A DNA stretch of 64,000 nucleotides, from NCBI RefSeq assembly GCF_009827055.1, contig NZ_WUMK01000009.1:186001-250000 (forward strand), read 5' to 3'. This document shows positions 1-64,000 of the stretch, piece after piece. Source of the stretch: Shinella kummerowiae (lineage in GTDB: Bacteria > Pseudomonadota > Alphaproteobacteria > Rhizobiales > Rhizobiaceae). Numbering within the stretch: the first letter of the stretch is position 1; every line of letters starts with the position of its first letter. A model generated the notes under the pieces. That model did not search any database. It saw nothing but the letters and a program-made list of their open reading frames with translations, and was not told where the DNA came from. Position numbers and translations under genes: made by a program.

Positions 1-509
1 TCCGAACCGGCATGGGGTTCAGTGAGGTTCATCGACCCCATCCACTCCCCGGACACCATCTTGGGCAGGTAGGTGCTCTTGAGGTGGTCGGAGCCGTGCG
101 CCGTCAGCGCCTCGATGGCACCGATCGTCAGCGTCGGGCCGATCGCGAAGGCCATTGAACCGCTATTCCACATTTCAAGCGCCGCGACATGCAGCATATG
201 CGGAAGTCCCTGCCCGCCGAAATCCGGCGAGGCCGTCAGCGAGTTCCAGCCGCCTTCCGCCCAGGCCCTGTAGAGCGCCGGCCAGCCATCGGGCATGGAG
301 ACCGTGCCGTCGACGAAACGCGCTCCTTGCGTATCGCCGATTGCGGCAAGCGGTGCGACCTCCTCGGTGGCGAAGCGGCCGGCCTCGGACAGGATGGCGT
401 CGACGAGATCGTCCGTCAGATCACCAAGATGCCCGCCGTCCAGTGCGGGCGTCAGCCCCGCCACGTGTTTCAGCGTGAACGCAATCTCCTCGACCGGCGC
501 CTTGTACAT
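1..509 (-). CDS. Acyl-CoA dehydrogenase, N-terminal part (gene runs off the window)
   Basis: This is the first 169 residues of a flavin-dependent acyl-CoA dehydrogenase; the 3' part lies outside the window. The start MYKAPVEEIAFTLKHV and the later segments GGQGLP and MNLTEPHAGS are characteristic of the large acyl-CoA dehydrogenase subgroup that includes the 3-methylmercaptopropionyl-CoA dehydrogenase (DmdC-like) enzymes. Such enzymes oxidise an acyl-CoA to the 2-enoyl-CoA and pass electrons to electron transfer flavoprotein. A good ribosome binding site (GGGAGGAGGAT) lies just before the ATG. The true substrate cannot be decided from this fragment; DmdC is a frequent label for this subgroup and should not be over-read. 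Confidence 0.85.
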   Translation of the reverse strand, partial: MYKAPVEEIAFTLKHVAGLTPALDGGHLGDLTDDLVDAILSEAGRFATEEVAPLAAIGDTQGARFVDGTVSMPDGWPALYRAWAEGGWNSLTASPDFGGQGLPHMLHVAALEMWNSGSMAFAIGPTLTIGAIEALTAHGSDHLKSTYLPKMVSGEWMGSMNLTEPHAGS

Positions 510-622
510 CTTTATCCTCCTCCCATCCGCTCTCCCGGGCTCGGGCTGCGGCGACGTGTTGGCAGCAGATTATTGATTTTTACGTAAACGTCAACTTGAT
601 GGACGCCTGCCTGAAAGCAGAA

Positions 623-652
623 AGGCCGACCGGAACACTGTCCGATCGGCCT
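623..652 (-). terminator. Rho-independent-type hairpin after the BA14K gene
   Basis: Arms AGGCCGACCGG and CCGATCGGCCT pair over 11 positions with one mismatch and an 8-base loop. Read on the minus strand the stem is followed by a T-rich stretch (TTTCTGCTTTC), so it fits as the terminator of the gene ending at 694. Confidence 0.6.
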
Positions 653-693
653 GTTTGCTGTGCCGGAGGCCCGGCATCTGTTATTTCAACCGG

Positions 694-1239
694 TCAGCGA
701 TACGGCGACAGGCACTGACGGCGCGGTCCGTTGTAGGGCTGATAGGTGTTATCGTATGCACGATACGAGCGGTAACGGTTGGCACACCAGTTTACGTGCG
801 AACCACCGCCGACGTAGCCGCGGTCATTGGCAATCGCGCCGCCGATAATGGCACCGGCACCAAACGCGGCAAGCGGGAACCAGTAGCCGTTGTGGCTGCG
901 ATAACCGTGGCGATAGTGGCGGTAGCCGCGATGCCCGCGGTACCAGCCATAGCGATCACCGCGGTCACGCCAGCCGACATGGCGATTCCGGTTCCATCTG
1001 CGGCTCTCCCGCCAGCCGCGATCGCCGCGCCAACCGCGGTCACCACGCCAGCCGCGATCGCCACGTCTGATCCAGCGGCGGTGATCGCGATCACGCACCA
1101 ATTGCACATCGCTTCCGCCGGTGGACGTGACGGGCTGACTGACGGAACCCGCCACCGGCATCGCGTTTACGGGCACGACGGGCGTTAGGGCAAACAGCGC
1201 CGACATCGCGACGGCCATACATTTGCTGATTAGCTTCAT
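694..1239 (-). CDS. BA14K family secreted protein
   Basis: A 181-residue protein with an N-terminal signal peptide ([20 protein letters not shown] followed by VVPVNA), then a low-complexity Arg/Gly/Trp/Asp region containing tandem RGDRGW copies (about residues 60-90), a Tyr/Arg/His-rich part, and a small hydrophobic Gly/Ala segment before a C-terminal domain ending in QCLSPYR. This is the layout of the BA14K family, first known as a Brucella immunoreactive protein and widespread in Rhizobiales; it is probably envelope-located. I chose the ATG at 1239 because it has the site GGGAGAAG and starts a clean signal peptide; a longer in-frame start exists at 1350. An EcfG-type promoter lies about 60 bases upstream. 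Confidence 0.8.
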
Positions 1240-1296
1240 GACACTTCTCCCTATCGGTGCCTTTCGGCTCTTGCTCGAATGGCAATTTGAACGCGA

Positions 1297-1321
1297 AACG
1301 CACCAAAGTCCCTTTCGTTCC
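1297..1321 (-). promoter_or_regulatory. EcfG/RpoE2-type general stress promoter for the BA14K gene
   Basis: On the minus strand the sequence reads GGAAC, 16 bases, CGTT, an exact match to the alphaproteobacterial general stress response sigma factor consensus (GGAAC-N16/17-CGTT). The -10 element is 57 bases before the ATG at 1239, a reasonable leader length. Confidence 0.75.
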
Positions 1322-1363
1322 ATATGTGCTTCATCGGGCAGCACTTTCAATAGGCGGCGGGCG

Positions 1364-1380
1364 TTAGCCCTCCGTTAACC
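1364..1380 (+). promoter_or_regulatory. Possible CtrA half-matching site upstream of the lysozyme gene
   Basis: TTAG-N7-TTAACC differs from the CtrA consensus TTAA-N7-TTAAC at one base and lies 55 bases before the ATG at 1436. Such motifs arise by chance, so this is weak. Confidence 0.25.
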
Positions 1381-1435
1381 ATGCCTGTCGCACGATGACC
1401 GCTTGCGGAGGCGCGGGAATCGAACAGGAGCGTCC

Positions 1436-2527
1436 ATGAACCCCAAGCATCTTTCCGGCCTCGTCGCCCTCATGGCGCTGGCGACCCTGCCCTTTTCCAC
1501 CCGGGCAGCCGATGTGGAACCGTGGAAGACGCCGGAAAACGCCATCGTCATCGACGCCTACGAGTTGAACGAAATCGACTGGTCCGAGATGCTCTCCGAC
1601 AAACGCATTGCCGGCTTCATCTCGAAGGCCTCCGACGGCCTGCCGGAAAGCTATAGCTGCAAGGGCGAGCACAGCGGCGACACGGTGGCGCACTGCAAGA
1701 CCATGTGGCGCAAATATGCCGTGAGCCGCGAGCTCTACGAAACGCGCCGCCTGCTGGCCCGTGCCAAAGGGCTGCTGTGGGGGGCCTATCACCTCGCCCG
1801 TCCCGGCAACCCGATCGACCAGGCCAATCATTTCCTCGACTATGCCAAGCCGCAGGATGACGAGATGATGGTGCTCGACATCGAGGGTATCGAACCCGAC
1901 AATTACATGTCGCTCGAGGATGCGCAGATCTTTGCCGGCCACGTGAAGACGCGCACCGGCCGCTATCCGGTGCTCTATACCAACCATTCCACCGCCCGGC
2001 ACATCGCGCTCAACCGCGACAAGTACCGCATCCTCTCGCGCCTGCCGCTCTGGTATGCCCGCTACAAGCCGGGGATTGAGGGGGCGTTCCCGATGGGCAA
2101 CTGGGATAATTATGCGCTCTGGCAGTTCTCCGCCGCGGCGAATTGCTCCAAGCGCCGCTGCCCGTATCGCGTCAAGGGGGCGGAAAACGACATCGACGTC
2201 AACGTCGCGCCGATGACCAAGGCAGAGCTGCAAAAGGCCTGGACGTTTGGCGCACTGCTGCCGGAAAAACCCTTCGAACCGCTGGACGAGATGCTGACCG
2301 CGTCCATCCCGACGGGCGGCGCCCTGAAGGCGACTGTCGAAGCGACCGTCACCATCGGCACGGGGGCCCAGACGGCAGGCATCGTCACGCTCGCCGACGG
2401 CAAGACGCCCTTCCCCATGACGGTCAGCGCGGAGGTTCGCGCCGGCATCATGGCGAACGGCACCACGACCACCCTGCTCGGGCCTCGCGTGGTCGAGGTC
2501 ACGCCGATGAACTACCAGGATTTCTGA
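1436..2527 (+). CDS. Secreted GH25 family lysozyme (N-acetylmuramidase)
   Basis: A 363-residue protein with a signal peptide (about residues 1-24) and a glycoside hydrolase family 25 domain (about 35-260). Family signatures are visible: the first-strand Asp in VIDAYE (D40), the catalytic pair in VLDIEG (D148 and E150), GRYPVLYTNH, and the late WYARY and LWQFS segments. GH25 enzymes cut the beta-1,4 bond between MurNAc and GlcNAc in peptidoglycan, here in the periplasm or outside the cell. The C-terminal 100 residues are extra and not recognised. The start at 1436 is preceded by ACAGGAG and gives a clean signal peptide; an earlier in-frame start at 1403 would not. It is followed after 35 bases by a phosphatase gene on the same strand. 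Confidence 0.9.
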   Translation: MNPKHLSGLVALMALATLPFSTRAADVEPWKTPENAIVIDAYELNEIDWSEMLSDKRIAGFISKASDGLPESYSCKGEHSGDTVAHCKTMWRKYAVSRELYETRRLLARAKGLLWGAYHLARPGNPIDQANHFLDYAKPQDDEMMVLDIEGIEPDNYMSLEDAQIFAGHVKTRTGRYPVLYTNHSTARHIALNRDKYRILSRLPLWYARYKPGIEGAFPMGNWDNYALWQFSAAANCSKRRCPYRVKGAENDIDVNVAPMTKAELQKAWTFGALLPEKPFEPLDEMLTASIPTGGALKATVEATVTIGTGAQTAGIVTLADGKTPFPMTVSAEVRAGIMANGTTTTLLGPRVVEVTPMNYQDF

Positions 2528-2562
2528 GCGCCAGCCCTCCGGTCCGCAGGGGCAGTATCCGC

Positions 2563-3216
2563 ATGGCCTATACGTTCGCCGTTGGCGACATCCACGGTTG
2601 TATCGACCCGATGAACAGGCTGCTCGCCCGTATCGAGGCCTATGCGGCTTCCGGCACCGTGGTCTTTCTGGGAGACTATATCGATCGCGGGCCGGACAGC
2701 CGCGCGGTGCTCGACCGGCTCATGGCCGGCCCCTCCGCCGCCTTCTGCTGGATATGCCTGATGGGCAACCATGAAGACATGATGTGCGGAGCCTATGAAG
2801 GGCGCAGCGAGCGCGACTGGTGGCTCGACAATGGCGGCCTCGAGACCGAAATATCGTTCGACGGCCGCGTGCCGGCCGCCTGTCTCGACTGGGCGGCGAA
2901 ACTGCCGCTCCTGCATGCCGATGAACACAGGCTGTTCGTCCATGCCGGCGTATCGCCCGCCTTTCCGCTGGAACGGCAAAGCCGGCGCGACCTGCTCTGG
3001 CTGCGGTTTAAATCCGACCAGTCAGAGGACTACTGGGGCAGGCATCTGGTGCACGGCCACACGCCGTCGAAATCCAACCCGATCACGGTCGGCAACCGAA
3101 CGAATATCGACGGCGCCTGTGTTTTTGGCGGCAAACTCGTCTGCGCGGTTTTCGACGATGCCATCGCCGGCGGGCCGGTCGACTTCATCGAAGTCGCGGC
3201 CGCCGGTGATGCATAA
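2563..3216 (+). CDS. PPP-family metallophosphatase (Ser/Thr phosphatase or Ap4A-hydrolase-like)
   Basis: 217 residues carrying the metal-binding signatures of the calcineurin-like PPP superfamily in order: GDIHG (8-12), GDYIDRG (37-43), GNHED (68-72), then HAGV and GHTP in the second half. These ligate a dinuclear metal centre. Bacterial proteins of this size either remove phosphate from phosphoproteins (PrpA type) or cleave diadenosine tetraphosphate; sequence reading does not decide between them. It follows the GH25 gene closely and may share its transcript. Confidence 0.88.
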   Translation: MAYTFAVGDIHGCIDPMNRLLARIEAYAASGTVVFLGDYIDRGPDSRAVLDRLMAGPSAAFCWICLMGNHEDMMCGAYEGRSERDWWLDNGGLETEISFDGRVPAACLDWAAKLPLLHADEHRLFVHAGVSPAFPLERQSRRDLLWLRFKSDQSEDYWGRHLVHGHTPSKSNPITVGNRTNIDGACVFGGKLVCAVFDDAIAGGPVDFIEVAAAGDA

Positions 3217-3243
3217 ACGGGACGCCCCGGCGTTCCTATCGCG

Positions 3244-4347
3244 TCACGCCTCAATCGACACGTCGCCGATCGGCCGCGAGCAGCAGGCGAGGATGTAGCC
3301 CTCCTCGATCTCGTCGTCGAGGATGCCGCCATTGTGGCGCATGTCCACCTCTCCCGAGACCTTCATGACGCGGCAGGTGCCGCACAGGCCGCCCTCGCAG
3401 GCCGCGCCGATGCGCACGCCCGCGGCACGCGCCGTCTGCAGGATCGTCTGGCCGGGCGGGCATTTGCTTTCCTTGCCGGCCATGGTGAAGGAGATGGTGG
3501 CCACCGCATTGGCGTCGACCTCGATCTCGCCGGCGCCGGCCCGAATGGCGATCTCCTCCGGCGCGGGCGCTGCGGCCGGCTGGAAGCTTTCCTCATGGTA
3601 GCGGTCCATGTTGAAGCCGCAGACCTTGAGCATGTCCCTGACGCCGCGCATGAACGGTTCCGGGCCGCAGCAGAAGACGGTGCGGTCGCGGAAGTCGGGC
3701 GAGAGCAATGACAGGCGGGCGGCGTCGATGCGGCCGCGCAGGCCATGCCAGCCGTCGCGCGGATTGTGGCCCTCGACGACGAAGCCGAGCGCCAGGTTCG
3801 GCATGTGGGCCGCCAGACATTCGAGTTCGGCCTTGAAGAGCAGGTCGTCGGGCCTGCGGGCACAGGTGACGAAGGCGACATCCGACTGCGGCGCGCAGTC
3901 CGACATCCAGCGGGTCATCGACATCATCGGCGTGACGCCGGAACCGGCCGAGATGAAGAGGTACTTTTCCGCAGGATAGCGCACGAAGGAGAAGTCGCCG
4001 AGCGGGCCGAAGGCCTTCAGCGTCATGCCCGGCTTCAGATGGTCAAACATCCAGCGCGTGCCGATCGAATTCTTCTGCGCCTTCACCGTCACGGCGACGG
4101 TGAAGGGACGCGAAGGCGTCGAGGACAGCGTGTAGGTACGCATCACAGGCTCGTCTTCGGAGACCGGCAGTTCCAGCGTGACGAACTGGCCCGGCAGGTA
4201 GCGGAACCAGTTGTCGCGATCCGAGCGGAAGGTGAAGGTCATCACATCCGTCGTCTCGACGGTGGCGGCGACACATTCCAGCAGATTGTGGCGGTCGTGC
4301 CAGGGATTGAGTTCGTCGAAATGGCGGAAATGGCTGGCGATCGTCAT
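3244..4347 (-). CDS. Ferredoxin-type reductase of a Rieske oxygenase (GbcB-like)
   Basis: 367 residues with three domains: a flavin-binding reductase domain with RTYTLSSTP (about 70-80), an NAD-binding domain with GSGVTPMMS (about 135-145), and a C-terminal plant-type [2Fe-2S] ferredoxin domain with CEGGLCGTC and a later CC. It should take electrons from NADH through flavin and the cluster and deliver them to the Rieske oxygenase encoded just upstream. That gene's TGA and this ATG are separated by one base (TGACATG), so the two are surely co-translated. Size and architecture fit GbcB, the glycine betaine demethylase reductase; stachydrine or carnitine monooxygenase reductases are close alternatives. 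The pair lies behind a cobalamin riboswitch. A longer in-frame start at 4395 would overlap the oxygenase gene and is less likely. Confidence 0.9.
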   Translation of the reverse strand: MTIASHFRHFDELNPWHDRHNLLECVAATVETTDVMTFTFRSDRDNWFRYLPGQFVTLELPVSEDEPVMRTYTLSSTPSRPFTVAVTVKAQKNSIGTRWMFDHLKPGMTLKAFGPLGDFSFVRYPAEKYLFISAGSGVTPMMSMTRWMSDCAPQSDVAFVTCARRPDDLLFKAELECLAAHMPNLALGFVVEGHNPRDGWHGLRGRIDAARLSLLSPDFRDRTVFCCGPEPFMRGVRDMLKVCGFNMDRYHEESFQPAAAPAPEEIAIRAGAGEIEVDANAVATISFTMAGKESKCPPGQTILQTARAAGVRIGAACEGGLCGTCRVMKVSGEVDMRHNGGILDDEIEEGYILACCSRPIGDVSIEA

Positions 4348-4348
4348 G

Positions 4349-5593
4349 TCAGGCCACCCGCGACAGCGGCCGCTTGGCGCCGTCGAGCCGTTCAATCATG
4401 AAATTGGCGTACCATTCGACGAACTGCATGACGCCGCCTTCGTCCTCCGGGGAATAGGGTCCAGGCTGGTAGGCCGGCGAGCGGATGCCGAAGGCGTTTT
4501 CCTCGACGATCCGGCGGTCCTGGTCGTTGGTCTCGGTCCAGACATGGGTGAGTTCGTCGAGACGATAATCGACGCCTTCCACCGCATCCTTGTTGACGAG
4601 CCATTTGGTGGTGACCTGCGTCAGTTCCGGGCCGAGCGGCAGCACGCGGAAGGTGATGGCGTGGTCGGCCAACACATGGTTCCACGTCGTCGGGTAGTGG
4701 AAGAGCAGCAGCGTGCCAATCCGGCTTTCCAGCACGTCGCTGGACAGCGGGCGGGCGACGGCGCGCGCGCCCGACATGGTGTAGCTCTCGGCATCCTGGA
4801 TCAGCGGCATGCGGGCGGCGCGGAACTGACCGGTCGGCGACATGCGGAATTCGCTCGGCAGGCCAGCGGCCTCGCATTTGGCCCAGTGTTCGGCAATCAC
4901 CGGATCGTCCTTGGCGCCCTGCACGCCGGTGGCGCTCGGCGCTTCCGGATAGGTGCGGCAGAGTTCCGGGTGGTTGGCGGCACAGTGATAGCACTCGCGG
5001 TTGTTTTCCCAGACGAGCTTCCAGTTGCCCTTCTCGATGATCGTGCTTTCGAAGGCAACCTTGGTTTCACCAAGGCGGTGACGGGTGAGATAGGGTTCGA
5101 CCAGGGCGCGGAACGGCGCAAAATCAGGCGCTTCGTCGGCAAGGCAGACGAAGATGTAGCCGCCGACGGTCTCGCAATGCATACGCTTCAGGCTGTGCTG
5201 CGTCCTGTCGAAATCCTCCGCCATGTGGCGCGCGAAGAGCAGCGAGCCGTCGAGTTCGTAGGTCCACTGGTGATAGGGACAGACGAGCTTGGCCGACGAG
5301 CCCTTGTGCTGGGTGCAGACGCGCGAGCCGCGATGGCGGCAGGAATTGTGCAGCGCGCGCACCGTTCCGGAGCGGTCGCGGGTGATGACGACGGGATAGT
5401 CGCCGACCTGCACGGTGAAATAGTTGCCGGCCTTGGGGATCTCGCAGTCGTGGCCGATGAACAGCCAGTCGCGGTACCAGATCGTCTCCAGGTCGAGCTT
5501 GTAGTGATCGGGGTCGATGTAGAAGGCCTGCTCGAGGCTGTAGCCGTCGCGCCGGTTCTTGAGCTTGCGGAGCACGTCGCTGCGAATGTCCAT
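4349..5593 (-). CDS. Rieske non-heme iron oxygenase, glycine betaine/stachydrine demethylase type (GbcA-like)
   Basis: 414 residues. The Rieske cluster ligands are C85-x-H87 (SCRHRG) and C105-x2-H108 (CPYHQW); the mononuclear iron site is in NRECYHCAANHPEL (H203 and H208) with a carboxylate expected near residue 355. This C-Y-H-C-A-x-N-H form is typical of the GbcA/Stc2 group, which removes N-methyl groups from quaternary ammonium compounds as formaldehyde using O2 and NADH. It forms an operon with the reductase downstream. The leader carries a B12 riboswitch, so expression should fall when cobalamin is plentiful; that is unexpected for an enzyme without a corrinoid and suggests a B12-independent stand-in for a corrinoid pathway. 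The exact substrate is not proven. Confidence 0.88.
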   Translation of the reverse strand: MDIRSDVLRKLKNRRDGYSLEQAFYIDPDHYKLDLETIWYRDWLFIGHDCEIPKAGNYFTVQVGDYPVVITRDRSGTVRALHNSCRHRGSRVCTQHKGSSAKLVCPYHQWTYELDGSLLFARHMAEDFDRTQHSLKRMHCETVGGYIFVCLADEAPDFAPFRALVEPYLTRHRLGETKVAFESTIIEKGNWKLVWENNRECYHCAANHPELCRTYPEAPSATGVQGAKDDPVIAEHWAKCEAAGLPSEFRMSPTGQFRAARMPLIQDAESYTMSGARAVARPLSSDVLESRIGTLLLFHYPTTWNHVLADHAITFRVLPLGPELTQVTTKWLVNKDAVEGVDYRLDELTHVWTETNDQDRRIVEENAFGIRSPAYQPGPYSPEDEGGVMQFVEWYANFMIERLDGAKRPLSRVA

Positions 5594-5652
5594 GCCGGAT
5601 CCTCAGAATATCCAGGTTTTGAAGACCGAGGCGCACGGAAGGAGACGGCATC

Positions 5653-5694
5653 CGGGCGGCAAGCCGCACGAATTGCACGCTTCCCGGCCGCCCG
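5653..5694 (-). promoter_or_regulatory. GC-rich hairpin between B12 aptamer and oxygenase gene (possible expression platform)
   Basis: Eight-base arms CGGGCGGC and GCCGCCCG, with a further AAGC/GCTT pairing inside, form a strong stem between the aptamer and the ATG at 5593. There is no U-tract after it on the minus strand, so it is not a classical intrinsic terminator; it could act through translation or Rho. Confidence 0.4.
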
Positions 5695-5718
5695 CCGCAG
5701 CCAGTCACGATCGTTTCT

Positions 5719-5885
5719 CCAGGCTGGTTTCCGGGCTGAGGAATGTCCCGAAGGACCGGTGCAGCGCCTTCCCAGACCTCCCGTCCAGTGGCTTCTGCTG
5801 CACCTTGTTCCAACACCGTTGCGGGGGCAGCGCCGGATTTCAACCGGCTTCCCAATTCTCCACCCTCCCTGAGAAGTGGCACCTT
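5719..5885 (-). ncRNA. Cobalamin (adenosylcobalamin-type) riboswitch
   Basis: Read on the minus strand, the conserved parts of the B12 element appear in order: GGTGCCAC (5883-5876), a core with GGGAAGCCGGT then AAATCCGGCGCTGCC and CCCGCAACGG (5853-5815), the B12 box AAGCCACTGG (around 5794-5785), and the closing AGCCCGGAAACC (around 5738-5727). This is a nearly complete match to the aptamer. It lies about 125 bases ahead of the Rieske oxygenase gene and reads toward it. In proteobacteria this element lowers expression of downstream genes when cobalamin is bound. Usual targets are B12 synthesis, transport or B12-independent isozymes such as metE; a Rieske oxygenase/reductase operon is an unusual target. 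Confidence 0.95.
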
Positions 5886-5892
5886 GAGTGTG

Positions 5893-6185
5893 CTTATCTA
5901 AGCGCAAGAATCGGCGCACAACATGTCGAAAAACGACACGGCCTCCTGATTTGACGACAGCGTATTCCAGAAGGAACGAGGTGCACCGATCCGGCTTTTT
6001 CCAGTCATACCAAAGCGATATGCCCAATTTTTCGGCGGATTGCCCTGCCCGCAGCAACGCCGGGGTCACGCATTATGCGCTTGTCATATTGCGACCATGA
6101 TATCGGCGAGACAGGAATTGGGAGTGCGTCAGCAAGGATTGCTTAACGACGTTTTCTTACTCTTGTGTGCGATCAGGGCGCGAGG
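5893..6185. other. Divergent intergenic region upstream of riboswitch and of a conserved unknown gene
   Basis: About 290 bases with no convincing gene. It must hold the promoter for the riboswitch transcript (minus) and that for the gene at 6186 (plus). A short perfect palindrome, TGTCG-AAAAA-CGACA, is at 5924-5938. A partial stress-promoter match (GGAAC at 5973, but GCTT in place of CGTT) was not accepted. Confidence 0.5.
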
Positions 6186-6806
6186 ATGGAGTGCCGCCAC
6201 GTGCAGCAGACGAAATTTCGATATTACGACGCCGTAGCCTACAAGCGCGCCAACCCGCCGAAAGCAGCCATCCACACTCAGTTCCTGCGGACCGGCCGTA
6301 TCGACCGTGACGTCAGCTGGAGCCCGAGCGAGAAGCGCTACCTCTCCTATCAGGAAGTGGCCGAGCGCACCGGCCGCAAGCTGGAGCGGGCGGGCAATGT
6401 CACCCACGACCGCATCAACGGCTTTCATGAGACGATCCAGTTTCCCAAGCTGATCTTTCACCGCACGCTCGCCCAAACGCCGCATCTCGGCTACTGCCAC
6501 ATCACGGTGGCCAATTCCCGTTTCGCGGAATTCCCGAACGTGCAATGGGCTTTCTACATGACGAACTTCCTTGCCGAGATCGGCGACGAAGACCAGTTCT
6601 TTGCCGGCATTTCGAAGAAGCCGGGCCGGATGTATTTCGCCATCGCGATCACCCCGACGGAAGAGGAAGGCCGCCTCACCATCGACCGCAAGGTGCGCGG
6701 CAACGGCGTGATCTTCCGCACCGACGACCCGAAGCTCGCCATGAAGAATGTGCTGATGCTCGGCGCCCGCAACGAGGCACTGCGCAAGGTCATCCGCGCG
6801 ATTTAG
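6186..6806 (+). CDS. Conserved protein of unknown function (rhizobial type)
   Basis: About 206 residues, soluble, with no signal peptide or membrane segment. It contains the motifs FRYYDAVAYKRA near the start, YCHITVANSRFAEFPNVQ in the middle and GNGVIFRTDDP near the end. I do not recognise a characterised domain; from memory it resembles a rhizobial domain of unknown function (perhaps DUF6656), which is unverified. The ATG at 6186 is preceded only by GCGAGG directly against it; a GTG at 6165 in the same frame is the alternative and has no better site, so the start is uncertain. It converges with the GGDEF-like gene and the stops overlap by four bases. Confidence 0.7.
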   Translation: MECRHVQQTKFRYYDAVAYKRANPPKAAIHTQFLRTGRIDRDVSWSPSEKRYLSYQEVAERTGRKLERAGNVTHDRINGFHETIQFPKLIFHRTLAQTPHLGYCHITVANSRFAEFPNVQWAFYMTNFLAEIGDEDQFFAGISKKPGRMYFAIAITPTEEEGRLTIDRKVRGNGVIFRTDDPKLAMKNVLMLGARNEALRKVIRAI

Positions 6807-7861
6807 GACGCCCGGTACAGCATCCATTCCTTGCCCGCCGGCACTTCGTCGCCGCGACCGTAGACGACGACGAGATCGCCCCCGGCGCCCTTTGCCTCCA
6901 GAAGCGCCCGTTCGCAGGCCGATGCCAGGTCGAGCGCGCTCTCGGCACGGTCCGACATGCACACACCGGCAGACAGGGTCAGATGGCCGAGATTGCGGCC
7001 GGTGCGCGGGTCGCGCAGCGCCATCGTCTGGAACGCTGCACGCAACAGATCGACAAGCCGTGTCACCTCGCCCTCGTCCGAGGTCTGGAACAGGAAGCCG
7101 AAGCGCAGGCCGTCGAAGCGCACGGCGAGGTCGCTGGTCGGGAACGCCTGGCGGATGAGGCCGCCGTAGAAGGTGACGAGATGGTCCGAAAGGGCCTCGA
7201 TCTGGGCCGGCGAGAAGCGGCGGTCGGCATCGACCTCGGCGACGACGACGCCGCAGAGCATCGGCAGGTCCGGATTGGCATAGACGCGGGCGAGCGCCTT
7301 GTTGAAGGCGCGACGGTTGCCGAGCTTCGTCGGCGGATCGACGAATTTCATCGCCTCGAAATCCGCCATCTCCTTCTGGATACCTTCCATGACGGCAGAT
7401 TGCGCGGCGACCTTTGCCGCCATTTCCGCGGTGTGGCTGACGCGCAGTTCCGTCGCGCGTTGCAGGGCCGCAAGCGAGCCGCCGAGCACGTCCTCGCCGC
7501 CCGCGTTGCGAATGACCTGCGAGGCCTCGCCGATCAACCGGCCATAATCGGAAAGCGATGTGCGCTCCTGGCTGAGAAGGTCCATGAAATTGCTCATCTC
7601 GCCGCTGATCGCACCGGCGGAGCGTTGCAGCACGCTCGCCTCGTGCTGGTGCGGCAGATATTTCCGGCCGAGCTCGTCGAGCATGGCCTGGGTCTTGTAT
7701 TTGCCGAGTGCCACGAAATCGCGCACCAGATCCGGATTGGCGCCGGCATAGGCCTCGTAGACCAGTTCGTAATTGCGCGGCAGGCCATCGATGCCCATCT
7801 GCTTCATGGCCGTTGCGACGCGCAAGGCGATGTCGGTCGTCGAGGATTTCTTGTGAGCCAT
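6803..7861 (-). CDS. Degenerate GGDEF-domain protein
   Basis: 352 residues: an N-terminal helical region (1-170) and a C-terminal domain that begins with DPPTKLGNRRAF (175-186), the counterpart of the D-x-LTGLxNRR entry of diguanylate cyclases. Where GGDEF should be, the sequence is RFDGLRF (248-254), so the residues for metal and GTP are lost. It is therefore unlikely to make c-di-GMP and may act as a binding or scaffold protein. Three other c-di-GMP-type or signalling genes occur at the far end of the window (61.0-64 kb). No membrane segment or signal peptide is visible, so it is probably cytosolic. Confidence 0.85.
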   Translation of the reverse strand: MAHKKSSTTDIALRVATAMKQMGIDGLPRNYELVYEAYAGANPDLVRDFVALGKYKTQAMLDELGRKYLPHQHEASVLQRSAGAISGEMSNFMDLLSQERTSLSDYGRLIGEASQVIRNAGGEDVLGGSLAALQRATELRVSHTAEMAAKVAAQSAVMEGIQKEMADFEAMKFVDPPTKLGNRRAFNKALARVYANPDLPMLCGVVVAEVDADRRFSPAQIEALSDHLVTFYGGLIRQAFPTSDLAVRFDGLRFGFLFQTSDEGEVTRLVDLLRAAFQTMALRDPRTGRNLGHLTLSAGVCMSDRAESALDLASACERALLEAKGAGGDLVVVYGRGDEVPAGKEWMLYRAS

Positions 7862-8020
7862 GAATTGGGGACCTGCGTGCGGGACTGTTCACCCCATCCC
7901 TAGCAGGCCGCTCTTTCGACCCCTCTAATCCGGTCGTTCGAATTTTAGGCAAACCGCCCGAGCCCTTGGCATTTGCCGCCAAAGCCCTGTAAAGGAAGCC
8001 GGAAACGACGGAAGGGCGAC

Positions 8021-8995
8021 ATGGCGGACATCGTGGATACGCGGACGGAACCGGAAGTGGCGCTGGCGCGGGCAGCAGACGTGCTCGGCCGCGGCGTGCC
8101 GGTCGCCATCCCGACGGAAACGGTCTACGGCCTTGCCGCCGATGCCACCAATCCGCTGGCGATCACCCGCATCTACGAGATGAAGGGCCGGCCGCGCTTC
8201 AATCCGCTGATCTGCCATATGGCCGATCTCGCCATGGCGGAGCAACATGCCGTCTTCGACCCGCTGTCCCGCCAGATTGCAGAGGCCTTCTGGCCCGGCC
8301 CGCTGACACTCATTCTGCCGATCCGGCCGGAGAGCGCCATCCACCCACTGGCGCGCGCGGGCCTAGACACGGTCGGTATCCGCGTGCCGACCGGTTTCGC
8401 CAGCCGGCTGCTTGCCGCCTTCGGACGGCCACTGGCAGCCCCCAGCGCCAACACGTCCGGCCGGATCAGCCCGACGACCGCCCGCCATGTTGCCGAGGAT
8501 TTTGGCGCGCGGCTGGAGCTGGTGCTCGATGCCGGGCCTGCCGTCGTGGGGCTCGAATCCACCATCCTCAAGGTCGAGGGCGAGACGATCCGGCTGCTCC
8601 GGCCCGGCGGGCTGGATGCGGCCGAGGTGGAACGCATCACCGGCCGCCCCGTGCTGCGCAACGACACGGCCGGCGCGACGATCGAGGCGCCGGGCATGCT
8701 CGCCTCGCATTATGCGCCCGACGCGCCCGTGCGGCTGAATGCCAGCGATGTGCGGCCGGGCGAGGTGTTGATCCGCTTCGGCGGCAAGACGCTTCCCGGC
8801 GAGGCCGATGCGGCGCTCGTGCTGGACTTGAGCCCCAGCGGTGATCTCGCGGAAGCGGCCGCAAATCTGTTCGGCTATATGAAACAGGCGGACGCCGCCG
8901 GCGCAGGCTCGATCGCCTTTTCGCCGATCCCCGCAGATGGCCTCGGCGAGGCGATCAACGACCGTTTGCAGCGCGCGGCCGCGCCGCGCGGCTAA
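8021..8995 (+). CDS. L-threonylcarbamoyladenylate synthase (Sua5/YwlC/YrdC family)
   Basis: 324 residues. The YrdC domain (about 10-200) shows PTETVYGLA, MKGRPRFNPL and the SANTSG segment that binds threonine and ATP; a linker and a C-terminal Sua5 domain (about 230-320) follow. The enzyme makes threonylcarbamoyl-AMP from threonine, bicarbonate and ATP, the first step of t6A37 modification in tRNAs reading ANN codons, in the cytosol. The long two-domain form is Sua5-like rather than the short TsaC of E. coli. ATG at 8021 has GGAAGGG upstream. The FAD-linked dehydrogenase gene follows after 13 bases, so the two are probably one operon. Confidence 0.93.
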   Translation: MADIVDTRTEPEVALARAADVLGRGVPVAIPTETVYGLAADATNPLAITRIYEMKGRPRFNPLICHMADLAMAEQHAVFDPLSRQIAEAFWPGPLTLILPIRPESAIHPLARAGLDTVGIRVPTGFASRLLAAFGRPLAAPSANTSGRISPTTARHVAEDFGARLELVLDAGPAVVGLESTILKVEGETIRLLRPGGLDAAEVERITGRPVLRNDTAGATIEAPGMLASHYAPDAPVRLNASDVRPGEVLIRFGGKTLPGEADAALVLDLSPSGDLAEAAANLFGYMKQADAAGAGSIAFSPIPADGLGEAINDRLQRAAAPRG

Positions 8996-9008
8996 CAAGG
9001 ACGACGTG

Positions 9009-10439
9009 ATGGCCAAGGCAACGCTTTCTCCCGACCTGATCACCCGTTTCGCCGCCATTACCGGCGAGGCCTATGCGCTCACCGAAGACCGGGACATCGC
9101 GCCCTATCTCATCGAAAGCCGCGGGCTTTATCATGGTACGTCGCCGCTGGTGCTGCGGCCCGGTTCCGTCGAGGAGGTCTCGGCCATCCTGGCGCTGGCC
9201 ACCGAAACCCGCACGGCCATCGTGCCGCAGGGCGGCAATACCGGCCATGTCGGCGGCAGCGTGCCGCGCGAGGATGCGACGGATGTCGTGCTGTCGCTCT
9301 CCCGTCTCAACCGCATCCGCGATGTCGATCCCGTTGGCAATGTCATCGTCGCTGATGGCGGCGCGGTGCTTGCCGACATCCAGAAGGCGGCAGAAAATGT
9401 AGACCGGCTGTTTCCGCTGTCGCTTGGCTCGGAAGGCTCCTGCCAGATCGGTGGCAACCTTTCCACCAATGCCGGCGGCACCGCCGTGCTTGCCTATGGC
9501 AATATGCGCCAGCTCTGCCTCGGTCTCGAAGTCGTGTTGCCGACCGGCGAGGTGTGGAACGGGCTGCGCCGCCTCAAGAAGGACAATACGGGCTACGACC
9601 TGCGCGATCTCTTCATCGGCGCGGAAGGCACGCTCGGCATCATTACCGGAGCGGTGCTCAAGCTGCTCCCGCGGCCCCTCGGCCACGAGGTCGCCTTTGC
9701 CGGGTTGAAATCGGTGGCGGACGCCCTCACCCTCTTCGAGCGTGCCTCCAGCCGCTGCGGCCCTGCGCTGACCGGCTTCGAACTGATGCCGCGTCTCGGC
9801 GTCGATTTCACCACACGCCACATTCCGGGCGTGCGCGATCCCCTCGCCACCCGGCACGACTGGTATGTGCTCATCGAGATCTCCACCTCCGACGACGCCC
9901 AGACGGCGACGCGCATGATGGAAGCGCTGCTGTCCGAAGGCATCGAGGCGGGGCTCGTCGAAAATGCGGTGATCGCCTCCAGCGAAGAGCAGCGCCGGGC
10001 GCTCTGGCACATGCGCGAAAGCATGTCGCCAGCGCAGAAGCCGGAGGGCGGCTCGATCAAGCACGACGTCTCCGTGCCCGTCTCGGCTATTCCGGCGTTC
10101 ATGGCGGAAGCCGATGCGGCGGTGATGGCGGCCATTCCAGGGGCGCGCATCTGCTCGTTCGGCCATATGGGCGACGGCAACATTCACTACAATATCTCGC
10201 AGCCCGTGGGCGCCGACAAACAGGCCTTCCTCGACCGTTGGCGCGAGATCAACCACCTCGTGCACGGCATCGTGCTGCGTTACAACGGCTCGATTTCCGC
10301 CGAGCACGGCATCGGCCAGTTGAAGCGCGACGAGCTGGCGGATGTGCGCGAACCGATCGAGATGGACCTCATGCGAAGGGTGAAGCGTTCCTTCGACCCT
10401 GCCGGCATCATGAACCCCGGCAAGGTCGTCAACGCCTGA
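9009..10439 (+). CDS. FAD-linked 2-hydroxyacid dehydrogenase (D-2-hydroxyglutarate dehydrogenase/GlcD family)
   Basis: 476 residues. The N-terminal PCMH-type FAD-binding domain has PQGGNTGHVGGSVP (about 73-86) and NAGGTAVLAYGN; the C-terminal FAD-oxidase domain has GHMGDGNIHYN and SAEHGIGQLKR. This is the family of D-2-hydroxyglutarate and D-lactate dehydrogenases and glycolate oxidase GlcD, which pass electrons to ETF or quinone. The HGIG and GDGNIH motifs supply catalytic and metal-binding histidines. The protein is the right size to act alone without GlcE/GlcF, favouring a D-2-hydroxyglutarate dehydrogenase-like role, but the substrate is not settled by sequence. It lies 13 bases behind the Sua5-type gene. 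Confidence 0.88.
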   Translation: MAKATLSPDLITRFAAITGEAYALTEDRDIAPYLIESRGLYHGTSPLVLRPGSVEEVSAILALATETRTAIVPQGGNTGHVGGSVPREDATDVVLSLSRLNRIRDVDPVGNVIVADGGAVLADIQKAAENVDRLFPLSLGSEGSCQIGGNLSTNAGGTAVLAYGNMRQLCLGLEVVLPTGEVWNGLRRLKKDNTGYDLRDLFIGAEGTLGIITGAVLKLLPRPLGHEVAFAGLKSVADALTLFERASSRCGPALTGFELMPRLGVDFTTRHIPGVRDPLATRHDWYVLIEISTSDDAQTATRMMEALLSEGIEAGLVENAVIASSEEQRRALWHMRESMSPAQKPEGGSIKHDVSVPVSAIPAFMAEADAAVMAAIPGARICSFGHMGDGNIHYNISQPVGADKQAFLDRWREINHLVHGIVLRYNGSISAEHGIGQLKRDELADVREPIEMDLMRRVKRSFDPAGIMNPGKVVNA

Positions 10440-10457
10440 AGGCGTAGATCCCGCCTG

Positions 10458-11246
10458 TCAGACCAAAACCATGCCGCCATCGACGACGATCGATTGGCCG
10501 GTGACATAATCCGAACCCGATGACGCGAGAAACTGGGAGATACCGATCAGGTCATCTGCGGCGGACGGCCGGCCAAGCAGGATGCCGGCGGAAAAGTTCT
10601 CGAATGCTTCGTTTTCGCGACTGGTCAAGCCTTCATCCTTGAAGCCCTTGTCGATGAGCTTCCACATGTCTGTCGCGACGACGCCGGGGCAGATCGCGTT
10701 GATATTTATCTTGTGCGCACCGAAGGCCCGGGCAGCCGCCTGGGTCAACGCCACGACGGCGAACTTGCTGGCGCTGTAGTGTGCGAGCGGCTCGTAACCC
10801 TGCTTGCCCGCGATCGATGCGGTATTGACGATTTTGCCGCCGCCGCCCTGGCTGATAAATTGTTTCACCGCCTCTTGAATGCCGATGAGCACACCAAGTC
10901 CATTGACGTCCATGACGCGATGCCAGTCGTCTTCGGTAATATCGAGAAATTGCCGCACCTGCGCGATGCCGGCATTGTTGAACATGACGTCGAGGCGGCC
11001 ATGGGCGGTGACAGTGGCCTCGATCATCGCCCTGACGCTGGCGCGATCGACCACATCGACGGCAACACCGATAGCTGTTCCGCCCTCGCTGACGATGCTG
11101 TCGGCAACGCTGCGGGCACTGTCTTCGTTGATATCAGCGATCGTCAATCTGGCGCCGGCGACGGCAAGGCCGCGGGCAATCGATTCACCGATACCGCGAC
11201 CGGCCCCGGTTACAATGATGGAACGATCTTTGGTGCTTATGGACAT
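10458..11246 (-). CDS. Short-chain dehydrogenase/reductase (polyol-dehydrogenase-like)
   Basis: 262 residues, a classical SDR: cofactor motif TGAGRGIG (14-21), NNAG (about 91-94), catalytic Ser in NTASIAG and the YSASK pair (about 158-162), and a C-terminal GQSIVVDGGM. The acidic residue after the second strand (IADI) suggests NAD preference. It resembles sorbitol, galactitol or acetoin dehydrogenases, but the substrate cannot be read from sequence. It converges with the FAD-linked dehydrogenase gene. About 125-160 bases upstream lie two tandem 16-bp palindromes that look like operator sites, so the gene is probably controlled by a dimeric repressor or activator encoded elsewhere. Confidence 0.88.
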   Translation of the reverse strand: MSISTKDRSIIVTGAGRGIGESIARGLAVAGARLTIADINEDSARSVADSIVSEGGTAIGVAVDVVDRASVRAMIEATVTAHGRLDVMFNNAGIAQVRQFLDITEDDWHRVMDVNGLGVLIGIQEAVKQFISQGGGGKIVNTASIAGKQGYEPLAHYSASKFAVVALTQAAARAFGAHKININAICPGVVATDMWKLIDKGFKDEGLTSRENEAFENFSAGILLGRPSAADDLIGISQFLASSGSDYVTGQSIVVDGGMVLV

Positions 11247-11369
11247 GGCTTCCTCCCTGTTGAACCCTCGCGGGGTCGAACAGAAAGAGCAAAGGTCGTG
11301 CCATTTTTCTCAGATCGAAGAAAATCAATCGGTTACTCCGTGAACGATGAAGCGACCGCCCACGGCATA

Positions 11370-11406
11370 TGTGGCACGCGCCGCACCATGTGTGGCACGT
11401 GCCACA
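11370..11406. promoter_or_regulatory. Tandem 16-bp palindromes, probable operator pair upstream of the SDR gene
   Basis: The perfect palindrome TGTGGCACGTGCCACA is at 11391-11406 and a 14-of-16 copy, TGTGGCACGCGCCGCA, at 11370-11385. Their centres are 21 bp apart, two helical turns, as expected for two dimers bound on one face. The pair lies between the 3' end of the DUF1217 gene and the SDR start at 11246. Confidence 0.55.
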
Positions 11407-11425
11407 GGTGTTGCGGCATCCAGAA

Positions 11426-13747
11426 TCAGCCGCCGGTGCGCAGCTGCGCCAGCGACATCATCAGGTCGGCGCTGATGCCGGCGGTGCCGGAACCGGTCAG
11501 CACCGAAAGGGCGGGATCGGTCGTGCTCTGATTGTCGAGATCGTAGAGCACGGCGAACTTGACGATCATCTTGGAGACTTTTCCCGGATCCTGCAGGTCT
11601 TCCAGCTCGAGATAGCGGTTGATCATGTCGGCCTGGGCATCGATATCCGCGCTGCCGATTTCGTCCGGCAACTGATAGAGCACCTTGAAGACCTCGAAGA
11701 GCGCGTCGTCGGCAAGAAGATCGTAGGCGCTCGAAATCGTGTCCGCCTTGCGCTCGAAATAGAGCGCGAGGCGCACGCCGGCATTGTCGTTGCCGGCTTC
11801 CTCTTCGAGCATCTGGCGGACATAGTTGTCGAGCGTCTCGTAGATGCCGCGCCGCGACTGGATCTGCGCGTCGTCCGGCCGCTCGACAAGCCCTTCGGCG
11901 TTGAAGTTGAACGAGGCGACGATCTTGCGATAGGAGCGGTCGGCCTGCTGGTTCACAAAACTCTTCGGATCGTCGAGATCGGAGGTGAAGATCTTCGCCA
12001 TGAATTCGGCATCGACGCTCGCCGGATCGATATTGTTGGCTTCCAGAACGAAGGCGACGAGGCGCGGATCGGACAGGAAGTCCTTGACGGAATCGATCTT
12101 CTGCATCTGGACGGAGTAATATTTCGCCTCTTCCTCAGCGAGCTTGCGGTCGTCCTCCGTTCCGAAACGGGACTTCTCTACCACATAGCCGCGCGACATG
12201 ACGAGGATTTCGGATTCGGACTGCGCCAGCTTCGGCTGGGTGATATTGCCGTCCGACCCGAAATTGAACGCCTTGGCAAGTTCCACATAGCGCTCGTCGT
12301 CGAGCTGGTACACGTAGCTCTTCGGATCGTTGAGGTCGCTTTTCAGCACGTTCTTGATCGTCAGCGCCGAGACCTTCGTGGGATCGAGGCCAAAGGCCTT
12401 CAACGCGAAGTCGTAAATCGTCGCCTCGCCCAGGAAATCCTGAACGGTCTTCACCGCGCCGATCTGGCCCTTGAACCGCTTGATGGCGGTTTCGTCCGCC
12501 TCGTCGTCGGCATCGTTGTAGCGGACCATGTAGCCGCGCGCGGTCGTCGCGGTCTGGGCGGCGGTCTGCGGCGTGTCGCCGGCCGCCAGCGTTCCGTCTT
12601 CCTGGAAGTTGAAGACCGCACGCAACGCGATGTACTTTTCCTTGTCGGCACCGCCGAACAGGTTGATGTAGCTCGTCGCATTGTTCGGGTCGGGGTCGCT
12701 GGTGATGATGTTGCGCAGCGTCAGGCCGGCAACGGACAGCTTGTCGAGATCGAAGGCGACCTTGAGATAGGACACGATGCGCGGATCGGCGACGAGTTCG
12801 TTGGCCGTGGTGATGCTGCCGATCCGGCTTTCGAAATATTCCTTGTTCATCAGTGCCGCCGCCGTTGTCACGCGCGGATTGGAGAGCGTGTAAAGCTCGT
12901 TCGTGCTCTTCTTCTGGTCAGCGTCCTGTACGGTGCCGGCGGTCGCCGTGCCATCCGGGTTGAAATTGAAGGCATCCGCCAGCGTGCGGTATTTGTCGAC
13001 ATTGGTGATGATGGCCGTCTGCCGGTTGATCTCCGCCTTGAGCTGGTTGATGCGCGCCTGGTTGGCGGCGTTCGATTCGAGCCCCGCCAGCTCGTCGCTC
13101 GCCGCCTGTCGTGCTGCGGTCGCCGCCGTCGCCTTGGCCTCGAATTCCGTGTTGAAATAGCTTGCCGGGTCGTTGCGATCGCTCGACAGCACGCCCTTGA
13201 TCGCCGCGCGCGAATAGTTTTCCGGGTCGATGCCATAGGCGGTGAACACGTAGTTGCGCAGGCGCTCATTGTTGAGCAGCTGGTCGGTGCTCGTCACCGT
13301 GTCGATGACGATGTTGTAATAGCGGGTCTCTTCCTTGATCACGTCTCCCGCACTGGCGGCCGTCGCGGAATAGAGGCCGATGATCTCGTCGAGCTGCACC
13401 TCGGTCTGCGCCACGGCGGTGGCGCCGGTGAAGCTGAAGGCGGTGGCGAAGTCGCGATAGCGCGTATCGGTCAGCATGTTCACGAAGCTGTTGGCGTCCG
13501 AGATATCGCTGTCCAGCACCTTGCGCATGAAGGCCTTGGCATAGGTCATCTCTTCCAGGCCGTGCGCTTTCATGGCGTAGGAGTAGAGCCGGTAGTCGTC
13601 GAGGAACTCATCGACGGAGGAAACCTTTCCGATGTTCTCCTTGTAATATGCCGCCTCGCGCGCCGTCGTCGTCTCGCTCGCCGTGCGGTCCAGCGACGTC
13701 AACATGTCGCGCGCGATGAGGTTGTAGCTCGTATAGGTGGACAGCAT
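11426..13747 (-). CDS. Large DUF1217 (flagellum-associated) repeat protein
   Basis: 773 residues, mostly helical, without signal peptide. About five modules of roughly 130-150 residues can be lined up; each has a pattern like SDLNDPKSYVYQL, then a RYxxLAxAFNF segment followed by a short Asp/Gly turn and a linker. Examples start at SDISDANSF, SDRNDPASY, SDPDPNNATSY, SDLNDPKSY and SDLDDPKSF. This matches DUF1217, which in rhizobia is often encoded among flagellar genes; no other flagellar gene is present here, so the role is inferred. I chose the ATG at 13747 (AAGGAAGAG upstream, MLSTYTSYN start); an open frame continues to 13924 but its composition is not protein-like. Confidence 0.82.
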   Translation of the reverse strand: MLSTYTSYNLIARDMLTSLDRTASETTTAREAAYYKENIGKVSSVDEFLDDYRLYSYAMKAHGLEEMTYAKAFMRKVLDSDISDANSFVNMLTDTRYRDFATAFSFTGATAVAQTEVQLDEIIGLYSATAASAGDVIKEETRYYNIVIDTVTSTDQLLNNERLRNYVFTAYGIDPENYSRAAIKGVLSSDRNDPASYFNTEFEAKATAATAARQAASDELAGLESNAANQARINQLKAEINRQTAIITNVDKYRTLADAFNFNPDGTATAGTVQDADQKKSTNELYTLSNPRVTTAAALMNKEYFESRIGSITTANELVADPRIVSYLKVAFDLDKLSVAGLTLRNIITSDPDPNNATSYINLFGGADKEKYIALRAVFNFQEDGTLAAGDTPQTAAQTATTARGYMVRYNDADDEADETAIKRFKGQIGAVKTVQDFLGEATIYDFALKAFGLDPTKVSALTIKNVLKSDLNDPKSYVYQLDDERYVELAKAFNFGSDGNITQPKLAQSESEILVMSRGYVVEKSRFGTEDDRKLAEEEAKYYSVQMQKIDSVKDFLSDPRLVAFVLEANNIDPASVDAEFMAKIFTSDLDDPKSFVNQQADRSYRKIVASFNFNAEGLVERPDDAQIQSRRGIYETLDNYVRQMLEEEAGNDNAGVRLALYFERKADTISSAYDLLADDALFEVFKVLYQLPDEIGSADIDAQADMINRYLELEDLQDPGKVSKMIVKFAVLYDLDNQSTTDPALSVLTGSGTAGISADLMMSLAQLRTGG

Positions 13748-14030
13748 CGGCAACTCTTCCTTCGTGGCAACGGCAGGCCAATCGAAGGCTATTTTCGCGC
13801 GCGAGGCTTGTCCCGGCCTTTCGAGGGCGTGGGACACAAGCCGGCCGCGCCGTTCACCTTCCCTAAACCCTGTGCCGTGCGGTTTTGCTAACCATCGGGA
13901 AGCGCAAAGTTTTCTTAACCGCAATTTTTAAGCGGCGAGGAAGGGGGCCCGCCTATTCTCCCCCTCAGAGGACGCAAAGTCCCAATGAGAAGACCGGATA
14001 GGGCTCTCAAGGAAAACAAGGGCGAAAGAC
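13748..14030. other. Divergent intergenic region between the DUF1217 gene and the gene at 14031
   Basis: 283 bases without a convincing gene; promoters for both flanking genes must be here. TTAACC-N7-TTAAGC at 13915-13933 looks like a CtrA site, but the spacing between TTAA cores is nine, not seven, so I do not call it. Confidence 0.4.
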
Positions 14031-14594
14031 ATGCTGAATACCGTTTCCAAGCCGGCATGGGCCGGCAACACGCTCCGGCTCGATCCCAAGCGCTTCCCGC
14101 AGCAGGTGACGTTCGAGCTGCGTGGCGAAGGAACCGATGCCACCATCACCCTCGACGAACGCGGCGCCGTGCTGCGCAAGGTCCTGCCATCGAGCGGCCT
14201 GCCGCTTTCGATCGCACTGCCGGCCCGAGCCTTCAAGGGTGTCGCCGCCCGCGCCATCGACCACGGCAACGGCGACGTGACCGTTACCCTCGAACTGCAC
14301 CATCCCGACCCAGACCTCTGCATTCCGCTGCTCGTGGCGCATGACCTCTGCGATATCGCCGCCGACTGGCGCAGCTGGGCGGATGCCTACCGCATTCCGA
14401 TGCTGATGGTCGAAGCCGATGGCATCGCCCGCCCGCTCGATGACAATCTGACTGTCGGCAGCCGCCCTGCCAAGCCGCGCCGCCGCCATTCCTACTTTGC
14501 GGATCGCCGCCCACGCTTCCTCGTGCGCCGCACGACGGGCAAGCTCGGCGTCCAGATGAAGATCGACGGCCGGGAGATCATCGCCCGGCGTTGA
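14031..14594 (+). CDS. Conserved protein of unknown function (DUF6101-like)
   Basis: 187 residues, soluble, rich in Arg near the C terminus. The start (KPAWAGNTLRLDPKRFPQ) and a middle part describing mostly beta structure, followed by a basic tail (RPAKPRRRHSYFADRRPRF), match my memory of an alphaproteobacterial family of unknown function (DUF6101), which was not checked. It has no visible catalytic motif. The tail could bind nucleic acid or acidic lipid, but that is only an inference from charge. A strong terminator follows, so it is probably transcribed alone. Confidence 0.72.
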   Translation: MLNTVSKPAWAGNTLRLDPKRFPQQVTFELRGEGTDATITLDERGAVLRKVLPSSGLPLSIALPARAFKGVAARAIDHGNGDVTVTLELHHPDPDLCIPLLVAHDLCDIAADWRSWADAYRIPMLMVEADGIARPLDDNLTVGSRPAKPRRRHSYFADRRPRFLVRRTTGKLGVQMKIDGREIIARR

Positions 14595-14623
14595 TGCCCC
14601 GACGAAGACATGACCTCCGGAAG

Positions 14624-14652
14624 AGCCGGCCGTCCCTGCGGCCGGCTTTTTC
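14624..14652 (+). terminator. Rho-independent terminator after the gene at 14031
   Basis: AGCCGGCCG and CGGCCGGCT form a nine-base perfect stem with a TCCCTG loop, followed by TTTTTC. Confidence 0.9.
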
Positions 14653-14750
14653 GTGCCCTGTTCCCTGCGGAACATGTTTCCGGCGCCCGGCGTGGGAAAC
14701 AGCGTTCAACACAGCGGCAAAGTCCGCACGAACGCAAGGGACCGATCGTC

Positions 14751-14921
14751 ATGGCAAAGCTCTTCACCACCCTCCTCGTCCAGATCCGCAAGGCCGATGC
14801 AGCGCTCATCGAACGTGGTCGCCCGCCGCGCCGGGGTTTCGAGATCGCCATGCACCCGGCGACCCTGCGCCGTTCGGAAGAGCGTCCGCATGTCGGCGCG
14901 CGTTCACCCCGCTACCGCTAG
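14751..14921 (+). CDS. Small basic protein of unknown function
   Basis: 56 residues, MAKLFTTLLVQIRKADAALI followed by ERGRPPRRGFEIA and a basic tail. AAGGGA lies eight bases before the ATG, and the frame stays open in a gap between a terminator and the cfa gene. No known domain. It could be a genuine short basic protein of rhizobia; comparison across related genomes would be needed to prove it is translated. Confidence 0.45.
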   Translation: MAKLFTTLLVQIRKADAALIERGRPPRRGFEIAMHPATLRRSEERPHVGARSPRYR

Positions 14922-15035
14922 GCCGCAGGCCTGCATATGCGGTGCGCCTTTTGCCCGGCGCCTGCCCGCAGCGGTTGACATCCGGGCGTGAAACAGCGCA
15001 ATTGCACTCCGGTTTTGAACGTCGGGAAGTCTTGC

Positions 15036-16409
15036 ATGTCTCGTGAACTCGGTACGCAGCGTGAACTGGAAGCCACCAAGGCTGTCATTGGGGAGCTGGC
15101 GAAGCATCTCAATGTCAATGTTGCCTTGGAACTGTGGGACGGCACGGTCATCCCGCTCGGCAAGGGCGCACAGGAGGAAATCCGCTTCGTCGTTGCTTCC
15201 GCCAACGTGCTGCGCCGCCTGCTGCGCGAACCATCGCTGATCAGCGTCGCCGAACTCTATGCCACGGGCGACCTCGACATTGTCGGCGCAAACCCGGTCG
15301 ATGCGATGCGCGGCGTGGATCATCTCCAGTTCCTGCGGCTTCCCAAGAAGGTCAACAAGGCGCGGCTCCTGAAGATGGCGCTGCCCATCCTGCTCAAGAG
15401 CTATTCGGCCTCGTCCTTCGTCAAGCGCTTTACCAAGAAGGCGGGCGCCACCCCGACCAGCGGGCGCGACGACAAGGAGATGATCGGCTTCCACTACGAT
15501 CTTTCCAACGAGTTCTACAGCCTCTTCCTCGACGAGGAGATGGTCTATTCGTCGGCCTATTTCCCGACACCCGATGCCACGCTCGACGACGCGCAGCTCA
15601 ACAAGCTGGACCTCATCTGCCGCAAGCTGCGCCTGGCGCCGGGCGATCGCCTGTTCGACCCGGGCTGCGGCTGGGGCGGCCTTCTGTGCTATGCCGCAAA
15701 GCATTATGGCGTCGACGCCTATGGCACGACGCTGTCCACCGAACAGTTCGACTTCGTCAACGCCAAGATCGCCAAGATGGGTCTGGGCGACAAGGTCAAG
15801 ATCGAGCTGCGTGACTGCCGCAGCATTTCCGACGACAAGATCTTCGACAAGATCGCGCAGGTGGAGATGATCGAGCATGTCGGCATCGCCAACCACCACG
15901 ATTTCTATCGATACCTGCGCAAGCACATGCGCCCGCGTGGCGTCTATTTCGGCCAGGCAAGCTTCCGGCGGAACACCGAGCGGCCGGAGGATTTTCCGAA
16001 ACTCACGCCCTACATGCAGTTCATCGTCAAATACATTTTCCCCGGCGGCGAGCTTGACCATGTCGGCATGACCACCGGCGCGCTGGAACGGGCAGGCTTC
16101 GAGGTCCACGAGGTCGAGGCCGTGCGCGAACATTTCGGCTACACGACCGAACACTGGGTCCGCCGCCTCTATGATCGCAGGGAAGAGGGCGCCGCCCTCG
16201 TCGGCATGCCGCAGACGCGCATCTGGCTGCTCTACCTGTCGCTGTGCGCCCTCTCCTTCCACCGCGGCGCGCTCAACGCCTTCCAGGTGGTCGCGACCAG
16301 CCGCCATTCCGGCGCCTCCGGCGTCGGCTTCGACCGCATCACCGAATATGGCGGCGCCCGCCGCATCGGGACGGACGACGCGTCCGAAACTGCGCGAAAA
16401 ACCGCTTAA
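15036..16409 (+). CDS. cfa: Cyclopropane-fatty-acyl-phospholipid synthase family methyltransferase
   Basis: 457 residues. An N-terminal lipid-binding region (about 1-140, with VASANVLRRLL and ATGDLDIVG) precedes a SAM-dependent methyltransferase domain with the SAM loop FDPGCGWGG (about 207-215), then QVEMIEHVG and GGELDHVGM. The family moves a methylene group from S-adenosylmethionine onto the double bond of phospholipid acyl chains, giving cyclopropane fatty acids in the inner membrane, usually in stationary phase or acid. Rhizobia often carry more than one paralogue, so this copy may be minor. The ATG at 15036 has CGGGAAG upstream. It converges with ubiA and the two stop codons overlap by four bases. 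Confidence 0.92.
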   Translation: MSRELGTQRELEATKAVIGELAKHLNVNVALELWDGTVIPLGKGAQEEIRFVVASANVLRRLLREPSLISVAELYATGDLDIVGANPVDAMRGVDHLQFLRLPKKVNKARLLKMALPILLKSYSASSFVKRFTKKAGATPTSGRDDKEMIGFHYDLSNEFYSLFLDEEMVYSSAYFPTPDATLDDAQLNKLDLICRKLRLAPGDRLFDPGCGWGGLLCYAAKHYGVDAYGTTLSTEQFDFVNAKIAKMGLGDKVKIELRDCRSISDDKIFDKIAQVEMIEHVGIANHHDFYRYLRKHMRPRGVYFGQASFRRNTERPEDFPKLTPYMQFIVKYIFPGGELDHVGMTTGALERAGFEVHEVEAVREHFGYTTEHWVRRLYDRREEGAALVGMPQTRIWLLYLSLCALSFHRGALNAFQVVATSRHSGASGVGFDRITEYGGARRIGTDDASETARKTA

Positions 16410-17359
16410 GCGAAGGGCAATGCGGCGACGAGGCCGATAAACAGGATCAGCCCGACGACACCGTTGAACTTGAACAGTGCCAGGCACTGTTCGGGATCAT
16501 CGATGTCGAGCGTGGCGATCTGCCAGGCGAGCATGATGCCGGCAACGGCAAGGCCGAGCCAGGCGACGAGGCCGACACCGGTAAGCCAGAACGACAGCGC
16601 GATTAGCGCCACCGTCAGGCCGTAGAGACCCATCAGCCATTGCGCCGTATTCTCGCCGAACAGACGCGCGGTGGAGCGCACGCCGATCAGCGCATCGTCT
16701 TCCTTGTCCTGGTGGGCATAGATCGTGTCGTAGCCGATCGTCCAGGCAATGGCGGCAATATAGAGCGCGACAGAGGCGCTCGAAACCTCCGAAAATTCCG
16801 CCGCCCAGCCCATCAGTGCGCCCCAGGAAAAGGCCATGCCGAGGAAGAATTGCGGCCAGTCGGTGAAGCGCTTGGCAAAGGGATAGATCGCGACGATCGC
16901 CAGCGACGCGACGCCGAGCACGATGGCGAAAAGATTGAACTGCAACAGCACGACGAGGCCGACAAGCGCCTGCAGCGCCATGAAGATCTTTGCCTGCCGG
17001 CGCGTGACGCGGCCGGACGGCAGGGGGCGCGAGCGGGTGCGGGCGACCGCCTGGTCGATATCGTGGTCGACGAGGTCGTTATAGGTGCAGCCGGCGCCGC
17101 GCATGGCGACGGCGCCGACGAAGAAGAGCAGGAGATGCGTGACGAAACGCGTCAGATCGAACGTGCCGACCGCCGCCGAAAGATTGGCCGCCAGCGCCGT
17201 CGACCAGAGGCAGGGCAAGAGCAGGAGCTGCCAGCCGATCGGCCGATCCCAGCGCGCAAGCTGTGCATAGGGCCAGGCGCCGCGCGGCAACGCGCGGTAG
17301 ACCCAGTTGTTGGACGGCGCATCGGCGACGCGGCCGGAATCGGACGGAGAGGTGATCAT
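16406..17359 (-). CDS. ubiA: 4-hydroxybenzoate octaprenyltransferase
   Basis: 317 residues with about eight to nine hydrophobic helices. The first Asp-rich prenyl diphosphate site is NDLVDHDID (94-102) and the second is YDTIYAHQDKEDD (about 219-231); both bind Mg-prenyl diphosphate in UbiA-type membrane prenyltransferases. The enzyme joins the polyprenyl chain to 4-hydroxybenzoate, an early step of ubiquinone synthesis, in the inner membrane. The side chain donor is probably made by the octaprenyl diphosphate synthase encoded at 32.9 kb. ATG at 17359 starts MITSPSD; a start five codons earlier is possible. Confidence 0.95.
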   Translation of the reverse strand: MITSPSDSGRVADAPSNNWVYRALPRGAWPYAQLARWDRPIGWQLLLLPCLWSTALAANLSAAVGTFDLTRFVTHLLLFFVGAVAMRGAGCTYNDLVDHDIDQAVARTRSRPLPSGRVTRRQAKIFMALQALVGLVVLLQFNLFAIVLGVASLAIVAIYPFAKRFTDWPQFFLGMAFSWGALMGWAAEFSEVSSASVALYIAAIAWTIGYDTIYAHQDKEDDALIGVRSTARLFGENTAQWLMGLYGLTVALIALSFWLTGVGLVAWLGLAVAGIMLAWQIATLDIDDPEQCLALFKFNGVVGLILFIGLVAALPFA

Positions 17360-17415
17360 GCCCCTAGATCGCAAGCGGCCTCGCCCCGGTCAAGCCGGCA
17401 CGAAGCCGCAGCCAA

Positions 17416-18219
17416 CTACGGCATCGTGAAATCGAAGCGGTAGGTGGCGGAGAGGCCGATCAGGAACTGGTCCTTGTCGCCGCGCTCCTTGACAAGGCTC
17501 GACTTCGCGGCGTCGCCGACGAGGCGCTTGTATTCGGCAAAGGCGCTAGTCTCGATCTTTTCGTTGACCTGCCAGGTGATGGCGGCACCAGCGCCGACCG
17601 AATGGATGCCGCCATCCGGATCGTAGGCGGCAAGGCCCGATTCTGCCACCTGGTTCGGCTTCACGCCGTAATAGGTGTCCATGTAGTCGTTCGAGGCGAT
17701 GGTGACGCGCGGTCCTGCCGAGAGGCGCACATCGGGCCGCACGTCGACGAAGGCGTCCGCCGAAATATCGGCGACGATGCCATCGTGGCTGCGGATGCCG
17801 TGGCGCACTTCGCCGCGCACGCGCAGCCAGTCGGTCGGGTAGGCTTCGGCAAAGGCACCGAGTTCGCCGCCGAACTTTACCGGCGTCAGGCCCTTGAGGT
17901 CGTCGGAATCGCCGTCGTCGCGCGACATGACCAGCTTGCCGGTCGCACCGGCGCGGAAGCCGCCATTGTCAATGAGCGCGAAGGACGGGTTGTCGTTGCG
18001 CGACGAGAAACGCACGGTGCTGCCGGCCTTGCCGAGCGAGATCATCGGCGTGACCTGGAACAGGTATTTCTTGGCGCCTTCATAGTCCGGGGCGGCAAAG
18101 CCGGCTGCGCCGACCTTCAGATACCAGTCGCCGGACCAGAAATAATCGCCGGCAAGGGCGCTGGCGGGCGCAAACAGCAGGGCGGCCGCAGTCATTGCGG
18201 TCGAAACACGGATACGCAA
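17416..18219 (-). CDS. MipA/OmpV family outer membrane protein
   Basis: About 267 residues: a signal peptide (RIRVSTAMTAAALLFAPASALAG) then alternating hydrophobic and polar strands ending in aromatic TYRFDFTMP, the usual closing strand of an outer membrane beta-barrel. The pattern DWYLKVGAAGFAAPDYEG near the mature start is typical of MipA/OmpV scaffold or porin-like proteins. I chose a TTG start at 18219 because AGCGAGGA lies seven to ten bases before it and it gives a normal 23-residue signal peptide; the ATG at 18285 would add 22 residues with no binding site and an abnormal leader. Function within the family (murein enzyme scaffold, or stress-related barrel) is not decided. Confidence 0.82.
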   Translation of the reverse strand: MRIRVSTAMTAAALLFAPASALAGDYFWSGDWYLKVGAAGFAAPDYEGAKKYLFQVTPMISLGKAGSTVRFSSRNDNPSFALIDNGGFRAGATGKLVMSRDDGDSDDLKGLTPVKFGGELGAFAEAYPTDWLRVRGEVRHGIRSHDGIVADISADAFVDVRPDVRLSAGPRVTIASNDYMDTYYGVKPNQVAESGLAAYDPDGGIHSVGAGAAITWQVNEKIETSAFAEYKRLVGDAAKSSLVKERGDKDQFLIGLSATYRFDFTMP

Positions 18220-18335
18220 AACTAAAATCCTCGCTTCACCGGCAGACCCGCCGCGGGCTGCCGAAATCTTTGATTTGGTGAACATTAGCCGCGTTTCATT
18301 ACCGTTTCGCTAACCATCGCTCCGGCCGCACGGCA

Positions 18336-18360
18336 GGAACGATTCGCTCCAGTCTGCGTT
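18336..18360 (+). promoter_or_regulatory. EcfG/RpoE2-type general stress promoter for the gene at 18390
   Basis: GGAAC (18336-18340), exactly 16 bases, CGTT (18357-18360). The -10 element is 30 bases before the ATG at 18390, an ideal distance. Confidence 0.8.
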
Positions 18361-18389
18361 TTTCGACAGGAGAAACAAGGAGTTTTCCC

Positions 18390-18629
18390 ATGACCGTCAG
18401 CACGATGGAACTGAAGCTGCAGGCAATTCGCAACGACACCGGCCTTTCCCGCAAGGAGAAGATCGAAAAACTCGAAAAGCTGCGCACCGAAGCCCGCGCC
18501 CTCCAGCGCGCCGCGACCGAGAGCGCCATGGTCGAGGATGACGGCTGGTACGAGGACGTGCACCTGATCGACACCGAGCTGGAAAACCTCGGCCGCGGCG
18601 TCGAGGAAAAGGGTGCGGCGACGCTCTGA
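18390..18629 (+). CDS. Small helical protein of unknown function under a stress-type promoter
   Basis: 79 residues, highly charged, predicted mostly helical: ELKLQAIRNDTGLSRKEKIE, then EKLRTEARALQRAATESAMV and an acidic middle (EDDGWYEDVHLIDTELENLG). An excellent binding site, AAGGAG, lies eight bases before the ATG. No named domain is recognised. It has an exact EcfG-type promoter, so it should be induced by starvation, heat or salt through the general stress response. It could form a coiled coil with itself or a partner. It sits divergently from the MipA-type gene and just before purD. Confidence 0.78.
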   Translation: MTVSTMELKLQAIRNDTGLSRKEKIEKLEKLRTEARALQRAATESAMVEDDGWYEDVHLIDTELENLGRGVEEKGAATL

Positions 18630-18704
18630 CGCCCCGCAGCCCTTGACCTTTCGGCCTCACCCGCTTAACCCGCCTGAAACCAAGGACGGATCGAGGGTGC
18701 GGGC

Positions 18705-19976
18705 ATGAAGGTTCTGTTGATCGGATCGGGCGGACGCGAGCACGCCCTTGCCTGGAAGCTGGCGCAATCGCCCCTTCTCACCACGCTCTATGCGGCGCCG
18801 GGCAATCCCGGCATTGCCGAATGCGCGACACTCGTTTCGCTCAACATCGACGACCATGCCGCCGTCTCGGCCTTCTGCAAGGAGAATGGCGTGACGTTCG
18901 TGGTCGTCGGCCCGGAGGCCCCGCTTGTCGCCGGCATTGCCGATGTGCTGCGCGCCGATGGCATCGATGTGTTCGGCCCCTCCGCGGCGGCCGCCCAGCT
19001 CGAAGGGTCCAAGGGTTTCACCAAGGACCTCTGCGCCAAATACGCTATCCCGACCGGCGCCTATCAGCGCTTTACCGACGCCGTCTCCGCAAAATCCTAC
19101 GTCAACGAACAGGGCGCGCCGATCGTCATCAAGGCGGACGGGCTTGCCGCCGGCAAGGGCGTGACTGTTGCCATGACGCTCGACGAGGCGCTTGCCGCCG
19201 TTGACGACTGCTTTGACGGCGCATTCGGCGCAGCCGGCGCGGAAGTCGTCGTGGAAGCGTTCCTCGACGGCGAGGAGGCGAGCTTCTTCTGCCTCTGCGA
19301 CGGTGTGAATGCCCTGCCGCTTGCCTCCGCCCAGGATCACAAGCGCGTCGGCGACGGCGATACCGGCCCCAACACCGGCGGCATGGGCGCCTATTCGCCG
19401 GCTCCGGTGATGACGCCGGACATGGTTGAACGCACGATGAAGGAGATCATCGAGCCGACGATCCGCGGCATGGCGGCGGATGGACACCCCTTCCAGGGCG
19501 TGCTCTTCGCCGGGCTGATGATCACCGCGAAGGGCCCCGAACTCATCGAATACAATGTGCGCTTCGGCGATCCGGAATGCCAGGTGCTGATGATGCGGCT
19601 GGAAAGCGACCTGCTGCCGATCCTGCATGCGGCGGCGATCGGTCGGCTCGACAAGGTTTCCGCCGAATGGCGCGACGCGCCGGCGCTGACCGTCGTCATG
19701 GCCTCCAGGGGCTATCCCGGCAGCTACGAAAAGAACACGCAGATCCTGTCGCTGCCGGCCGACGACGCGGGCACCAAGGTGTTTCATGCCGGCACAGCCC
19801 TGAAGGACGGCACGCTGGTGGCGACCGGCGGGCGCGTGCTCAATGTCACGGCCGTCGCCGAGACCGTCGCGGAGGCACAAAAGACGGCGTACCAAGCACT
19901 CGACCGGGTAAAATGGGACAACGGCTTCTGCCGCCGCGATATCGGCTGGCGCGCTGTTGCCCGCGAACAGGCCTGA
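18705..19976 (+). CDS. purD: Phosphoribosylamine-glycine ligase (GAR synthetase)
   Basis: 423 residues, full family length. The N-terminal domain begins [19 protein letters not shown], followed by APGNPG, an ATP-grasp domain with [14 protein letters not shown] (about 139-152) and [10 protein letters not shown], and the C-terminal RFGDPECQ that supplies a metal ligand. It makes glycinamide ribonucleotide from phosphoribosylamine, glycine and ATP, the second step of purine synthesis, in the cytosol. No other purine gene is adjacent, as is common in rhizobia. Confidence 0.98.
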
Positions 19977-20050
19977 GGCGGTCGCTAAAAACCGCCTGGT
20001 TGCTCAAATTTTACCATTTCTCCTGACGGGACCGTAACCGGTGGGCGCTA

Positions 20051-20075
20051 TTCTCCCTGTACTGATTAGGGAGAA
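20051..20075 (+). promoter_or_regulatory. Inverted repeat that can hide the ribosome binding site of the gene at 20081
   Basis: TTCTCCCT (20051-20058) and AGGGAGAA (20068-20075) form a perfect eight-base stem with a nine-base loop. The right arm is the ribosome binding site for the ATG at 20081, so folding would block initiation. Confidence 0.4.
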
Positions 20076-20080
20076 CCGTG

Positions 20081-20557
20081 ATGCGTACCCTGCTGCCGAC
20101 CCTTGCCGTCGTGCTCCTTGCCGCCCCCGCCTTTGCCGGGTCGATCGAACCCGTTGGCGCGGCCGCATCGGCAGGTTCGAGCATCGAGGCGATCAGTTGC
20201 AACGACTGCCCGCCCCTGAAGCCGAAGCGCGAGCTCAGCACCTACCACGTCGATGATATCGCGCCCGGCACGCAGAAGGTCGAGATCCGCGAAGCAGACG
20301 GCGAGCGCAAGATCTTCCGCACCGAGGCCTGGATGGGCGGTTCGCCCGTGCTGTTCGTCAGCAAGGCGCCGGTGGAAACGACGCAGGCCGCAGAGGTTGA
20401 AAAGCCGGCGGAAGAGAACGCCACGGCGACGGAAACCGTCGATGCCAGCGCCAAGACGAGCGCGGTGGACGAGACCGCCGCACGCAAGGCAGCAACGGCG
20501 ACGATGGCCTCCTCACGCGAGTTTGATCCGTCGAAATTTGCACTTCGGCTCAATTGA
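20081..20557 (+). CDS. Secreted small protein, HPE1-like effector-domain type
   Basis: 158 residues with a clear signal peptide (MRTLLPTLAVVLLAAPAFAG). The mature start has a C-x2-C pair (SCNDCPP) and the segments LSTYHVDDIAPGTQKVEI and KIFRTEAWMGGSPV; the rest is an Ala/Glu/Thr-rich tail. From memory, this pattern is annotated in rhizobia as a plant virulence effector HPE1-like domain; that label is unverified and says little about function. The protein is probably periplasmic. The ribosome binding site GGGAGAA sits inside an inverted repeat. Confidence 0.7.
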   Translation: MRTLLPTLAVVLLAAPAFAGSIEPVGAAASAGSSIEAISCNDCPPLKPKRELSTYHVDDIAPGTQKVEIREADGERKIFRTEAWMGGSPVLFVSKAPVETTQAAEVEKPAEENATATETVDASAKTSAVDETAARKAATATMASSREFDPSKFALRLN

Positions 20558-20657
20558 CCCCATATTGGGGGGACCCTGCCCTTCAGTCCCTCCAGGCTGA
20601 CGGATCCGTGAAAACGGACGTTTTGCGCCCCTGACCTCAAGCGGGGGCGCAGGCGTG

Positions 20658-21152
20658 TTAGCCGCCCTCTCCAAAATCTTTCGCCAGTTGATCCACCTGC
20701 CGGTCGGAATAGACGGCGATGCCGTTGCGGCGCAGCAGCGCCGCCGTCACCCCCTGCCCCGCATGCCGCACGCCGGAAAAGCTGCCATCATAGACGAAAC
20801 CCGACCCGCAGGACGGGCTGCCGTCGATGAGCAGCGCATGCTCACAGCCGTTCTGCCGGGCCACGTCGAGCGCGATCTGCGCACCGGCGATATAGGCCGC
20901 GGAGACATCCGCACCAGAAAATTCCAGCACCCGCGCCCGTCCATCGAGCACGTCGTCGCCGTTCAAGCCGTTTTCAATTTCCGCCGGTGGCCGCGGCACC
21001 TGAAACCCGCCCGCAAGCTCCGGACAGAGCGTCACCAGGCGTCCCTCCGCCCTCCAGCGGTCGACAGCAGCATGCAGGAGCGGCTTCGCCGAGCCGTTGT
21101 AACGCACCGGCAGGCCGGCAAGGCAGGCACTGATGAGGATTTTTCCGACCAT
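20658..21152 (-). CDS. DUF523 family protein (YbbK-like)
   Basis: 164 residues: ILISACLAGLPVRYNG near the start, then CPELAGG, and ALLIDGSPSCGSGFVYDG in the middle with conserved cysteines. This is the DUF523 family, thought to bind a metal or cluster through its Cys motifs; its biological role is unknown. The gene begins 14 bases after the glyS stop codon, so it is probably read with glyS. The ATG at 21152 was preferred because the conserved first strand begins directly after it. Confidence 0.88.
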   Translation of the reverse strand: MVGKILISACLAGLPVRYNGSAKPLLHAAVDRWRAEGRLVTLCPELAGGFQVPRPPAEIENGLNGDDVLDGRARVLEFSGADVSAAYIAGAQIALDVARQNGCEHALLIDGSPSCGSGFVYDGSFSGVRHAGQGVTAALLRRNGIAVYSDRQVDQLAKDFGEGG

Positions 21153-21165
21153 CAGCGCCCGCCCC

Positions 21166-23280
21166 TCACCCCGCGATCTTCGAGAAATCCGCGACCGTGC
21201 CCGTCGCCGCGCGAATGGCGGCGAGAAGGGCGAGGCGGTTGGCGCGGATGGCCGGGTCTTCGTCGTTGACGAGCACGTCGTTGAAGAACTGGTCGACCGG
21301 CGCACGCAGGGCCGACAGCGCTTCCATGGCGGAGCGGAAATCCTCCTGGGCAACGGCGGCAGCCGCGTCACATGAGGCCGTTTCAACAGCGGCGTAGAGC
21401 ACCTTTTCCGCATCGAGCTTCAGCAGATCGGCCGAGACCGCGCCTTCGACGACGGTACCCTTCTTCTCTTCGGCAGCGAGAAGCTGCGTGGCGCGCTTGG
21501 TGCCGGCGAGCAGGTTCTGCCCCTCTTCGGAGGTAATGAACGCCGTCAGCGCCTCGACACGGCGGGCGACCATCAGCAGGTCAACCGCCTCCGGCGTCAG
21601 CACAGCGTCGATCAGGTCGTGACGCGCGCCCATGTCGCGCAGGTAGACTTTCAGGCGATCCTGGAAGAAGGCGAGAAGGTCCGGATCCTTCACAACGGAG
21701 CCGAGCGGAAGGCGGATGTTCTTTTCCAGCAGCATGCGGGTGACGCCGAGCGCGGCACGGCGCAGCGCATAGGGATCCTTCGAACCGGTCGGCTTCTCAT
21801 CGATCGTCCAGAAGCCGATAAGCGTGTCGAGCTTGTCGGCGAGCGCGACCGTCAGGCCGACCTTGCCCGCGGGTACGCGGTCGGACGGGCCTTGCGGCTT
21901 GTAATGGTCTTCGATCGCCTCGGCGACAGCGGCGTCCTCGCCCTGAAGGACCGCATACTTGCGCCCCATGATGCCCTGGAGTTCCGGGAATTCGCCAACG
22001 GCTTCCGTGCGCAGATCGGCCTTGGCAAGCACCACCGCGCGATCAACGAGCGCCGCATCGGCACCGGTCACCTTCGCGAGTTCAGCAGCGAGCGTGCGGA
22101 TGCGCTCGACGCGCTCGCCCTGCGTGCCGAGCTTAGCGTGGAACGTCACGTTCAGCGCGTCAAGCTTGGCCATGCGCTGGTCGAGCGGCTTCTTGAGGTC
22201 GAGGCTGAATTTTTCGGCCGAGGCCGTCAGCGTCTCGAGGTCCGGCAGGTCGCGCTGGTCGCGCAGCCAGAAGTGTTTTGCATCCGAAAGGCGCGCGCGC
22301 ACGACCTTGCCGTTGCCGTGCACGATTTCCTTGCCACCGTCCTTCGCCTCGATATTGGAGACGAGGATGAAGTGGTTGGAGAGCCCCTCTTCGCCCGGCT
22401 TGCGGGTGACGAAACATTTCTGGTTCGTCTTGATCGTCAGGCGGATGATTTCCGGCGGGATCGCCAGAAACTCTTCATCGAACGTGCCCATCAGCACCTG
22501 CGGCCATTCGACGAGGCCGGAAACCTCTTCCAGCAGGCCCTCATCCTCGACCAGTTCGAGGCCGTTGGCGAAGGCGATATTGTTGGCATCCGTGGCGATG
22601 ATCTGCTTGCGGCGCTCGGCATCGAGCACGACCTTGGCCTTCTCCAGATTGGCCGCATAGTCCTCGAAGCGGCGCACGGTGATGGCGTCCGGCGCATGGA
22701 AGCGGTGGCCGTAGGTGACATTGCCGGCAACGAGCCCGTCGACCTCGAAGGGCACAACGCGCGTTTCCTCCGTCTCCGAGCCGAAGGTGCAGACGATCGT
22801 TTGCAGCGGGCGCACCCAGCGCAGTGCGCCGGGTTTCGCCGAGGCGGCACCGGAGCGCATCGACTTCGGCCAGGGGAAGTTGCGGATGATGCCGGGCATC
22901 ACCTCGGCGATGATCTCGTCGGCCGGACGGCCCGGCTTGACGATATGGGCAACGTAGAAATCGCCCTTCTTCGGGTCGGAATGCACATGGGCTTCGGAAA
23001 TCGAGGCGAGGCCCGCCTTGCGCAGAAAGCCCTGGATCGCCTGCTCGGGCGCCGACGTCGCCGGCCCCTTGATGTCCTCGCGCACGTCGCTGGAGCGCGC
23101 GTTGAGGCCGCGGATATCGAGCGTCAGGCGGCGCGGCGTCCAGTATTCACGGGCACCCTCATAGGTCAGGCCCGCCTCCACCAGCGCATCGGTGACAAGC
23201 TTCTTCAGGTCCCCCGCCGCCTTGCGCTGCATGCGGGCGGGAATTTCCTCGGAGCGGAGTTCAAGCAGGAGATCGGGCAT
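21166..23280 (-). CDS. glyS: Glycine-tRNA ligase, beta subunit
   Basis: 704 residues, full length for GlyS. It begins [18 protein letters not shown], the standard start, and carries the tRNA-binding and HD-like body and a C-terminal DALR anticodon-binding region (from about 590). With the alpha subunit GlyQ (27.9-28.8 kb) it forms the alpha2-beta2 enzyme that charges tRNA-Gly. Unlike most bacteria, glyQ and glyS are not adjacent: DUF559, DUF2207, lemA and a hydrolase gene intervene. ATG at 23280 has GAGGAAAG upstream and lies one base after the DUF559 stop (TGACATG), so glyS is translationally tied to that gene. Confidence 0.98.
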
Positions 23281-23281
23281 G

Positions 23282-23740
23282 TCAACTTTCCTCACCCTCG
23301 CCTTGGCGGAGAGGGGCGGCACGCAGTGCCGGTGTGGGGTAAAAATCGTGTGCCTCTGCTAGCAAAGTTAGGCGCTGCTGTACAACGGCAAAAATGGTGT
23401 CCAGGACGGCATCGAGTTCGGTTATGACGTCGTGGCTCCAGAAACGGATGACATCATAGCCTTGGCTTTCAAGAAAAGCCTTACGCTCGGCGTCCTGTTG
23501 GAGGGCAGCATCCTCGGCGTGCTGACTACCGTCCAGTTCAATGATGAGCCCGCTCTGGTGGCAAGCGAAATCGGCGAAATATTTGCCGATCGCCACCTGG
23601 CGACGAAAGTGGGTACCCTCCAACGGGATGCGTTCCAGGTGGCGCCAAAGCTTCGCTTCGGCATCGGTGCTGTCGTTTCGCAGGCGGCGGGCGTTGGCGA
23701 TCTTGAAGCGATCGAGCCCCAGCGGTTTCTTTCCTGCCAC
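23282..23740 (-). CDS. DUF559 endonuclease-like protein (Vsr-type fold)
   Basis: 152 residues. Signatures of DUF559 are [34 protein letters not shown] and [12 protein letters not shown], with the D...ExD-Q-H pattern of the Vsr/restriction-endonuclease-like fold. Later [10 protein letters not shown] continues the core. Such proteins are common in bacteria near repeats but their activity is not established. The start is GTG at 23740, at the edge of an inverted repeat element. Its stop is one base before the glyS ATG, an odd pairing for a housekeeping tRNA synthetase gene. Confidence 0.82.
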
Positions 23741-23742
23741 GC

Positions 23743-23914
23743 GTCACCCCCACCCGCCGCGTCGCGGCGACCTCCCCCCTCAAGGGGGAGGTAAGGCTTT
23801 GCCGCACCGACTTACCAAGTCCGAACTGTCCTTAATTTACTCCAACCTTCAACGCGGAGCACCCACCCTCCCCTTGAGGGGGAGGGTCGGGCCAAAGGCC
23901 CGGGGTGGGGTGAC
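23743..23914. repeat. Composite palindromic intergenic repeat
   Basis: Outer arms GTCACCCCCACCC and GGGGTGGGGTGAC are inverted at the two ends. Inside are two near-identical hairpins, CCTCCCCCCTCAAGGGGGAGG (23771-23791) and the similar stem at 23866-23886, and a third, CGGGCC-AAA-GGCCCG (23888-23902). This has the build of the short non-coding mosaic elements found in rhizobial intergenic DNA. It fills the gap between the DUF559 and DUF2207 genes. Confidence 0.7.
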
Positions 23915-23937
23915 CGCCTCCGCACAACGGGCAAGGC

Positions 23938-25869
23938 CTACCACCCGCCCCCACCGCCGCCGCCCCCACCTCCACCGGAGGAGCCGCCACCGCCACCCGA
24001 GGAGAAGCCGGAGGAGGAGCTTTTCGGTGGGTCGGGCAGTGACGACGTCATGGTGCCGGCCATGGAGCCGGCGAAGCCGCCCATGCGGTCGGTGAAGTTG
24101 CCGGAGGAGAGGCTGTCGCCGTGGTACCAGACGGGCTGGTAGGTGGCGGCACCGGCAGCGGCGGCTGCGAGGAGCCAGCGATCGAAGGTTTCCGACCAGG
24201 GTTTTTCCACGCCAAGCGCCACGGCATAGGGCAGCAGCGTCTCGAAATGACGGGGGGACATCTCCGGCGCGCCGGCCATGTTCATGCGGTCCTTTTCTGC
24301 AAGCGTCAGGTATTGGCGCAGGCCCGCGATGCCGTCCATCATCTTGCGGCCGAGCGGGGTCGGCGCGCCCATCAGGAAGAAGAACACCAGATTGGTGACG
24401 ACGATGCCGCCAATGGCGGCAAACAGCGGCAGTTGGCCGGTCGCGGCACCGGTGGCGAAAAGCGCGAGCACGATGCCGCCGAACACCGTCAGGAAGACAA
24501 AGCTGATGAAGGCGATGATGGCAACCGCGAAGATGCGCGCCCCGAGCGACTTCGACCGCCGGAAATTCTGGCCGAGCGCGACCGCGAAGATCGACACGAA
24601 GACCGAGGCAAAGACCGGCAGGATGACGAGCACGATGCCCTCCTCCGGCAGCGAGCCGAAGAGGAGCAGGCCGGCAAGGCAGGCAAGCGACAGCAGGATG
24701 CCGCCGATCGCCTGCGGCCAGTTGGCGAGGTAATATTTGCGCCGATGCTCCTTTTCCATCGCATCGCGGAAACTGCCGCCAAGCGTCTGCACGCGCTTGC
24801 CGTTCGCCTTGTCGATGGCAAGGCTCGTGCCGGCAGCGCCCAGCGCGCCGAGCAGCACCTTTTCACCCGTCGGCAGATCGCCGGCAGCCTTGTCCGTGCG
24901 GGTGACGACGATCGATTTTTTCAGGTCCTGAAGCTCGACCAGCCCCTTGACCGCAAGGTTAAGGAAGGCGGCCGAAATCGCCGTCCAGCCCTGCCCGCCA
25001 AAGCCCTTCTCGTCGATATAGTTGACGAGCGCTGGAGAGATGCCGTCCGGCGCATCCCAGCGCGGCACGACGACGCCGCGCGGCGGATCGCGCCCGACGG
25101 AAAGCCAGGCCCAGAGGTAATAACCGACGACGAGGACGAGGCCGCCGAAGGCGAGGAAGAGATTGCGGTTGTCCTGGAAGAACAGCGCCCGCTCCTCTTC
25201 CGGCGTCGGGCGGTTGATGCTGCCGGTCGGCATTTTCACGCCGATCGTCAGGCCCTCCTGGGCCGCCAGTTCGCGCGTCGTCTCGAAGCTCGCCTGATTG
25301 CCGCGGTTTTCCGCGCGCGCGTCCTTGCCGGTCGCGCCGAGCGGACCGGTGAAGACGGTCAGCTCCTCGGCCCGCACGCCCTCCGGCAGCGTCACCGTCG
25401 CGCTTGCGCGGTGGATGGGAAAGGCCCACTCCGTCCCGGTGACGTTCCAGAACAGTTCGTCATGCGTGTCGAAGAAGCGGATCTGCCGGGTCGTCTCGTA
25501 GGTCAGCCGGTACTGGTGGAAGCCGGGGTCGAGCAGCACATCCGCCGAGCCGAAATAGATGCGGATGCCACGGCGGATGGTTTCCGTGCGGTAGGGTTCA
25601 GGACGTCCGTCGCGCTCGACGCTCAGGATCTTGAAACCGACCTCGCGCTCCCGTCCTTCGGCATCCGTGAAGGTCAGCGGGAAATCGCGGTAGATGCCGC
25701 GGCGGATCTGGTTGCCTTCGGCATAGACTCGGATCGTTTCCGTCACCGTCAGCGTGCCGTTCCTGGCGAGCGCGATATCGGAATGGTAGCGGTCGAAATA
25801 CTCTTCCGCCCGGGCAGCGCCTCCGACCAGAAGGCAGAGCCACAGTGTCAGGAGAGCGGCAATCCGCAT
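23938..25869 (-). CDS. DUF2207 membrane protein with glycine-rich tail
   Basis: About 643 residues. Signal peptide (RIAALLTLWLCLLVGGAARA), then an extracytoplasmic DUF2207 domain (about 25-210: YHSDIALARNGTLTVTETI, IRRGIYRDFP), a membrane helix near 230, a central soluble part, two to three further helices (about 380-470), and a C terminus of almost only Gly and Ser ending GGGGW. DUF2207 proteins are typically encoded with LemA, as here; their function is unknown. The ATG at 25869 follows TGAGGT; earlier TTG or GTG starts are in frame. The Gly tail suggests membrane or surface attachment as in TPM-type proteins. Confidence 0.88.
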   Translation of the reverse strand: MRIAALLTLWLCLLVGGAARAEEYFDRYHSDIALARNGTLTVTETIRVYAEGNQIRRGIYRDFPLTFTDAEGREREVGFKILSVERDGRPEPYRTETIRRGIRIYFGSADVLLDPGFHQYRLTYETTRQIRFFDTHDELFWNVTGTEWAFPIHRASATVTLPEGVRAEELTVFTGPLGATGKDARAENRGNQASFETTRELAAQEGLTIGVKMPTGSINRPTPEEERALFFQDNRNLFLAFGGLVLVVGYYLWAWLSVGRDPPRGVVVPRWDAPDGISPALVNYIDEKGFGGQGWTAISAAFLNLAVKGLVELQDLKKSIVVTRTDKAAGDLPTGEKVLLGALGAAGTSLAIDKANGKRVQTLGGSFRDAMEKEHRRKYYLANWPQAIGGILLSLACLAGLLLFGSLPEEGIVLVILPVFASVFVSIFAVALGQNFRRSKSLGARIFAVAIIAFISFVFLTVFGGIVLALFATGAATGQLPLFAAIGGIVVTNLVFFFLMGAPTPLGRKMMDGIAGLRQYLTLAEKDRMNMAGAPEMSPRHFETLLPYAVALGVEKPWSETFDRWLLAAAAAGAATYQPVWYHGDSLSSGNFTDRMGGFAGSMAGTMTSSLPDPPKSSSSGFSSGGGGGSSGGGGGGGGGGGW

Positions 25870-25886
25870 CACATGGGACCTCAAAT

Positions 25887-26435
25887 CTAGAACTTCACTG
25901 TCGGCACAGCCCGGTCGGCCGGGTTTTCGATCTCGAAATAGGGCGCCTTGAGGAATTTGAAGAGGCTGGCGACGAGGTTCGACGGGAAACTTTCGACCTT
26001 GACGTTGAGATCGCGGGCAGCGCCGTTGTAGTAGCGGCGCGACATCTGGATTTCATCCTCCAGCGTTTCCAGCGTCTGCTGCAACTCGGCAAAGTTCTGG
26101 TTGGCCTTGAGATCCGGATAGGCCTCGGCAAGGGCGAAGATGCGGCCGAGCGCCTGGCTGAGCAGGCCTTCCGCCTGGGCGCGGCCGGCGACATCGCCTG
26201 ATGGCACGGCCTGCGCGCGGTTGCGCAGTTCGACGACCTTTTCCAGCGTCTCCTTCTCGTGGCTCGCGTAGCCCTTCACGGTCTCGATGAGGTTAGGAAT
26301 GAGATCGGCGCGGCGCTTCAACTGCACGTCGATGCCGGACCAGGCCTCCTCCTTCACCTGCCGGGCGCGCACCAGGCCGTTGTAGATGATGATGGCGTAG
26401 ATGACGACCACCGCCGCGATTGCCAGACCGATCAT
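25887..26435 (-). CDS. lemA: LemA family protein
   Basis: 182 residues: an N-terminal membrane helix (IGLAIAAVVVIYAIIIYNGL), then a four-helix body with ARQVKEEAWSGIDVQLKRRA, LIPNLIETVKGYASHE and AEAYPDLKANQNF, all hallmarks of LemA. The C terminus NPADRAVPTVKF is also typical. LemA proteins are membrane-anchored helical bundles of unclear function, usually next to a DUF2207 or TPM gene, as here (17 bases). The ATG at 26435 follows AAGGAG; GTG at 26447 is a second option. Confidence 0.95.
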   Translation of the reverse strand: MIGLAIAAVVVIYAIIIYNGLVRARQVKEEAWSGIDVQLKRRADLIPNLIETVKGYASHEKETLEKVVELRNRAQAVPSGDVAGRAQAEGLLSQALGRIFALAEAYPDLKANQNFAELQQTLETLEDEIQMSRRYYNGAARDLNVKVESFPSNLVASLFKFLKAPYFEIENPADRAVPTVKF

Positions 26436-26502
26436 GACGTTCTCCACTCCTTCTGTGCGTTCGCCGCGACCTTAACATTCGTAACAGGGCTGGAAAGCCC
26501 CC

Positions 26503-26560
26503 CATCCGCATGCCGGTACCTTCTCCCCGCTGGGGAGAAGGGGAAGATCGCCGACGTCTC
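26503..26560. repeat. Rhizobial intergenic palindromic repeat, copy 1
   Basis: CATCCGCATGCCGGTACC followed by the hairpin TTCTCCCC-GCT-GGGGAGAA (26521-26539) and GGGGAAG. A second copy with the same order is at 32387-32440 (CATCCGCCTGCCGGCACC). Similarity seems to continue weakly for another 50 bases. Confidence 0.7.
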
Positions 26561-26652
26561 GTTTCCCTTCACCCTGTCACCGCGGGAACCGCGCGGCGGC
26601 GGGCTTTGGCCGATAGTCGCTCATCGACAACACGAACCCCGAAGCGACCGTC

Positions 26653-26850
26653 ATGAAAGCCCTCGTCCTCACCATCAACGTTCTCGGTTTCACCGCCCTG
26701 TTCCTCGCCTACACGATGGGCGCTGCGGTCGATCGTCCGTCGGGTGTGCGCCGGGCTCTCCAGACCTATGCCGGCCAGCTCCCCACCGGTGCCTTCCCGA
26801 CGCTGAAACCCGTCTGGGAACTCGGCGTGAAGGTCACGACGATCGCTTGA
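26653..26850 (+). CDS. Small membrane or secreted protein, unknown
   Basis: 65 residues with one hydrophobic stretch at the N terminus (MKALVLTINVLGFTALFLAY) that could be a signal anchor, followed by VDRPSGVRRALQTYAGQLP and a short tail. No family recognised. The binding site (GAAGCGAC) is weak, and the gene lies between a repeat and a hydrolase gene, so it may be expressed at a low level or not at all. Confidence 0.5.
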   Translation: MKALVLTINVLGFTALFLAYTMGAAVDRPSGVRRALQTYAGQLPTGAFPTLKPVWELGVKVTTIA

Positions 26851-26956
26851 GGCCCGCTCCCTCCGCCGGCCGCCCTTGCCGAAACGATCCTGCCGATCAT
26901 ATTGAAATGACGGTGCCGCCGGTGCGGCCTGCCTGTCCGTGACGGAGGACCCTGGG

Positions 26957-27850
26957 ATGAAGACCGTAGCCGCCGGATCGCTCGAGATCGCCTATATCGA
27001 GACCGGGCCCGCTGACGGGCCTGCCACCGTGCTGCTGCATGGCTTCCCCTACGATGTGCACGCCTATGATGCGGTCACCGAAATGCTCGCTGCCGCGGGC
27101 CATCGCTGCATCGTGCCCTTCCTGCGCGGCTTTGGCGCGACCCGCTTTCTTTCCGCAGAAACGCCCCGCTCCGGCGAGCAGGCCGCACTCGGCGCGGACC
27201 TCCTTGCCCTGCTCGACGCGCTGTCCATCGAGAAGGCCTGTCTTGGCGGCTACGACTGGGGCGGGCGCGCAGCGTGCATCGTCTCGGCGCTGTGGCCGGA
27301 GCGGGTGCAAGGGCTCGTCAGTTGTGGCCAGGGTTACAATATCCAGGACATCGCGCAGGCGGGCACGCCCGCTTCACCGGAGGAAGAGGCGCGCTACTGG
27401 TATCAGTATTATTTTCATTCGGAGCGCGGTCGCCGGGCCTTGCAGGAAAACCGCCGGGAGCTCTGCACTTTCATCTGGAAACTCTGGTCACCGACATGGG
27501 GCTTCGACGCGGCGACGTTCGATCGCTCGGCCGCCGCCTTCGACAATCCGGATTTCGTCGAGATCGTGATCCATTCCTACCGGCATCGCTTCGGCGGTAT
27601 TCCCGGCGACCCGGCTTTTGCCGGCATCGAGGCAAGGCTGGCACGGCAGCCGGATATTTCCGTTCCGACGATCGTGCTTTTGGGGGCCGACGATGGCGTC
27701 GACCCGCCCTCGCCCATCGATCACCACAGGCGGCATTTCACGGCATCCTATGACCGGCGCATCGTTCCCGGCGCCGGCCACAACCTGCCCCAGGAAACGC
27801 CGGACGCCTTCGCTGAAGCCGTGCTCGACCTGACCCGCTACGCTGGATAG
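26957..27850 (+). CDS. Alpha/beta hydrolase with Asp nucleophile (epoxide hydrolase or dehalogenase type)
   Basis: 297 residues. Oxyanion-hole motif LLHGFPYD (about 29-36), the nucleophile elbow GGYDWGGRA (about 98-106) with Asp instead of Ser, a helical cap (about 130-210) with RYWYQYYFHSERG, the acid in LLGADDGVDPP and the His in GAGHNLPQE. The Asp nucleophile and following Trp point to the haloalkane dehalogenase/epoxide hydrolase branch, which forms an ester with the substrate and hydrolyses it. The natural substrate is unknown. GGAGG lies ahead of the ATG at 26957. It faces glyQ, tail to tail. Confidence 0.85.
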   Translation: MKTVAAGSLEIAYIETGPADGPATVLLHGFPYDVHAYDAVTEMLAAAGHRCIVPFLRGFGATRFLSAETPRSGEQAALGADLLALLDALSIEKACLGGYDWGGRAACIVSALWPERVQGLVSCGQGYNIQDIAQAGTPASPEEEARYWYQYYFHSERGRRALQENRRELCTFIWKLWSPTWGFDAATFDRSAAAFDNPDFVEIVIHSYRHRFGGIPGDPAFAGIEARLARQPDISVPTIVLLGADDGVDPPSPIDHHRRHFTASYDRRIVPGAGHNLPQETPDAFAEAVLDLTRYAG

Positions 27851-27854
27851 CCGC

Positions 27855-28817
27855 TCAGGCCGCGTCCTTGGTCCAGTTCACGCCACCGGCATCCGTCAAC
27901 AGGAAGGCTTCGCCGCAGGCCTTGGCCAGCGTGCGCACCCGCAGGATGTAGCTCTGCCGTTCGGTCACCGAGATGACCCCGCGCGCATCGAGCAGGTTGA
28001 AGACGTGGCTGGCCTTGATGCACTGGTCATAGGCCGGCAGCACACATTTGTGCAGGCGCTGGTTCTCTGCGTCACCCGGCGCGCCGGCGGCGAGCAGCGC
28101 CTGGCACTCCTTCTCCGCATCGATGAAATGGCGGTGCAGCATGGCCGTGTCGGCGAATTCGAAGTTGTGGCGGGAATATTCCTGCTCGGCCTGCAGGAAG
28201 ACGTCGCCATAGGTGATTTTTTCCGCGCCCTCACGGCCGTTGAAGTTGAGGTCGTAGACGTTGTCGACGCCCTGCACATACATGGCGAGGCGCTCGAGGC
28301 CATAGGTCAGCTCACCGGCAACCGGCGAGCACTCGATGCCGCAGACCTGCTGGAAATAGGTGAACTGCGACACTTCCATGCCATCGCACCAGCACTCCCA
28401 GCCTAAACCCCAGGCGCCGAGTGTCGGGCTTTCCCAGTCGTCCTCGACGAAGCGCACGTCGTGCAGCAGCGGATCGAGGCCGATGGCGGCGAGCGAGCCG
28501 AGATAGAGTTCCTGCAGGTTCGACGGGTTCGGCTTCAGGATGACCTGGTACTGGTAATAGTGCTGCAGACGGTTCGGGTTCTCGCCATAGCGGCCGTCGG
28601 ACGGGCGACGCGACGGCTGCACATAGGCGGCGCGCCACGGGCGGGGGCCGAGCGCACGCAGTGTCGTTGCCGGATGGAACGTGCCCGCACCCACTTCCAT
28701 GTCATAGGGCTGAAGCACCGCACAGCCCTTGTCCGCCCAGTAGTTGTGCAGCGTCAGGATCAGCCCCTGGAAGGAGCGGGTCGGGTTCATGTGGTCAGGC
28801 AGGGCGGCTGAGGTCAT
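27855..28817 (-). CDS. glyQ: Glycine-tRNA ligase, alpha subunit
   Basis: 320 residues, the usual length. Motifs of the class II catalytic subunit are plain: [56 protein letters not shown] and [13 protein letters not shown]. It activates glycine and works with GlyS (21.2-23.3 kb). Downstream on this strand come lemA, DUF2207 and DUF559 before glyS, with an opposing hydrolase gene between, so the two subunits probably have separate promoters. Confidence 0.98.
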
Positions 28818-28888
28818 CGGTTTCGTCCGGCATTCTTTGGAAAAGCTGGCGGACTGGTGCCACGATGCGCCCGAGGGGTCAAGGGAAA

Positions 28889-28999
28889 GAGGAGTTGGGC
28901 AGTAGGCAATAGGCAGTAGGGCGTGAATCGTCGGACGAAGTCTTATCGCGGCGCCCCATGCCTAAACCCTACTGGCTACTGGCTATTGCCTAACCCCTC
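28889..28999. repeat. Imperfect long inverted repeat upstream of glyQ
   Basis: The left arm, with GTAGGCAATAGGCAGTAGGG (28902-28921), is complementary to the right arm CCCTACTGGCTACTGGCTATTGCC with small gaps (28967-28990) around a loop of about 45 bases. Each arm contains its own short tandem repeat (GGCAxTAGG). It lies between the sugar-nucleotide epimerase gene and glyQ. Confidence 0.6.
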
Positions 29000-29005
29000 T
29001 CAGCC

Positions 29006-30076
29006 TCAGTGCCGCTCGAGCGAGCGGAAGAGGCCGGAGCCGGCAACCTGCGTGACCGCCTGGACCCGCTGCGGGGCAAGATCCGGCACCTGGCTCATCT
29101 GCCGGCGAACGCCGCCCGGCACGCGCGCGGCATACCAGGCCGCAAGCACGGGAAGTTCGCGGCGCAGCGAACCTGCCGGCTGCCAGCCGAGCGCACGCAG
29201 CGCCCGGGTATCCAGCGGCGAGCGGGTAACATTGCCGGGTCGGCCGCCGATGAAGCTGACGCCCGCAACGGAGCCCTGAACCGTATCCAGCACCATCCGG
29301 GCGATGGAGAGCACGTCGTGCAGTTCGTCGCCGGCGACATTGTAGGTGGCATTCTCCGCACCGGTCGACACCACGCTGCGCAGCGCCGAACAGAGATCCG
29401 AGACCGCAACGAAAGCCCGCTTCTGCGCGCCGTCGCCATGCACCGGCAGCGCGCGGCCGACGGTCGCCAGCTCCAGGAAGCGCGGCAGCAGCTTTTCGAC
29501 ATTCTGGCGCGTGCCGACAATGTTGACCGGGCGCAGCACACGGATATCGAGATCGAAAGAGCGGCGCAGGCCGGCGATCAGCATTTCGGCGGCGGCCTTG
29601 GAGGCGCCGTGCGGATTGTCGGGCAGGAGCGGCGCGAGTTCGCCGATCGGCTGGCCGTTGCCGGCGCCGTAGACCTCGGCGGAACTGATATGGATCATCA
29701 AGGGCACACGGCGGCGGCCCATCGCCTCCACCAGCACCTGAGTGCCCAGCGCATTGGCGAGCGTGAAGCGTTCCGGCACGGAAAAGGCGCGTTCCACATG
29801 GCTTTCGCCGGCCGCATGCACCACGAGATCGGCGTCCTTCAGCATCTCGGTCACAAGATCGAGATTGCCGACGTCGCCTTCCTGCAAGGTCACGCGGCCC
29901 GTGCGGAAGGCGGCGTCGAGATGCGCCATGTCGGCGGCATAGGTGAAGCTGTCGAGCACGCGGATACGTGCATTCGGGCAATGAACGAGAAGGTCGTCGA
30001 CGATGTGCGAGCCGACGAAGCCGGCACCACCCGTCACGACGATGGTGCGGATCCGATCGAGGTCGAGCGAGGCCAT
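29006..30076 (-). CDS. NAD-dependent epimerase/dehydratase (dTDP-glucose dehydratase-like), Tyr of YxxxK replaced
   Basis: 356 residues, extended SDR fold: TGGAGFVGSH (15-24) for NAD, then DSFTYAADMAHLD, HAAGESHVERA and ISSAEVYGAG, all strongly like dTDP-glucose 4,6-dehydratase RmlB. Where the catalytic YxxxK should be, the sequence is NPHGASKAAAE, with His in place of Tyr (codon CAC). This may change or end catalysis, unless the fold uses another residue. It would be a single base change from TAC. The likely role is sugar-nucleotide conversion for surface polysaccharide, but no other polysaccharide gene is adjacent except a small glycosyltransferase at 38.4 kb. Confidence 0.8.
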   Translation of the reverse strand: MASLDLDRIRTIVVTGGAGFVGSHIVDDLLVHCPNARIRVLDSFTYAADMAHLDAAFRTGRVTLQEGDVGNLDLVTEMLKDADLVVHAAGESHVERAFSVPERFTLANALGTQVLVEAMGRRRVPLMIHISSAEVYGAGNGQPIGELAPLLPDNPHGASKAAAEMLIAGLRRSFDLDIRVLRPVNIVGTRQNVEKLLPRFLELATVGRALPVHGDGAQKRAFVAVSDLCSALRSVVSTGAENATYNVAGDELHDVLSIARMVLDTVQGSVAGVSFIGGRPGNVTRSPLDTRALRALGWQPAGSLRRELPVLAAWYAARVPGGVRRQMSQVPDLAPQRVQAVTQVAGSGLFRSLERH

Positions 30077-30288
30077 GGTGTACTCCGTTCATCGCAGGCG
30101 CCTTGCAGACCGCCCTCATGGCGATCCTGAACCGTTAGATCGGTCTTCCTGCGCGCGGGAGCAAGTAAAACCCCAGGCTGCATGGCGGTAAATCGGATAT
30201 TAACCTTACGTAGAATGGTTAACGTGTCGAGCCGGCACGACAGGGCCGCTTTACGCTTCCCGACACGGCACGCGACTGTGCCAAAACG

Positions 30289-30480
30289 TTACTCGTCGTC
30301 GCGGCGCACGCGATATTCGCCGGTTTGCGGGTCCTTGACCAGCGTGCCGGTGGCGCCGGTGCGGCGTTCCTCTTCGGCACGCTTGTTGATCTTGCTCAAC
30401 CGCTCGGCATCCGCGATGAACTTGCGGTAGCCGAACCAGGCCAGGCCGACGATCAAAAGAAGAAAAATGATCTGGGCCAT
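30289..30480 (-). CDS. Small single-span membrane protein, unknown
   Basis: 63 residues: one membrane helix at the N terminus (IIFLLLIVGLAWFGYRKFI), then a charged helical part and an acidic end with TLVKDPQTGEYRVRRDD, resembling proteins that carry a short cytoplasmic tail. GGGGAGGGG precedes the ATG. The gene trails the S49 peptidase gene in the same orientation by about 80 bases and may share its transcript. Confidence 0.72.
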   Translation of the reverse strand: MAQIIFLLLIVGLAWFGYRKFIADAERLSKINKRAEEERRTGATGTLVKDPQTGEYRVRRDDE

Positions 30481-30557
30481 AGCCCCTCCCCTTTTTTGTT
30501 TTTTCGCAATTCCGAACGCAAAACCGCTTCACACTCTTGCTGGAATTGCTCCTTGCC

Positions 30558-31433
30558 TTATCCGGAAAGCCCGAAGCGGCCCCACAGCGCCTTTTCTTCC
30601 GCGAGCCCGGCAACGGCCGCGACGCCGGCCGAGCCTATACGGCCGGCGATGTCCTCGGAAAGCCCCCCGATGCCCGGCGCCTTGCGGCCGAACAGGCCCT
30701 TGGGCGCGGCGACCAGCTCAAGCCGCGTCTTCGGCCCATAGCGCCGCTTCAGCTCCGAGCGCATGTCCGAGAGCCCGTCGACGAGGCCGAGCGCCTTGCC
30801 GCGACCGCCGGTCCAGAACAGGCCGGAAAACAGGTCCGGGTCGTCGGCGAGTTTCGCGCCGCGACGCTCCTTCACCATGTCGATGAAGACCTGGTGGATT
30901 TCGAGCTGGAGCGACTTCAGATACTCGATGTCGCTCTCCTTCTCCGGCTGGAACGGGTCGAGGATCGCCTTGTTGCTGCCGGCCGTGTAGACGCGGCGCT
31001 CGACGCCGATCTTCTTCAGCATTTCCGGAAAGCCGAAGCCGCCGGAGACGACGCCGATGGAGCCGACGATCGAGGTCGGATCGGCAAAGATCTCGTCGCC
31101 GGCCAGTGCGATCATGTAGCCGCCGGACGCCGCAACATCCTCGACGAAGACCAGCACGCGCTTGTTCTTCTCGGCGGCGAGCTCACGAATGCGCTGGAAG
31201 ATCAGCCGCGACTGCACCGGCGAGCCGCCGGGCGAGTTGATGGAGATCGCCACCGCCGGCGCATCCTTGTAGGCAAACGCCTTTTCCAGCGCCGGTGCCG
31301 CCGTGGAAAGATTGAGCGGCGGCCGGAACTGGCTGCCACTCGCCATGATCGCGCCGTTCAAACGGACGACCGGGATCGCGACACCTTCCTTGCGAAATCT
31401 CTTCGGCACCAGCGTCTTCAAAAATCCGGCCAT
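30558..31433 (-). CDS. S49 family peptidase (short SppA/SohB-like)
   Basis: 291 residues. Family motifs are VRLNGAIM near the start, ISINSPGGSPVQS (Gly-rich loop), VAASGGYMIA with the catalytic Ser, SIVGSIGVVSGG, and YTAGSNKAILDPF with the likely Lys of the Ser-Lys dyad. No clear membrane anchor is present, so it may be a cytosolic or peripheral signal-peptide peptidase-type enzyme that clears membrane-derived peptides. Upstream, 72 bases away, lies the TrmN6-like gene in the same orientation. The ATG at 31433 was chosen as the conserved family start; an earlier frame extends to 31493. Confidence 0.9.
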   Translation of the reverse strand: MAGFLKTLVPKRFRKEGVAIPVVRLNGAIMASGSQFRPPLNLSTAAPALEKAFAYKDAPAVAISINSPGGSPVQSRLIFQRIRELAAEKNKRVLVFVEDVAASGGYMIALAGDEIFADPTSIVGSIGVVSGGFGFPEMLKKIGVERRVYTAGSNKAILDPFQPEKESDIEYLKSLQLEIHQVFIDMVKERRGAKLADDPDLFSGLFWTGGRGKALGLVDGLSDMRSELKRRYGPKTRLELVAAPKGLFGRKAPGIGGLSEDIAGRIGSAGVAAVAGLAEEKALWGRFGLSG

Positions 31434-31505
31434 CGCGCGATCCTGTCTCCTGTTTATCTGCCCGGCTGATGTATGCACGACGGGCGAAAACACAATGGCG
31501 CGCCC

Positions 31506-32291
31506 TCAAATTCGGGTTTTTGACAGGCGCGGATAGCTTGCCCGACCGTTGTTCAGGTCGTTGACGAAGGGCGTGAAGGCGTGCTGCGGGCCGTCATGCA
31601 TGATGAGCGGCATGCGCAGCGCGAGGCGGGCGCGGGAGCCCTTTATGGCGGTCACGAGGATGCGGTGGGCGCTTTCGCCCGCGCGGGGGTGGATCGGCGT
31701 GATTTCGATGCCGCCGAAGCGGCGGCCGCAGGCGGCGATGATGTCGGCGATCGATTCCGGCCGGGCGATCAGCGAGAGCTGGCCGCCGGGCTTCAGGATG
31801 GCGCCGGCCGTCTTGATCCAGCGCTCGAAGAGGTTTTCGTCCATCGCGTGCGCTTCCGCCTTCAATGCATCCGGCGCGCGGCGATCGGCGCCATCGTTGA
31901 AGGGCGGGTTCATGATGACGTGATCGTGAACGTCGTCGGCCAGGCCGGCGGCAACCCGCGCCCTGCCGGACAGCGAGACATCCGCCTGGAGAACGGATAG
32001 GCGGCCGGCAAGGGCGGCATTGGCCTCCAGCGCGACGGATTTGCGGGCGAAATCGGCCATGAGGGCGGACCGCTCGACGAGCAGCACGTCGGCCTTCTCG
32101 ATCCGCGCGGCGACGGCGAGGCCGGCAGCGCCGGCACCCGCGCCAAGATCGGCCACCCGCATCGGTCCCTCACCGGCCACGAGGGCGGCGAGCAGCATGG
32201 CATCCATGCCGGAGCGATGCCCTGTGCCCTTCGGCTGAACGACGTGGAAGCGCCCGTAGTGGAAGGCATCGACGGTTTCGGCGACGGTCAT
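31506..32291 (-). CDS. tRNA1(Val) (adenine37-N6)-methyltransferase-like protein (TrmN6/YfiC family)
   Basis: 261 residues of a Rossmann-fold SAM methyltransferase: YGRFHVVQPKGTGHRSGMDA at the start, SAM motif VADLGAGAGAAGLAVA (about 46-61), and the NPPF motif (about 127-130) used by N6-adenine methyltransferases. YfiC methylates A37 of tRNA-Val in E. coli; the rhizobial homologues are usually only inferred to do this. It heads a probable operon with the S49 peptidase and the small membrane protein, divergent from octaprenyl diphosphate synthase. Confidence 0.85.
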   Translation of the reverse strand: MTVAETVDAFHYGRFHVVQPKGTGHRSGMDAMLLAALVAGEGPMRVADLGAGAGAAGLAVAARIEKADVLLVERSALMADFARKSVALEANAALAGRLSVLQADVSLSGRARVAAGLADDVHDHVIMNPPFNDGADRRAPDALKAEAHAMDENLFERWIKTAGAILKPGGQLSLIARPESIADIIAACGRRFGGIEITPIHPRAGESAHRILVTAIKGSRARLALRMPLIMHDGPQHAFTPFVNDLNNGRASYPRLSKTRI

Positions 32292-32386
32292 GAGGGAGCG
32301 ACCCTATGTAGATCGGAGAGGGCACCGAGAAGCCCCTTCTCCCCCAGGGGGGTCGCAGGCACAAAAAATAAAAGCTTCATCCGCCC

Positions 32387-32440
32387 GGCCCCCTCATCCG
32401 CCTGCCGGCACCTTCTCCCCGTCGGGGAGAAGGGGAAGGA
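32387..32440. repeat. Rhizobial intergenic palindromic repeat, copy 2
   Basis: CCTCATCCGCCTGCCGGCAC then TTCTCCCC-GTC-GGGGAGAA (32413-32431), the same order as copy 1 at 26503. A related stretch, CCTTCTCCCCCAGGGGGG, is just upstream at about 32334-32352. It occupies the gap between the TrmN6-like and DUF2007 genes. Confidence 0.7.
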
Positions 32441-32522
32441 CGAGCCATCTTTCGTTCCACATCTGACCTCCCCGCGAGGCAAGACGCGCGGCAGGCTGCA
32501 TGCCCCGGCGCGAAGCCCACTC

Positions 32523-32744
32523 TCACGGGCGCAGCTCCGCCGCCAGCCCCGCATCCGTGAAAATCTGCCGTGCCTCATCCTCGCGGTCGCTTTCCACGAG
32601 AAAACGGCGCGGCAGCATGCCGAGCGAGCCTTCGAGGATGCTCATCGCCTGGTCGGCGATCAGGCAGTGGATGCCGGCTTCCTTCATCAGGCTTTCCGCG
32701 AAGGAAAGCAGCACGGCGTCGTTGGTGCGGATCAGTTCGATCAT
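32523..32744 (-). CDS. DUF2007 family small protein
   Basis: 73 residues: MIELIRTNDAVLLSFAESLM, then KEAGIHCLIADQAMSILEG and RFLVESDREDEARQIF, the DUF2007 pattern with two alpha-beta units like those of PII or ACT domains. It is predicted to be a signalling or metal-related small protein with no known substrate. In rhizobia it usually lies beside the octaprenyl diphosphate synthase gene, as here, where it is divergent. An earlier start at 32783 is less conserved. Confidence 0.85.
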   Translation of the reverse strand: MIELIRTNDAVLLSFAESLMKEAGIHCLIADQAMSILEGSLGMLPRRFLVESDREDEARQIFTDAGLAAELRP

Positions 32745-32852
32745 TCCGGTCTTTTTCCAGCCATTATTGCCGAGGCGGGACAATTCGCCTCTTGCCGCAG
32801 CAAGCCCCGCTTTCTATTGTCTTTCAACAAAAATGAACAGGAGTCCGGGCAT

Positions 32853-33869
32853 TTGGGCGTCGTGATACCGCTTGAAGAAGGCAAAAACAAACAGGCGTCG
32901 GTCAAGCCGCTCGTCGACCTCACGAAGGCCGACATGGAGCGGGTGAACCAGCTCATCCTGTCGAAGGCCGGTTCCGACGTGCAGATGATCCCGGAGGTCG
33001 CCAACCACCTGATCTCGTCCGGCGGCAAGCGCCTGCGCCCCATGCTGACCCTCGCCGCCGCCGCGATGTTCGGCTATGACGGCGACCATCACATCAAGCT
33101 CGCGACCAGCGTCGAGTTCATGCACACGGCGACGCTCCTGCATGATGACGTGGTGGACGAAAGCGACCTGCGCCGCGGCAAATCCACCGCGCGCATGATC
33201 TGGGGCAACCAGGCGAGCGTGCTCGTCGGCGATTTCCTCCTCGGCCAGGCCTTCAAGATGATGGTCGAGGTCGGCTCGCTGGAGGCGCTCGACGTGCTGT
33301 CGACCGCCGCGACCGTGATTGCCGAAGGCGAGGTGCTGCAGCTTTCCGTCGCCAAGAACATGGAAACGACCGAGGACGACTATCTCCAGGTCATCCGCGC
33401 CAAGACGGCCGCCCTCTTTGCTGCCGCCGCCGAAGTCGGCCCAATCATCGCCAATACCAGCAAGGCGGAGCGCAATGCGCTCAAATCCTACGGCATGAAT
33501 CTCGGCCTCGCCTTCCAGCTCGTCGACGATGCGCTGGATTACGGCGGCAAGGCGGCCGATCTCGGCAAGAACACCGGCGATGATTTCCGCGAAGGCAAGA
33601 TCACGCTGCCGGTCATCCTGGCCTGGCGCCGCGGCACGGCGGAAGACCGCGCCTTCTGGCGGGACGCCATCGAAGGCGGCCAGAGCGACGACGCCAATCT
33701 GGAACGCGCCTTCGGGCTGATCACCCGCTATGGCGGCCTGACGGACACCATCGCCCGCGCCCAGCATTACGGCATGATCGCCCGCGATGCATTGGCACCG
33801 CTGCCGGCCAGCCCCTGGAAGAACGCGCTGCTCGAAGTCATCGACTTCTCCATCGCCCGCGTCAGCTGA
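32853..33869 (+). CDS. ispB: Octaprenyl (polyprenyl) diphosphate synthase
   Basis: 338 residues, a trans-polyprenyl synthase: the first Asp-rich motif is LLHDDVVDESDLRRG (FARM, near 98-112), the second is VDDALDY (SARM), and KNTGDDFREGKITLP follows. It extends farnesyl diphosphate with isopentenyl units to the ubiquinone side chain, supplying UbiA (encoded at 16.4 kb). The TTG start at 32853 has AGGAG ten bases upstream and starts LGVVIPLEEG, the usual N terminus of the rhizobial family; a GTG nine bases later is possible. Exact chain length (octa- or decaprenyl) cannot be read. Confidence 0.93.
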   Translation: MGVVIPLEEGKNKQASVKPLVDLTKADMERVNQLILSKAGSDVQMIPEVANHLISSGGKRLRPMLTLAAAAMFGYDGDHHIKLATSVEFMHTATLLHDDVVDESDLRRGKSTARMIWGNQASVLVGDFLLGQAFKMMVEVGSLEALDVLSTAATVIAEGEVLQLSVAKNMETTEDDYLQVIRAKTAALFAAAAEVGPIIANTSKAERNALKSYGMNLGLAFQLVDDALDYGGKAADLGKNTGDDFREGKITLPVILAWRRGTAEDRAFWRDAIEGGQSDDANLERAFGLITRYGGLTDTIARAQHYGMIARDALAPLPASPWKNALLEVIDFSIARVS

Positions 33870-34032
33870 TCGGACGGCGTGAAAACGGTCCGGCAGGATT
33901 TTCTTGCCGCACCGCGCCAAAAAAGCCATTCTCTACCGTCATGAGTCCGTGACTGATTTGGGCGCCATCGTGGCAGGATTTGTCATGCGAGGCTTCCGGG
34001 GCTTATTTCATTCCTGCTGGAAAGGCATTTTG

Positions 34033-35874
34033 ATGCGGCATTCCCTTCTCCTTCGGCTTCTTTCCGGCGTGGCGATTGCGGCCAGCCTCGTGCTGACTGG
34101 CCCTCTCGCGGCCTATGCGGAGGAAAAGCCCGCGGCGGCGGTAGCCGAGGAAACGCCGTTCGACCCCTTGAACGTCAACACCTTCTCCGGCGCCTTCCTT
34201 GCCGCCCGCACGGCGGATTTCGACAAGGACTACGAGACCGCCGTCACGCTCTACAAGATCGCGTTGCAGTTCGACCCGACCAATCTCGACGTCAAGCAGC
34301 GGCTGATGATCACGCAGCTGATGAACGGCGACTTCGATGAAGGCGTGAAACTCGCCGACACGCTGAAGAACGATTCGTCCGTCGAGCGTATCACGGCCGT
34401 CGTGCGCGGCATGGAAGCGATCCGCAAGCGGGAATACAAATCCGCCGAAAAGATGCTCGTCTACAAGGGGCCGAACGACCTCGACAAGATGATGAACGAC
34501 CTGCTGCTTGCCTGGGCCAAGTTCGGCGACGGCAAGTCAAAGGAGGCACTCAAGCTGATCAGCGGGATGGAAGGGCCGGAATGGCTTGCCATCTTCAAGA
34601 ACTACCATGCCGGCGCGCTCGCGGCTGCATCCGGTGACAAGGCGACCGCCCGCGCGCGCCTCAACGAGGCGATCCTCGACCGCAATGGTGCAGGTGCGGC
34701 ACCCGACACGTTCATTCGTGCCGTGATGGCGCTCGCCCGTCTCGAAGCGCGCGAAGGCAACAAGCAGAAGGCGCTGGATGCGATTTCGGTCGGTGACAAC
34801 TTCATCACCAGCTACGCACCGCTGAAGGCGCTGCGCCAGAGCATCGAGGCCGGCGAGAAGCAGGAACAGCAGGTCCGCACCGCCGCGCAGGGCGCTGCCG
34901 CCGTGCTCTTCTCGATCGGCGGGGCGCTCAACCGCGATGGCGCCGAAGACATCGTCTCGCTCTATCTCCAGGTCGCGCGCGCGCTCGATCCGGACAGCGA
35001 CGACATGCTGGTGCTGCTCGGCGGCCTTGCCGAGAACCAGAAGAAGCCGCAAAAGGCGATCGACTATTATCGCGCCGTGCCGGAAAAGTCGCCGATGCGG
35101 CGCATTTCCGAGTTGCAGCTCGGCCTCAACCTCGCCGATACGGGCAAGGTCCCGGAGGCCAAGAAGCATCTTCAGGCGCTGATCGATGCCGATCCCGCGG
35201 ATCTGCGCAGCTATCTGGCGCTCGGCAGCGTGCTGTCCGATGCCAAGGACTACAAGGACATGGCGACGCTGTACGATCGCGCGGTGGAAGCGATCGGCGC
35301 TGTTCCGACCCGCAACCACTGGAGCGTCTTCTTCCAGCGCGGCATCGCCTATGAGCGGCTGAAGGAATGGGAGAAGGCCGAGCCGAACTTCCGCAAGGCG
35401 CTGGAACTGAACCCCGAGCAGCCGCAGGTGCTGAACTATCTGGGTTATTCCTGGGTGGACATGAACAAGAACCTCGACGAGGGTCTGGACATGATCCGTC
35501 GCGCCGTCGCCCTCAAGCCGGATGATGGCTATATCGTCGATTCGCTCGGCTGGGCCTATTTCCGCCTCAACCGCTTCAACGACGCCGTGGCGGAACTGGA
35601 GCGGGCAGCGGAGCTCAAGGCCGGCGACCCGACGATCAACGACCATCTGGGCGATGCCTATTGGCGCGTCGGCCGCAAGCTGGAGGCGACGTTCCAGTGG
35701 AACCGCGCGCTCGGCCTGAAGCCGGAAGAGGCGGAAATCCCCAAGATCAAGCTGAAGGTCGAGAACGGCCTGCCGGAGCTGAAGAAGACCGAGCCGGCCT
35801 CCGCCGAGGCGAAGGATGAAAAGCCGGTGCAGAATGTCTCTCCGGAAGGCGCTGCCGCAGACCGCAAGTCGTAA
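34033..35874 (+). CDS. Secreted TPR-repeat protein
   Basis: 613 residues with a signal peptide (MRHSLLLRLLSGVAIAASLV and following, cut near AAYAEE) and TPR repeats throughout, with the best units in the second half: NYLGYSWVDMNKNLDEGLDM, then VDSLGWAYFRLNRFNDAVAE and NDHLGDAYWRVGRKLEATFQ. TPR proteins hold partner proteins; in rhizobia this one is usually annotated only as a tetratricopeptide protein. It probably works in the periplasm or outer membrane. Its stop is immediately followed by the ispE start (TAAATG), so it is translationally linked to ispE. Confidence 0.88.
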   Translation: MRHSLLLRLLSGVAIAASLVLTGPLAAYAEEKPAAAVAEETPFDPLNVNTFSGAFLAARTADFDKDYETAVTLYKIALQFDPTNLDVKQRLMITQLMNGDFDEGVKLADTLKNDSSVERITAVVRGMEAIRKREYKSAEKMLVYKGPNDLDKMMNDLLLAWAKFGDGKSKEALKLISGMEGPEWLAIFKNYHAGALAAASGDKATARARLNEAILDRNGAGAAPDTFIRAVMALARLEAREGNKQKALDAISVGDNFITSYAPLKALRQSIEAGEKQEQQVRTAAQGAAAVLFSIGGALNRDGAEDIVSLYLQVARALDPDSDDMLVLLGGLAENQKKPQKAIDYYRAVPEKSPMRRISELQLGLNLADTGKVPEAKKHLQALIDADPADLRSYLALGSVLSDAKDYKDMATLYDRAVEAIGAVPTRNHWSVFFQRGIAYERLKEWEKAEPNFRKALELNPEQPQVLNYLGYSWVDMNKNLDEGLDMIRRAVALKPDDGYIVDSLGWAYFRLNRFNDAVAELERAAELKAGDPTINDHLGDAYWRVGRKLEATFQWNRALGLKPEEAEIPKIKLKVENGLPELKKTEPASAEAKDEKPVQNVSPEGAAADRKS

Positions 35875-36774
35875 ATGCCAGGCACCGCCAGCCTGCCGGG
35901 CTTTGCCGTCACCGAGCAGGCGCCGGCCAAGATCAACCTAGCGCTCGCCGTTATCGGCCAGCGCGAGGACGGTTATCATCTCCTCGACAGCCTTGTGACC
36001 TTCACCGCCTTCGGCGACCGCATCGGCCTGTCGCCGGCGGCGCAAGATCGTCTCACGCTCTCCGGCCGCTTTGGCGATGCGCTTGCCGCGGACGCCGACA
36101 ACCTCGTCACGCGCACCCGTGACCGCCTGCGTGGTGCCCTGGCCGCATCCGGCCGGGCGAGCCCTCCGGTGCACATCCATCTTGAAAAGAACCTGCCCAT
36201 CGCCTCCGGTATCGGCGGCGGCTCGGCGGATGCGGCGGCCACGCTGCGCGGCCTCCTCACCCTGTGGCAGACAGACGTGCCGAAAGCCGCGCTAGACGCC
36301 ATGGCGATTAGCCTCGGCGCCGATGTGCCGATGTGCCTCGCCAGCCGCCCGCTGATTGCCCGCGGCGTCGGCGAGGACATCACGCCGGTGCCGATGCCAT
36401 CCCTGCCCATGGTGCTCGCCAATCCGCTTGTCGGGGTTTCGACGCCCGCCGTCTTCAAGGCACTAGCCTCGAAACACAATCCGCCGCTCGTCCTCGACAG
36501 GGCGCCCGCCGACTGGCCGGAAGCGATCGGCCGGCTGCGCAACGATCTGGAGCCACCGGCCCGCGCGCTTTGCCCCGATATTGCTGCGATCTCCGAAAGC
36601 CTCGCGGTCACCAGCGCGACCCTGGTGCGCATGTCCGGTTCCGGCGCGACCTGTTTCGCGCTATACCCGTCCGATGCGGCGGCAGATAGAGCGGCGACGG
36701 CGCTCGCGATCCGGCATCCATCCTGGTTCTTCACCGCCACCCGCACTCTTGGAGCCGATGATGGCACGCATTGA
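35875..36774 (+). CDS. ispE: 4-diphosphocytidyl-2-C-methyl-D-erythritol kinase
   Basis: 299 residues of the GHMP kinase superfamily: APAKINLALAV near residue 17, the ATP loop PIASGIGGGSADAAA (about 103-117) and the C-terminal MSGSGATCFALY. It phosphorylates CDP-methylerythritol in the non-mevalonate route to isopentenyl diphosphate, the building block used by IspB. The ATG directly follows the TPR gene's stop, and the end overlaps moaB by 14 bases, so the three genes are probably one operon. Confidence 0.95.
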   Translation: MPGTASLPGFAVTEQAPAKINLALAVIGQREDGYHLLDSLVTFTAFGDRIGLSPAAQDRLTLSGRFGDALAADADNLVTRTRDRLRGALAASGRASPPVHIHLEKNLPIASGIGGGSADAAATLRGLLTLWQTDVPKAALDAMAISLGADVPMCLASRPLIARGVGEDITPVPMPSLPMVLANPLVGVSTPAVFKALASKHNPPLVLDRAPADWPEAIGRLRNDLEPPARALCPDIAAISESLAVTSATLVRMSGSGATCFALYPSDAAADRAATALAIRHPSWFFTATRTLGADDGTH

Positions 36775-37309
36775 CGAGACGAGGCCCTTTCTCCCGGTCG
36801 GCATCGCCGTGCTGACGGTGTCGGACACCCGCACGCCAGAAACGGACCGCTCCGGCGACACGCTCGTCGCCCGTATCGAGGACGCGGGCCACCGCCTTGT
36901 CGCCCGCGCCATCGTGCCGGACGATATCGCCGCGATCCGCGCACAGGTGGAAGCCTGGACGCACGATACCGCGGTGGACGTCGTCATTACCACGGGCGGC
37001 ACTGGCTTTACCGGCCGCGACGTGACGCCTGAAGCGCTGGAACCGATCTTCGAAAAGCGGATGGACGGATTTTCCGCGGTTTTTCACCGCATCTCCTACG
37101 AGAAGATCGGCACGTCGACCATCCAGTCGCGCGCGACCGGCGGCGTGCTGAACGCCACCTTCATCTTCGTGCTGCCCGGCTCGCCCGGCGCCTGCAAGGA
37201 CGCCTGGGACGGCATCCTGAAAGCGCAGCTCGACTACCGCCATATGCCGTGCAACTTCGTGGAAATCATGCCGCGCCTCGACGAGCACCTTAAGCGCTCG
37301 GCCGGCTGA
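36761..37309 (+). CDS. moaB: Molybdenum cofactor biosynthesis protein B (MoaB/MogA family)
   Basis: 182 residues: IAVLTVSDTRT near the start, DVVITTGGTGFTGRDVTPEA (GGTG-DxT of MogA/MoaB), then GTSTIQSRATGG and FVLPGSPGACKDAWD. The family binds molybdopterin and adenylates it, here MoaB-like by length. GGAG precedes the ATG; the preceding ATG three bases earlier is also possible. It overlaps ispE and is followed by the RTX gene after 78 bases. Confidence 0.92.
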   Translation: MARIDETRPFLPVGIAVLTVSDTRTPETDRSGDTLVARIEDAGHRLVARAIVPDDIAAIRAQVEAWTHDTAVDVVITTGGTGFTGRDVTPEALEPIFEKRMDGFSAVFHRISYEKIGTSTIQSRATGGVLNATFIFVLPGSPGACKDAWDGILKAQLDYRHMPCNFVEIMPRLDEHLKRSAG

Positions 37310-37387
37310 CCTGTTCCATAGGGCACTGCGCGCCGCGTTCGCCGCATCTATCACTCTCCCACCAGCACAGAGCGAGGGAGAGCGAAC

Positions 37388-38380
37388 ATGGCACGCACGA
37401 TCACCGGAACCAATGACGCGGACCGTATCGCCCAGGGCGGCAGCATCAGCAATGTCGAGCTGACCATCCGGGCGCTTGCCGGCAACGACACGATCATCCT
37501 CAACCGCACCGACGATTTCGGCGGCCGCAACAGCGTCGATGCGGGCGCCGGCAACGACAGCGTTGTCAACATGAAGGAGGATGGAAATGTCATCCTTCTC
37601 GGCGCCGGCAACGATACCTATGTCGGCACGGGCTTCGGCTCCTTCGCAAGCGAGCGCGCCGACCTCGTGCGGGCCGGAGACGGCAACGACAAGATCGTCG
37701 TCAGCACCTTCAAGAGCACCTATCTCGGCGAGGCCGGCAACGACCGCTTCTTTTCCGTCGGCCAGCAGAACACCTTCAATGGCGGCAGCGGCGTCGATTC
37801 GATCAGCTTCCTGCCGCGTGACGACGATACGGTCCTCGGCGGTTCCGGCGTCGGCATCGACCTGCTGCAAGGGCTCGCCCAGACCGGCGCCAACCGCTTC
37901 GAGACGCTGATCAGCATCGAGAACGCGGACGGCACCAATGCCGGCGACGCGCTCTTCGGCTCCAACGTCAAGAACGTGCTCAAGGGCCTTGCCGGCGACG
38001 ACGCGATTGCCGGCCGCGGCGGCAACGACGTGCTGGTGGGCGGCCTCGGGCACGACCTCCTGCAGGGCGACAGCGGCGCCGACCGCTTCGACTTCAACTT
38101 CCGCGCCGAATCGGCCGTCGGTGCCAACCGCGACGTCATCCTCGACTTCAACCACAACCAGGGTGACCGGATCGATGTGCGCGACATCGACGCGAACACC
38201 AGCCAGGCTGGCAACCAGGCCTTCACCTTCATCGGCGACAGCAATTTCTCAAGCAGCGCCGGCCAGCTGCGCTTCAAGGACGGCATCGTTTCGGGAGATA
38301 TCAATGGCGACGGGCGCGCCGACTTCCAGATCGAGGTGCAGGGCGTCGCTGCCTTGGTTGCAAGCGATTTCGTGCTTTAG
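37388..38380 (+). CDS. RTX (calcium-binding repeat) secreted protein
   Basis: 330 residues with no N-terminal signal peptide. Nonapeptide-like Gly/Asp repeats run through it; the clearest block is GDDAIAGRGGNDVLVGG then LGHDLLQGDSGADRFDF, of the G-G-x-G-x-D type that binds calcium in a beta-roll. The C terminus, with ending VASDFVL, resembles type I secretion signals as in M10 peptidases. No protease or lipase domain is present, so it may be an adhesin-like or surface coat protein. AGGGAG precedes the ATG. The secretion ABC transporter is not in this window. Confidence 0.88.
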   Translation: MARTITGTNDADRIAQGGSISNVELTIRALAGNDTIILNRTDDFGGRNSVDAGAGNDSVVNMKEDGNVILLGAGNDTYVGTGFGSFASERADLVRAGDGNDKIVVSTFKSTYLGEAGNDRFFSVGQQNTFNGGSGVDSISFLPRDDDTVLGGSGVGIDLLQGLAQTGANRFETLISIENADGTNAGDALFGSNVKNVLKGLAGDDAIAGRGGNDVLVGGLGHDLLQGDSGADRFDFNFRAESAVGANRDVILDFNHNQGDRIDVRDIDANTSQAGNQAFTFIGDSNFSSSAGQLRFKDGIVSGDINGDGRADFQIEVQGVAALVASDFVL

Positions 38381-38413
38381 GACGTCGGTCGTCCGGCCGC
38401 CCTGCCCCGCGCG

Positions 38414-38947
38414 TCAACCTGCGACTTGCGCCCGCATGGCCTTCACCGCCCAGGCGGGCACGATTTCCGTTACGAGCGTGCGTGCGCGCCCACCGGTCGC
38501 GACATCGGCGAGCGTCATGCCGGTGCGGACGGACGCCATGACCTGCTGCTTGGTGACGAGATATCCCTGCTCCAGCGGCGGGCTTCGTCGGCCAACACGC
38601 TGGAGGAACGGGCGGCGATGGCTGCGCGAGCCGAGGAACCGCGCCGGGCCGGCATTAACCGAAACATGATCGACGATCGCATCGACCCAACCGGTCATCG
38701 GCCGGCCACCCGGCTCCAGCAGCAGCAGCCAGTCGCCGCGCGCGGAGCGCACCACGTCCTTGATATCCCAGCTCGTCAGGAAGCGGCAGCCAGCCGCGTC
38801 CGCCACCTTGGCGGAACCGTCGCGCGAGCCGTGGTCGAGCACGATCACATCGCGCACGACACCCTCGACAGCGCCCGTGACCAGCGCGGACAATGTCTGC
38901 GCCAGTTCCGCCTCGTTGTCCCGGCATTCCATGATGATCGTCAGCAT
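38414..38947 (-). CDS. Small glycosyltransferase family 2-like protein
   Basis: 177 residues with the N-terminal half of a GT2 fold: MLTIIMECRDNEAELAQTLS, DVIVLDHGSRDGS and ARGDWLLLLEPGGRP. In GT2 enzymes an Asp-x-Asp near this last point binds the metal; here it is EPGGRP, so a metal-binding pair is lacking. It is also short for the family (usually over 230). It may be a pseudo-enzyme or a specialised minimal transferase. It converges with the RTX gene. Confidence 0.75.
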   Translation of the reverse strand: MLTIIMECRDNEAELAQTLSALVTGAVEGVVRDVIVLDHGSRDGSAKVADAAGCRFLTSWDIKDVVRSARGDWLLLLEPGGRPMTGWVDAIVDHVSVNAGPARFLGSRSHRRPFLQRVGRRSPPLEQGYLVTKQQVMASVRTGMTLADVATGGRARTLVTEIVPAWAVKAMRAQVAG

Positions 38948-39045
38948 TCTCCTTCAATACCGCAATGCAGCATCGATTTCCACCGCACTGGATCCGGCAT
39001 CGCGCGGCATGGTTAGGCGGTATGGTTAGCGCCGGGCAGAAATTT

Positions 39046-39060
39046 GTTCTTGCAATGTTC
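39046..39060. promoter_or_regulatory. LexA (SOS) box
   Basis: GTTC-TTGCAAT-GTTC, an exact match to the alphaproteobacterial LexA direct repeat (GTTC-N7-GTTC). It lies 64 bases before the radical SAM gene at 39124, a normal operator position. Confidence 0.7.
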
Positions 39061-39123
39061 TCATTCCCGCGATAGGAATATAGTCATCGAACCAGGGGCA
39101 AGATTGCTCCGCCGGAGACAGCC

Positions 39124-40281
39124 ATGAACGATCTTGCCGATCTCAGGCAGGGTGCACTAGCGCCCGGCCACACGAAAGACGTTGCCGAAGCGCTGATGGC
39201 CCAGACCGGCATGCGCATCGGGGTGGATCGCCGGCGCGGCCGCGGCGCCGGGCTGAATTTCACCGGCCGGTTCGAGCCGGTGACGCGCGAAGGGTTCGAC
39301 GACGGCTGGCAGACACTGGAGGAATTGCCGCCCTTCCGCACGGAAGTGCAGGTCGAGAAGCCGCGCACCATCATCACCCGCAACGAATCGCCCGATATCC
39401 CCTTCGACCGTTCGATCAATCCCTATCGCGGCTGCGAGCACGGCTGCATCTACTGCTTCGCCCGGCCGACCCATGCCTTCATGGGCCTCTCCGCCGGTCT
39501 CGATTTCGAGGCGAAGCTGTTCGCCAAGCCGGATGCACCGAAGATGCTCGAACGCGAGCTGTCCAAGCCCGGTTACAAGCCGCGTGTCATTGCCATCGGC
39601 ACCAATACCGATCCCTACCAGCCGATCGAGAAGGAGTGGCGCATCATGCGCCAGATGCTTGAGGTGCTGGACAAGGCCAATCACCCGGTTTCCATCGTCA
39701 CCAAGTCGGCGCTGGTCATGCGCGACATCGACATTCTCTCCCGCATGGCGGCGCGCGGCCTCGCCTGGGTCGGCATGTCCGTCACCACGCTCGATCGCAA
39801 GCTCGCCCGCACCATGGAACCGCGCGCTGCCACCCCGCCGCGCCGGCTGGAGACGATCCGTGCGCTGTCCGAGGCCGGCATCCCGACCGCCATCATGATG
39901 GCGCCGATCATTCCCGGCCTCAACGACCACGAAATCGAGCGAGTGCTGGATTCGGGCAAGGCGGCCGGCGCGCTTGAGGCGAGCTATGTGCTGCTGCGTC
40001 TGCCGCTGGAGGTCAGCCCGCTGTTCCGCGACTGGCTGCTGCGCAACTATCCGGATCGCTACCGTCACGTCATGTCGCTGGTGCGCTCCATGCGCGGCGG
40101 CAAGGATTACGACGCCGAGTTCGGCAAGCGCATGAAGGGCGCCGGTCCCTATGCCTGGCAGATCGCCCGGCGCTTCGAGATGGCCGGCAAGCGGCTGGGC
40201 TTGACCCGTACCCGTCGCAGCCTCGCCAGCGACCAGTTCGTGCCGCCATCAGGCAGCGGGGTGCAACTGTCCCTGCTCTGA
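39124..40281 (+). CDS. Radical SAM protein, PA0069 family (DNA repair photolyase/SplB-like)
   Basis: 385 residues. The radical SAM cluster motif is CEHGCIYCFARP (about 109-120, C-x3-C-x2-C), in the form NPYRGCEHGCIYCFARPTHA of the PA0069/Rv2578c group, which is related to spore photoproduct lyase. Later parts IAIGTNTDPYQPIE and MMAPIIPGLND are also of this type. The biochemical reaction is not established. A LexA box upstream suggests DNA-damage induction, giving the vague repair annotation independent support. Confidence 0.92.
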   Translation: MNDLADLRQGALAPGHTKDVAEALMAQTGMRIGVDRRRGRGAGLNFTGRFEPVTREGFDDGWQTLEELPPFRTEVQVEKPRTIITRNESPDIPFDRSINPYRGCEHGCIYCFARPTHAFMGLSAGLDFEAKLFAKPDAPKMLERELSKPGYKPRVIAIGTNTDPYQPIEKEWRIMRQMLEVLDKANHPVSIVTKSALVMRDIDILSRMAARGLAWVGMSVTTLDRKLARTMEPRAATPPRRLETIRALSEAGIPTAIMMAPIIPGLNDHEIERVLDSGKAAGALEASYVLLRLPLEVSPLFRDWLLRNYPDRYRHVMSLVRSMRGGKDYDAEFGKRMKGAGPYAWQIARRFEMAGKRLGLTRTRRSLASDQFVPPSGSGVQLSLL

Positions 40282-40546
40282 AAAGCGCGGCCGGGCGGAC
40301 TTTGACCGCCCCCGATGCGGCCCATGCCGGGACGACCCATCCCCTGGCAGATGAAGCCAAGGCCCACCTCACTGTCAGGGCTGCGGCAATGATTTGAAAT
40401 TTCGCGCAATTGCCCCGGCCGGCCGGCTCGGGAAAATGCGCCATCTCTTCCGGTCCGTCTTCCCCGGGCGCACCGGTTGCTCCTCCGGCATCCGCCTCCT
40501 GCCGGAGGGCTTGCAGGGAATCGGACGGATGTGCGAGGTTCGCCGC
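40282..40546. other. Intergenic region between the radical SAM gene and rnhB
   Basis: 265 bases without a supported gene. The rnhB frame is open upstream to 40394 but that part is not family-like. No promoter motif stands out. Confidence 0.4.
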
Positions 40547-41197
40547 ATGTCCCGTGTCGCATCCTCCGATTCCCGCCTTCTTTTCGATCTGCCCGAAGGG
40601 CCTGACTTCTCGATGGAGCTGGCTGCCCGCAAGCGCGGCATCTGGCCGGTCGCCGGCACGGACGAGGCCGGCCGCGGGCCGCTTGCCGGTCCCGTGGTGG
40701 CGGCGGCGGTGGTGCTCGATCCGGACAACATTCCGGACGGCCTGCATGATTCGAAACAGTTGAGCGCTGCAAAACGCGAATTTCTCTTCACGCTCATTGT
40801 GCAATCGGCCTTTGTCTCGGTCGCCTCGAGCTGCTCGCGCCGCATCGACGTCATCGATATCCGCAAGGCGAGCCTCGACGCCATGCGCCGCGCCGTCGCC
40901 GGCCTGGAGGTCAAGCCGCACCTCGTGCTCGCCGATGGTCGCGACGTGCCGCCCGGCCTCGCCTGCGAGGGCCGCGCCGTCGTCAAGGGCGACGCCCGCT
41001 CCCTGTCCATCGCCGCCGCCTCCATCGTCGCCAAGGTGATGCGCGACCGCATGATGGCCCGTGCCGAAGCCACCTTCCCCGGCTACGGTTTTGCCCTCCA
41101 TGCCGGCTATGCCACCGAGGTCCATCGCAAGGCCATCGCGGCCATCGGCCCCTGCCGCCTGCACCGCATGAGTTTCCGGCCGCTCAAGCAGGAATGA
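40547..41197 (+). CDS. rnhB: Ribonuclease HII
   Basis: 216 residues with the type 2 RNase H signature [14 protein letters not shown] (about 37-50), [12 protein letters not shown], and [19 protein letters not shown], which together hold the DEDD metal ligands. It removes RNA from RNA-DNA hybrids and starts repair of single ribonucleotides. The ATG at 40547 has GCGAGG upstream; an ATG six codons earlier is possible. Confidence 0.95.
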
Positions 41198-41216
41198 TGG
41201 GCAAGGGATCCGCATT

Positions 41217-41250
41217 GCAAACCAGATAAGTGTGTGCTTATCTGGTTTGC
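41217..41250. promoter_or_regulatory. Perfect 14-bp-arm inverted repeat, probable ArsR operator
   Basis: GCAAACCAGATAAG (41217-41230), spacer TGTGTG, CTTATCTGGTTTGC (41237-41250); the arms are fully complementary. The right arm ends at the base before the ATG at 41251, leaving no ribosome binding site. It is very probably the autoregulatory site of the ArsR protein. Confidence 0.85.
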
Positions 41251-41565
41251 ATGATCGAGAACGATATCTTCAAAGCCCTGGCCGATCCGACGCGGCGCAC
41301 GATCTTCGACAAGCTGGCGAACGGCAGCATGAATGCCAGCGCCTTGCGGGACGGTATGGACATCAGCCAGCCTGCCATGTCCCAGCACCTTGCCGTGCTT
41401 CGCGGCGCACGCCTTATACGGGAAGAACGACAGGGGCGCTTTGTGAATTACGAGGTCGATCCGGATGGGCTGGCCCTCATCGCGGGATGGCTGGCGAAGT
41501 ATCGCGCCTATTGGCCGACCCGGATCGACGCCTTGAAAACCTTGCTGAAGGATATGGATCAATGA
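41251..41565 (+). CDS. ArsR family transcriptional regulator
   Basis: 104 residues with a winged helix-turn-helix: FKALADPTRRTIFDKLAN (about 5-22), then MDISQPAMSQHLAVLRGARL (recognition helix region) and REERQGRFVNYEVD (wing). There is no Cys-rich metal site, and it is paired with an SRPBCC gene, so it is of the type controlling AHSA1-like proteins rather than arsenic. The ATG lies at the end of a perfect palindrome and has no Shine-Dalgarno sequence, so the mRNA may be leaderless; a GTG at 41230, inside the palindrome, is an alternative. It overlaps the next gene by ATGA. Confidence 0.9.
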   Translation: MIENDIFKALADPTRRTIFDKLANGSMNASALRDGMDISQPAMSQHLAVLRGARLIREERQGRFVNYEVDPDGLALIAGWLAKYRAYWPTRIDALKTLLKDMDQ

Positions 41566-41921
41566 GCGACACAGCCTCCAAGAAGCAGGGCAAGGACCTG
41601 GTGCTGGAATACGAGCTCGACGCACCGCCCGAAAAAGTCTGGCGGGCGATCAGCATTCCCGCATTCCGCGAGAGATGGTTGCCCGCGGGCAAGCCGACGG
41701 AAGCAGCACCCATTCCCACGGCGGCGGAGGGGGAGATCTGCATCGAGATGCGCGACGACGAACCACCCTTCCTTGAAAGCATCGCAACGTTTCAGATCAG
41801 GCCGAACAGCCAGGGCGGAACAACGTTGAGAATCGTCCACCGGCTTGTGGACATCCCGGTCGCGCCGACGGTGCCGCCTGCTGCAAACAGCAACGGACTG
41901 CGGCTGATGCGCGCCGCCTGA
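41562..41921 (+). CDS. SRPBCC (AHSA1-type) domain protein
   Basis: 119 residues: LVLEYELDAPPEKVWRAISI, then FRERWLPAG and TLRIVHRLVDIPV, the pattern of the START-like SRPBCC fold of the AHSA1 branch, which holds a hydrophobic ligand. It is shorter than the usual 140-160 residues and seems to lack the last helix, ending with NSNGLRLMRAA. It is translated together with the ArsR regulator (ATGA overlap). Ligand unknown. Confidence 0.82.
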   Translation: MSDTASKKQGKDLVLEYELDAPPEKVWRAISIPAFRERWLPAGKPTEAAPIPTAAEGEICIEMRDDEPPFLESIATFQIRPNSQGGTTLRIVHRLVDIPVAPTVPPAANSNGLRLMRAA

Positions 41922-41966
41922 CACCACCCGCCTCACCTGCCAAAGCTTGAAAACAGGAGTTCGCCG

Positions 41967-42590
41967 ATGCGCGAAGCGATGCAACTCGTCCCTATGGTCG
42001 TTGAACAATCCAGCCGCGGCGAGCGTTCGTTCGACATCTATTCCCGCCTGCTGCGTGAACGCATCATCTTTCTGAACGGCGAAGTGAACGACAGCGTGTC
42101 CGCCCTCGTCTGCGCGCAATTGCTATTCCTGGAGGCTGAAAATCCCAAGCGGCCGATCCAGCTCTATATCAATTCGCCCGGCGGCGTCGTCACGAGCGGC
42201 CTCGCGATGTACGACACGATGCGCTACATTCAGGCGCCAGTTCACACGCTCTGCATGGGTACCGCCCGTTCGATGGGATCGTTCCTGTTGATGGCAGGCG
42301 AGCCAGGTTCACGTGCTGCGTTGCCGAACGCCAACATCCTCATCCATCAACCGTCGGGTGGCTTCCAGGGACGCGCGGCGGACATGCTCATCCATGCCGA
42401 CGAGATCCTCAGAACCAAGCAGCGCATGACGCGGCTCTACGCCAAACATTGCGGCCGCACCTATGAAGAGTTCGAGCAGGCCATGGATCGCGATCGCTTC
42501 ATGACCGCCGAGGAGGCGCTGGAATGGGGATTGATCGACCGCATTCTCACCGCGCGCGACATCGGCGCAAGGTATGAGACCGGCACATGA
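41967..42590 (+). CDS. clpP: ATP-dependent Clp protease proteolytic subunit (ClpP paralogue)
   Basis: 207 residues. Catalytic triad positions match E. coli ClpP with an offset of five: S102 in [10 protein letters not shown]127 in [10 protein letters not shown]176 in [25 protein letters not shown] is also conserved. It forms the protease barrel that degrades proteins fed by ClpA or ClpX. Rhizobia carry several clpP genes; this one is not beside clpX and has Arg before the Ser, so it is probably a secondary copy. A bidirectional terminator follows. Confidence 0.92.
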
Positions 42591-42653
42591 GCGCGGTTCC
42601 TGTATCGCCCCAGGATTGAACGGCCTGCGCGACATCTGCGTCGATCTCAAAAC

Positions 42654-42683
42654 AAAAAGGCCGGCATCGCTGCCGGCCTTTTT
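42654..42683. terminator. Bidirectional terminator between clpP and atpF
   Basis: AAAAAGGCCGGCA and TGCCGGCCTTTTT form a perfect 13-base stem with a four-base loop; A- and T-runs on both sides make it work in both directions. It ends clpP and the F0 operon. Confidence 0.92.
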
Positions 42684-42704
42684 AAATCATGCGGTCGAAG
42701 AGCC

Positions 42705-43190
42705 TCAGTTGAGGCGGGTCTTCACTTCGCTGATGGCGTTGTCGAACAGGGCCTTGCCGGTGGTGGCATCGGCCTTGGCGGCGATGACCTTTTCGGCGGC
42801 AGCGACGGCGAGGTCGACGGCAGCCGCACGAACGGCGTTGATCGCGTCGGCTTCCGCCTGCTTGATCTTCTGCTCGGAGAGTGCCGTGCGGCGGGTGACG
42901 TATTCCTCGGTCTTCTGCTTGGCTTCCGCCGTCAGCAGGCTTGCCTCACGCTCAGCGGCGGCGACGATGCTGGCGGCTTCCGCCTCGGCATCCTTGCGCT
43001 TACGCTGGTATTCGGCGAGCAGGTGCTGGGCTTCCTCGCGAAGACGCTTGGCTTCCGCCAGCTCGTTCTGGATTTTTTCCGCGCGGGCGTCGAGACCCTT
43101 CGCCATCATCGCCGGAACCTTGAGGTAGGCGATGAGGGCCAGGAACAGGATGAGGCCGACAAAGGCATAGAATGTTGCGTCGAATGCCAT
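42705..43190 (-). CDS. atpF: ATP synthase F0 subunit b
   Basis: 161 residues: one N-terminal membrane helix (FYAFVGLILFLALIAYL) then a long charged helix (AEAKRLREEAQHLLAEYQRK and on), the peripheral stalk that holds F1 to F0. It is the last gene of the F0 operon, 10 bases after the b' gene. Alphaproteobacteria use b and b' as a heterodimer. Confidence 0.95.
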   Translation of the reverse strand: MAFDATFYAFVGLILFLALIAYLKVPAMMAKGLDARAEKIQNELAEAKRLREEAQHLLAEYQRKRKDAEAEAASIVAAAEREASLLTAEAKQKTEEYVTRRTALSEQKIKQAEADAINAVRAAAVDLAVAAAEKVIAAKADATTGKALFDNAISEVKTRLN

Positions 43191-43200
43191 GGTGCGCTCC

Positions 43201-43854
43201 TTACTTGCCTGCGGCCGATTTGACGGCCGAAGCGACTTCGGCCTTGGTGACCTTGGCGCCGATCAGCTGTTCGACGACGGCTGCCGTGGTTTCCTCGGCA
43301 ATCGTGCCGACATCGGCAAGGGCCTTTGCCTTGATCTCGGCGATGCGGGTTTCGGCACCGGCGATCTTGTCCTGCAGCGAGGCTTCGATCTTGGCGCGTT
43401 CGGCATCGGCACGGGCCTTGGCTTCGTCGCGGGCCGTCGAGGCGATCGCGTTGCCCTTGGTGCGGGCGCTGGCAAGCTCCTGCTCGTAGGATGCGATTGC
43501 CGCATCCGCCTCAGCCTTCAGGCGCGACGCTTCGTCGAGATCCTGGGCGATGCGGTCATGACGGGTTTCGAGAATCCCGCCGATACGCGGAATGACAACC
43601 TTCGACATGAGAAGATAGAAAAGACCGAAGGTGATCGCCAGCCACAAGAGCTGCGATGCAAACGTGCTCTGGTCGAACGGCGGGAAGACACCGGAACCGG
43701 CTTCTTCGCCATGCGCCACACCCGTTTCGGTGTGCACTTCGCCTGCTGGCTGAGCCGCATGCGTATCCGCAGGGGTCTCATGCGTTGTCGCAGGAGTTTC
43801 CGCCTGGGCGATTTCGAAAGGGGTGGACTCGGCCGACGCCAAGGTCACGGACAT
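43201..43854 (-). CDS. atpF': ATP synthase F0 subunit b'
   Basis: 217 residues. The first 60 are Ala/Thr/His/Glu-rich and flexible ([20 protein letters not shown]); then comes one membrane helix ([20 protein letters not shown]) and a long charged helix with [20 protein letters not shown] and [16 protein letters not shown]. This long N-terminal extension is typical of rhizobial b' subunits. It pairs with b in the stator. The gap to atpE contains a strong hairpin. Confidence 0.95.
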
Positions 43855-43898
43855 GCTGACCTCCAGGGGGCATTCTCAGATTGTACTGAACGTACGAT

Positions 43899-43926
43899 GG
43901 ACCACGGCCCTTGCGGGCCATGGTCC
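43899..43926 (-). other. Intercistronic hairpin between atpE and the b' gene
   Basis: GGACCACGGCCC and GGGCCATGGTCC form a 12-base stem with one mismatch and a four-base loop, 16 bases after the atpE stop. No U-run follows on the minus strand, so it is not a normal terminator and may protect the upstream atpE mRNA. Confidence 0.65.
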
Positions 43927-43941
43927 AGTCCTCAGCCGATA

Positions 43942-44169
43942 TTAGACGGCGAAGAGGAGAAGGAGAGCGATGAGCAGCGAGAAGATGCCCAGAGCTTCCG
44001 TAACGGCGAAGCCGAATACGAGACGGCCGAACTGGCTGTCAGCAGCAGACGGATTGCGCAGAGCGCCGGACAGGTAGCTGCCGAAGATGTTGCCGAGGCC
44101 GAGAGCCGTGCCGGCGAGACCGAACGTGGCAAGACCTGCGCCGATGAACTTTGCTGCTTCCGCTTCCAT
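43942..44169 (-). CDS. atpE: ATP synthase F0 subunit c
   Basis: 75 residues, two membrane helices joined by the polar loop RNPSAADSQ. The proton-binding carboxylate is E58 in [10 protein letters not shown]. The [17 protein letters not shown] segment is typical of alphaproteobacteria. It forms the rotating c ring, present in many copies per enzyme. Confidence 0.97.
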
Positions 44170-44235
44170 GTTGAACTCCTTGAATGGGATGTTGCGGCTT
44201 ATGAGCGACGCCCGAAGGCGCCGACGACTGTTTCC

Positions 44236-44988
44236 TTAGTGACCACCCGGATGCACGGCATCGTTCAGGTACATGCATGTCAGAACTGCGAAGACATAGG
44301 CCTGCAGGAACGACACGAGGAATTCGAGACCGGTCAGGGCGACGGTCATGAAAAGGGGCAGGATCGCACCGGCGACACCGACGGCGCCAAGGGCGCTGAG
44401 CGAGGTGACGAAGCCGGCGAAGACCTTGAGCGTGATGTGACCCGCCAGCATGTTGGCGAAGAGACGGATCGAGAGGCTGATCGGACGCGAGAGGAACGAA
44501 ATGACCTCGATCGTGACAACCAACGGAAGAAGCATGCCCGGAACGCCGGACGGCACGAAGAGCTTCAGGAAGCCGAAGCCGTGCTTGTAGAAACCGTAGA
44601 CAACCACTGTGCCGATGACGAGCATGGCAAGCGCGAAGGTGACGATGATCTGGCTGGTGACGGTGAAGAAATACGGCACCATGCCGAGCATGTTGGCGGT
44701 CAGAACGAACATGAAAAGCGAGAAGACGAACGGGAAGAATTTCATCCCGTGGCTGCCCGCCCCTTCCCGGAGCATCGAAGCGATGAATTCGTAGGACATT
44801 TCCGAGACCGACTGCATGCGGCTCGGAACGAGGCCGCGCTGGCCCGTGGTGAAGTAGAGGAAGCCGATGCCGGCTGCCACGGTGGCGACCATGAACAGCG
44901 AAGCGTTGGTGAACGAGAAATCGATGCCACCGATTTCGATCGGAACAATCTTGTTGACCAGGAACTGATGGGTCGGATCGTTGGACAC
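44236..44988 (-). CDS. atpB: ATP synthase F0 subunit a
   Basis: 250 residues with five to six hydrophobic helices. The essential Arg is in [14 protein letters not shown], and the last helix has [20 protein letters not shown]. It forms the proton path with the c ring in the inner membrane. It lies between atpI and atpE; the 55-base gap to atpI is normal. Confidence 0.97.
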
Positions 44989-45047
44989 CGCTTATCTCTC
45001 TCGCTTGCCCGCCTTGCGGCGGAAGTCACCCAATGTCGGACGCACCC

Positions 45048-45443
45048 TCAGGTGCCATCCTTCGTCTCAGTCGCATCCCGTCCGCTCGCGGCCTTGCCGG
45101 GCTCACGGCCGGCCAGCCTGTCGACCGGATGGGGCGATGCCACCATGCCAGCCGCGCGCATGACGTTCAGAACGCCGGCACAGAAGCCAAGAAGCAGAAG
45201 AATGATCATCCCCCACGGCCGTGTACCCGCAAAATGGTCCAAAAGATAGCCCAGAAGCGCCCCGACAATGACGGCCGCGACGAACTCGCTCGAGAGCTTC
45301 ATGGCAACCGCGTAGCCCTTGCGGCTTTCGGATGCCCGTGCCTCGGCGGCTTGCTCCGCCCCGTCGTCCTTGCGCCGTTCCGCGAGTTCCGCGTCCAGGC
45401 GTTTCAGCCGCTCTTCCAGACTTTCCTTTTGCTGATCGGTCAT
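45048..45443 (-). CDS. atpI: ATP synthase assembly protein I
   Basis: 131 residues: a charged N-terminal helix (ESLEERLKRLDAELAERRKD), then two membrane helices (FVAAVIVGALLGYLLDHFAG, WGMIILLLLGFCAGVLNVM) and a polar tail. This is the AtpI/AtpZ type that aids c-ring assembly and possibly Mg2+ uptake. ATG at 45443 has GAGGAG upstream. It is the first gene of the F0 operon. Confidence 0.88.
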   Translation of the reverse strand: MTDQQKESLEERLKRLDAELAERRKDDGAEQAAEARASESRKGYAVAMKLSSEFVAAVIVGALLGYLLDHFAGTRPWGMIILLLLGFCAGVLNVMRAAGMVASPHPVDRLAGREPGKAASGRDATETKDGT

Positions 45444-45606
45444 GGCACGCTCCTCGCTCGCTTCCCCGCGAAGCTTTCGCCCCATTGCGGACATATTGAA
45501 GGCTAGGATTCAAGCCATATCCGACCCCTTTCGAAGTCGGCCGCAACATAGTTTTAGGTGCCAGCATAGTCAAGGCATGGCGAAGCTTTGTGCCTCACCA
45601 AATATA

Positions 45607-45620
45607 TTGAGATAAATCAA
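45607..45620. promoter_or_regulatory. Possible FNR/FixK-type box upstream of the F0 operon
   Basis: TTGAG-ATAA-ATCAA differs by one base from TTGAT-N4-ATCAA. It is about 165 bases before the atpI start, in an AT-rich stretch. A chance match in AT-rich DNA is quite possible. Confidence 0.3.
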
Positions 45621-45724
45621 TAAATTAGCAGGATTTCCACTGCGACCGCGGCAGATCGTCCCGGGAATCGGGCATGCCACGGCACAGACTCAGCAAGCCC
45701 CCGACAAGCGTCAGGCGAAGGCCG

Positions 45725-46960
45725 TCAGCTCCAGCCGCCGCCATAGGTGCGGTAGAAGATGTGCTTGCCGATCTTGGCGACGCGCTTCATCGTGCGGCCC
45801 CACGGCGGCTTCACATAGGTCGCGTGATAGTGGGTGGAGGATCCGACTTCCTCCAACCAGATCTTGCCAGCGGTGACCGCCATGGCGATCTCCTTGGCCG
45901 TCTTCCAGTGCCAGGGCGAGAGAATGAGGTCGGGAATGCGGTCGCAGGCAAAGGAGAACTGGCAGCGGTTGCGCCAGTTTTCATTCTGGTAGACGACACC
46001 GCAGATGGTGTTCGGATAGGCGGGATTGCGCACGCGGTTCAGGATAACCTGGGCAACGGCGGCCTGGCCCTTCACTTCCTCGCCGCGCGCCTCGAAGTAG
46101 ATGCCTTCGGCGAGGCACTTCTGCTCCTTGGCGGTAAAGACCTCGGCCGGCAACGGCGTTGCGGCCCAGGCGTGGTCTTCCGCCGAAATGTCGGGAATGA
46201 AACGGCCGAGTTCCTTGTTCGGCTTGAGGATCGAGTCAAACGGTGATTCCCGGGCGTAATCCGGCTCGACCCGCGCGTAGGCGGTCGCCAATACATCGGC
46301 CTTGTCGTTGGTGACGAGGTCAGCGATCATCGGCGAGACGCCAGGGTCCTTGCGCACCGGCGTCTTCTTGTAGAACGCCGTGGCGATCTCGATTTCCTTG
46401 CCGGCGATCCGCGACTTGGCAAACGCCATGCGCTCACCGCTGTCGAAGGCCGGCGAAAGAAGCGAACTGGTGCGTTCCAGGATCGAGCCGGCCGTGAAAT
46501 CCTTCGGCGGCAGCACCGGCATGACGGCGACGATGCGGTTCTTCTTGTCGCGGCGGTTGACGCGGGCTTCGTCGGGAATGCCGCCCTTCCCCTTGTGTTC
46601 ACTGCGCAGTGCCGCGGTGACGCCGCCCGGCAGTTCGACCCCTGCCCCGCTTTCCACGCCGCCGGTGGTCATCGCATCGGCAAACTCGATCTCGACTTCG
46701 TGCACGGAGCCGGCCGGCGAGCGGGTCAGCACCATGGTCTGGTTGCCGCCCTTGCGGTTGAGCCCGGCGAGATAGGTGGCAAGGTCCGTATGGGCCGCCT
46801 GGGTGGGAAAGCTGGCGACGAGGCCAAGGCCAAGCGCGAGCGGGATTTTCCATTCCCGCGGGAATTTCCCGCGCAAGTCCGCTGCACATTTCTGCTGGAC
46901 CTGCTTCAAGAACTCGAGGAAGCGGCCTGCCCCTGCATGACGAATGCTACGCTTACGCAA
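45725..46960 (-). CDS. SleB-type cell wall hydrolase
   Basis: About 411 residues: a basic N terminus, a hydrophobic helix (IPLALGLGLVASFPT), an unrecognised middle, and a C-terminal Hydrolase_2/SleB domain with CLAEGIYFEARGEEVKGQAA (the catalytic Glu of EARGE), AVAQVILNRV and GSSTHYHATYVKPPW. It cuts peptidoglycan, probably as a lytic transglycosylase, in the periplasm. The TTG at 46960 has GGAG seven bases upstream and begins RKRSIRHAGAG; an open frame runs to 47101 but has no good site. It faces the same way as kup, after a possible inverted-repeat operator. Confidence 0.88.
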   Translation of the reverse strand: MRKRSIRHAGAGRFLEFLKQVQQKCAADLRGKFPREWKIPLALGLGLVASFPTQAAHTDLATYLAGLNRKGGNQTMVLTRSPAGSVHEVEIEFADAMTTGGVESGAGVELPGGVTAALRSEHKGKGGIPDEARVNRRDKKNRIVAVMPVLPPKDFTAGSILERTSSLLSPAFDSGERMAFAKSRIAGKEIEIATAFYKKTPVRKDPGVSPMIADLVTNDKADVLATAYARVEPDYARESPFDSILKPNKELGRFIPDISAEDHAWAATPLPAEVFTAKEQKCLAEGIYFEARGEEVKGQAAVAQVILNRVRNPAYPNTICGVVYQNENWRNRCQFSFACDRIPDLILSPWHWKTAKEIAMAVTAGKIWLEEVGSSTHYHATYVKPPWGRTMKRVAKIGKHIFYRTYGGGWS

Positions 46961-47097
46961 CTGTCTACTCCGCACGCATGCGCAGGCCACGCCGCCGATG
47001 GACGATCGGCGTGTTTTCCTGCCCGGAAATGGTCGTATGGGAGCCCCGCCGCGCCGAAGCACGGGCCCGAAGCGGCTCGTTGTCAGGGTAAAATGAA

Positions 47098-47124
47098 GCA
47101 TTAACCTTGATGCTTGGTTAATGC
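47098..47124. promoter_or_regulatory. Nine-base inverted repeat upstream of the SleB-type gene
   Basis: GCATTAACC, nine bases, GGTTAATGC: perfect arms, about 140 bases before the TTG at 46960 and downstream of kup. It does not fit CtrA spacing. It may be an operator for an unknown regulator or a small hairpin in the kup 3' region. Confidence 0.35.
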
Positions 47125-47185
47125 TGATAAACGGCTTTGGGGGAGATCATCACCTCCCCTTCACGTTTTTGTCAGGTGCCGGCCA

Positions 47186-49087
47186 CTAGATCACGACATG
47201 CGAGCCGAGTTCGACCACGCGGTTGGTGGGTAGGCGGAAATAGTCGGAGGGGTCGGTCGCGAGGTTGGCAAGGCCGATGAACAGCCGGTCCTGCCACATC
47301 GGCATGCCGGATTGCGCATCCGGCACCAGCTTGCGCCGACCGAGATAGAACGAGGTCGACATGATGTCGAACTTGTGCCCCGCCTTGCGCATCTGGCCGA
47401 GCACCTGGGAGACGTTCTGCGTCTCCATGAAGCCGAAATGCATTTCGATGCGCGAGAAGCGCTCGGAAATCTTCTCGACCTTGAAGCGCTCGGCGCGCGC
47501 CACACGCGGCGTGTTGTTCGTCTTGACCGTCAGGATGAAATTCTTCTCGTGCAGCACATGATTGTGCTTGAGATTGTGCAGCAGGGCGGCGGGCGCGAAA
47601 TCCGGATCGCTGGTCAGGAAGATCGCCGTGCCGGGAACCTGCACCGGCGCGTGGGCGCTCTGTCTCTCCACCGATTTCACGAAGGCCGGCAGCGGCACCT
47701 CGATGCGGCGCGTCTTGTCGCGCAGGATGCGCGTGCCGCGCGTCCAGGTCCACATCACGATGACGACGCCGGCGGCGATCATCACCGGCACATAGCCGCC
47801 GTCATGCACCTTGAGCAGGTTCGCGCCGAGGAAGGTGAGTTCCAGCAGGAAGAGCGGCAGCAGCACGGCGGTGGCGGCAAGTTTCGTCCAGCGCCAGCGC
47901 TTGCGCAGGAATTCGAAGGCGAGCACGGTCGTCACGACCATCGCGCCGGTGACCGAGATGCCGTAGGCGGTCGCGAGCGCCTCGGACGACCCGAAGATGA
48001 AGACGAGCGCCATCACCCCAAAGAGCAGGACGGAATTGACGCCCGGCAAGTAGATCTGCCCGGTCTGGGTTTCCGACGTGTGGTAGATTTCCATGCGCGG
48101 CAGGAAGCCGAGATGGATGGCCTGGCGCGTCAGCGAGAAGGCGCCGGTGATGACGGCCTGGCTGGCGATGATGGTGGCGGCGGTCGCGAGGATGACGACG
48201 GGCAGCAGCGCCCATTTCGGGAACATCAGGAAGAACGGATTTTCGATCGTCTCGGGATGCGCCAGCACCAGCGCGCCCTGCCCCAGATAGTTCAGCGTCA
48301 GCGCCGGGAAGACCAGACAGAACCAGGCCCACTGAATGGGCCGGCGGCCGAAATGGCCGAGATCGGCATAGAGCGCTTCCGCGCCGGTGACCGTGAGGAA
48401 CACCGCGCCGAGCACGACAAGGCCGACATAACCTTCGGTGATCATGAAAAGCACGGCGTAATAGGGATTGAAGGCGGCGAGGATGCCGAGATCGTCGCTG
48501 ATATGGTTGAGGCCGGCAACACCCATGACGATGAACCAGACCGCCGTGATCGGGCCAAAAAACTTCGACACGGCGGCGGTGCCCCAGGATTGCACGGCAA
48601 ACAGCATGACGAGAATGACCACCGAAATCGGCACGACATAGTCGGCGAGCGTCGGTGTCACCAACTTGAGGCCTTCGACGGCGGACAGAACGGAGAGTGC
48701 CGGCGTGATCATCGCATCGCCGATGAAGAGCGCGGCCCCGACCGCTCCCATGAAGAACAGCACGGTGGCGCGGCGCCCCGCCGTCTTCGCCAGCAGGGCC
48801 AGCAGCGAGAGCGTGCCGCCCTCGCCGTGGTTGTCGGCGCGCAGCAGGAAGAGCACATATTTGAGCGTGACGATGATCGTCAGCGTCCAGATCATCAGCG
48901 AGATCAGGCCGACGACCTCCATGCGCGAAACGCCGTCAGCCGCAACAGGGCGCAAGGCCTCGCGGAAAGCATAGAGCGGGCTGGTGCCGATATCGCCATA
49001 GACGACGCCGACGGAGCCGAGGGCAAGAACAAACAGCGTGCGCGCCCTGCTGCGGGAATGCGGCGCGTGACCGGCGTGTGACTGCAT
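47186..49087 (-). CDS. kup: Potassium transport protein Kup
   Basis: 633 residues, the usual length, with about 12 membrane helices in the first 450 and a C-terminal cytoplasmic domain. [20 protein letters not shown] near the start is the Kup/HAK/KT signature, with [14 protein letters not shown] and [17 protein letters not shown] following. It takes up K+ with H+ in the inner membrane. Rhizobia often have more than one kup gene. It precedes the SleB-type gene, which lies about 225 bases downstream. Confidence 0.97.
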
Positions 49088-49103
49088 GGGGCGCGATCAG
49101 GCT

Positions 49104-50120
49104 CTAGAGCCAGCCTTTCCAGCGGAAGAAGAAGAACGGGAGAATTGCCGACAGGACCATCGCGACCAGCGTCAGCGGGTAGGCGGCGGCCACGCGCAGT
49201 TCCGGCATGAACTCGAAATTCATGCCGTAGGTCGAGGCGATCAGCGTCGGCGGAAGCAGCACGACGGAAGCGATCGAAAAGATCTTGATGATGGCGTTCT
49301 GCTCAAGATTGATCAGGCCCAGCGAGGCATCGAGCAGGAAGGTGATGTTGCCGGCGACGAAATTGGCGTGTTCGGAGAGCGACTGCACGTCGCGCGTCAC
49401 CGAGCGGCAGCGTTCCAGGCTCTCGCGGTCGGATTGCAGGGCGGGAAGCCCGTGCAGGAAGGTCAGCACGCGCGAGAGCGACATCAGGCTGTCGCGCGTC
49501 TTGGCAAGCAGGCGGTGCAGTGCCGAGACCTGGATGATCCGGTCTTCGAGGTAGCGCGGCGGACGGCGGGAAAGGTGACGTTTGTCGCCGAACACCTCCA
49601 GAGACAGCGTGTCGGCCCGCGACACCGCGGTTTCGAGGATTTCCGCCGTGCGGTCCGCGATGGTTTCCATCAGTCGCGTGATCATCACAGTCGGCGAGGA
49701 ACAGCCGCCCGGAATACGGTGCATGGCGCTTTTGAAGAGCGAGAACGAACGTGGCTCGGCATAGCGCACCGTCAGAAGCTTGCTCGACGTCAGAATGAAG
49801 GCGACGTCTGTCAGGTGGGGCAGATCGCTTTCCGCCTTTACCATCAGCGAAGCGGTCATATAGGCCGCATTGCCCTCCGTATAGAGACGGCTGGAGGGCT
49901 CGATGTCCTTCAATTCGTCGCGCGTCGGCACTTCGATCGACAGGATACGCTCGATGAGCGCTTCCTCGTCCCGCGTGGGCTCGAGCATATCGACCCAGAC
50001 CGCGCCGGAGAGTGCGTCGGCGGCAGCGGAATCGCTGTCTGTGGGCAGGGCGCAGGCCTCGCCATTGGGACGGAAAACGGTGATCACCGGCGAATGGCTC
50101 CGGAACGGACCATCGCTCAC
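49104..50120 (-). CDS. corA: CorA family magnesium/divalent metal transporter
   Basis: 338 residues: a large N-terminal cytoplasmic domain and two C-terminal membrane helices. The selectivity motif GMN is present in STYGMNFEFMPEL, followed by the last helix and the ending FFFFRWKGWL. It moves Mg2+ (or Co2+/Ni2+) through a homopentamer. The start is GTG at 50120 after AGGAGT. It lies 16 bases upstream of kup, so the two are probably co-transcribed. Confidence 0.92.
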   Translation of the reverse strand: MSDGPFRSHSPVITVFRPNGEACALPTDSDSAAADALSGAVWVDMLEPTRDEEALIERILSIEVPTRDELKDIEPSSRLYTEGNAAYMTASLMVKAESDLPHLTDVAFILTSSKLLTVRYAEPRSFSLFKSAMHRIPGGCSSPTVMITRLMETIADRTAEILETAVSRADTLSLEVFGDKRHLSRRPPRYLEDRIIQVSALHRLLAKTRDSLMSLSRVLTFLHGLPALQSDRESLERCRSVTRDVQSLSEHANFVAGNITFLLDASLGLINLEQNAIIKIFSIASVVLLPPTLIASTYGMNFEFMPELRVAAAYPLTLVAMVLSAILPFFFFRWKGWL

Positions 50121-50224
50121 ACTCCTGGTTAAACGCCATCCCTCTGCGGATGGCCGCGCATATTGCGCGGCGCAACATAAAAATCAAGCGCAGGCCTCGA
50201 ACGCCCCGCGGAGCGCAGGAGCGT

Positions 50225-51424
50225 CTATTCGAAGACGATGGCCGGCGCCTCCCGCGTGCCCTTGCCCCGCACGACTTCCAGTTCCTGCCAGACCCGCGTG
50301 GCGATCGCACGATAGGTTTTGGCCGCCGCACCCTCCGGGTTCGAAACGACGACGGGCGTGCCGGCATCCGAGGTCTCGCGGATATCCATGGTCAGCGGCA
50401 CCTCGCCAAGGAACGGCACGCCGATGCGCTCGGCTTCCTTGCGCGCACCGCCATGGCCGAAAATATCGTAGCGGTTGCCGGTGTCGGGCGCGATGAAATA
50501 GCTCATGTTCTCGACGATGCCGAGCACCGGCACTTCGACCTTGCTGAACATGTTGAGGCCCTTGCGCGCGTCGATCAGCGCCAGGTCCTGCGGGGTCGAG
50601 ACGATGACGGCGCCGGCGAGCGGCACCTGCTGGGCCATGGTGAGCTGGGCGTCGCCCGTGCCCGGCGGCATGTCGACGACGAGCACGTCGAGATCACCCC
50701 AGGCGACCTCGCGCAGCATCTGCATCAGCGCCGACTGGATCATCGGGCCGCGCCAGATCATCGCCACTTCCTCATCGACGAGGAAGCCCATCGACATGAC
50801 CTTGATGCCGTAATTCTCCATCGGCTTGATCATGCGACCTTCGAGCTGCTGCGGCCGGCCGGTGATTTTCAGGAGCCGCGGCATGGAGGGGCCGTAGATA
50901 TCGGCGTCGAGGATGCCGACGCGCAGACCGTTCGCCTTCAGCGCCAGCGCCAGGTTGACGGATGTCGTCGACTTGCCGACGCCGCCCTTGCCGGAGGCGA
51001 CCGCGATGATGGCACCGACGCCCGGAATGCCGGATTTCGTGCGCTGCTGCGGCTGCGCGGGGGCGGCGTGGGCGTGGCCCGCGTGCGAATGCCCCGCATG
51101 GGAATGCGCAGCCTCGCCGCGACCGGGCGGCGGCGGTGCGGGCGAGCGGGCGGCCGCGGGACCGGTGGCGGCGCGCTTGTCAGCCGTCAGCGCCACCATG
51201 GCGGCCTTGATGCCGGGAATGTCCTTGACGACACGCTCGGCGGCCGCCCGCAACGGATCCAGCTCACGGGCGCGTTCGGCCGGCACGGTGATCGAGAAGT
51301 AAGCCTTGCCGTCGGAAATAAAGACGTCGGAGACGAGACCGAGATCGACGATGTTGCCGTCCATGTCCGGGCCGCGCACCGTGCGCAGCCGTTCCAGCAC
51401 CTGTTCCTTGCTTACATCCGTCAT
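50225..51424 (-). CDS. Mrp/ApbC-type Fe-S cluster carrier P-loop ATPase
   Basis: 399 residues: an N-terminal DUF59 (MIP18-like) domain (about 1-95: VLERLRTVRGPDMDGNIVDL), a linker that is rich in Ala and His (AHSHAGHSHAGHAHAAP), and an ATPase domain with GKGGVGKSTTSVNLALAL and VDMPPGTGD. The family carries Fe-S clusters to target enzymes. The usual C-x2-C near ENMSYF is missing here: the sequence is ENMSYFIAPDTGNRYD. The His-rich linker could bind metal. It is set between corA and the LuxR-type genes, all on the minus strand. Confidence 0.9.
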   Translation of the reverse strand: MTDVSKEQVLERLRTVRGPDMDGNIVDLGLVSDVFISDGKAYFSITVPAERARELDPLRAAAERVVKDIPGIKAAMVALTADKRAATGPAAARSPAPPPPGRGEAAHSHAGHSHAGHAHAAPAQPQQRTKSGIPGVGAIIAVASGKGGVGKSTTSVNLALALKANGLRVGILDADIYGPSMPRLLKITGRPQQLEGRMIKPMENYGIKVMSMGFLVDEEVAMIWRGPMIQSALMQMLREVAWGDLDVLVVDMPPGTGDAQLTMAQQVPLAGAVIVSTPQDLALIDARKGLNMFSKVEVPVLGIVENMSYFIAPDTGNRYDIFGHGGARKEAERIGVPFLGEVPLTMDIRETSDAGTPVVVSNPEGAAAKTYRAIATRVWQELEVVRGKGTREAPAIVFE

Positions 51425-51575
51425 GAAACCCTCGATAGCCGTTCGCGGCGTCTGGTCGCCGCCGTCTCCCGTAGATAGTGCACGGAAAGGCCGTCGCCAA
51501 ACGAATTTACCGGCGACGGAAGACCTCGGCTTTGCGGCAGGTTGCCTCAGTCCATGACGGCGGACGCAAAGCGCT

Positions 51576-52319
51576 TCAGGCGATCAGCCCGCGGCGGATC
51601 GCCTTGACCACGGCCTGGGTGCGGTTGACCGCCTCCAGCTTGCGGGTGACCTGGTTCAGGTAGTGGTTCACCGTATGCTCGGAAAGACCGAGGATTTCGG
51701 CAATCTCCAGGCTGGTCTTGCCCGCAGCCGTCCAGCTCAGGCACTGGATCTCGCGCTCCGTGAGCACCACCTGGCCCGACTTCCACGCGGCACCGATTTC
51801 GGCGAGCCGGTTGAAAAGGTGCACGGAGATCATCTGCAGCATCAGCCGGTCGTCACGCGCCAGCGACGGGCTTTCGCCACCCCAGACGATGGCGCCGCGA
51901 TTGCCGAGCGCATCGTGCACCGGAAAGAAGTGGCCGACGAGCATGCCATGGGTGTTCATCAGGTCGAGCAATTCGGTGAAATCCGACTGTTCGGACGAAT
52001 CGCCGATCCACTCGCGCATGTCGTAGGAGAACGGCACCGTTGTCAGCCGCAGTTTGCGGATCCCGGCGCTCTGGCGCACCATGCGCAACGCATCGTATTT
52101 GGCGAGAACTTCCTGCGGCCAGTTGCTGACGATGGAATAGGCCGACAGTTTTTCGGCCTCGAAACCCGGCAGGTTGAAAACAATGAAGTATTTAAGCCCG
52201 TATTCCTCGCACTTGCGCCGCATATAGCGCACGATGTCGAACTGCGTTTCGAGCGCGGCGATCTCGACGCCCTCGTCCTGCAGCTGATGTTCTGTGCTGC
52301 TTGTTTCGTCAGCCGTCAT
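51576..52319 (-). CDS. LuxR-type regulator with autoinducer-binding-like domain (first of a tandem pair)
   Basis: 247 residues: an N-terminal autoinducer-binding-like domain (about 15-165: KYFIVFNLPGF, SNWPQEVLAKYD) and a C-terminal LuxR helix-turn-helix (about 180-245: LTEREIQCLSWTAAGKTSLE then IAEILGLSEHTVNHYL). In LuxR/TraR the W and Y of the pocket are followed by a conserved Asp in a DPVV-like segment; here the region reads YDALRMVRQS, so this Asp is missing. It may not bind acyl-homoserine lactone. No luxI gene is nearby. The HTH is nearly identical to that of the next gene. GGGGAA precedes the ATG at 52319. Confidence 0.85.
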   Translation of the reverse strand: MTADETSSTEHQLQDEGVEIAALETQFDIVRYMRRKCEEYGLKYFIVFNLPGFEAEKLSAYSIVSNWPQEVLAKYDALRMVRQSAGIRKLRLTTVPFSYDMREWIGDSSEQSDFTELLDLMNTHGMLVGHFFPVHDALGNRGAIVWGGESPSLARDDRLMLQMISVHLFNRLAEIGAAWKSGQVVLTEREIQCLSWTAAGKTSLEIAEILGLSEHTVNHYLNQVTRKLEAVNRTQAVVKAIRRGLIA

Positions 52320-52403
52320 GATTCCCCGCAATTTTGTTTTTCGCCTTGGGCAATTGGAGCGGTACTGAACGCATTCCAGAAGGTCGCAAGGTTTTTTTAT
52401 GCA

Positions 52404-53141
52404 TCAGTTCAAAAGTCCGGCGCGAATCGCCTTCACGACCGCCTGGACCCGGTTGACGGCATCAAGCTTGCGCGTCGCCCGGTTGAGATAATGATTGACC
52501 GTATATTCCGACAGACCGAGAATTTCCGACATTTCAACGCTCGTCTTGCCGGCCGATGCCCAGGACAGGCACTCGGTCTCGCGGCGCGAAAGCGTCACGT
52601 TCTGGCGGCGCCCGGCACGCAGATCCACCACCTCAGTGAAGATCTCGTTGGCGAGCGCGTTGAGTTCGGCCATCTCGCGCGGATTGAGCACGTCGCGTGT
52701 GCCGCCGAAGGCGAGCGCGCCGCGCAGACCTGCCGAATTGTGCGCGGGGAAATAGGCCCCGCGCGACAGGCCGTGCCGGTCGAACAGGTTTGCCGCGATC
52801 GCCGCCTTGCCATCCGGCCGGCGGCGGTTCGTGCCGTCGGCGTCATAAGTAAAGGGGTTCGTGCTCTGGCGCAGGCGACTGATGACGGGGCTGCCGAAAA
52901 TCAGACCGGCATCGTCATAGGTTTCAAGCATCTCATCCGGCCAGGACGTCAGAAGGACGTTGGACGAGAAATCGGTCGAGGTTTCGGACGGAATATTGAT
53001 CAGCAGATAGCCATGGAGGCCAAAGCGCTTGGCGATGCCGTTGAGTTTTTCGGCAACGTCTTCCTCCGACCCCAAGGCCGGCGGGGTTGTTCCCCACCGA
53101 TGCTGGAATTGCGCAGACGTCGTATGGAATCGATCCGCCAT
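52404..53141 (-). CDS. LuxR-type regulator with autoinducer-binding-like domain (second of a tandem pair)
   Basis: 245 residues with the same layout as its neighbour: LLINIPSE and LTSWPDEMLETYDD in the N-terminal domain and LSRRETECLSWASAGKTSVE, MSEILGLSEYTVNHYL in the HTH. The HTH parts of the two proteins are about three-quarters identical, the N-terminal halves much less, so an old tandem duplication has kept DNA binding and changed the sensor. The Asp pocket residue again seems lost (LIFGSPVIS). ATG at 53141 has AAGGAAG upstream. Targets are unknown; the pair resembles rhizobial orphan LuxR pairs (VisN/VisR is another such pair but belongs with flagellar genes, absent here). Confidence 0.85.
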   Translation of the reverse strand: MADRFHTTSAQFQHRWGTTPPALGSEEDVAEKLNGIAKRFGLHGYLLINIPSETSTDFSSNVLLTSWPDEMLETYDDAGLIFGSPVISRLRQSTNPFTYDADGTNRRRPDGKAAIAANLFDRHGLSRGAYFPAHNSAGLRGALAFGGTRDVLNPREMAELNALANEIFTEVVDLRAGRRQNVTLSRRETECLSWASAGKTSVEMSEILGLSEYTVNHYLNRATRKLDAVNRVQAVVKAIRAGLLN

Positions 53142-53406
53142 ATCCGTTCTTCCTTCAGCACGCACGCGACCGTGCGGCAAAATAACATGCCGACACAATG
53201 CACTGCTTGCCTCAGGAACCCCCGTATCCCAATGCAAGTATGTTCGATGAACCGCGCCTCAAGACCGCGGAAAGCGACGCAACTCAAGAGCCGGTCGTGA
53301 CGGAAGCTACTGGTGCCCCTTTCCCACGTCCAGCGCGATTTTCTAATTTACCGTAAAATGGGGCAAGAAGACAACCACTCGATCATTTACGTACCTCATT
53401 ATCGAC
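53142..53406. other. Intergenic region between the LuxR-type and IclR-type genes
   Basis: 265 bases, partly AT-rich near 53335-53405, with no supported gene. It must hold the promoter of the LuxR-type gene at 53141 and the 3' region of the IclR-type gene ending at 53407. Confidence 0.4.
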
Positions 53407-54195
53407 TTACCGTTGCGGACCGAGCCTTGCTGCGAGTTCCGCCATGATGGCGCCGGCCGCCTGGCGGACACGCGGCGCCCAGTCGTCAAGCTCTGTTTGT
53501 CCAACACGATAGGCGGGGCCCGTCACGGAAACGCCCGCGACGAGCGAACGTTTGGCATCGAAAACCGGTGCTGCGACACAGCGTATGCCGGGTTCGTGCT
53601 CTTCCCGGTCAAAGGCGATTCCGCTTCGGCGAATCTCCCCCAGTTCGGCGAGGAGCTGGGTTCGCCCGGTGATCGTCTGCGGCGTGAAGCGCCGGAACTC
53701 GGTGACCTTCAAGACCGCCTCCAGGGCCTCGGAATCGAGCACGGAGAGCGCTGCCTTGCCGACGCCCGTGCAATAGGCGGGCGAGGCGTTGCCGACCTGC
53801 GAATTCATGCGCACCGCCTGCCGGCTTTCCACCTTGTCGAGATAGATGATCTCGCGTCCGCGCAGCACGCCGAGATGCACGGTCTCGCCGGTCTCCCTGT
53901 GCAGAACATCGAGAAAGGGGGCTGCGACGGCGCGGAATTCATTGCGCGCCCAACTGGCCGAGGCGAGCTTGAGAAGGCGCAGGCCCGGCACATAGGCGTG
54001 GTCGGGACGCAGTTCCAGAAGGCCTTCCTGCACGAGGTGGGACAGTTGGCGATGCAGCGTGCCGCGCGGCTGGCCGCTGACGGCAAGCACATCGGTGAAG
54101 CGCATGGGCCGGTCGGCGAGCGCCACCGTCTCCAGCACGTCCATCGCCTTGCCGAGCGTGCCGGTGCCCGAACCGCCCTCTTCCGCCGTCGCCAT
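53407..54195 (-). CDS. IclR family transcriptional regulator of the dgo-type operon
   Basis: 262 residues. N-terminal winged HTH (about 12-75: TLGKAMDVLETVALADRPMR, SGQPRGTLHRQLSHLVQEGL) and a C-terminal IclR effector domain (GVLRGREIIYLDKVES, GVGKAALSVLDSEALEAVL, IAFDREEHEPGIRCVAAPVF). It is divergent from the SDR-dgoK-dgoA-lactonase genes and very probably represses them, responding to a sugar acid. The ATG at 54195 was chosen because the domain follows it directly; earlier in-frame starts run into the operator region. Confidence 0.9.
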   Translation of the reverse strand: MATAEEGGSGTGTLGKAMDVLETVALADRPMRFTDVLAVSGQPRGTLHRQLSHLVQEGLLELRPDHAYVPGLRLLKLASASWARNEFRAVAAPFLDVLHRETGETVHLGVLRGREIIYLDKVESRQAVRMNSQVGNASPAYCTGVGKAALSVLDSEALEAVLKVTEFRRFTPQTITGRTQLLAELGEIRRSGIAFDREEHEPGIRCVAAPVFDAKRSLVAGVSVTGPAYRVGQTELDDWAPRVRQAAGAIMAELAARLGPQR

Positions 54196-54216
54196 TGTCG
54201 CAGCCCCGCTGATCCC

Positions 54217-54279
54217 TTGACACTCCGGCACAGTAACGGAATAATTCCGAATAATCAAACTCAGTTCCAAATAATGGAA
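54217..54279. promoter_or_regulatory. Sigma-70-like promoter with paired IclR-type palindromes
   Basis: On the plus strand, TTGACA (54217-54222), 17 bases, AATAAT (54240-54245) is a near-consensus promoter toward the operon at 54299. CGGAATAATTCCG (54237-54249) covers the -10 element, and TTCCAAATAATGGAA (54265-54279) lies 29 bp downstream centre to centre. Both share TTCC/GGAA arms, as IclR-type sites do. Confidence 0.7.
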
Positions 54280-54298
54280 TTTATTCGGGAGAACGGCG

Positions 54299-55060
54299 AT
54301 GACGGGTCGCTATCCGGACCTTGCAGGACAGGGCGTGATCGTCACCGGCGGTGGTTCGGGCATCGGTGCGGCGCTGGTGGCGGGGTTTGCCGCGGCAGGG
54401 GCCTGCGTCGCCTTCCTCGACATTGCGGAGGTGGAGAGCCGCACGCTGGTTTCCGAACTGGACGGCACGGTCGAGCACCTTCCGCTCTATATAAGAACGG
54501 ACCTGCGCGACATCGCGGCATTGCGCATGGCGATCGATACCGCTGCCGTGGCACTCGGTGGCATTCGCGTGCTCGTCAACAATGCGGCACGCGACGACCG
54601 GCACGATCTGGACGCCGTCGAACCCGACGACTGGGACGAGAACCAGACGGTCAACCTGCGCCATCACTTCTTCGCCGCCCAGGCGGTCGCGCCACATATG
54701 CGCAAGGGCGGCGGTGGCGCGATCATCAACTATTCCTCCATCGCCTTTCTGCTCAACATGGGCGAACTTCCCGGTTACGCCGCAGCCAAGGCCGGCATTA
54801 TCGGCCTCACCAAGTCGCTCGCCGGCAGGCTTGGCCCGGACGGGATTCGCGTCAACGCCATCCTGCCCGGCATGGTGCTGACCGAGCGGCAGAAGCGCCT
54901 GTGGATCGACGACGCCACCATAGCCGGCGGCATCGACCGCCAGTGCCTGAAGCGCTCGCTGGTTGCGGAGGACATGGTCGGCCCTACTCTCTTCCTGGCG
55001 TCGGATGCGTCTGCCGCCATCACCGCACAAACGCTCATCGTCGATGGAGGCATGCTCTGA
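54299..55060 (+). CDS. Short-chain dehydrogenase, probable aldose (galactose-type) 1-dehydrogenase
   Basis: 253 residues, classical SDR: TGGGSGIGAA (16-25), VNNAA (about 93-97), catalytic Ser in NYSSIAF and YAAAK (about 160-164), and a C-terminal DGGML. It is first in an operon with dgoK and dgoA. In the De Ley-Doudoroff route, galactose (or arabinose/fucose) is oxidised at C1 to the lactone by such an SDR; this is inferred from context. GGGAGAA precedes the ATG. Its stop overlaps the dgoK start by one base. Confidence 0.88.
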   Translation: MTGRYPDLAGQGVIVTGGGSGIGAALVAGFAAAGACVAFLDIAEVESRTLVSELDGTVEHLPLYIRTDLRDIAALRMAIDTAAVALGGIRVLVNNAARDDRHDLDAVEPDDWDENQTVNLRHHFFAAQAVAPHMRKGGGGAIINYSSIAFLLNMGELPGYAAAKAGIIGLTKSLAGRLGPDGIRVNAILPGMVLTERQKRLWIDDATIAGGIDRQCLKRSLVAEDMVGPTLFLASDASAAITAQTLIVDGGML

Positions 55061-55989
55061 TGACCAACCCCGCCCCCGAACCCGCCTATGTCGCGGTCGA
55101 CTGGGGAACCTCCAGCTTCCGCCTCTGGCTCATCGGCAAGGATGGCAGCATCATCGCCGAACGCCGCAGCGGCGAAGGCATGACCACCGCTGCCCGCACC
55201 GGCTTTGCCGCGGTGCTGGCAAACCACCTTGCCGCCGTGGCCGCGCCCGAAGGCCTGCCCGTGCTGGTCTGCGGCATGGCCGGCGCCAAGCAGGGCTGGG
55301 TCGAGGCGGGCTACATCGACACGCCCGCAGCCCTTGCCGATATCCCGGCCGCCGCCGTGCGCATTCCCGGTGTCGCGGCGGATATCCGCATCCTGCCCGG
55401 CCTTGCCCAGCGCGATGCGGCAGCCCCGGACGTGATGCGCGGCGAGGAAACCCAGCTTCTCGGTGCCGCCGCCACACTCGGCGACGACGATCATCTCGTC
55501 TGCATGCCCGGCACGCACAGCAAATGGGTTCGCCTCTCCGGCGGCAAGGTTCTCGGTTTTTCCACCTTCATGACCGGCGAACTGTTCGAGGCCATCGCGA
55601 AGAACACCATCCTCAGCCATGCCATCGCGGAAGCCGGCGCGATTTCCGGCGAGACACCCGCCTTCCGCGCGGCCGTGGCGCGCATGGTCGCCAACCCGGC
55701 GCTGGCGACGAGCCAGCTGTTTTCCGTGCGGGCCGGTTCGCTGATTGCCGGGCTGTCGCCTGAGGACGCCAAGGCGCGGCTCTCGGGTACGCTGATCGGG
55801 CTGGAAATCGCCGGTGCGCTTTCGCTCGTTGCGGAGGGCACGCCGGTAAGCCTTGTCGTCTCCGGCGCGCTAGGCGCGCTTTACAGCGAGGCACTGGCAG
55901 CCGCCGGCCTCTCCCCTTCCATCATCGACGCCGATACGGCCGTGCGCAACGGTCTTGCCGCAGGCGCCAAGGCGCTCTGGTCCCTCTGA
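55060..55989 (+). CDS. dgoK: 2-dehydro-3-deoxygalactonokinase
   Basis: 309 residues: YVAVDWGTSSFRLWLI near the start (the ATP-binding strand of DgoK), CGMAGAKQGWVEAGYI, CMPGTHSKWVRL and FSTFMTGELFEAI, all typical of the family. It phosphorylates 2-keto-3-deoxygalactonate at C6. ATG overlaps the stop of the SDR gene by one base (TGATG), and dgoA follows after 13 bases. Confidence 0.95.
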   Translation: MTNPAPEPAYVAVDWGTSSFRLWLIGKDGSIIAERRSGEGMTTAARTGFAAVLANHLAAVAAPEGLPVLVCGMAGAKQGWVEAGYIDTPAALADIPAAAVRIPGVAADIRILPGLAQRDAAAPDVMRGEETQLLGAAATLGDDDHLVCMPGTHSKWVRLSGGKVLGFSTFMTGELFEAIAKNTILSHAIAEAGAISGETPAFRAAVARMVANPALATSQLFSVRAGSLIAGLSPEDAKARLSGTLIGLEIAGALSLVAEGTPVSLVVSGALGALYSEALAAAGLSPSIIDADTAVRNGLAAGAKALWSL

Positions 55990-56002
55990 GAAAGCAAACA
56001 CC

Positions 56003-56641
56003 ATGAACCGCATCCCCTTTCCCCCGATGAAATATCCGCTGATCGCCATCCTGCGCGGCCTGAAGCCGAGCGAGACCGAAGGTGTCGTCGGCGCGCTGAT
56101 CGAAACCGGCTTTACCGCCATCGAGATCCCGCTGAACTCGCCGGAACCGTTCAAATCCATCGAGATCGCGGTGAAAATGGCCCCGGACGGCTGCCTGATT
56201 GGCGCCGGCACCGTTCTGACCGTGGAGGACGTCAACCGCCTCGCCGACGTCGGCGGACGGCTGATGGTGAGCCCGAATGTCGAGCCGGACGTCATTTCCA
56301 CCGCCGCCGCCAAGGGCATGGTGACTATGCCCGGCGTCTTCACGCCCACGGAGGCGCTTGCCGCCGCGCGGGCCGGTGCAACAGGCCTCAAATTCTTCCC
56401 GGCCAGCGTGCTCGGCCCCGCCGGCATCCAGGCGATCCGCGCCGTGCTGCCGGCAGAACTGGAGATCGCCGCTGTCGGGGGCGTGTCGGAGAAGAATTTT
56501 GCCGATTACGCCGCCATCGGCCTGCGCAGCTTCGGCCTCGGCTCCAGCCTCTACAAGATGGGCATGGGAGCCAACGAGGTGCGCTTGCGCGCCAAGGCCA
56601 CCATCGAAGCCTATGATGCCGTCTATGGAGCGGGCCGATGA
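56003..56641 (+). CDS. dgoA: 2-dehydro-3-deoxy-6-phosphogalactonate aldolase
   Basis: 212 residues of the KDPG/KDPGal aldolase family: LIAILRGLKPSE, IEIPLNSPEPFKSI (Glu near the active site), GAGTVLTVEDV and TGLKFFPAS with the Schiff-base Lys. It splits KDPGal to pyruvate and glyceraldehyde 3-phosphate. Eda-type KDPG aldolase is similar, but the neighbouring dgoK favours DgoA. The ATG overlap with the lactonase gene is four bases (ATGA). Confidence 0.93.
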   Translation: MNRIPFPPMKYPLIAILRGLKPSETEGVVGALIETGFTAIEIPLNSPEPFKSIEIAVKMAPDGCLIGAGTVLTVEDVNRLADVGGRLMVSPNVEPDVISTAAAKGMVTMPGVFTPTEALAAARAGATGLKFFPASVLGPAGIQAIRAVLPAELEIAAVGGVSEKNFADYAAIGLRSFGLGSSLYKMGMGANEVRLRAKATIEAYDAVYGAGR

Positions 56642-57522
56642 CCGAGACGCATTCCTTCTCCGGCCGCATTCTCAGCGACATCGCCTGCCATCTCGGCGAG
56701 GGGCCGACCTACGATCCGGCGAGCGGAAAGGCCTTCTGGTTCGATATCCGCGGCCAGAAGCTGCATGAGCTGCACCTTTCGAGCATGGCGAAAACCGAGC
56801 ACGACCTGCCCTTCCTCGGCAGCGCGCTCGCCGTCATCGATGCGGAGCGCCAGTTGATCGTCGCCGACCAGGGGCTTTTCATCCGACAGGTCGCCGACGG
56901 CCGGCTGACGCCCTTCGTGAAACTCGAGGACAAGTCGCACAACCGCTCCAATGACGGCCGCGTCCACCCGTCCGGCGCGTTCTGGGCGAGCACGATGGGG
57001 CGCAAGACGGAAAAGCATTCGGGCGCGATCTACCACATCGCGGGCGACCGGGTGACGCTGCTCTACGCCAACATCACCATCCCGAACGCCATCTGCTTTT
57101 CGCCGGATGGCAGCATCGGCTACTTCACCGATACCGACGTCAACCATCTGATGCGGGTCGCGCTCGATCCGAAGACCGGCCTTCCCACCGGGGCGCCGGA
57201 GGTGCTGAGCGATGAGAGCGTCACGTCGGGTGGTGTCGATGGCGCGATCTGCGATGCCGATGGCCTCATCTGGAATGCCCGCTGGGGCTCGAACGCCGTC
57301 GACGTCTACAGACCCGACGGCACGAAGATCACGCGCTACCTGGTGCCGGCCTCGCAGGCGAGCTGCCCGGCCTTCATCGGCGAAAAGGCCGACCGGCTGC
57401 TGGTGACGTCCGCCTGGCAGGACATGGACGCGGCAGGGCGCCTTGCCGACCCGCATGCCGGCCAGACCTTCGAATTGGGTATTTCGGTCAAGGGACGCTT
57501 CGAGCCGAATTTCCGGCTCTAG
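56638..57522 (+). CDS. SMP-30/gluconolactonase family lactonase
   Basis: 294 residues of a six-bladed beta-propeller: CHLGEGPTYDPASGKAFWFD (metal-binding Glu), then NRSNDGRVHPSGAFWASTM, IPNAICFSPDGSIGYFTDTD and ICDADGLIWNARWGS, which give the metal ligands E, N and D. It probably opens the galactonolactone or similar made by the SDR, in the cytosol. Galactonate dehydratase, needed to complete the route, is not in this window. It is the last gene of the operon and is followed by a GCCGGC hairpin. Confidence 0.92.
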   Translation: MTETHSFSGRILSDIACHLGEGPTYDPASGKAFWFDIRGQKLHELHLSSMAKTEHDLPFLGSALAVIDAERQLIVADQGLFIRQVADGRLTPFVKLEDKSHNRSNDGRVHPSGAFWASTMGRKTEKHSGAIYHIAGDRVTLLYANITIPNAICFSPDGSIGYFTDTDVNHLMRVALDPKTGLPTGAPEVLSDESVTSGGVDGAICDADGLIWNARWGSNAVDVYRPDGTKITRYLVPASQASCPAFIGEKADRLLVTSAWQDMDAAGRLADPHAGQTFELGISVKGRFEPNFRL

Positions 57523-57602
57523 ACACCGCTCCAGCCGGCATTTTGCCGGCGGAGTTGCACCAAAAAAGCATAGCGGCAACAAAAAAGAAGGCAATTTTCA
57601 TC

Positions 57603-57627
57603 GGAACCAAAGCCGGGGGTCATCGTT
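57603..57627 (+). promoter_or_regulatory. EcfG/RpoE2-type general stress promoter for the PRC-barrel gene
   Basis: GGAAC (57603-57607), 16 bases, CGTT (57624-57627), exact consensus. It lies 83 bases before the ATG at 57710, giving a leader of about 75 bases. Confidence 0.8.
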
Positions 57628-57709
57628 CCTTGTCCATCAACCGGTGTGGACGGGCACTTCAAAACCTCCGCCGCGCCTTGATACCAACGAGACGAAAGGC
57701 AGGTTTCCA

Positions 57710-58426
57710 ATGACTAACAAGCTTCTTACTTCCGTTGCCGCTGGTGCAATTTTCCTCGGCGCGGCCCTTGCTCCGGCAGCCTATGCGCAGGACACCACGC
57801 AGCCGGCCGCCGGCGAAACCCAGACCATGGACAAGCCGGCCGTGATGCCGGGCGATGACGCGACGGGCACGACGCCTGGCGACACCGCCGCAACCCCGGG
57901 CACGACCCCGACCGAAGATACGGCCCAGACGCCGGCCACGGGCACCGAAAGCCAGGATACGGCTGAGACCCCGGCCATGACGCCGAGCGAAGACACCGCC
58001 CAGGCTCCGGCCGCCGGTGGTGACTACCTGACCGCCCAGTCGGACGAGCAGATCAGCGCCAACACCTATATCGGTCAGTCGGTCTACAACAGCGCCGATG
58101 AAAGCATCGGCAAGATCTCCGACCTGATCATGGAAAAGGATGGCGGCATCACCGCTGCTGTCGTTGGTGTCGGTGGCTTCCTGGGCATCGGTGAAAAGTG
58201 GGTCGCCGTTCCGTTCGAGAAGGTCTCGATCACCCAGACCCCGGATTCGGACGACGTCAAGCTGACGACGACCGAAACTGCCGAAAGCCTGCAGGCTGCG
58301 CCGGAATTCAAGACCAAGTCGCAGCAGGTCGCCGAACGCCAGGCCACGACGCCGGTCGATACTTCGACCACTTCGTCGACGACCGATACGGGCACGGCTC
58401 CGGCCACGACCCAGCCGGCCGAATAA
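57710..58426 (+). CDS. Secreted PRC-barrel domain protein, stress-type
   Basis: 238 residues: signal peptide (LLTSVAAGAIFLGAALAPAA), a Thr/Pro/Asp/Ala-rich region (about 25-105) with imperfect repeats such as PTEDTAQTPATG and PSEDTAQAPAAG, and a PRC-barrel domain (about 115-190: IGQSVYNSADESIGKISDL, GVGGFLGIGEKWVAVPFEKV). The C-terminal tail is again Thr-rich. PRC barrels bind surfaces or RNA-type partners; here it is probably periplasmic. Its EcfG promoter links it to the general stress response, as is known for several rhizobial PRC proteins. Confidence 0.88.
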   Translation: MTNKLLTSVAAGAIFLGAALAPAAYAQDTTQPAAGETQTMDKPAVMPGDDATGTTPGDTAATPGTTPTEDTAQTPATGTESQDTAETPAMTPSEDTAQAPAAGGDYLTAQSDEQISANTYIGQSVYNSADESIGKISDLIMEKDGGITAAVVGVGGFLGIGEKWVAVPFEKVSITQTPDSDDVKLTTTETAESLQAAPEFKTKSQQVAERQATTPVDTSTTSSTTDTGTAPATTQPAE

Positions 58427-58450
58427 ACCGGCGGGCACTCTGACCTCCAG

Positions 58451-58482
58451 CCCGATGGCGTCCCTGCGCCATCGGGTTTTTC
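58451..58482 (+). terminator. Rho-independent terminator after the PRC-barrel gene
   Basis: CCCGATGGCG and CGCCATCGGG form a perfect ten-base stem with a TCCCTG loop, followed by TTTTTCC. Confidence 0.92.
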
Positions 58483-58503
58483 CGTTTTGCAGCCCGAAAA
58501 GCG

Positions 58504-60045
58504 TCAGTACCAGGCGTCGGCCATCGCGGCCTTCCGGCGGTTCATATGATCGCAAAGCGCCTCGTCGATGGCGGCATCCAGCGGGGGCGCTTCGTACTCG
58601 GCAAGCGTCTTTTTCCATTGGCGGTTGGCGCGCGTTGCCATGTCGGTCGAACCGCCCTCCTCGCTCCATTTCTCGAAGGGTTCGTTGTCGGAGAGCGTCG
58701 CATCCCAGAAGGCCGTCTGGTAATTGCGCATCGTGTGGTCGCAGCCGAGGAAATGGCTGCCGGGACCAACCTGCAGGAAGGCATCCATTGCAAGCGTGTT
58801 GTCGTCGACGACGACGCCGGCGAGATAGGAATGCAGCGCGCCGCACAGGTCCGCATCCATCACGAACTTTTCGTAGGACATGGCAAGCAGGCCATCGAGG
58901 AAACCGGCGGAATGCAGGATGAAGTTCGCGCCGCAATGCACGGCCGACAGCATCGACATCAGCCCTTCCTGCATGGCCTGCCCGTCCGGCAGCTTGGAGT
59001 TCGAAAAATTGCCGGCGCAACGCAGCGGCAGCTTGAGGCGGCGGGCGAGCTGGCCGACGACCATGGAGCCGATGGCCGGCTCCGGCGTGCCGAAGGTCGG
59101 CGAGCCGGAGCGCAGCGACATGGAGGAGAGGAAGTTGCCGAAGATGACCGGCGCACCCTTGCGCTCGAGCTGGGTCAGCGCACAGCCGGCGAGCGTTTCG
59201 GCAAAGGACTGCGCGATGGCGCCGGCATTGGTGACCGGGCCCATGGCGCCGCCGAGGATGAAGGGCACGATGACGGCGGCCTGGTTGGCGCGGGCATAGG
59301 CGCGCAGCGACTTCGTCATGGTGCCGTCCCAGACGAGCGGCGAGTTGACGTTGACATTGCCGAGGATGACGCAGTTTTGGTCGACGAAGTCGGCACCGAA
59401 CAGGATGCGCGCCATGTCGATGGAATCCTCGGCGCGCTCCTCCGCCGTGATCGAGCCCATGAAGGGGCGATCGGAATATTTGATATGGCTGTAGACCATG
59501 TCGAGATGGCGCTTGTTCACCGGGATATCGACCGGCTCGCAGATCGTGCCGCCGGAATGGTGCAGCCAAGGGCTCGACTGGGCGAGCTTGATGAAGTTGC
59601 GAAAATCCTCCAGCGTGCCGTAGCGCCGGCCCTTGTCCAGATCCATCACGAAGGGCGAACCATAGGCGGGCGAGAAGACCACCTTGTTGCCGCCGATCTG
59701 CACGTTGTTGGCAGGATTGCGGGCATATTGGGTGAATTCGGCGGGCGCGGAGGAGACGATCTCGCGCAGCATGCCCGGCTCGAAACGGACCAGCACGCCA
59801 TCGACCTTCGCACCGGCGCGCTTCCAGTGCTCGATTGTCGCCGGGTCGTCGCGAAACTCGATGCCGACTTCGGCGAGGATGCGATCCGCCACCCGCTCGA
59901 TCTTCTGCAGGTTCTCTTCCGACAGCACGTCATAGGTCGGGATGCCGCGCACGATATAGGGCACGCCGAGCGGCTTTGCCGTATTGTCCCGTCGGGTGCC
60001 TCTGCTGCGCCGTACCGGCGCCTCGATCGTCGCTGCCTCGGCCAT
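58504..60045 (-). CDS. MttB superfamily (corrinoid-linked) methyltransferase, non-pyrrolysine type
   Basis: 513 residues in the MttB (trimethylamine methyltransferase) superfamily: YDVLSEENLQKIERVADRIL near the start, VFSPAYGSPFVMD, GSPTFGTPEP, and LPDGQAMQEG in the C-terminal half. The frame has no internal amber codon, so it is the non-pyrrolysine branch, whose known members demethylate glycine betaine and related compounds with a corrinoid protein. No corrinoid protein or its activator lies next to it, so it must use partners elsewhere. It is divergent from a LysR gene. ATG at 60045 has GGAGGAATG upstream. Confidence 0.9.
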   Translation of the reverse strand: MAEAATIEAPVRRSRGTRRDNTAKPLGVPYIVRGIPTYDVLSEENLQKIERVADRILAEVGIEFRDDPATIEHWKRAGAKVDGVLVRFEPGMLREIVSSAPAEFTQYARNPANNVQIGGNKVVFSPAYGSPFVMDLDKGRRYGTLEDFRNFIKLAQSSPWLHHSGGTICEPVDIPVNKRHLDMVYSHIKYSDRPFMGSITAEERAEDSIDMARILFGADFVDQNCVILGNVNVNSPLVWDGTMTKSLRAYARANQAAVIVPFILGGAMGPVTNAGAIAQSFAETLAGCALTQLERKGAPVIFGNFLSSMSLRSGSPTFGTPEPAIGSMVVGQLARRLKLPLRCAGNFSNSKLPDGQAMQEGLMSMLSAVHCGANFILHSAGFLDGLLAMSYEKFVMDADLCGALHSYLAGVVVDDNTLAMDAFLQVGPGSHFLGCDHTMRNYQTAFWDATLSDNEPFEKWSEEGGSTDMATRANRQWKKTLAEYEAPPLDAAIDEALCDHMNRRKAAMADAWY

Positions 60046-60133
60046 GCATTCCTCCATAATTTGACAGGAGGCTAGGCGCGAAAAAGCCGGTTGTAACGCT
60101 GGAAAAATCTATTCGACACTATAAGCTGAGTTT

Positions 60134-61060
60134 ATGGAAACGCTCCGCCGCCTGCTCCCCTCCGCCTCCAGCCTCATCATCTTCGAGGCCGCCGGGCGGC
60201 ACCAGAATTTCACCCGTGCCGCCCATGAGCTCGGCATGACACAGGCCGCCGTCTCCTATGCGGTGCGCAACCTGGAGGAACAGCTCGGCGTGGCGCTCTT
60301 CCACCGCGTCCACCGCGCGGTGGAGTTGACCGATGCGGGCGAACGCTTTCACGTCGATGTGACGCTCGGCCTCTCGCGCATCCAGAAATCGGCAGAAGAC
60401 ATTCGCGCCAAAGGACGGGAGGCGAACGTGACGCTCGCCGCCTCCACCGCCTTCGCCTCGATGTGGATGCTGCCGAGGCTTGCCAAGCTCCGGGCGGATC
60501 TTCCGGAGATCGACCTGCGTATCCAGACCAGCGTGCGTGATCTCGATCTCGACGAAGAGCCGATCCCGCTCGGCATTCGTGGCGGCGATCCGGCGAAATG
60601 GCCGCGCTATCATGCCGCCCTGCTGGCGCCGGAGGTCATCACCGCCGTTGCGAGCCCCGCCTTCGTGGAGAGCCGGGGGCATCCGGCAACGCCGCAGGAC
60701 CTGTTGAAACTGCCGCTCATCCACCTGGAGGAGCCGGTGCGCTCGGCCTGCGACTGGCCGGCATGGTTTGCCAGCGCCGGCCTTCGCTACCCGGCGCAGG
60801 CGCGGCGGCTCTCCATCAACGACTATGTGCTGGTGATTCAGGCGGTGCTGGCCGGCGAAGGCGTCGCGCTCGGCTGGCAGCACCTGATCGAACGGCAGGT
60901 GCGTTCCGGCGCGCTCGTCACCGTCGGCGGCCATGTGCTGCGCATGGACGATGCCTTCTACGTCGTCTGGCCGCGGTCGCGCGAGCTCAACAGCCCGGCA
61001 CGGCGCGTGCGTGACTGGCTGGTGGAGGAAGGCCGCATGGGCCGGGACGCGGTGTCCTGA
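60134..61060 (+). CDS. LysR family transcriptional regulator (GcvA-like)
   Basis: 308 residues. N-terminal winged HTH (about 9-66: LIIFEAAGRHQNFTRAAHEL, MTQAAVSYAVRNLEEQLG) and a C-terminal LysR substrate domain of the GcvA type (ANVTLAASTAFASMWMLPRL, VLAGEGVALGWQHL). It is transcribed divergently from the MttB-family gene with an 88-base gap and is the obvious candidate for its control, perhaps sensing a methylated amine or glycine-type ligand. That is inferred from position only. Confidence 0.93.
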   Translation: METLRRLLPSASSLIIFEAAGRHQNFTRAAHELGMTQAAVSYAVRNLEEQLGVALFHRVHRAVELTDAGERFHVDVTLGLSRIQKSAEDIRAKGREANVTLAASTAFASMWMLPRLAKLRADLPEIDLRIQTSVRDLDLDEEPIPLGIRGGDPAKWPRYHAALLAPEVITAVASPAFVESRGHPATPQDLLKLPLIHLEEPVRSACDWPAWFASAGLRYPAQARRLSINDYVLVIQAVLAGEGVALGWQHLIERQVRSGALVTVGGHVLRMDDAFYVVWPRSRELNSPARRVRDWLVEEGRMGRDAVS

Positions 61061-61063
61061 CCT

Positions 61064-61399
61064 TTAGCGGCGAAGGACCGGCCGCACCTCCTCGTGGAAG
61101 AAGCGGAAATAGGAGGTGATCTGCGCCAGCGCATTGGTCGACAGCTTGTACTGGATGCCGAGGCGACCATTGCTGAGCCAGCGGATCGTGCCACTGAGAC
61201 GGCCCAGCTCCTCGCTCTCGATGGTGACCAGCTGGCCGGGTATCGCCTGTATCGGCTTTTCCAGATCCAGCGCCATGCCGCTCGGCGACAGGTCGACCAC
61301 GCGGCCGCGCGTCGATTGATGCATGACCTGCACGGTCGCGAAAATCCGCACTCTTGAACGATCGGTCGCCCTGACGGGCATATCCTTGATGGTGGACAT
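61064..61399 (-). CDS. PilZ domain protein
   Basis: 111 residues, a single PilZ domain with the c-di-GMP-binding signatures RSRVR (about 14-18) and DLSPSG (about 37-42). Proteins of this type change motility or polysaccharide output when they bind c-di-GMP. The ATG at 61399 follows GGAGCCAGGA. It lies about 115 bases downstream of the GGDEF-EAL gene on the same strand, which suits a sender-receiver pair. The last base pairs are close to the end of the converging LysR gene. Confidence 0.88.
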   Translation of the reverse strand: MSTIKDMPVRATDRSRVRIFATVQVMHQSTRGRVVDLSPSGMALDLEKPIQAIPGQLVTIESEELGRLSGTIRWLSNGRLGIQYKLSTNALAQITSYFRFFHEEVRPVLRR

Positions 61400-61514
61400 T
61401 CCTGGCTCCATCCCCCTGAACCCATTTGATGGAGCCACCATAACGACGAGTGCTTGCAGTCCAGCTAAACCGATACGCGCAATTTTAGCGAACTGACCTG
61501 TTCAGGGACGATTG

Positions 61515-62873
61515 TCAGGCGGAGGCGGCGCGCCCCTCGATGCTGACATAGCGATCGGCGAGGAAACGCATGGTGGCGACGGCATCCGCCGGCTTGCCGT
61601 AGAAATAGCCCTGCCCCATGCCGCAGCCGAGCGCTTTCAGCTTCAGCGCCTCGGAAAAGTCCTCGATGCCTTCGGCAACCACCGCTAGGTCCAGGCCTTC
61701 ACACATCGCGACGATCGCCTTGATGATGTGTTCGGAGGCCTTGTCGTTGGAGATGCGCGAGACGAAGGCGCGATCGATCTTCACCTTGTCGAAGGTAAAA
61801 TCGCGCAGGCGTCCGAGGCTCGACTGGCCGGTGCCGAAATCGTCGAGCGAGATGCGCACGCCGGCGCCGCGCAGTTCGCCAACGATCTTCTGCGCGGTGT
61901 CGGCATCCGTCATCATCGCCGTTTCGGTGATTTCCAGCTCCAGCCGGCGCGGATCGAGGCCGACGCGGTTGAGGATCGCCAGCGTGTTGAACGCCGTCTT
62001 CGGATCCATCAGCTGGGCGGAGGAGAGATTGAAGGAGAGGAAGAGTTCCTTCGGCCAGGACAGCGCGGTTTCAGCGGCCTTGCGCAACAGCGTGTCCGAC
62101 AGCGCATCGATGAAACCGCGCTCTTCGGCAAGCGGCACGAAGACGGCGGGCGAGACATAGCCGAGATCCGCATCGCACCAGCGGGCGAGCGCCTCGAAGC
62201 CAACGACCGTATCGTCGCGCAGGCTGACGATCGGCTGAAAATGCACGTCCACCTCATTGGCGATGATGGCATTGCGCAGCGCCTGTTCGAGCTGCGTGGC
62301 GCGCTTCATCTCCTGGGCGATTTCCTGCGAATAGACGGTGATCTGGCCACGGCCGCGGCGCTTCGACCGGTAGAGCGCGGTATCGGCGCTCTTCAGAAGC
62401 TCGGTAAAGTCCTCGCCGGCGAAGGGGTAGATGGCAAAGCCGAAGGAAGCGGACAGGCGCACGTTGCGGTCGCCGAGATCGAACGGCGCCGACAGCACTT
62501 CGCGCAGCATCTGGCCGATCTTTTCGGCACCCTTGCGCTCGAAGACCAGCGGCAGCACGAAGGCGAACTCGTCGCCGCCGTGGCGGGTGACGGTCGCGCC
62601 GTCCGGAATGCAGGCTTTCAGACGATGCGCGACTTGGCAGAGGATCTCGTCGCCGGCGCGCGGGCCGAAAAGGTCGTTGATCGGTTTGAAACCATCGAGA
62701 TTGGCCATGCCGATGGCGAAGGGCGCCGGGTCTTCCTCGCGCTCCTTGGCGATCTGGCGCACCTTGTCGCGCAGCCGGTAAAGGTTACCGAGCCCGGTCA
62801 ACGGGTCGGTGTAAGCCATGGCATGGAGGTCAGTCTGGGAAACATCCAGCGCCGCATGTTCAGCAGACTTCAT
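61515..62873 (-). CDS. GGDEF-EAL domain protein (c-di-GMP turnover)
   Basis: 452 residues: GGDEF domain (about 20-190) with DPLTGLGNLYRL and intact RHGGDEFAF, then EAL domain (about 200-440) with GFEALARW, LELEITETAMM, SLDDFGTGQSSLG and VVAEGIED. Both active sites look intact, so it may make and break c-di-GMP. No RxxD inhibitory site stands before GGDEF. There is no membrane segment or sensor domain. ATG at 62873 has GGGAAATC upstream. Confidence 0.93.
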   Translation of the reverse strand: MKSAEHAALDVSQTDLHAMAYTDPLTGLGNLYRLRDKVRQIAKEREEDPAPFAIGMANLDGFKPINDLFGPRAGDEILCQVAHRLKACIPDGATVTRHGGDEFAFVLPLVFERKGAEKIGQMLREVLSAPFDLGDRNVRLSASFGFAIYPFAGEDFTELLKSADTALYRSKRRGRGQITVYSQEIAQEMKRATQLEQALRNAIIANEVDVHFQPIVSLRDDTVVGFEALARWCDADLGYVSPAVFVPLAEERGFIDALSDTLLRKAAETALSWPKELFLSFNLSSAQLMDPKTAFNTLAILNRVGLDPRRLELEITETAMMTDADTAQKIVGELRGAGVRISLDDFGTGQSSLGRLRDFTFDKVKIDRAFVSRISNDKASEHIIKAIVAMCEGLDLAVVAEGIEDFSEALKLKALGCGMGQGYFYGKPADAVATMRFLADRYVSIEGRAASA

Positions 62874-63013
62874 CAATGATTTCCCGTACTTGCACCCGAT
62901 CTCCGCCGACCTCTCCACGATGGGGCATGATCGTTAACAAATGCATAGCAAGCGATGCTCAGTCCTCCCCACCTGCCTCCCCATTTTTGGGGAGTTGACC
63001 ACCCGTTTTCAAC

Positions 63014-64000
63014 TTACGCGACATTTTTCTCCGGCTTGCCGGCGGCGTAACGCTGGTAGATGGCCTCGATCATGTCGGGGCTCACCGGCTTGGTGATGTA
63101 GTCGTCCATGCCTGCATCCATGCAGTTCTGCATATCGACATTGAGCGCCTGGGCGGTCACGGCGACGATAGGCGTGCGGGTGCCCGTCAGCTTCTCGGCT
63201 TCGCGGATTTCCATCGCCGCATCGATGCCGTTCATGACGGGCATGGAAATATCCATCAGCACGAGGCGCGGCTGGTGCTTGCGCCACAGCATGACCGCTT
63301 CCTCGCCATTCTCGGCGATGCGGTGCGAAATGCCCATGCCTTCGAGGATCTGCGAGAAGACGAACTGGTTGATCTGGTTGTCCTCGGCGACCAGCACCTC
63401 GATGTCGCCGACGGCGGCCGGCAGCATGGTCGAAATGTCGGTGGCGATGTACCAGTCGTCGGACAGCGAGACCGGCGTCAGGATATCGCCCAGCGGCGAG
63501 CCGTCTTGCGACAGCAATTCATGCTCCTCGACGAGCGCGCGCATGAAATCCGGGCCGATGCCATCCGGGCTGATCAACCGCGTGGCGATGCCGCGGCTGT
63601 TCGCCTGGATGATTTCGTGGCCGGACATGTTGTCGTCGATGACCACGAGATCGATCGCAAGCCCCTGGCGGGCGGCAAGGGTAAGGAAGGCATCGTATTC
63701 CCGCACGCTGCTGACGGCGCAGCAATCGCCCCCGCGCGCCTTGAATTCCGCCACGAGGATGTCCTCGATATGCGGGTTCGGGGTGACGACGAGGATGCGC
63801 TTGCCGGCGACGACGCGCAATTCCTCGGGATTGAGCTGATCCAGCAGCAGGCGGCGCTCCGCGTCGCGCACGGGATCGAAGCAGTTCTGCGCCTCCACGA
63901 AGCCGCCCGGTACGCGCAGCACGGCGTCGTCGGTGTCCGTGACAGTCCGCTCGCCCGTCACGAAGGCTGTCACGTCCTCCATCAGCGTCACCAGGGCGTA
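63014..64000 (-). CDS. Response regulator or C-terminal part of a hybrid histidine kinase (may run off the window)
   Basis: At least 325 residues. Two receiver-like domains are seen: a degenerate one (about 65-180: GKRILVVTPNPHIEDILVAE, VVIDDNMSG) and an intact C-terminal one (about 195-315: VLVAEDNQINQFV, VLMDISMPVMNGI with the phospho-accepting Asp, VAVTAQAL, DDYITKPVSPD). The frame continues open to the window edge (YALVTLMEDVTAFV), and the first 60 residues resemble the end of a kinase, so it could be the end of a hybrid sensor kinase. The GTG at 63991 is the alternative start. Confidence 0.7.
   Translation of the reverse strand, partial: YALVTLMEDVTAFVTGERTVTDTDDAVLRVPGGFVEAQNCFDPVRDAERRLLLDQLNPEELRVVAGKRILVVTPNPHIEDILVAEFKARGGDCCAVSSVREYDAFLTLAARQGLAIDLVVIDDNMSGHEIIQANSRGIATRLISPDGIGPDFMRALVEEHELLSQDGSPLGDILTPVSLSDDWYIATDISTMLPAAVGDIEVLVAEDNQINQFVFSQILEGMGISHRIAENGEEAVMLWRKHQPRLVLMDISMPVMNGIDAAMEIREAEKLTGTRTPIVAVTAQALNVDMQNCMDAGMDDYITKPVSPDMIEAIYQRYAAGKPEKNVA

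Follow-up and report, generated by a model that had tools for sequence, protein, structure and literature searches.

A cobalamin (B12) riboswitch in front of a two-gene operon for a Rieske oxygenase and its reductase raises the question of why B12 might govern an O2-dependent enzyme. This arrangement had been proposed in a sequence-only reading of a 64-kb stretch of Shinella kummerowiae DNA (here called the window). We searched the whole window against Rfam (gathering score, 31.5 bits) and found a sole match, a complete cobalamin aptamer (RF00174; 103.6 bits; E 7.5e-25; model positions 1 to 189 of 189) at positions 5705 to 5901 of the minus strand, with the oxygenase gene downstream across a gap of 111 nt. 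The full-length match in the region that the reading had singled out (5700 to 5900, minus strand) bears out the aptamer, and all of the conserved pieces recognized earlier lie within it; the location stood, but the outer limit had been drawn at 5885, 16 nt short of 5901. The riboswitch precedes the oxygenase gene in each of the 21 genomes searched within the genus, our own genome counted, a pairing that exceeds chance.

The oxygenase gene (4349 to 5593, minus strand) encodes a 414-amino-acid protein with Rieske and Ring_hydroxyl_A domains, and its neighbor (3244 to 4347, minus strand) encodes a 367-amino-acid ferredoxin-NAD(P)H reductase with FAD, NAD, and 2Fe-2S domains (Pfam in both cases); translation of the called reductase gene most likely begins at the ATG at 4347, one base past the oxygenase stop codon, rather than at the TTG at 4395. 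The two proteins had been described as GbcA-like and GbcB-like. They do resemble the GbcAB glycine betaine monooxygenase of Pseudomonas and Chromohalobacter, likewise a two-component Rieske system with these domains and the same active-site motif, but both fall below the equivalog cut-offs (506.3 bits against 670 for GbcA model NF058607 and 375.7 bits against 500 for GbcB model NF058606). The oxygenase clusters with the alphaproteobacterial Stc2/3n0q clade (58.4 and 57.4% identity) and not with the 17 GbcA proteins that exceed the cut-off (46 to 49%). Its nearest solved structures are PDB 3n0q and 3vca (57 to 58% identity, identical motif), the second of which we take to be the Stc2 stachydrine demethylase; the window oxygenase lies in a clade sister to that of Stc2. 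The motif, NRECYHCAANH, recurs as NRECYHC...H in all 41 rows, GbcA and Stc2 included. With positions assigned by spacing, not by structure, it supplies an Asn at the position of CntA Tyr203, the bridging Glu, the Cys pair, and two His residues, as described in excerpts of PMC7948474. The Rieske and catalytic domains, with this motif at fixed spacing, place the protein among the group Vb quaternary-ammonium Rieske demethylases, and it probably strips methyl groups from betaine-like compounds.

The sequence-only reading had suggested that the cell uses the oxygenase when B12 is scarce and a corrinoid route otherwise, and it had noted an MttB-family gene in the window. That gene, for a methyltransferase, exists (58504 to 60057, minus strand; PF06253, 766.7 bits), but a cluster on another contig, C1, fits the role of corrinoid partner better: Pfam searches found MtgE-, MtgB-, MtgC-, and MtgD-type proteins there, together with MTHFR and a RACo-type activase. 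These protein types match the MtgBCDE glycine betaine demethylase/split methionine synthase described in the accessible text of PMC12478193, which we propose as the B12-dependent counterpart; MtgC may have a part in methionine synthesis as well. The MtgC model is the best NCBIfam match of the MtgC-type protein, at 214.9 bits against a cut-off of 370. Judged by protein type, then, the genome that encodes the oxygenase also appears to encode a corrinoid betaine-demethylase set (MtgB, MtgC, MtgD, and MtgE types plus activase). The window MttB gene, 53 kb from the operon and one of four MTTB genes in the genome, is a second paralogue distinct from the mtgB-type gene of the cluster; it is probably not the direct counterpart of the oxygenase, and we dropped it as a candidate. 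In eight relatives (G012, G096, G098, G111, G134, G137, G169, and G184), too, the oxygenase shares its contig with a second MTTB paralogue at a distance of ~50 to 65 kb, so the spacing in the window looks like old synteny.

According to the same excerpts of PMC12478193, glycine betaine demethylation by a corrinoid system in aerobic bacteria has been reported only recently, Ruegeria pomeroyi mtgC and mtgD mutants do not grow on glycine betaine, the Sinorhizobium meliloti MtgBCDE genes are colocalized with a cobalamin operon, and GbcAB is named as an alternative in other bacteria; the word "riboswitch" occurs in that paper only in a glycine-riboswitch reference. The earlier suspicion that the riboswitch-oxygenase association might already be known was probably right in part. 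A cobalamin riboswitch upstream of S. meliloti SMc00982, which is probably the orthologue of the window oxygenase, is listed as an Rfam hit and nothing more in the accessible parts of PMC2245857 and PMC2573895, and we found the riboswitch core motif before the oxygenase gene of Sinorhizobium medicae. No functional reading of the association turned up in the literature listings and accessible passages covered. Rodionov and colleagues reportedly list an oxygenase-ferredoxin pair in their 2003 B12 survey. The name "frdX" was set aside as unrelated, since it denotes an hcp partner in the available text of PMC545781.

If the oxygenase stands in for a B12-dependent route, its riboswitch might be expected to accompany that route across the family. 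Among the 58 family genomes with an oxygenase at ≥65% identity, 40 had both the riboswitch before the oxygenase and MtgC, 1 had the riboswitch alone, 1 had MtgC alone, and 16 had neither (Fisher p 3.5e-12). For these counts, presence of the riboswitch was taken from scans of upstream regions; the positions compiled for the relatives cover the best 150 matches. In a second, named set of 80 loci, a scan for the riboswitch core motif was positive in 55; an Rfam rescan covered all 25 negative loci and 2 positive ones, and the other 53 positives stand on the motif scan. Fifty loci were sent on and 49 genomes searched for MtgC, giving 30, 2, 1, and 16 in the same four classes. Merging the sets (58 plus 49, minus 3 duplicates) gave 104 rows, divided 70, 3, 2, and 29. 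The exceptions were G129, Rhizobium sp. Leaf371, and Mesorhizobium qingshengii (riboswitch without MtgC) and G136 and Ciceribacter lividus (MtgC without riboswitch). Of 151 family genomes, 110 carried MtgB and 110 carried MtgC, and of the 17 genomes without the oxygenase riboswitch, 16 had neither protein. Across the family, the riboswitch follows both MtgC and MtgB, its partner, and is kept, and lost, together with the corrinoid counterpart. Three more distant oxygenases, which cluster with Stc2, had no riboswitch in the upstream scans, although two of the three come from MtgC-bearing genomes.

Joint loss of the riboswitch and the mtg genes by chance in a small number of old lineages (Agrobacterium, Rhizobium leguminosarum-like species, Xaviernesmea, and others), with no functional tie between them, would also produce such a pattern. 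The losses are indeed clustered on the tree, and well supported branches yield just five independent pairs, for which a sign test typically gave 4 for, 0 against, and 1 without a difference (median p 0.125; underpowered). On the other side, the 16 double negatives of the 58-genome set come from 11 genera, and each trait changed 10 to 11 times on the oxygenase tree. A Pagel-type test on this gene tree (a quick tree with a flat root) favored dependent over independent evolution with 58 tips (LR 34.5, p 6e-7), with 61 tips after the three more distant oxygenases were added (LR 36.7, p 2e-7), and with the merged 104 rows (LR 34.8, p 5e-7). We consider chance loss improbable as an explanation. As to the order of loss, the 58-tip fit had the riboswitch lost fast once MtgC was gone, a pattern that the 104-tip fit did not show.

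The genes around the operon point in the same direction as the co-occurrence. In 6 of the 40 riboswitch-bearing genomes, and in 0 of the 17 without the riboswitch, the fetched flank shows nrdAB and/or metE or a MesX/core-MetE pair as neighbors of the operon, each with a riboswitch core of its own. B12-independent isozymes of this kind (metE, nrdAB/nrdEF/nrdDG) resemble the oxygenase operon in having a cobalamin riboswitch in front and a B12-dependent counterpart in the genome; excerpts of PMC545781 describe nrdDG under a B12 riboswitch and the principle of such control. Our own genome has five further B12 riboswitches, one of which precedes a class Ib nrdE operon, and an adenosylcobalamin-type NrdJ is encoded alongside. 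The proposal that the oxygenase works when B12 is scarce is therefore favored by comparison, both by the link to MtgC and MtgB and by these adjoining isozyme genes.

The sequence-only reading had offered, as a second possibility, that the oxygenase serves the synthesis or repair of corrinoids or their lower ligand, so that B12 would repress it like any biosynthetic gene. Many B12 riboswitches do govern biosynthesis or uptake (accessible text of PMC3766115), and the other four in our own genome precede bluB, a run that we read as cbtA and cob genes, an uptake operon, and a small open reading frame before metH, none of them an alternative enzyme. The neighborhood argues otherwise: no cob or bluB gene was recognized in nine flanks checked gene by gene, and the operon neighbors that were found are nrdAB, metE, and metH. 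bluB and the genes read as cob have their riboswitches elsewhere in the genome. Moreover, 90 of the 151 family genomes yielded no oxygenase match at E 1e-120, whereas 144 of the 151 contain B12 riboswitches of some kind, and the 17 genomes without the oxygenase riboswitch keep 1 to 5 others each. We regard a role in corrinoid synthesis as very improbable.

A rival that deserves more weight, although we still think it unlikely, is that the oxygenase has a different quaternary ammonium compound as its substrate (stachydrine, a carnitine derivative, or some other betaine of plants). On this view, B12 control would reflect a general role of the enzyme in feeding or sparing one-carbon and methionine metabolism rather than substitution for MtgB on a single substrate. 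Its place in the Stc2/3n0q clade, away from the 17 GbcA proteins, speaks for this, as does the presence of metH within the fetched flank in 7 of the 40 riboswitch-bearing genomes. Against it, the active-site motif puts the family in the betaine-demethylating group, and the riboswitch is tied to MtgB and MtgC, the proteins that the survey covered; a link confined to MetH would give no reason to expect their absence from nearly all of the riboswitch-less genomes.

How the leader might act was approached through its expression platform. Directly after the aptamer lies a conserved hairpin with a 6-bp stem and the loop GGCGG (5686 to 5702, minus strand, as read from the sequence), which is a probable part of that platform. 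At the site of best pairing within the first 80 nt, at least five of the six pairs could form in 105 of 109 distinct platforms, and pair 2 covaries (A-U in 55, G-C in 47); a false motif match in a riboswitch-negative locus (L134) was removed before these counts and the folding. The probable Shine-Dalgarno sequence of the oxygenase gene, GAGGA (5600 to 5604, minus strand), is predicted to be mostly paired in the window sequence, and it is masked with or without forcing of the conserved hairpin. Across 105 platforms, forcing the hairpin reduced predicted Shine-Dalgarno accessibility in 25, increased it in 2, and left it little changed in 78, which is weak evidence. Complementarity to the Shine-Dalgarno sequence was somewhat higher in the platforms than in shuffled sequences (14.0 against 12.4), and 0 of 40 shuffled sets reached the higher value. 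A switch that masks the Shine-Dalgarno sequence is a possible mechanism.

We think it probable that the operon is a B12-sparing demethylation module, a backup to the corrinoid MtgB-MtgC-MtgD route. When adenosylcobalamin is plentiful, it would bind the leader and turn down translation (less likely transcription) of the oxygenase and reductase, and MtgB-MtgC-MtgD would take the methyl group from glycine betaine or a comparable quaternary ammonium compound. When B12 is short, the leader would open, and the O2-dependent oxygenase would demethylate instead, the methyl group leaving as formaldehyde and not as methyl-tetrahydrofolate. The direction of control (off with B12) is argued by analogy with the riboswitch class, and a substrate common to the oxygenase and the Mtg system is presumed. 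Retention of the riboswitch almost only in genomes that also have a B12-dependent betaine-demethylating system suggests a built-in backup for B12 shortage. Here the operon would differ from the metE and nrd isozymes: what is catalyzed is quaternary-ammonium demethylation, and its two alternative routes are not isofunctional in the strict sense, one consuming O2 and releasing formaldehyde and the other transferring the methyl group to tetrahydrofolate (excerpts of PMC12478193 and standard chemistry).

The strongest B12 riboswitch in the genome stands before metH, which would be an odd gene for B12 to repress. An open reading frame for an unnamed protein family of ~55 residues, here called X, comes first, and a palindrome, presumably resembling a SahR-like site, separates it from metH. 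With X directly after the riboswitch and the palindrome between the two genes, X is a likelier riboswitch target than metH, and all 30 fetched copies of X lie in B12-riboswitch operons; in some strains X comes after gbcB. As a tentative extension, which we hold with little confidence, separate riboswitches might form a rhizobial B12-shortage regulon that swaps methionine synthesis, ribonucleotide reduction, and betaine demethylation together, sometimes in one island (nrdAB, gbcAB, and metE), with X as their missing shared component, perhaps a small regulator or an adaptor tuning the corrinoid enzymes or the flow of one-carbon units under B12 shortage. X would offer a new entry point to B12 limitation.

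Were the backup reading true, betaine demethylation would be the third reaction among the few B12-dependent steps that have a bypass under riboswitch control, with a simple rule testable in laboratory strains of S. meliloti or Mesorhizobium. Speculatively, it may bear on the benefit of betaine feeding for B12 production reported in the accessible text of PMC8123684. Glycine betaine is abundant both as an osmolyte and as a nutrient; if B12 supply picks the route, then B12 status would determine the need for oxygen, the burden of formaldehyde, and the supply of methyl groups while betaine is being used.

The sequence-only reading had placed a cobalamin riboswitch ahead of an operon for a GbcA/GbcB-like Rieske oxygenase and reductase, and proposed that this O2-dependent enzyme backs up corrinoid betaine demethylation when B12 is scarce. 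The riboswitch was correctly recognized: an Rfam scan of the window gave a single match, a full-length cobalamin riboswitch on the minus strand at 5705-5901 (103.6 bits against a gathering threshold of 31.5; E = 7.5e-25). Downstream on the same strand, 4349-5593 encodes the oxygenase and is followed by a flavin/ferredoxin reductase gene that begins with an ATG at 4347, one base past the oxygenase stop; the next gene downstream encodes a phosphoesterase and is convergent. Just upstream of the operon, a divergent DUF6656 gene (PF20361) occupies 6186-6806 on the plus strand. Inspection by eye shows a comparable gene at this position in S. medicae (L057), R. aethiopicum (L066) and Agrobacterium (L070), and such neighbors occur at loci with and without the riboswitch.

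The enzyme names held in part: the oxygenase matched the GbcA model and the reductase the GbcB model, but both scored under the cut-offs (506 versus 670 bits and 376 versus 500 bits). The closest named oxygenase is from Shinella yambaruensis (94%), and the best solved relatives are 3n0q, 3vca (which we take to be Stc2) and 4qup. We made a quick tree of 41 rows, comprising 17 over-cut-off GbcA proteins, three other GbcA-like proteins, two PDB proteins and 19 of the 61 family members described below. The riboswitch-type oxygenases formed one clade, sister to the Stc2/3n0q clade (support for the two, 91 and 94) and apart from GbcA. All 41 rows carry the motif NRECYHC...H, which by spacing puts Asn at the CntA Tyr203 position and retains the bridging Glu together with the Cys pair and the two His residues. 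In PMC7948474, those active-site residues are given as the hallmark of the group Vb enzymes that demethylate glycine betaine and stachydrine. Tree position and motif place the window oxygenase, by family, among the quaternary-ammonium N-demethylases.

The proposed B12-dependent counterpart is encoded in the same genome. On contig C1, the 44-kb stretch with a riboswitch-preceded run read as cob genes also encodes four proteins of mtg types: an MtgE-type homocysteine-methyltransferase-domain protein, an MtgB-type MTTB protein, an MtgC-type B12-binding corrinoid protein and an MtgD-type pterin-binding protein. An MTHFR and a RACo-type activase are encoded there as well. The top NCBIfam match of the corrinoid protein is the glycine-betaine-specific MtgC model, at a score under the cut-off (214.9 versus 370). 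This gene set matches the MtgBCDE system of PMC12478193, where R. pomeroyi mtgC and mtgD mutants are reported not to grow on glycine betaine, the S. meliloti mtg genes are colocalized with the cobalamin operon, and metH and mtgBCD occur together mostly in Hyphomicrobiales, SAR324 and certain Alphaproteobacteria. A second MTTB paralogue lies in the window itself (58504-60057, minus strand). In eight relatives, an MTTB paralogue shares a contig with the oxygenase at a distance of ~50 to 65 kb, a similar spacing that suggests old synteny.

We searched relatives for the riboswitch ahead of gbcA-like genes, a check proposed in the sequence-only reading. Oxygenase family matches at E 1e-60 were present in 31 of 61 genomes (own included) and in 21/21 of the genus, and all 21 genus members have the riboswitch. 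In a family set of 151 genomes, each at least 95% complete, 61 had an oxygenase match at E 1e-120 (58 at ≥65% identity and three at 56 to 58%), and Rfam was run on the region upstream of each of these 61 genes. The riboswitch preceded 41 of the 58 and none of the three distant oxygenases, two of whose genomes have MtgC. Across the 151 genomes, MtgC and MtgB were each found in 110. Among the 58, riboswitch and MtgC occurred together in 40, the riboswitch alone in one (G129), MtgC alone in one (G136) and neither in 16 (Fisher p = 3.5e-12). On the oxygenase tree, a quick one with 19 of 58 inner branches weak, the riboswitch changed 10 times and MtgC 11 times, and dependent evolution fitted better than independent evolution (LR 34.5, p = 6e-7 for 58 tips; LR 36.7, p = 2e-7 for 61 tips). 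A conservative count of independent pairs typically gave four for, none against and one with no difference (median p = 0.125).

A set of named genomes, from which 50 of 80 loci were sent for MtgC and 49 searched, gave a similar division: both in 30, riboswitch only in two, MtgC only in one and neither in 16. These double negatives are Agrobacterium species, Xaviernesmea oryzae and various Rhizobium, including phaseoli, ruizarguesonis, lentis, aethiopicum, mongolense, nepotum, skierniewicense and a rhizogenes strain. Merging the sets (three of the 49 were already in the first) gave 104 rows, divided 70, 3, 2 and 29 in the same order (LR 34.8, p = 5e-7). The riboswitch is weak in two of the three riboswitch-only cases (L140, 61.3 bits; L052, 57.9 bits) and is possibly decaying there after loss of MtgC; but ones almost as weak occur in MtgC-bearing G102 (68.8 bits) and two genus members (64.8 bits), and the order of loss differs between the 58-tip and 104-tip fits. 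All 17 genomes without the oxygenase riboswitch keep one to five other B12 riboswitches, so B12 sensing as such was not lost.

The surroundings of the operon were examined by tblastn and with a riboswitch core motif in 40 of the 41 riboswitch-bearing genomes (the window's own left out) and in all 17 without, with flanks mostly of 8 kb per side, some shorter or clipped at contig ends. The operon adjoins nrdAB and/or metE in six (G163, G103, G077, G177, G079 and G154), a core-MetE with a MesX protein replacing metE in G103, and these neighboring genes have riboswitch cores of their own. The six were first spotted through another riboswitch nearby, which was why five of them were fetched; the count spans all 40. 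In G163, G103 and G079 (L212, L213 and L216), nrdAB, the gbcAB-like operon and metE or core-MetE-MesX form one island; neighbor proteins were identified with Pfam and NCBIfam on the L212 and L213 copies. metH lay within the flank in 7/40 riboswitch-bearing genomes, and tblastn found nrdAB, metE or metH in the flanks of none of the 17 without the riboswitch. Between nrdB and the gbcA riboswitch, L213 (8581-9363), L215 and L253 have a gene for a BtuF-like periplasmic-binding-domain protein (Peripla_BP_2), which in these three genomes apparently belongs to the riboswitch-controlled nrdAB operon.

The Shinella genome has six cobalamin riboswitches. Besides the oxygenase operon, they precede bluB (TIGR02476), a gene run read from translations as cbtA plus cob genes, an operon beginning with a periplasmic-binding-domain protein gene, a class Ib nrdE operon, in which nrdI and nrdF were assigned by reading, and a small open reading frame, X, ahead of metH. 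The genome also has a gene that passes the model threshold for NrdJ, the adenosylcobalamin-dependent reductase. In the region L007:5337-5934, the strongest riboswitch of the genome (131 bits) stands ahead of the B12-dependent metH, with X (71 amino acids; L007:5655-5867, equivalent to C40:197654-197866) in between; a 12-bp palindrome, AAAGATATCTTT, presumably SahR-like, also precedes metH. The X family has ~55 conserved residues with the core PEDxFxxWLLxLPxGADxxxAAxxEIxxID...LRxLL, and Pfam and NCBIfam gave no match beyond one chance-level Pfam one. X occurs in 31 of the 151 genomes (32 copies), and its relatives directly follow gbcB in many loci; behind the window's gbcB, no X was found. The 30 copies fetched (L007 and 29 among L273-L302) are all in B12-riboswitch operons: 13 directly after gbcB, 15 directly behind their own riboswitch by Rfam (nine of these with metH downstream of X) and two after nrdB, with a riboswitch 4.2 to 4.3 kb upstream. 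The remaining two fit, that of G069 lying behind a riboswitch among the matches listed and the second copy of G142 following gbcB.

That B12 represses the oxygenase operon would follow from the known class of riboswitch. Directly 3' of the aptamer, 108 of 109 distinct platforms have a hairpin with the loop GG[T/C/A]GG, and when the site that pairs best within the first 80 nt is taken, at least five of six pairs form in 105/109. The hairpin covaries, its second pair being A-U in 55 platforms and G-C in 47. Upstream complements of the Shine-Dalgarno (SD) region were somewhat stronger than in shuffles (14.0 versus 12.4; 0/40 shuffled sets as high). With the hairpin forced, the SD was predicted to be less accessible in 25 of the 105 cases, more accessible in two and little changed in 78. 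In Mesorhizobium-type leaders, we saw by eye candidate mutually exclusive pairings among the hairpin, the SD and a strand reading CCACC...CAGTCCT. On modest evidence, control would most likely be by translational repression.

A cobalamin riboswitch preceding S. meliloti SMc00982 is on record in PMC2245857 and PMC2573895, and this is probably the locus equivalent to that of the window; in the literature searched, we found no functional reading of the association. Three lines of comparative evidence, namely, co-occurrence, neighborhood and a proposed counterpart encoded by the genome itself, back the proposal that the oxygenase operon may act as a stand-in for the B12-dependent route. Riboswitch-controlled bypass of a B12-dependent step is of a kind already known, and the oxygenase operon would add a case.
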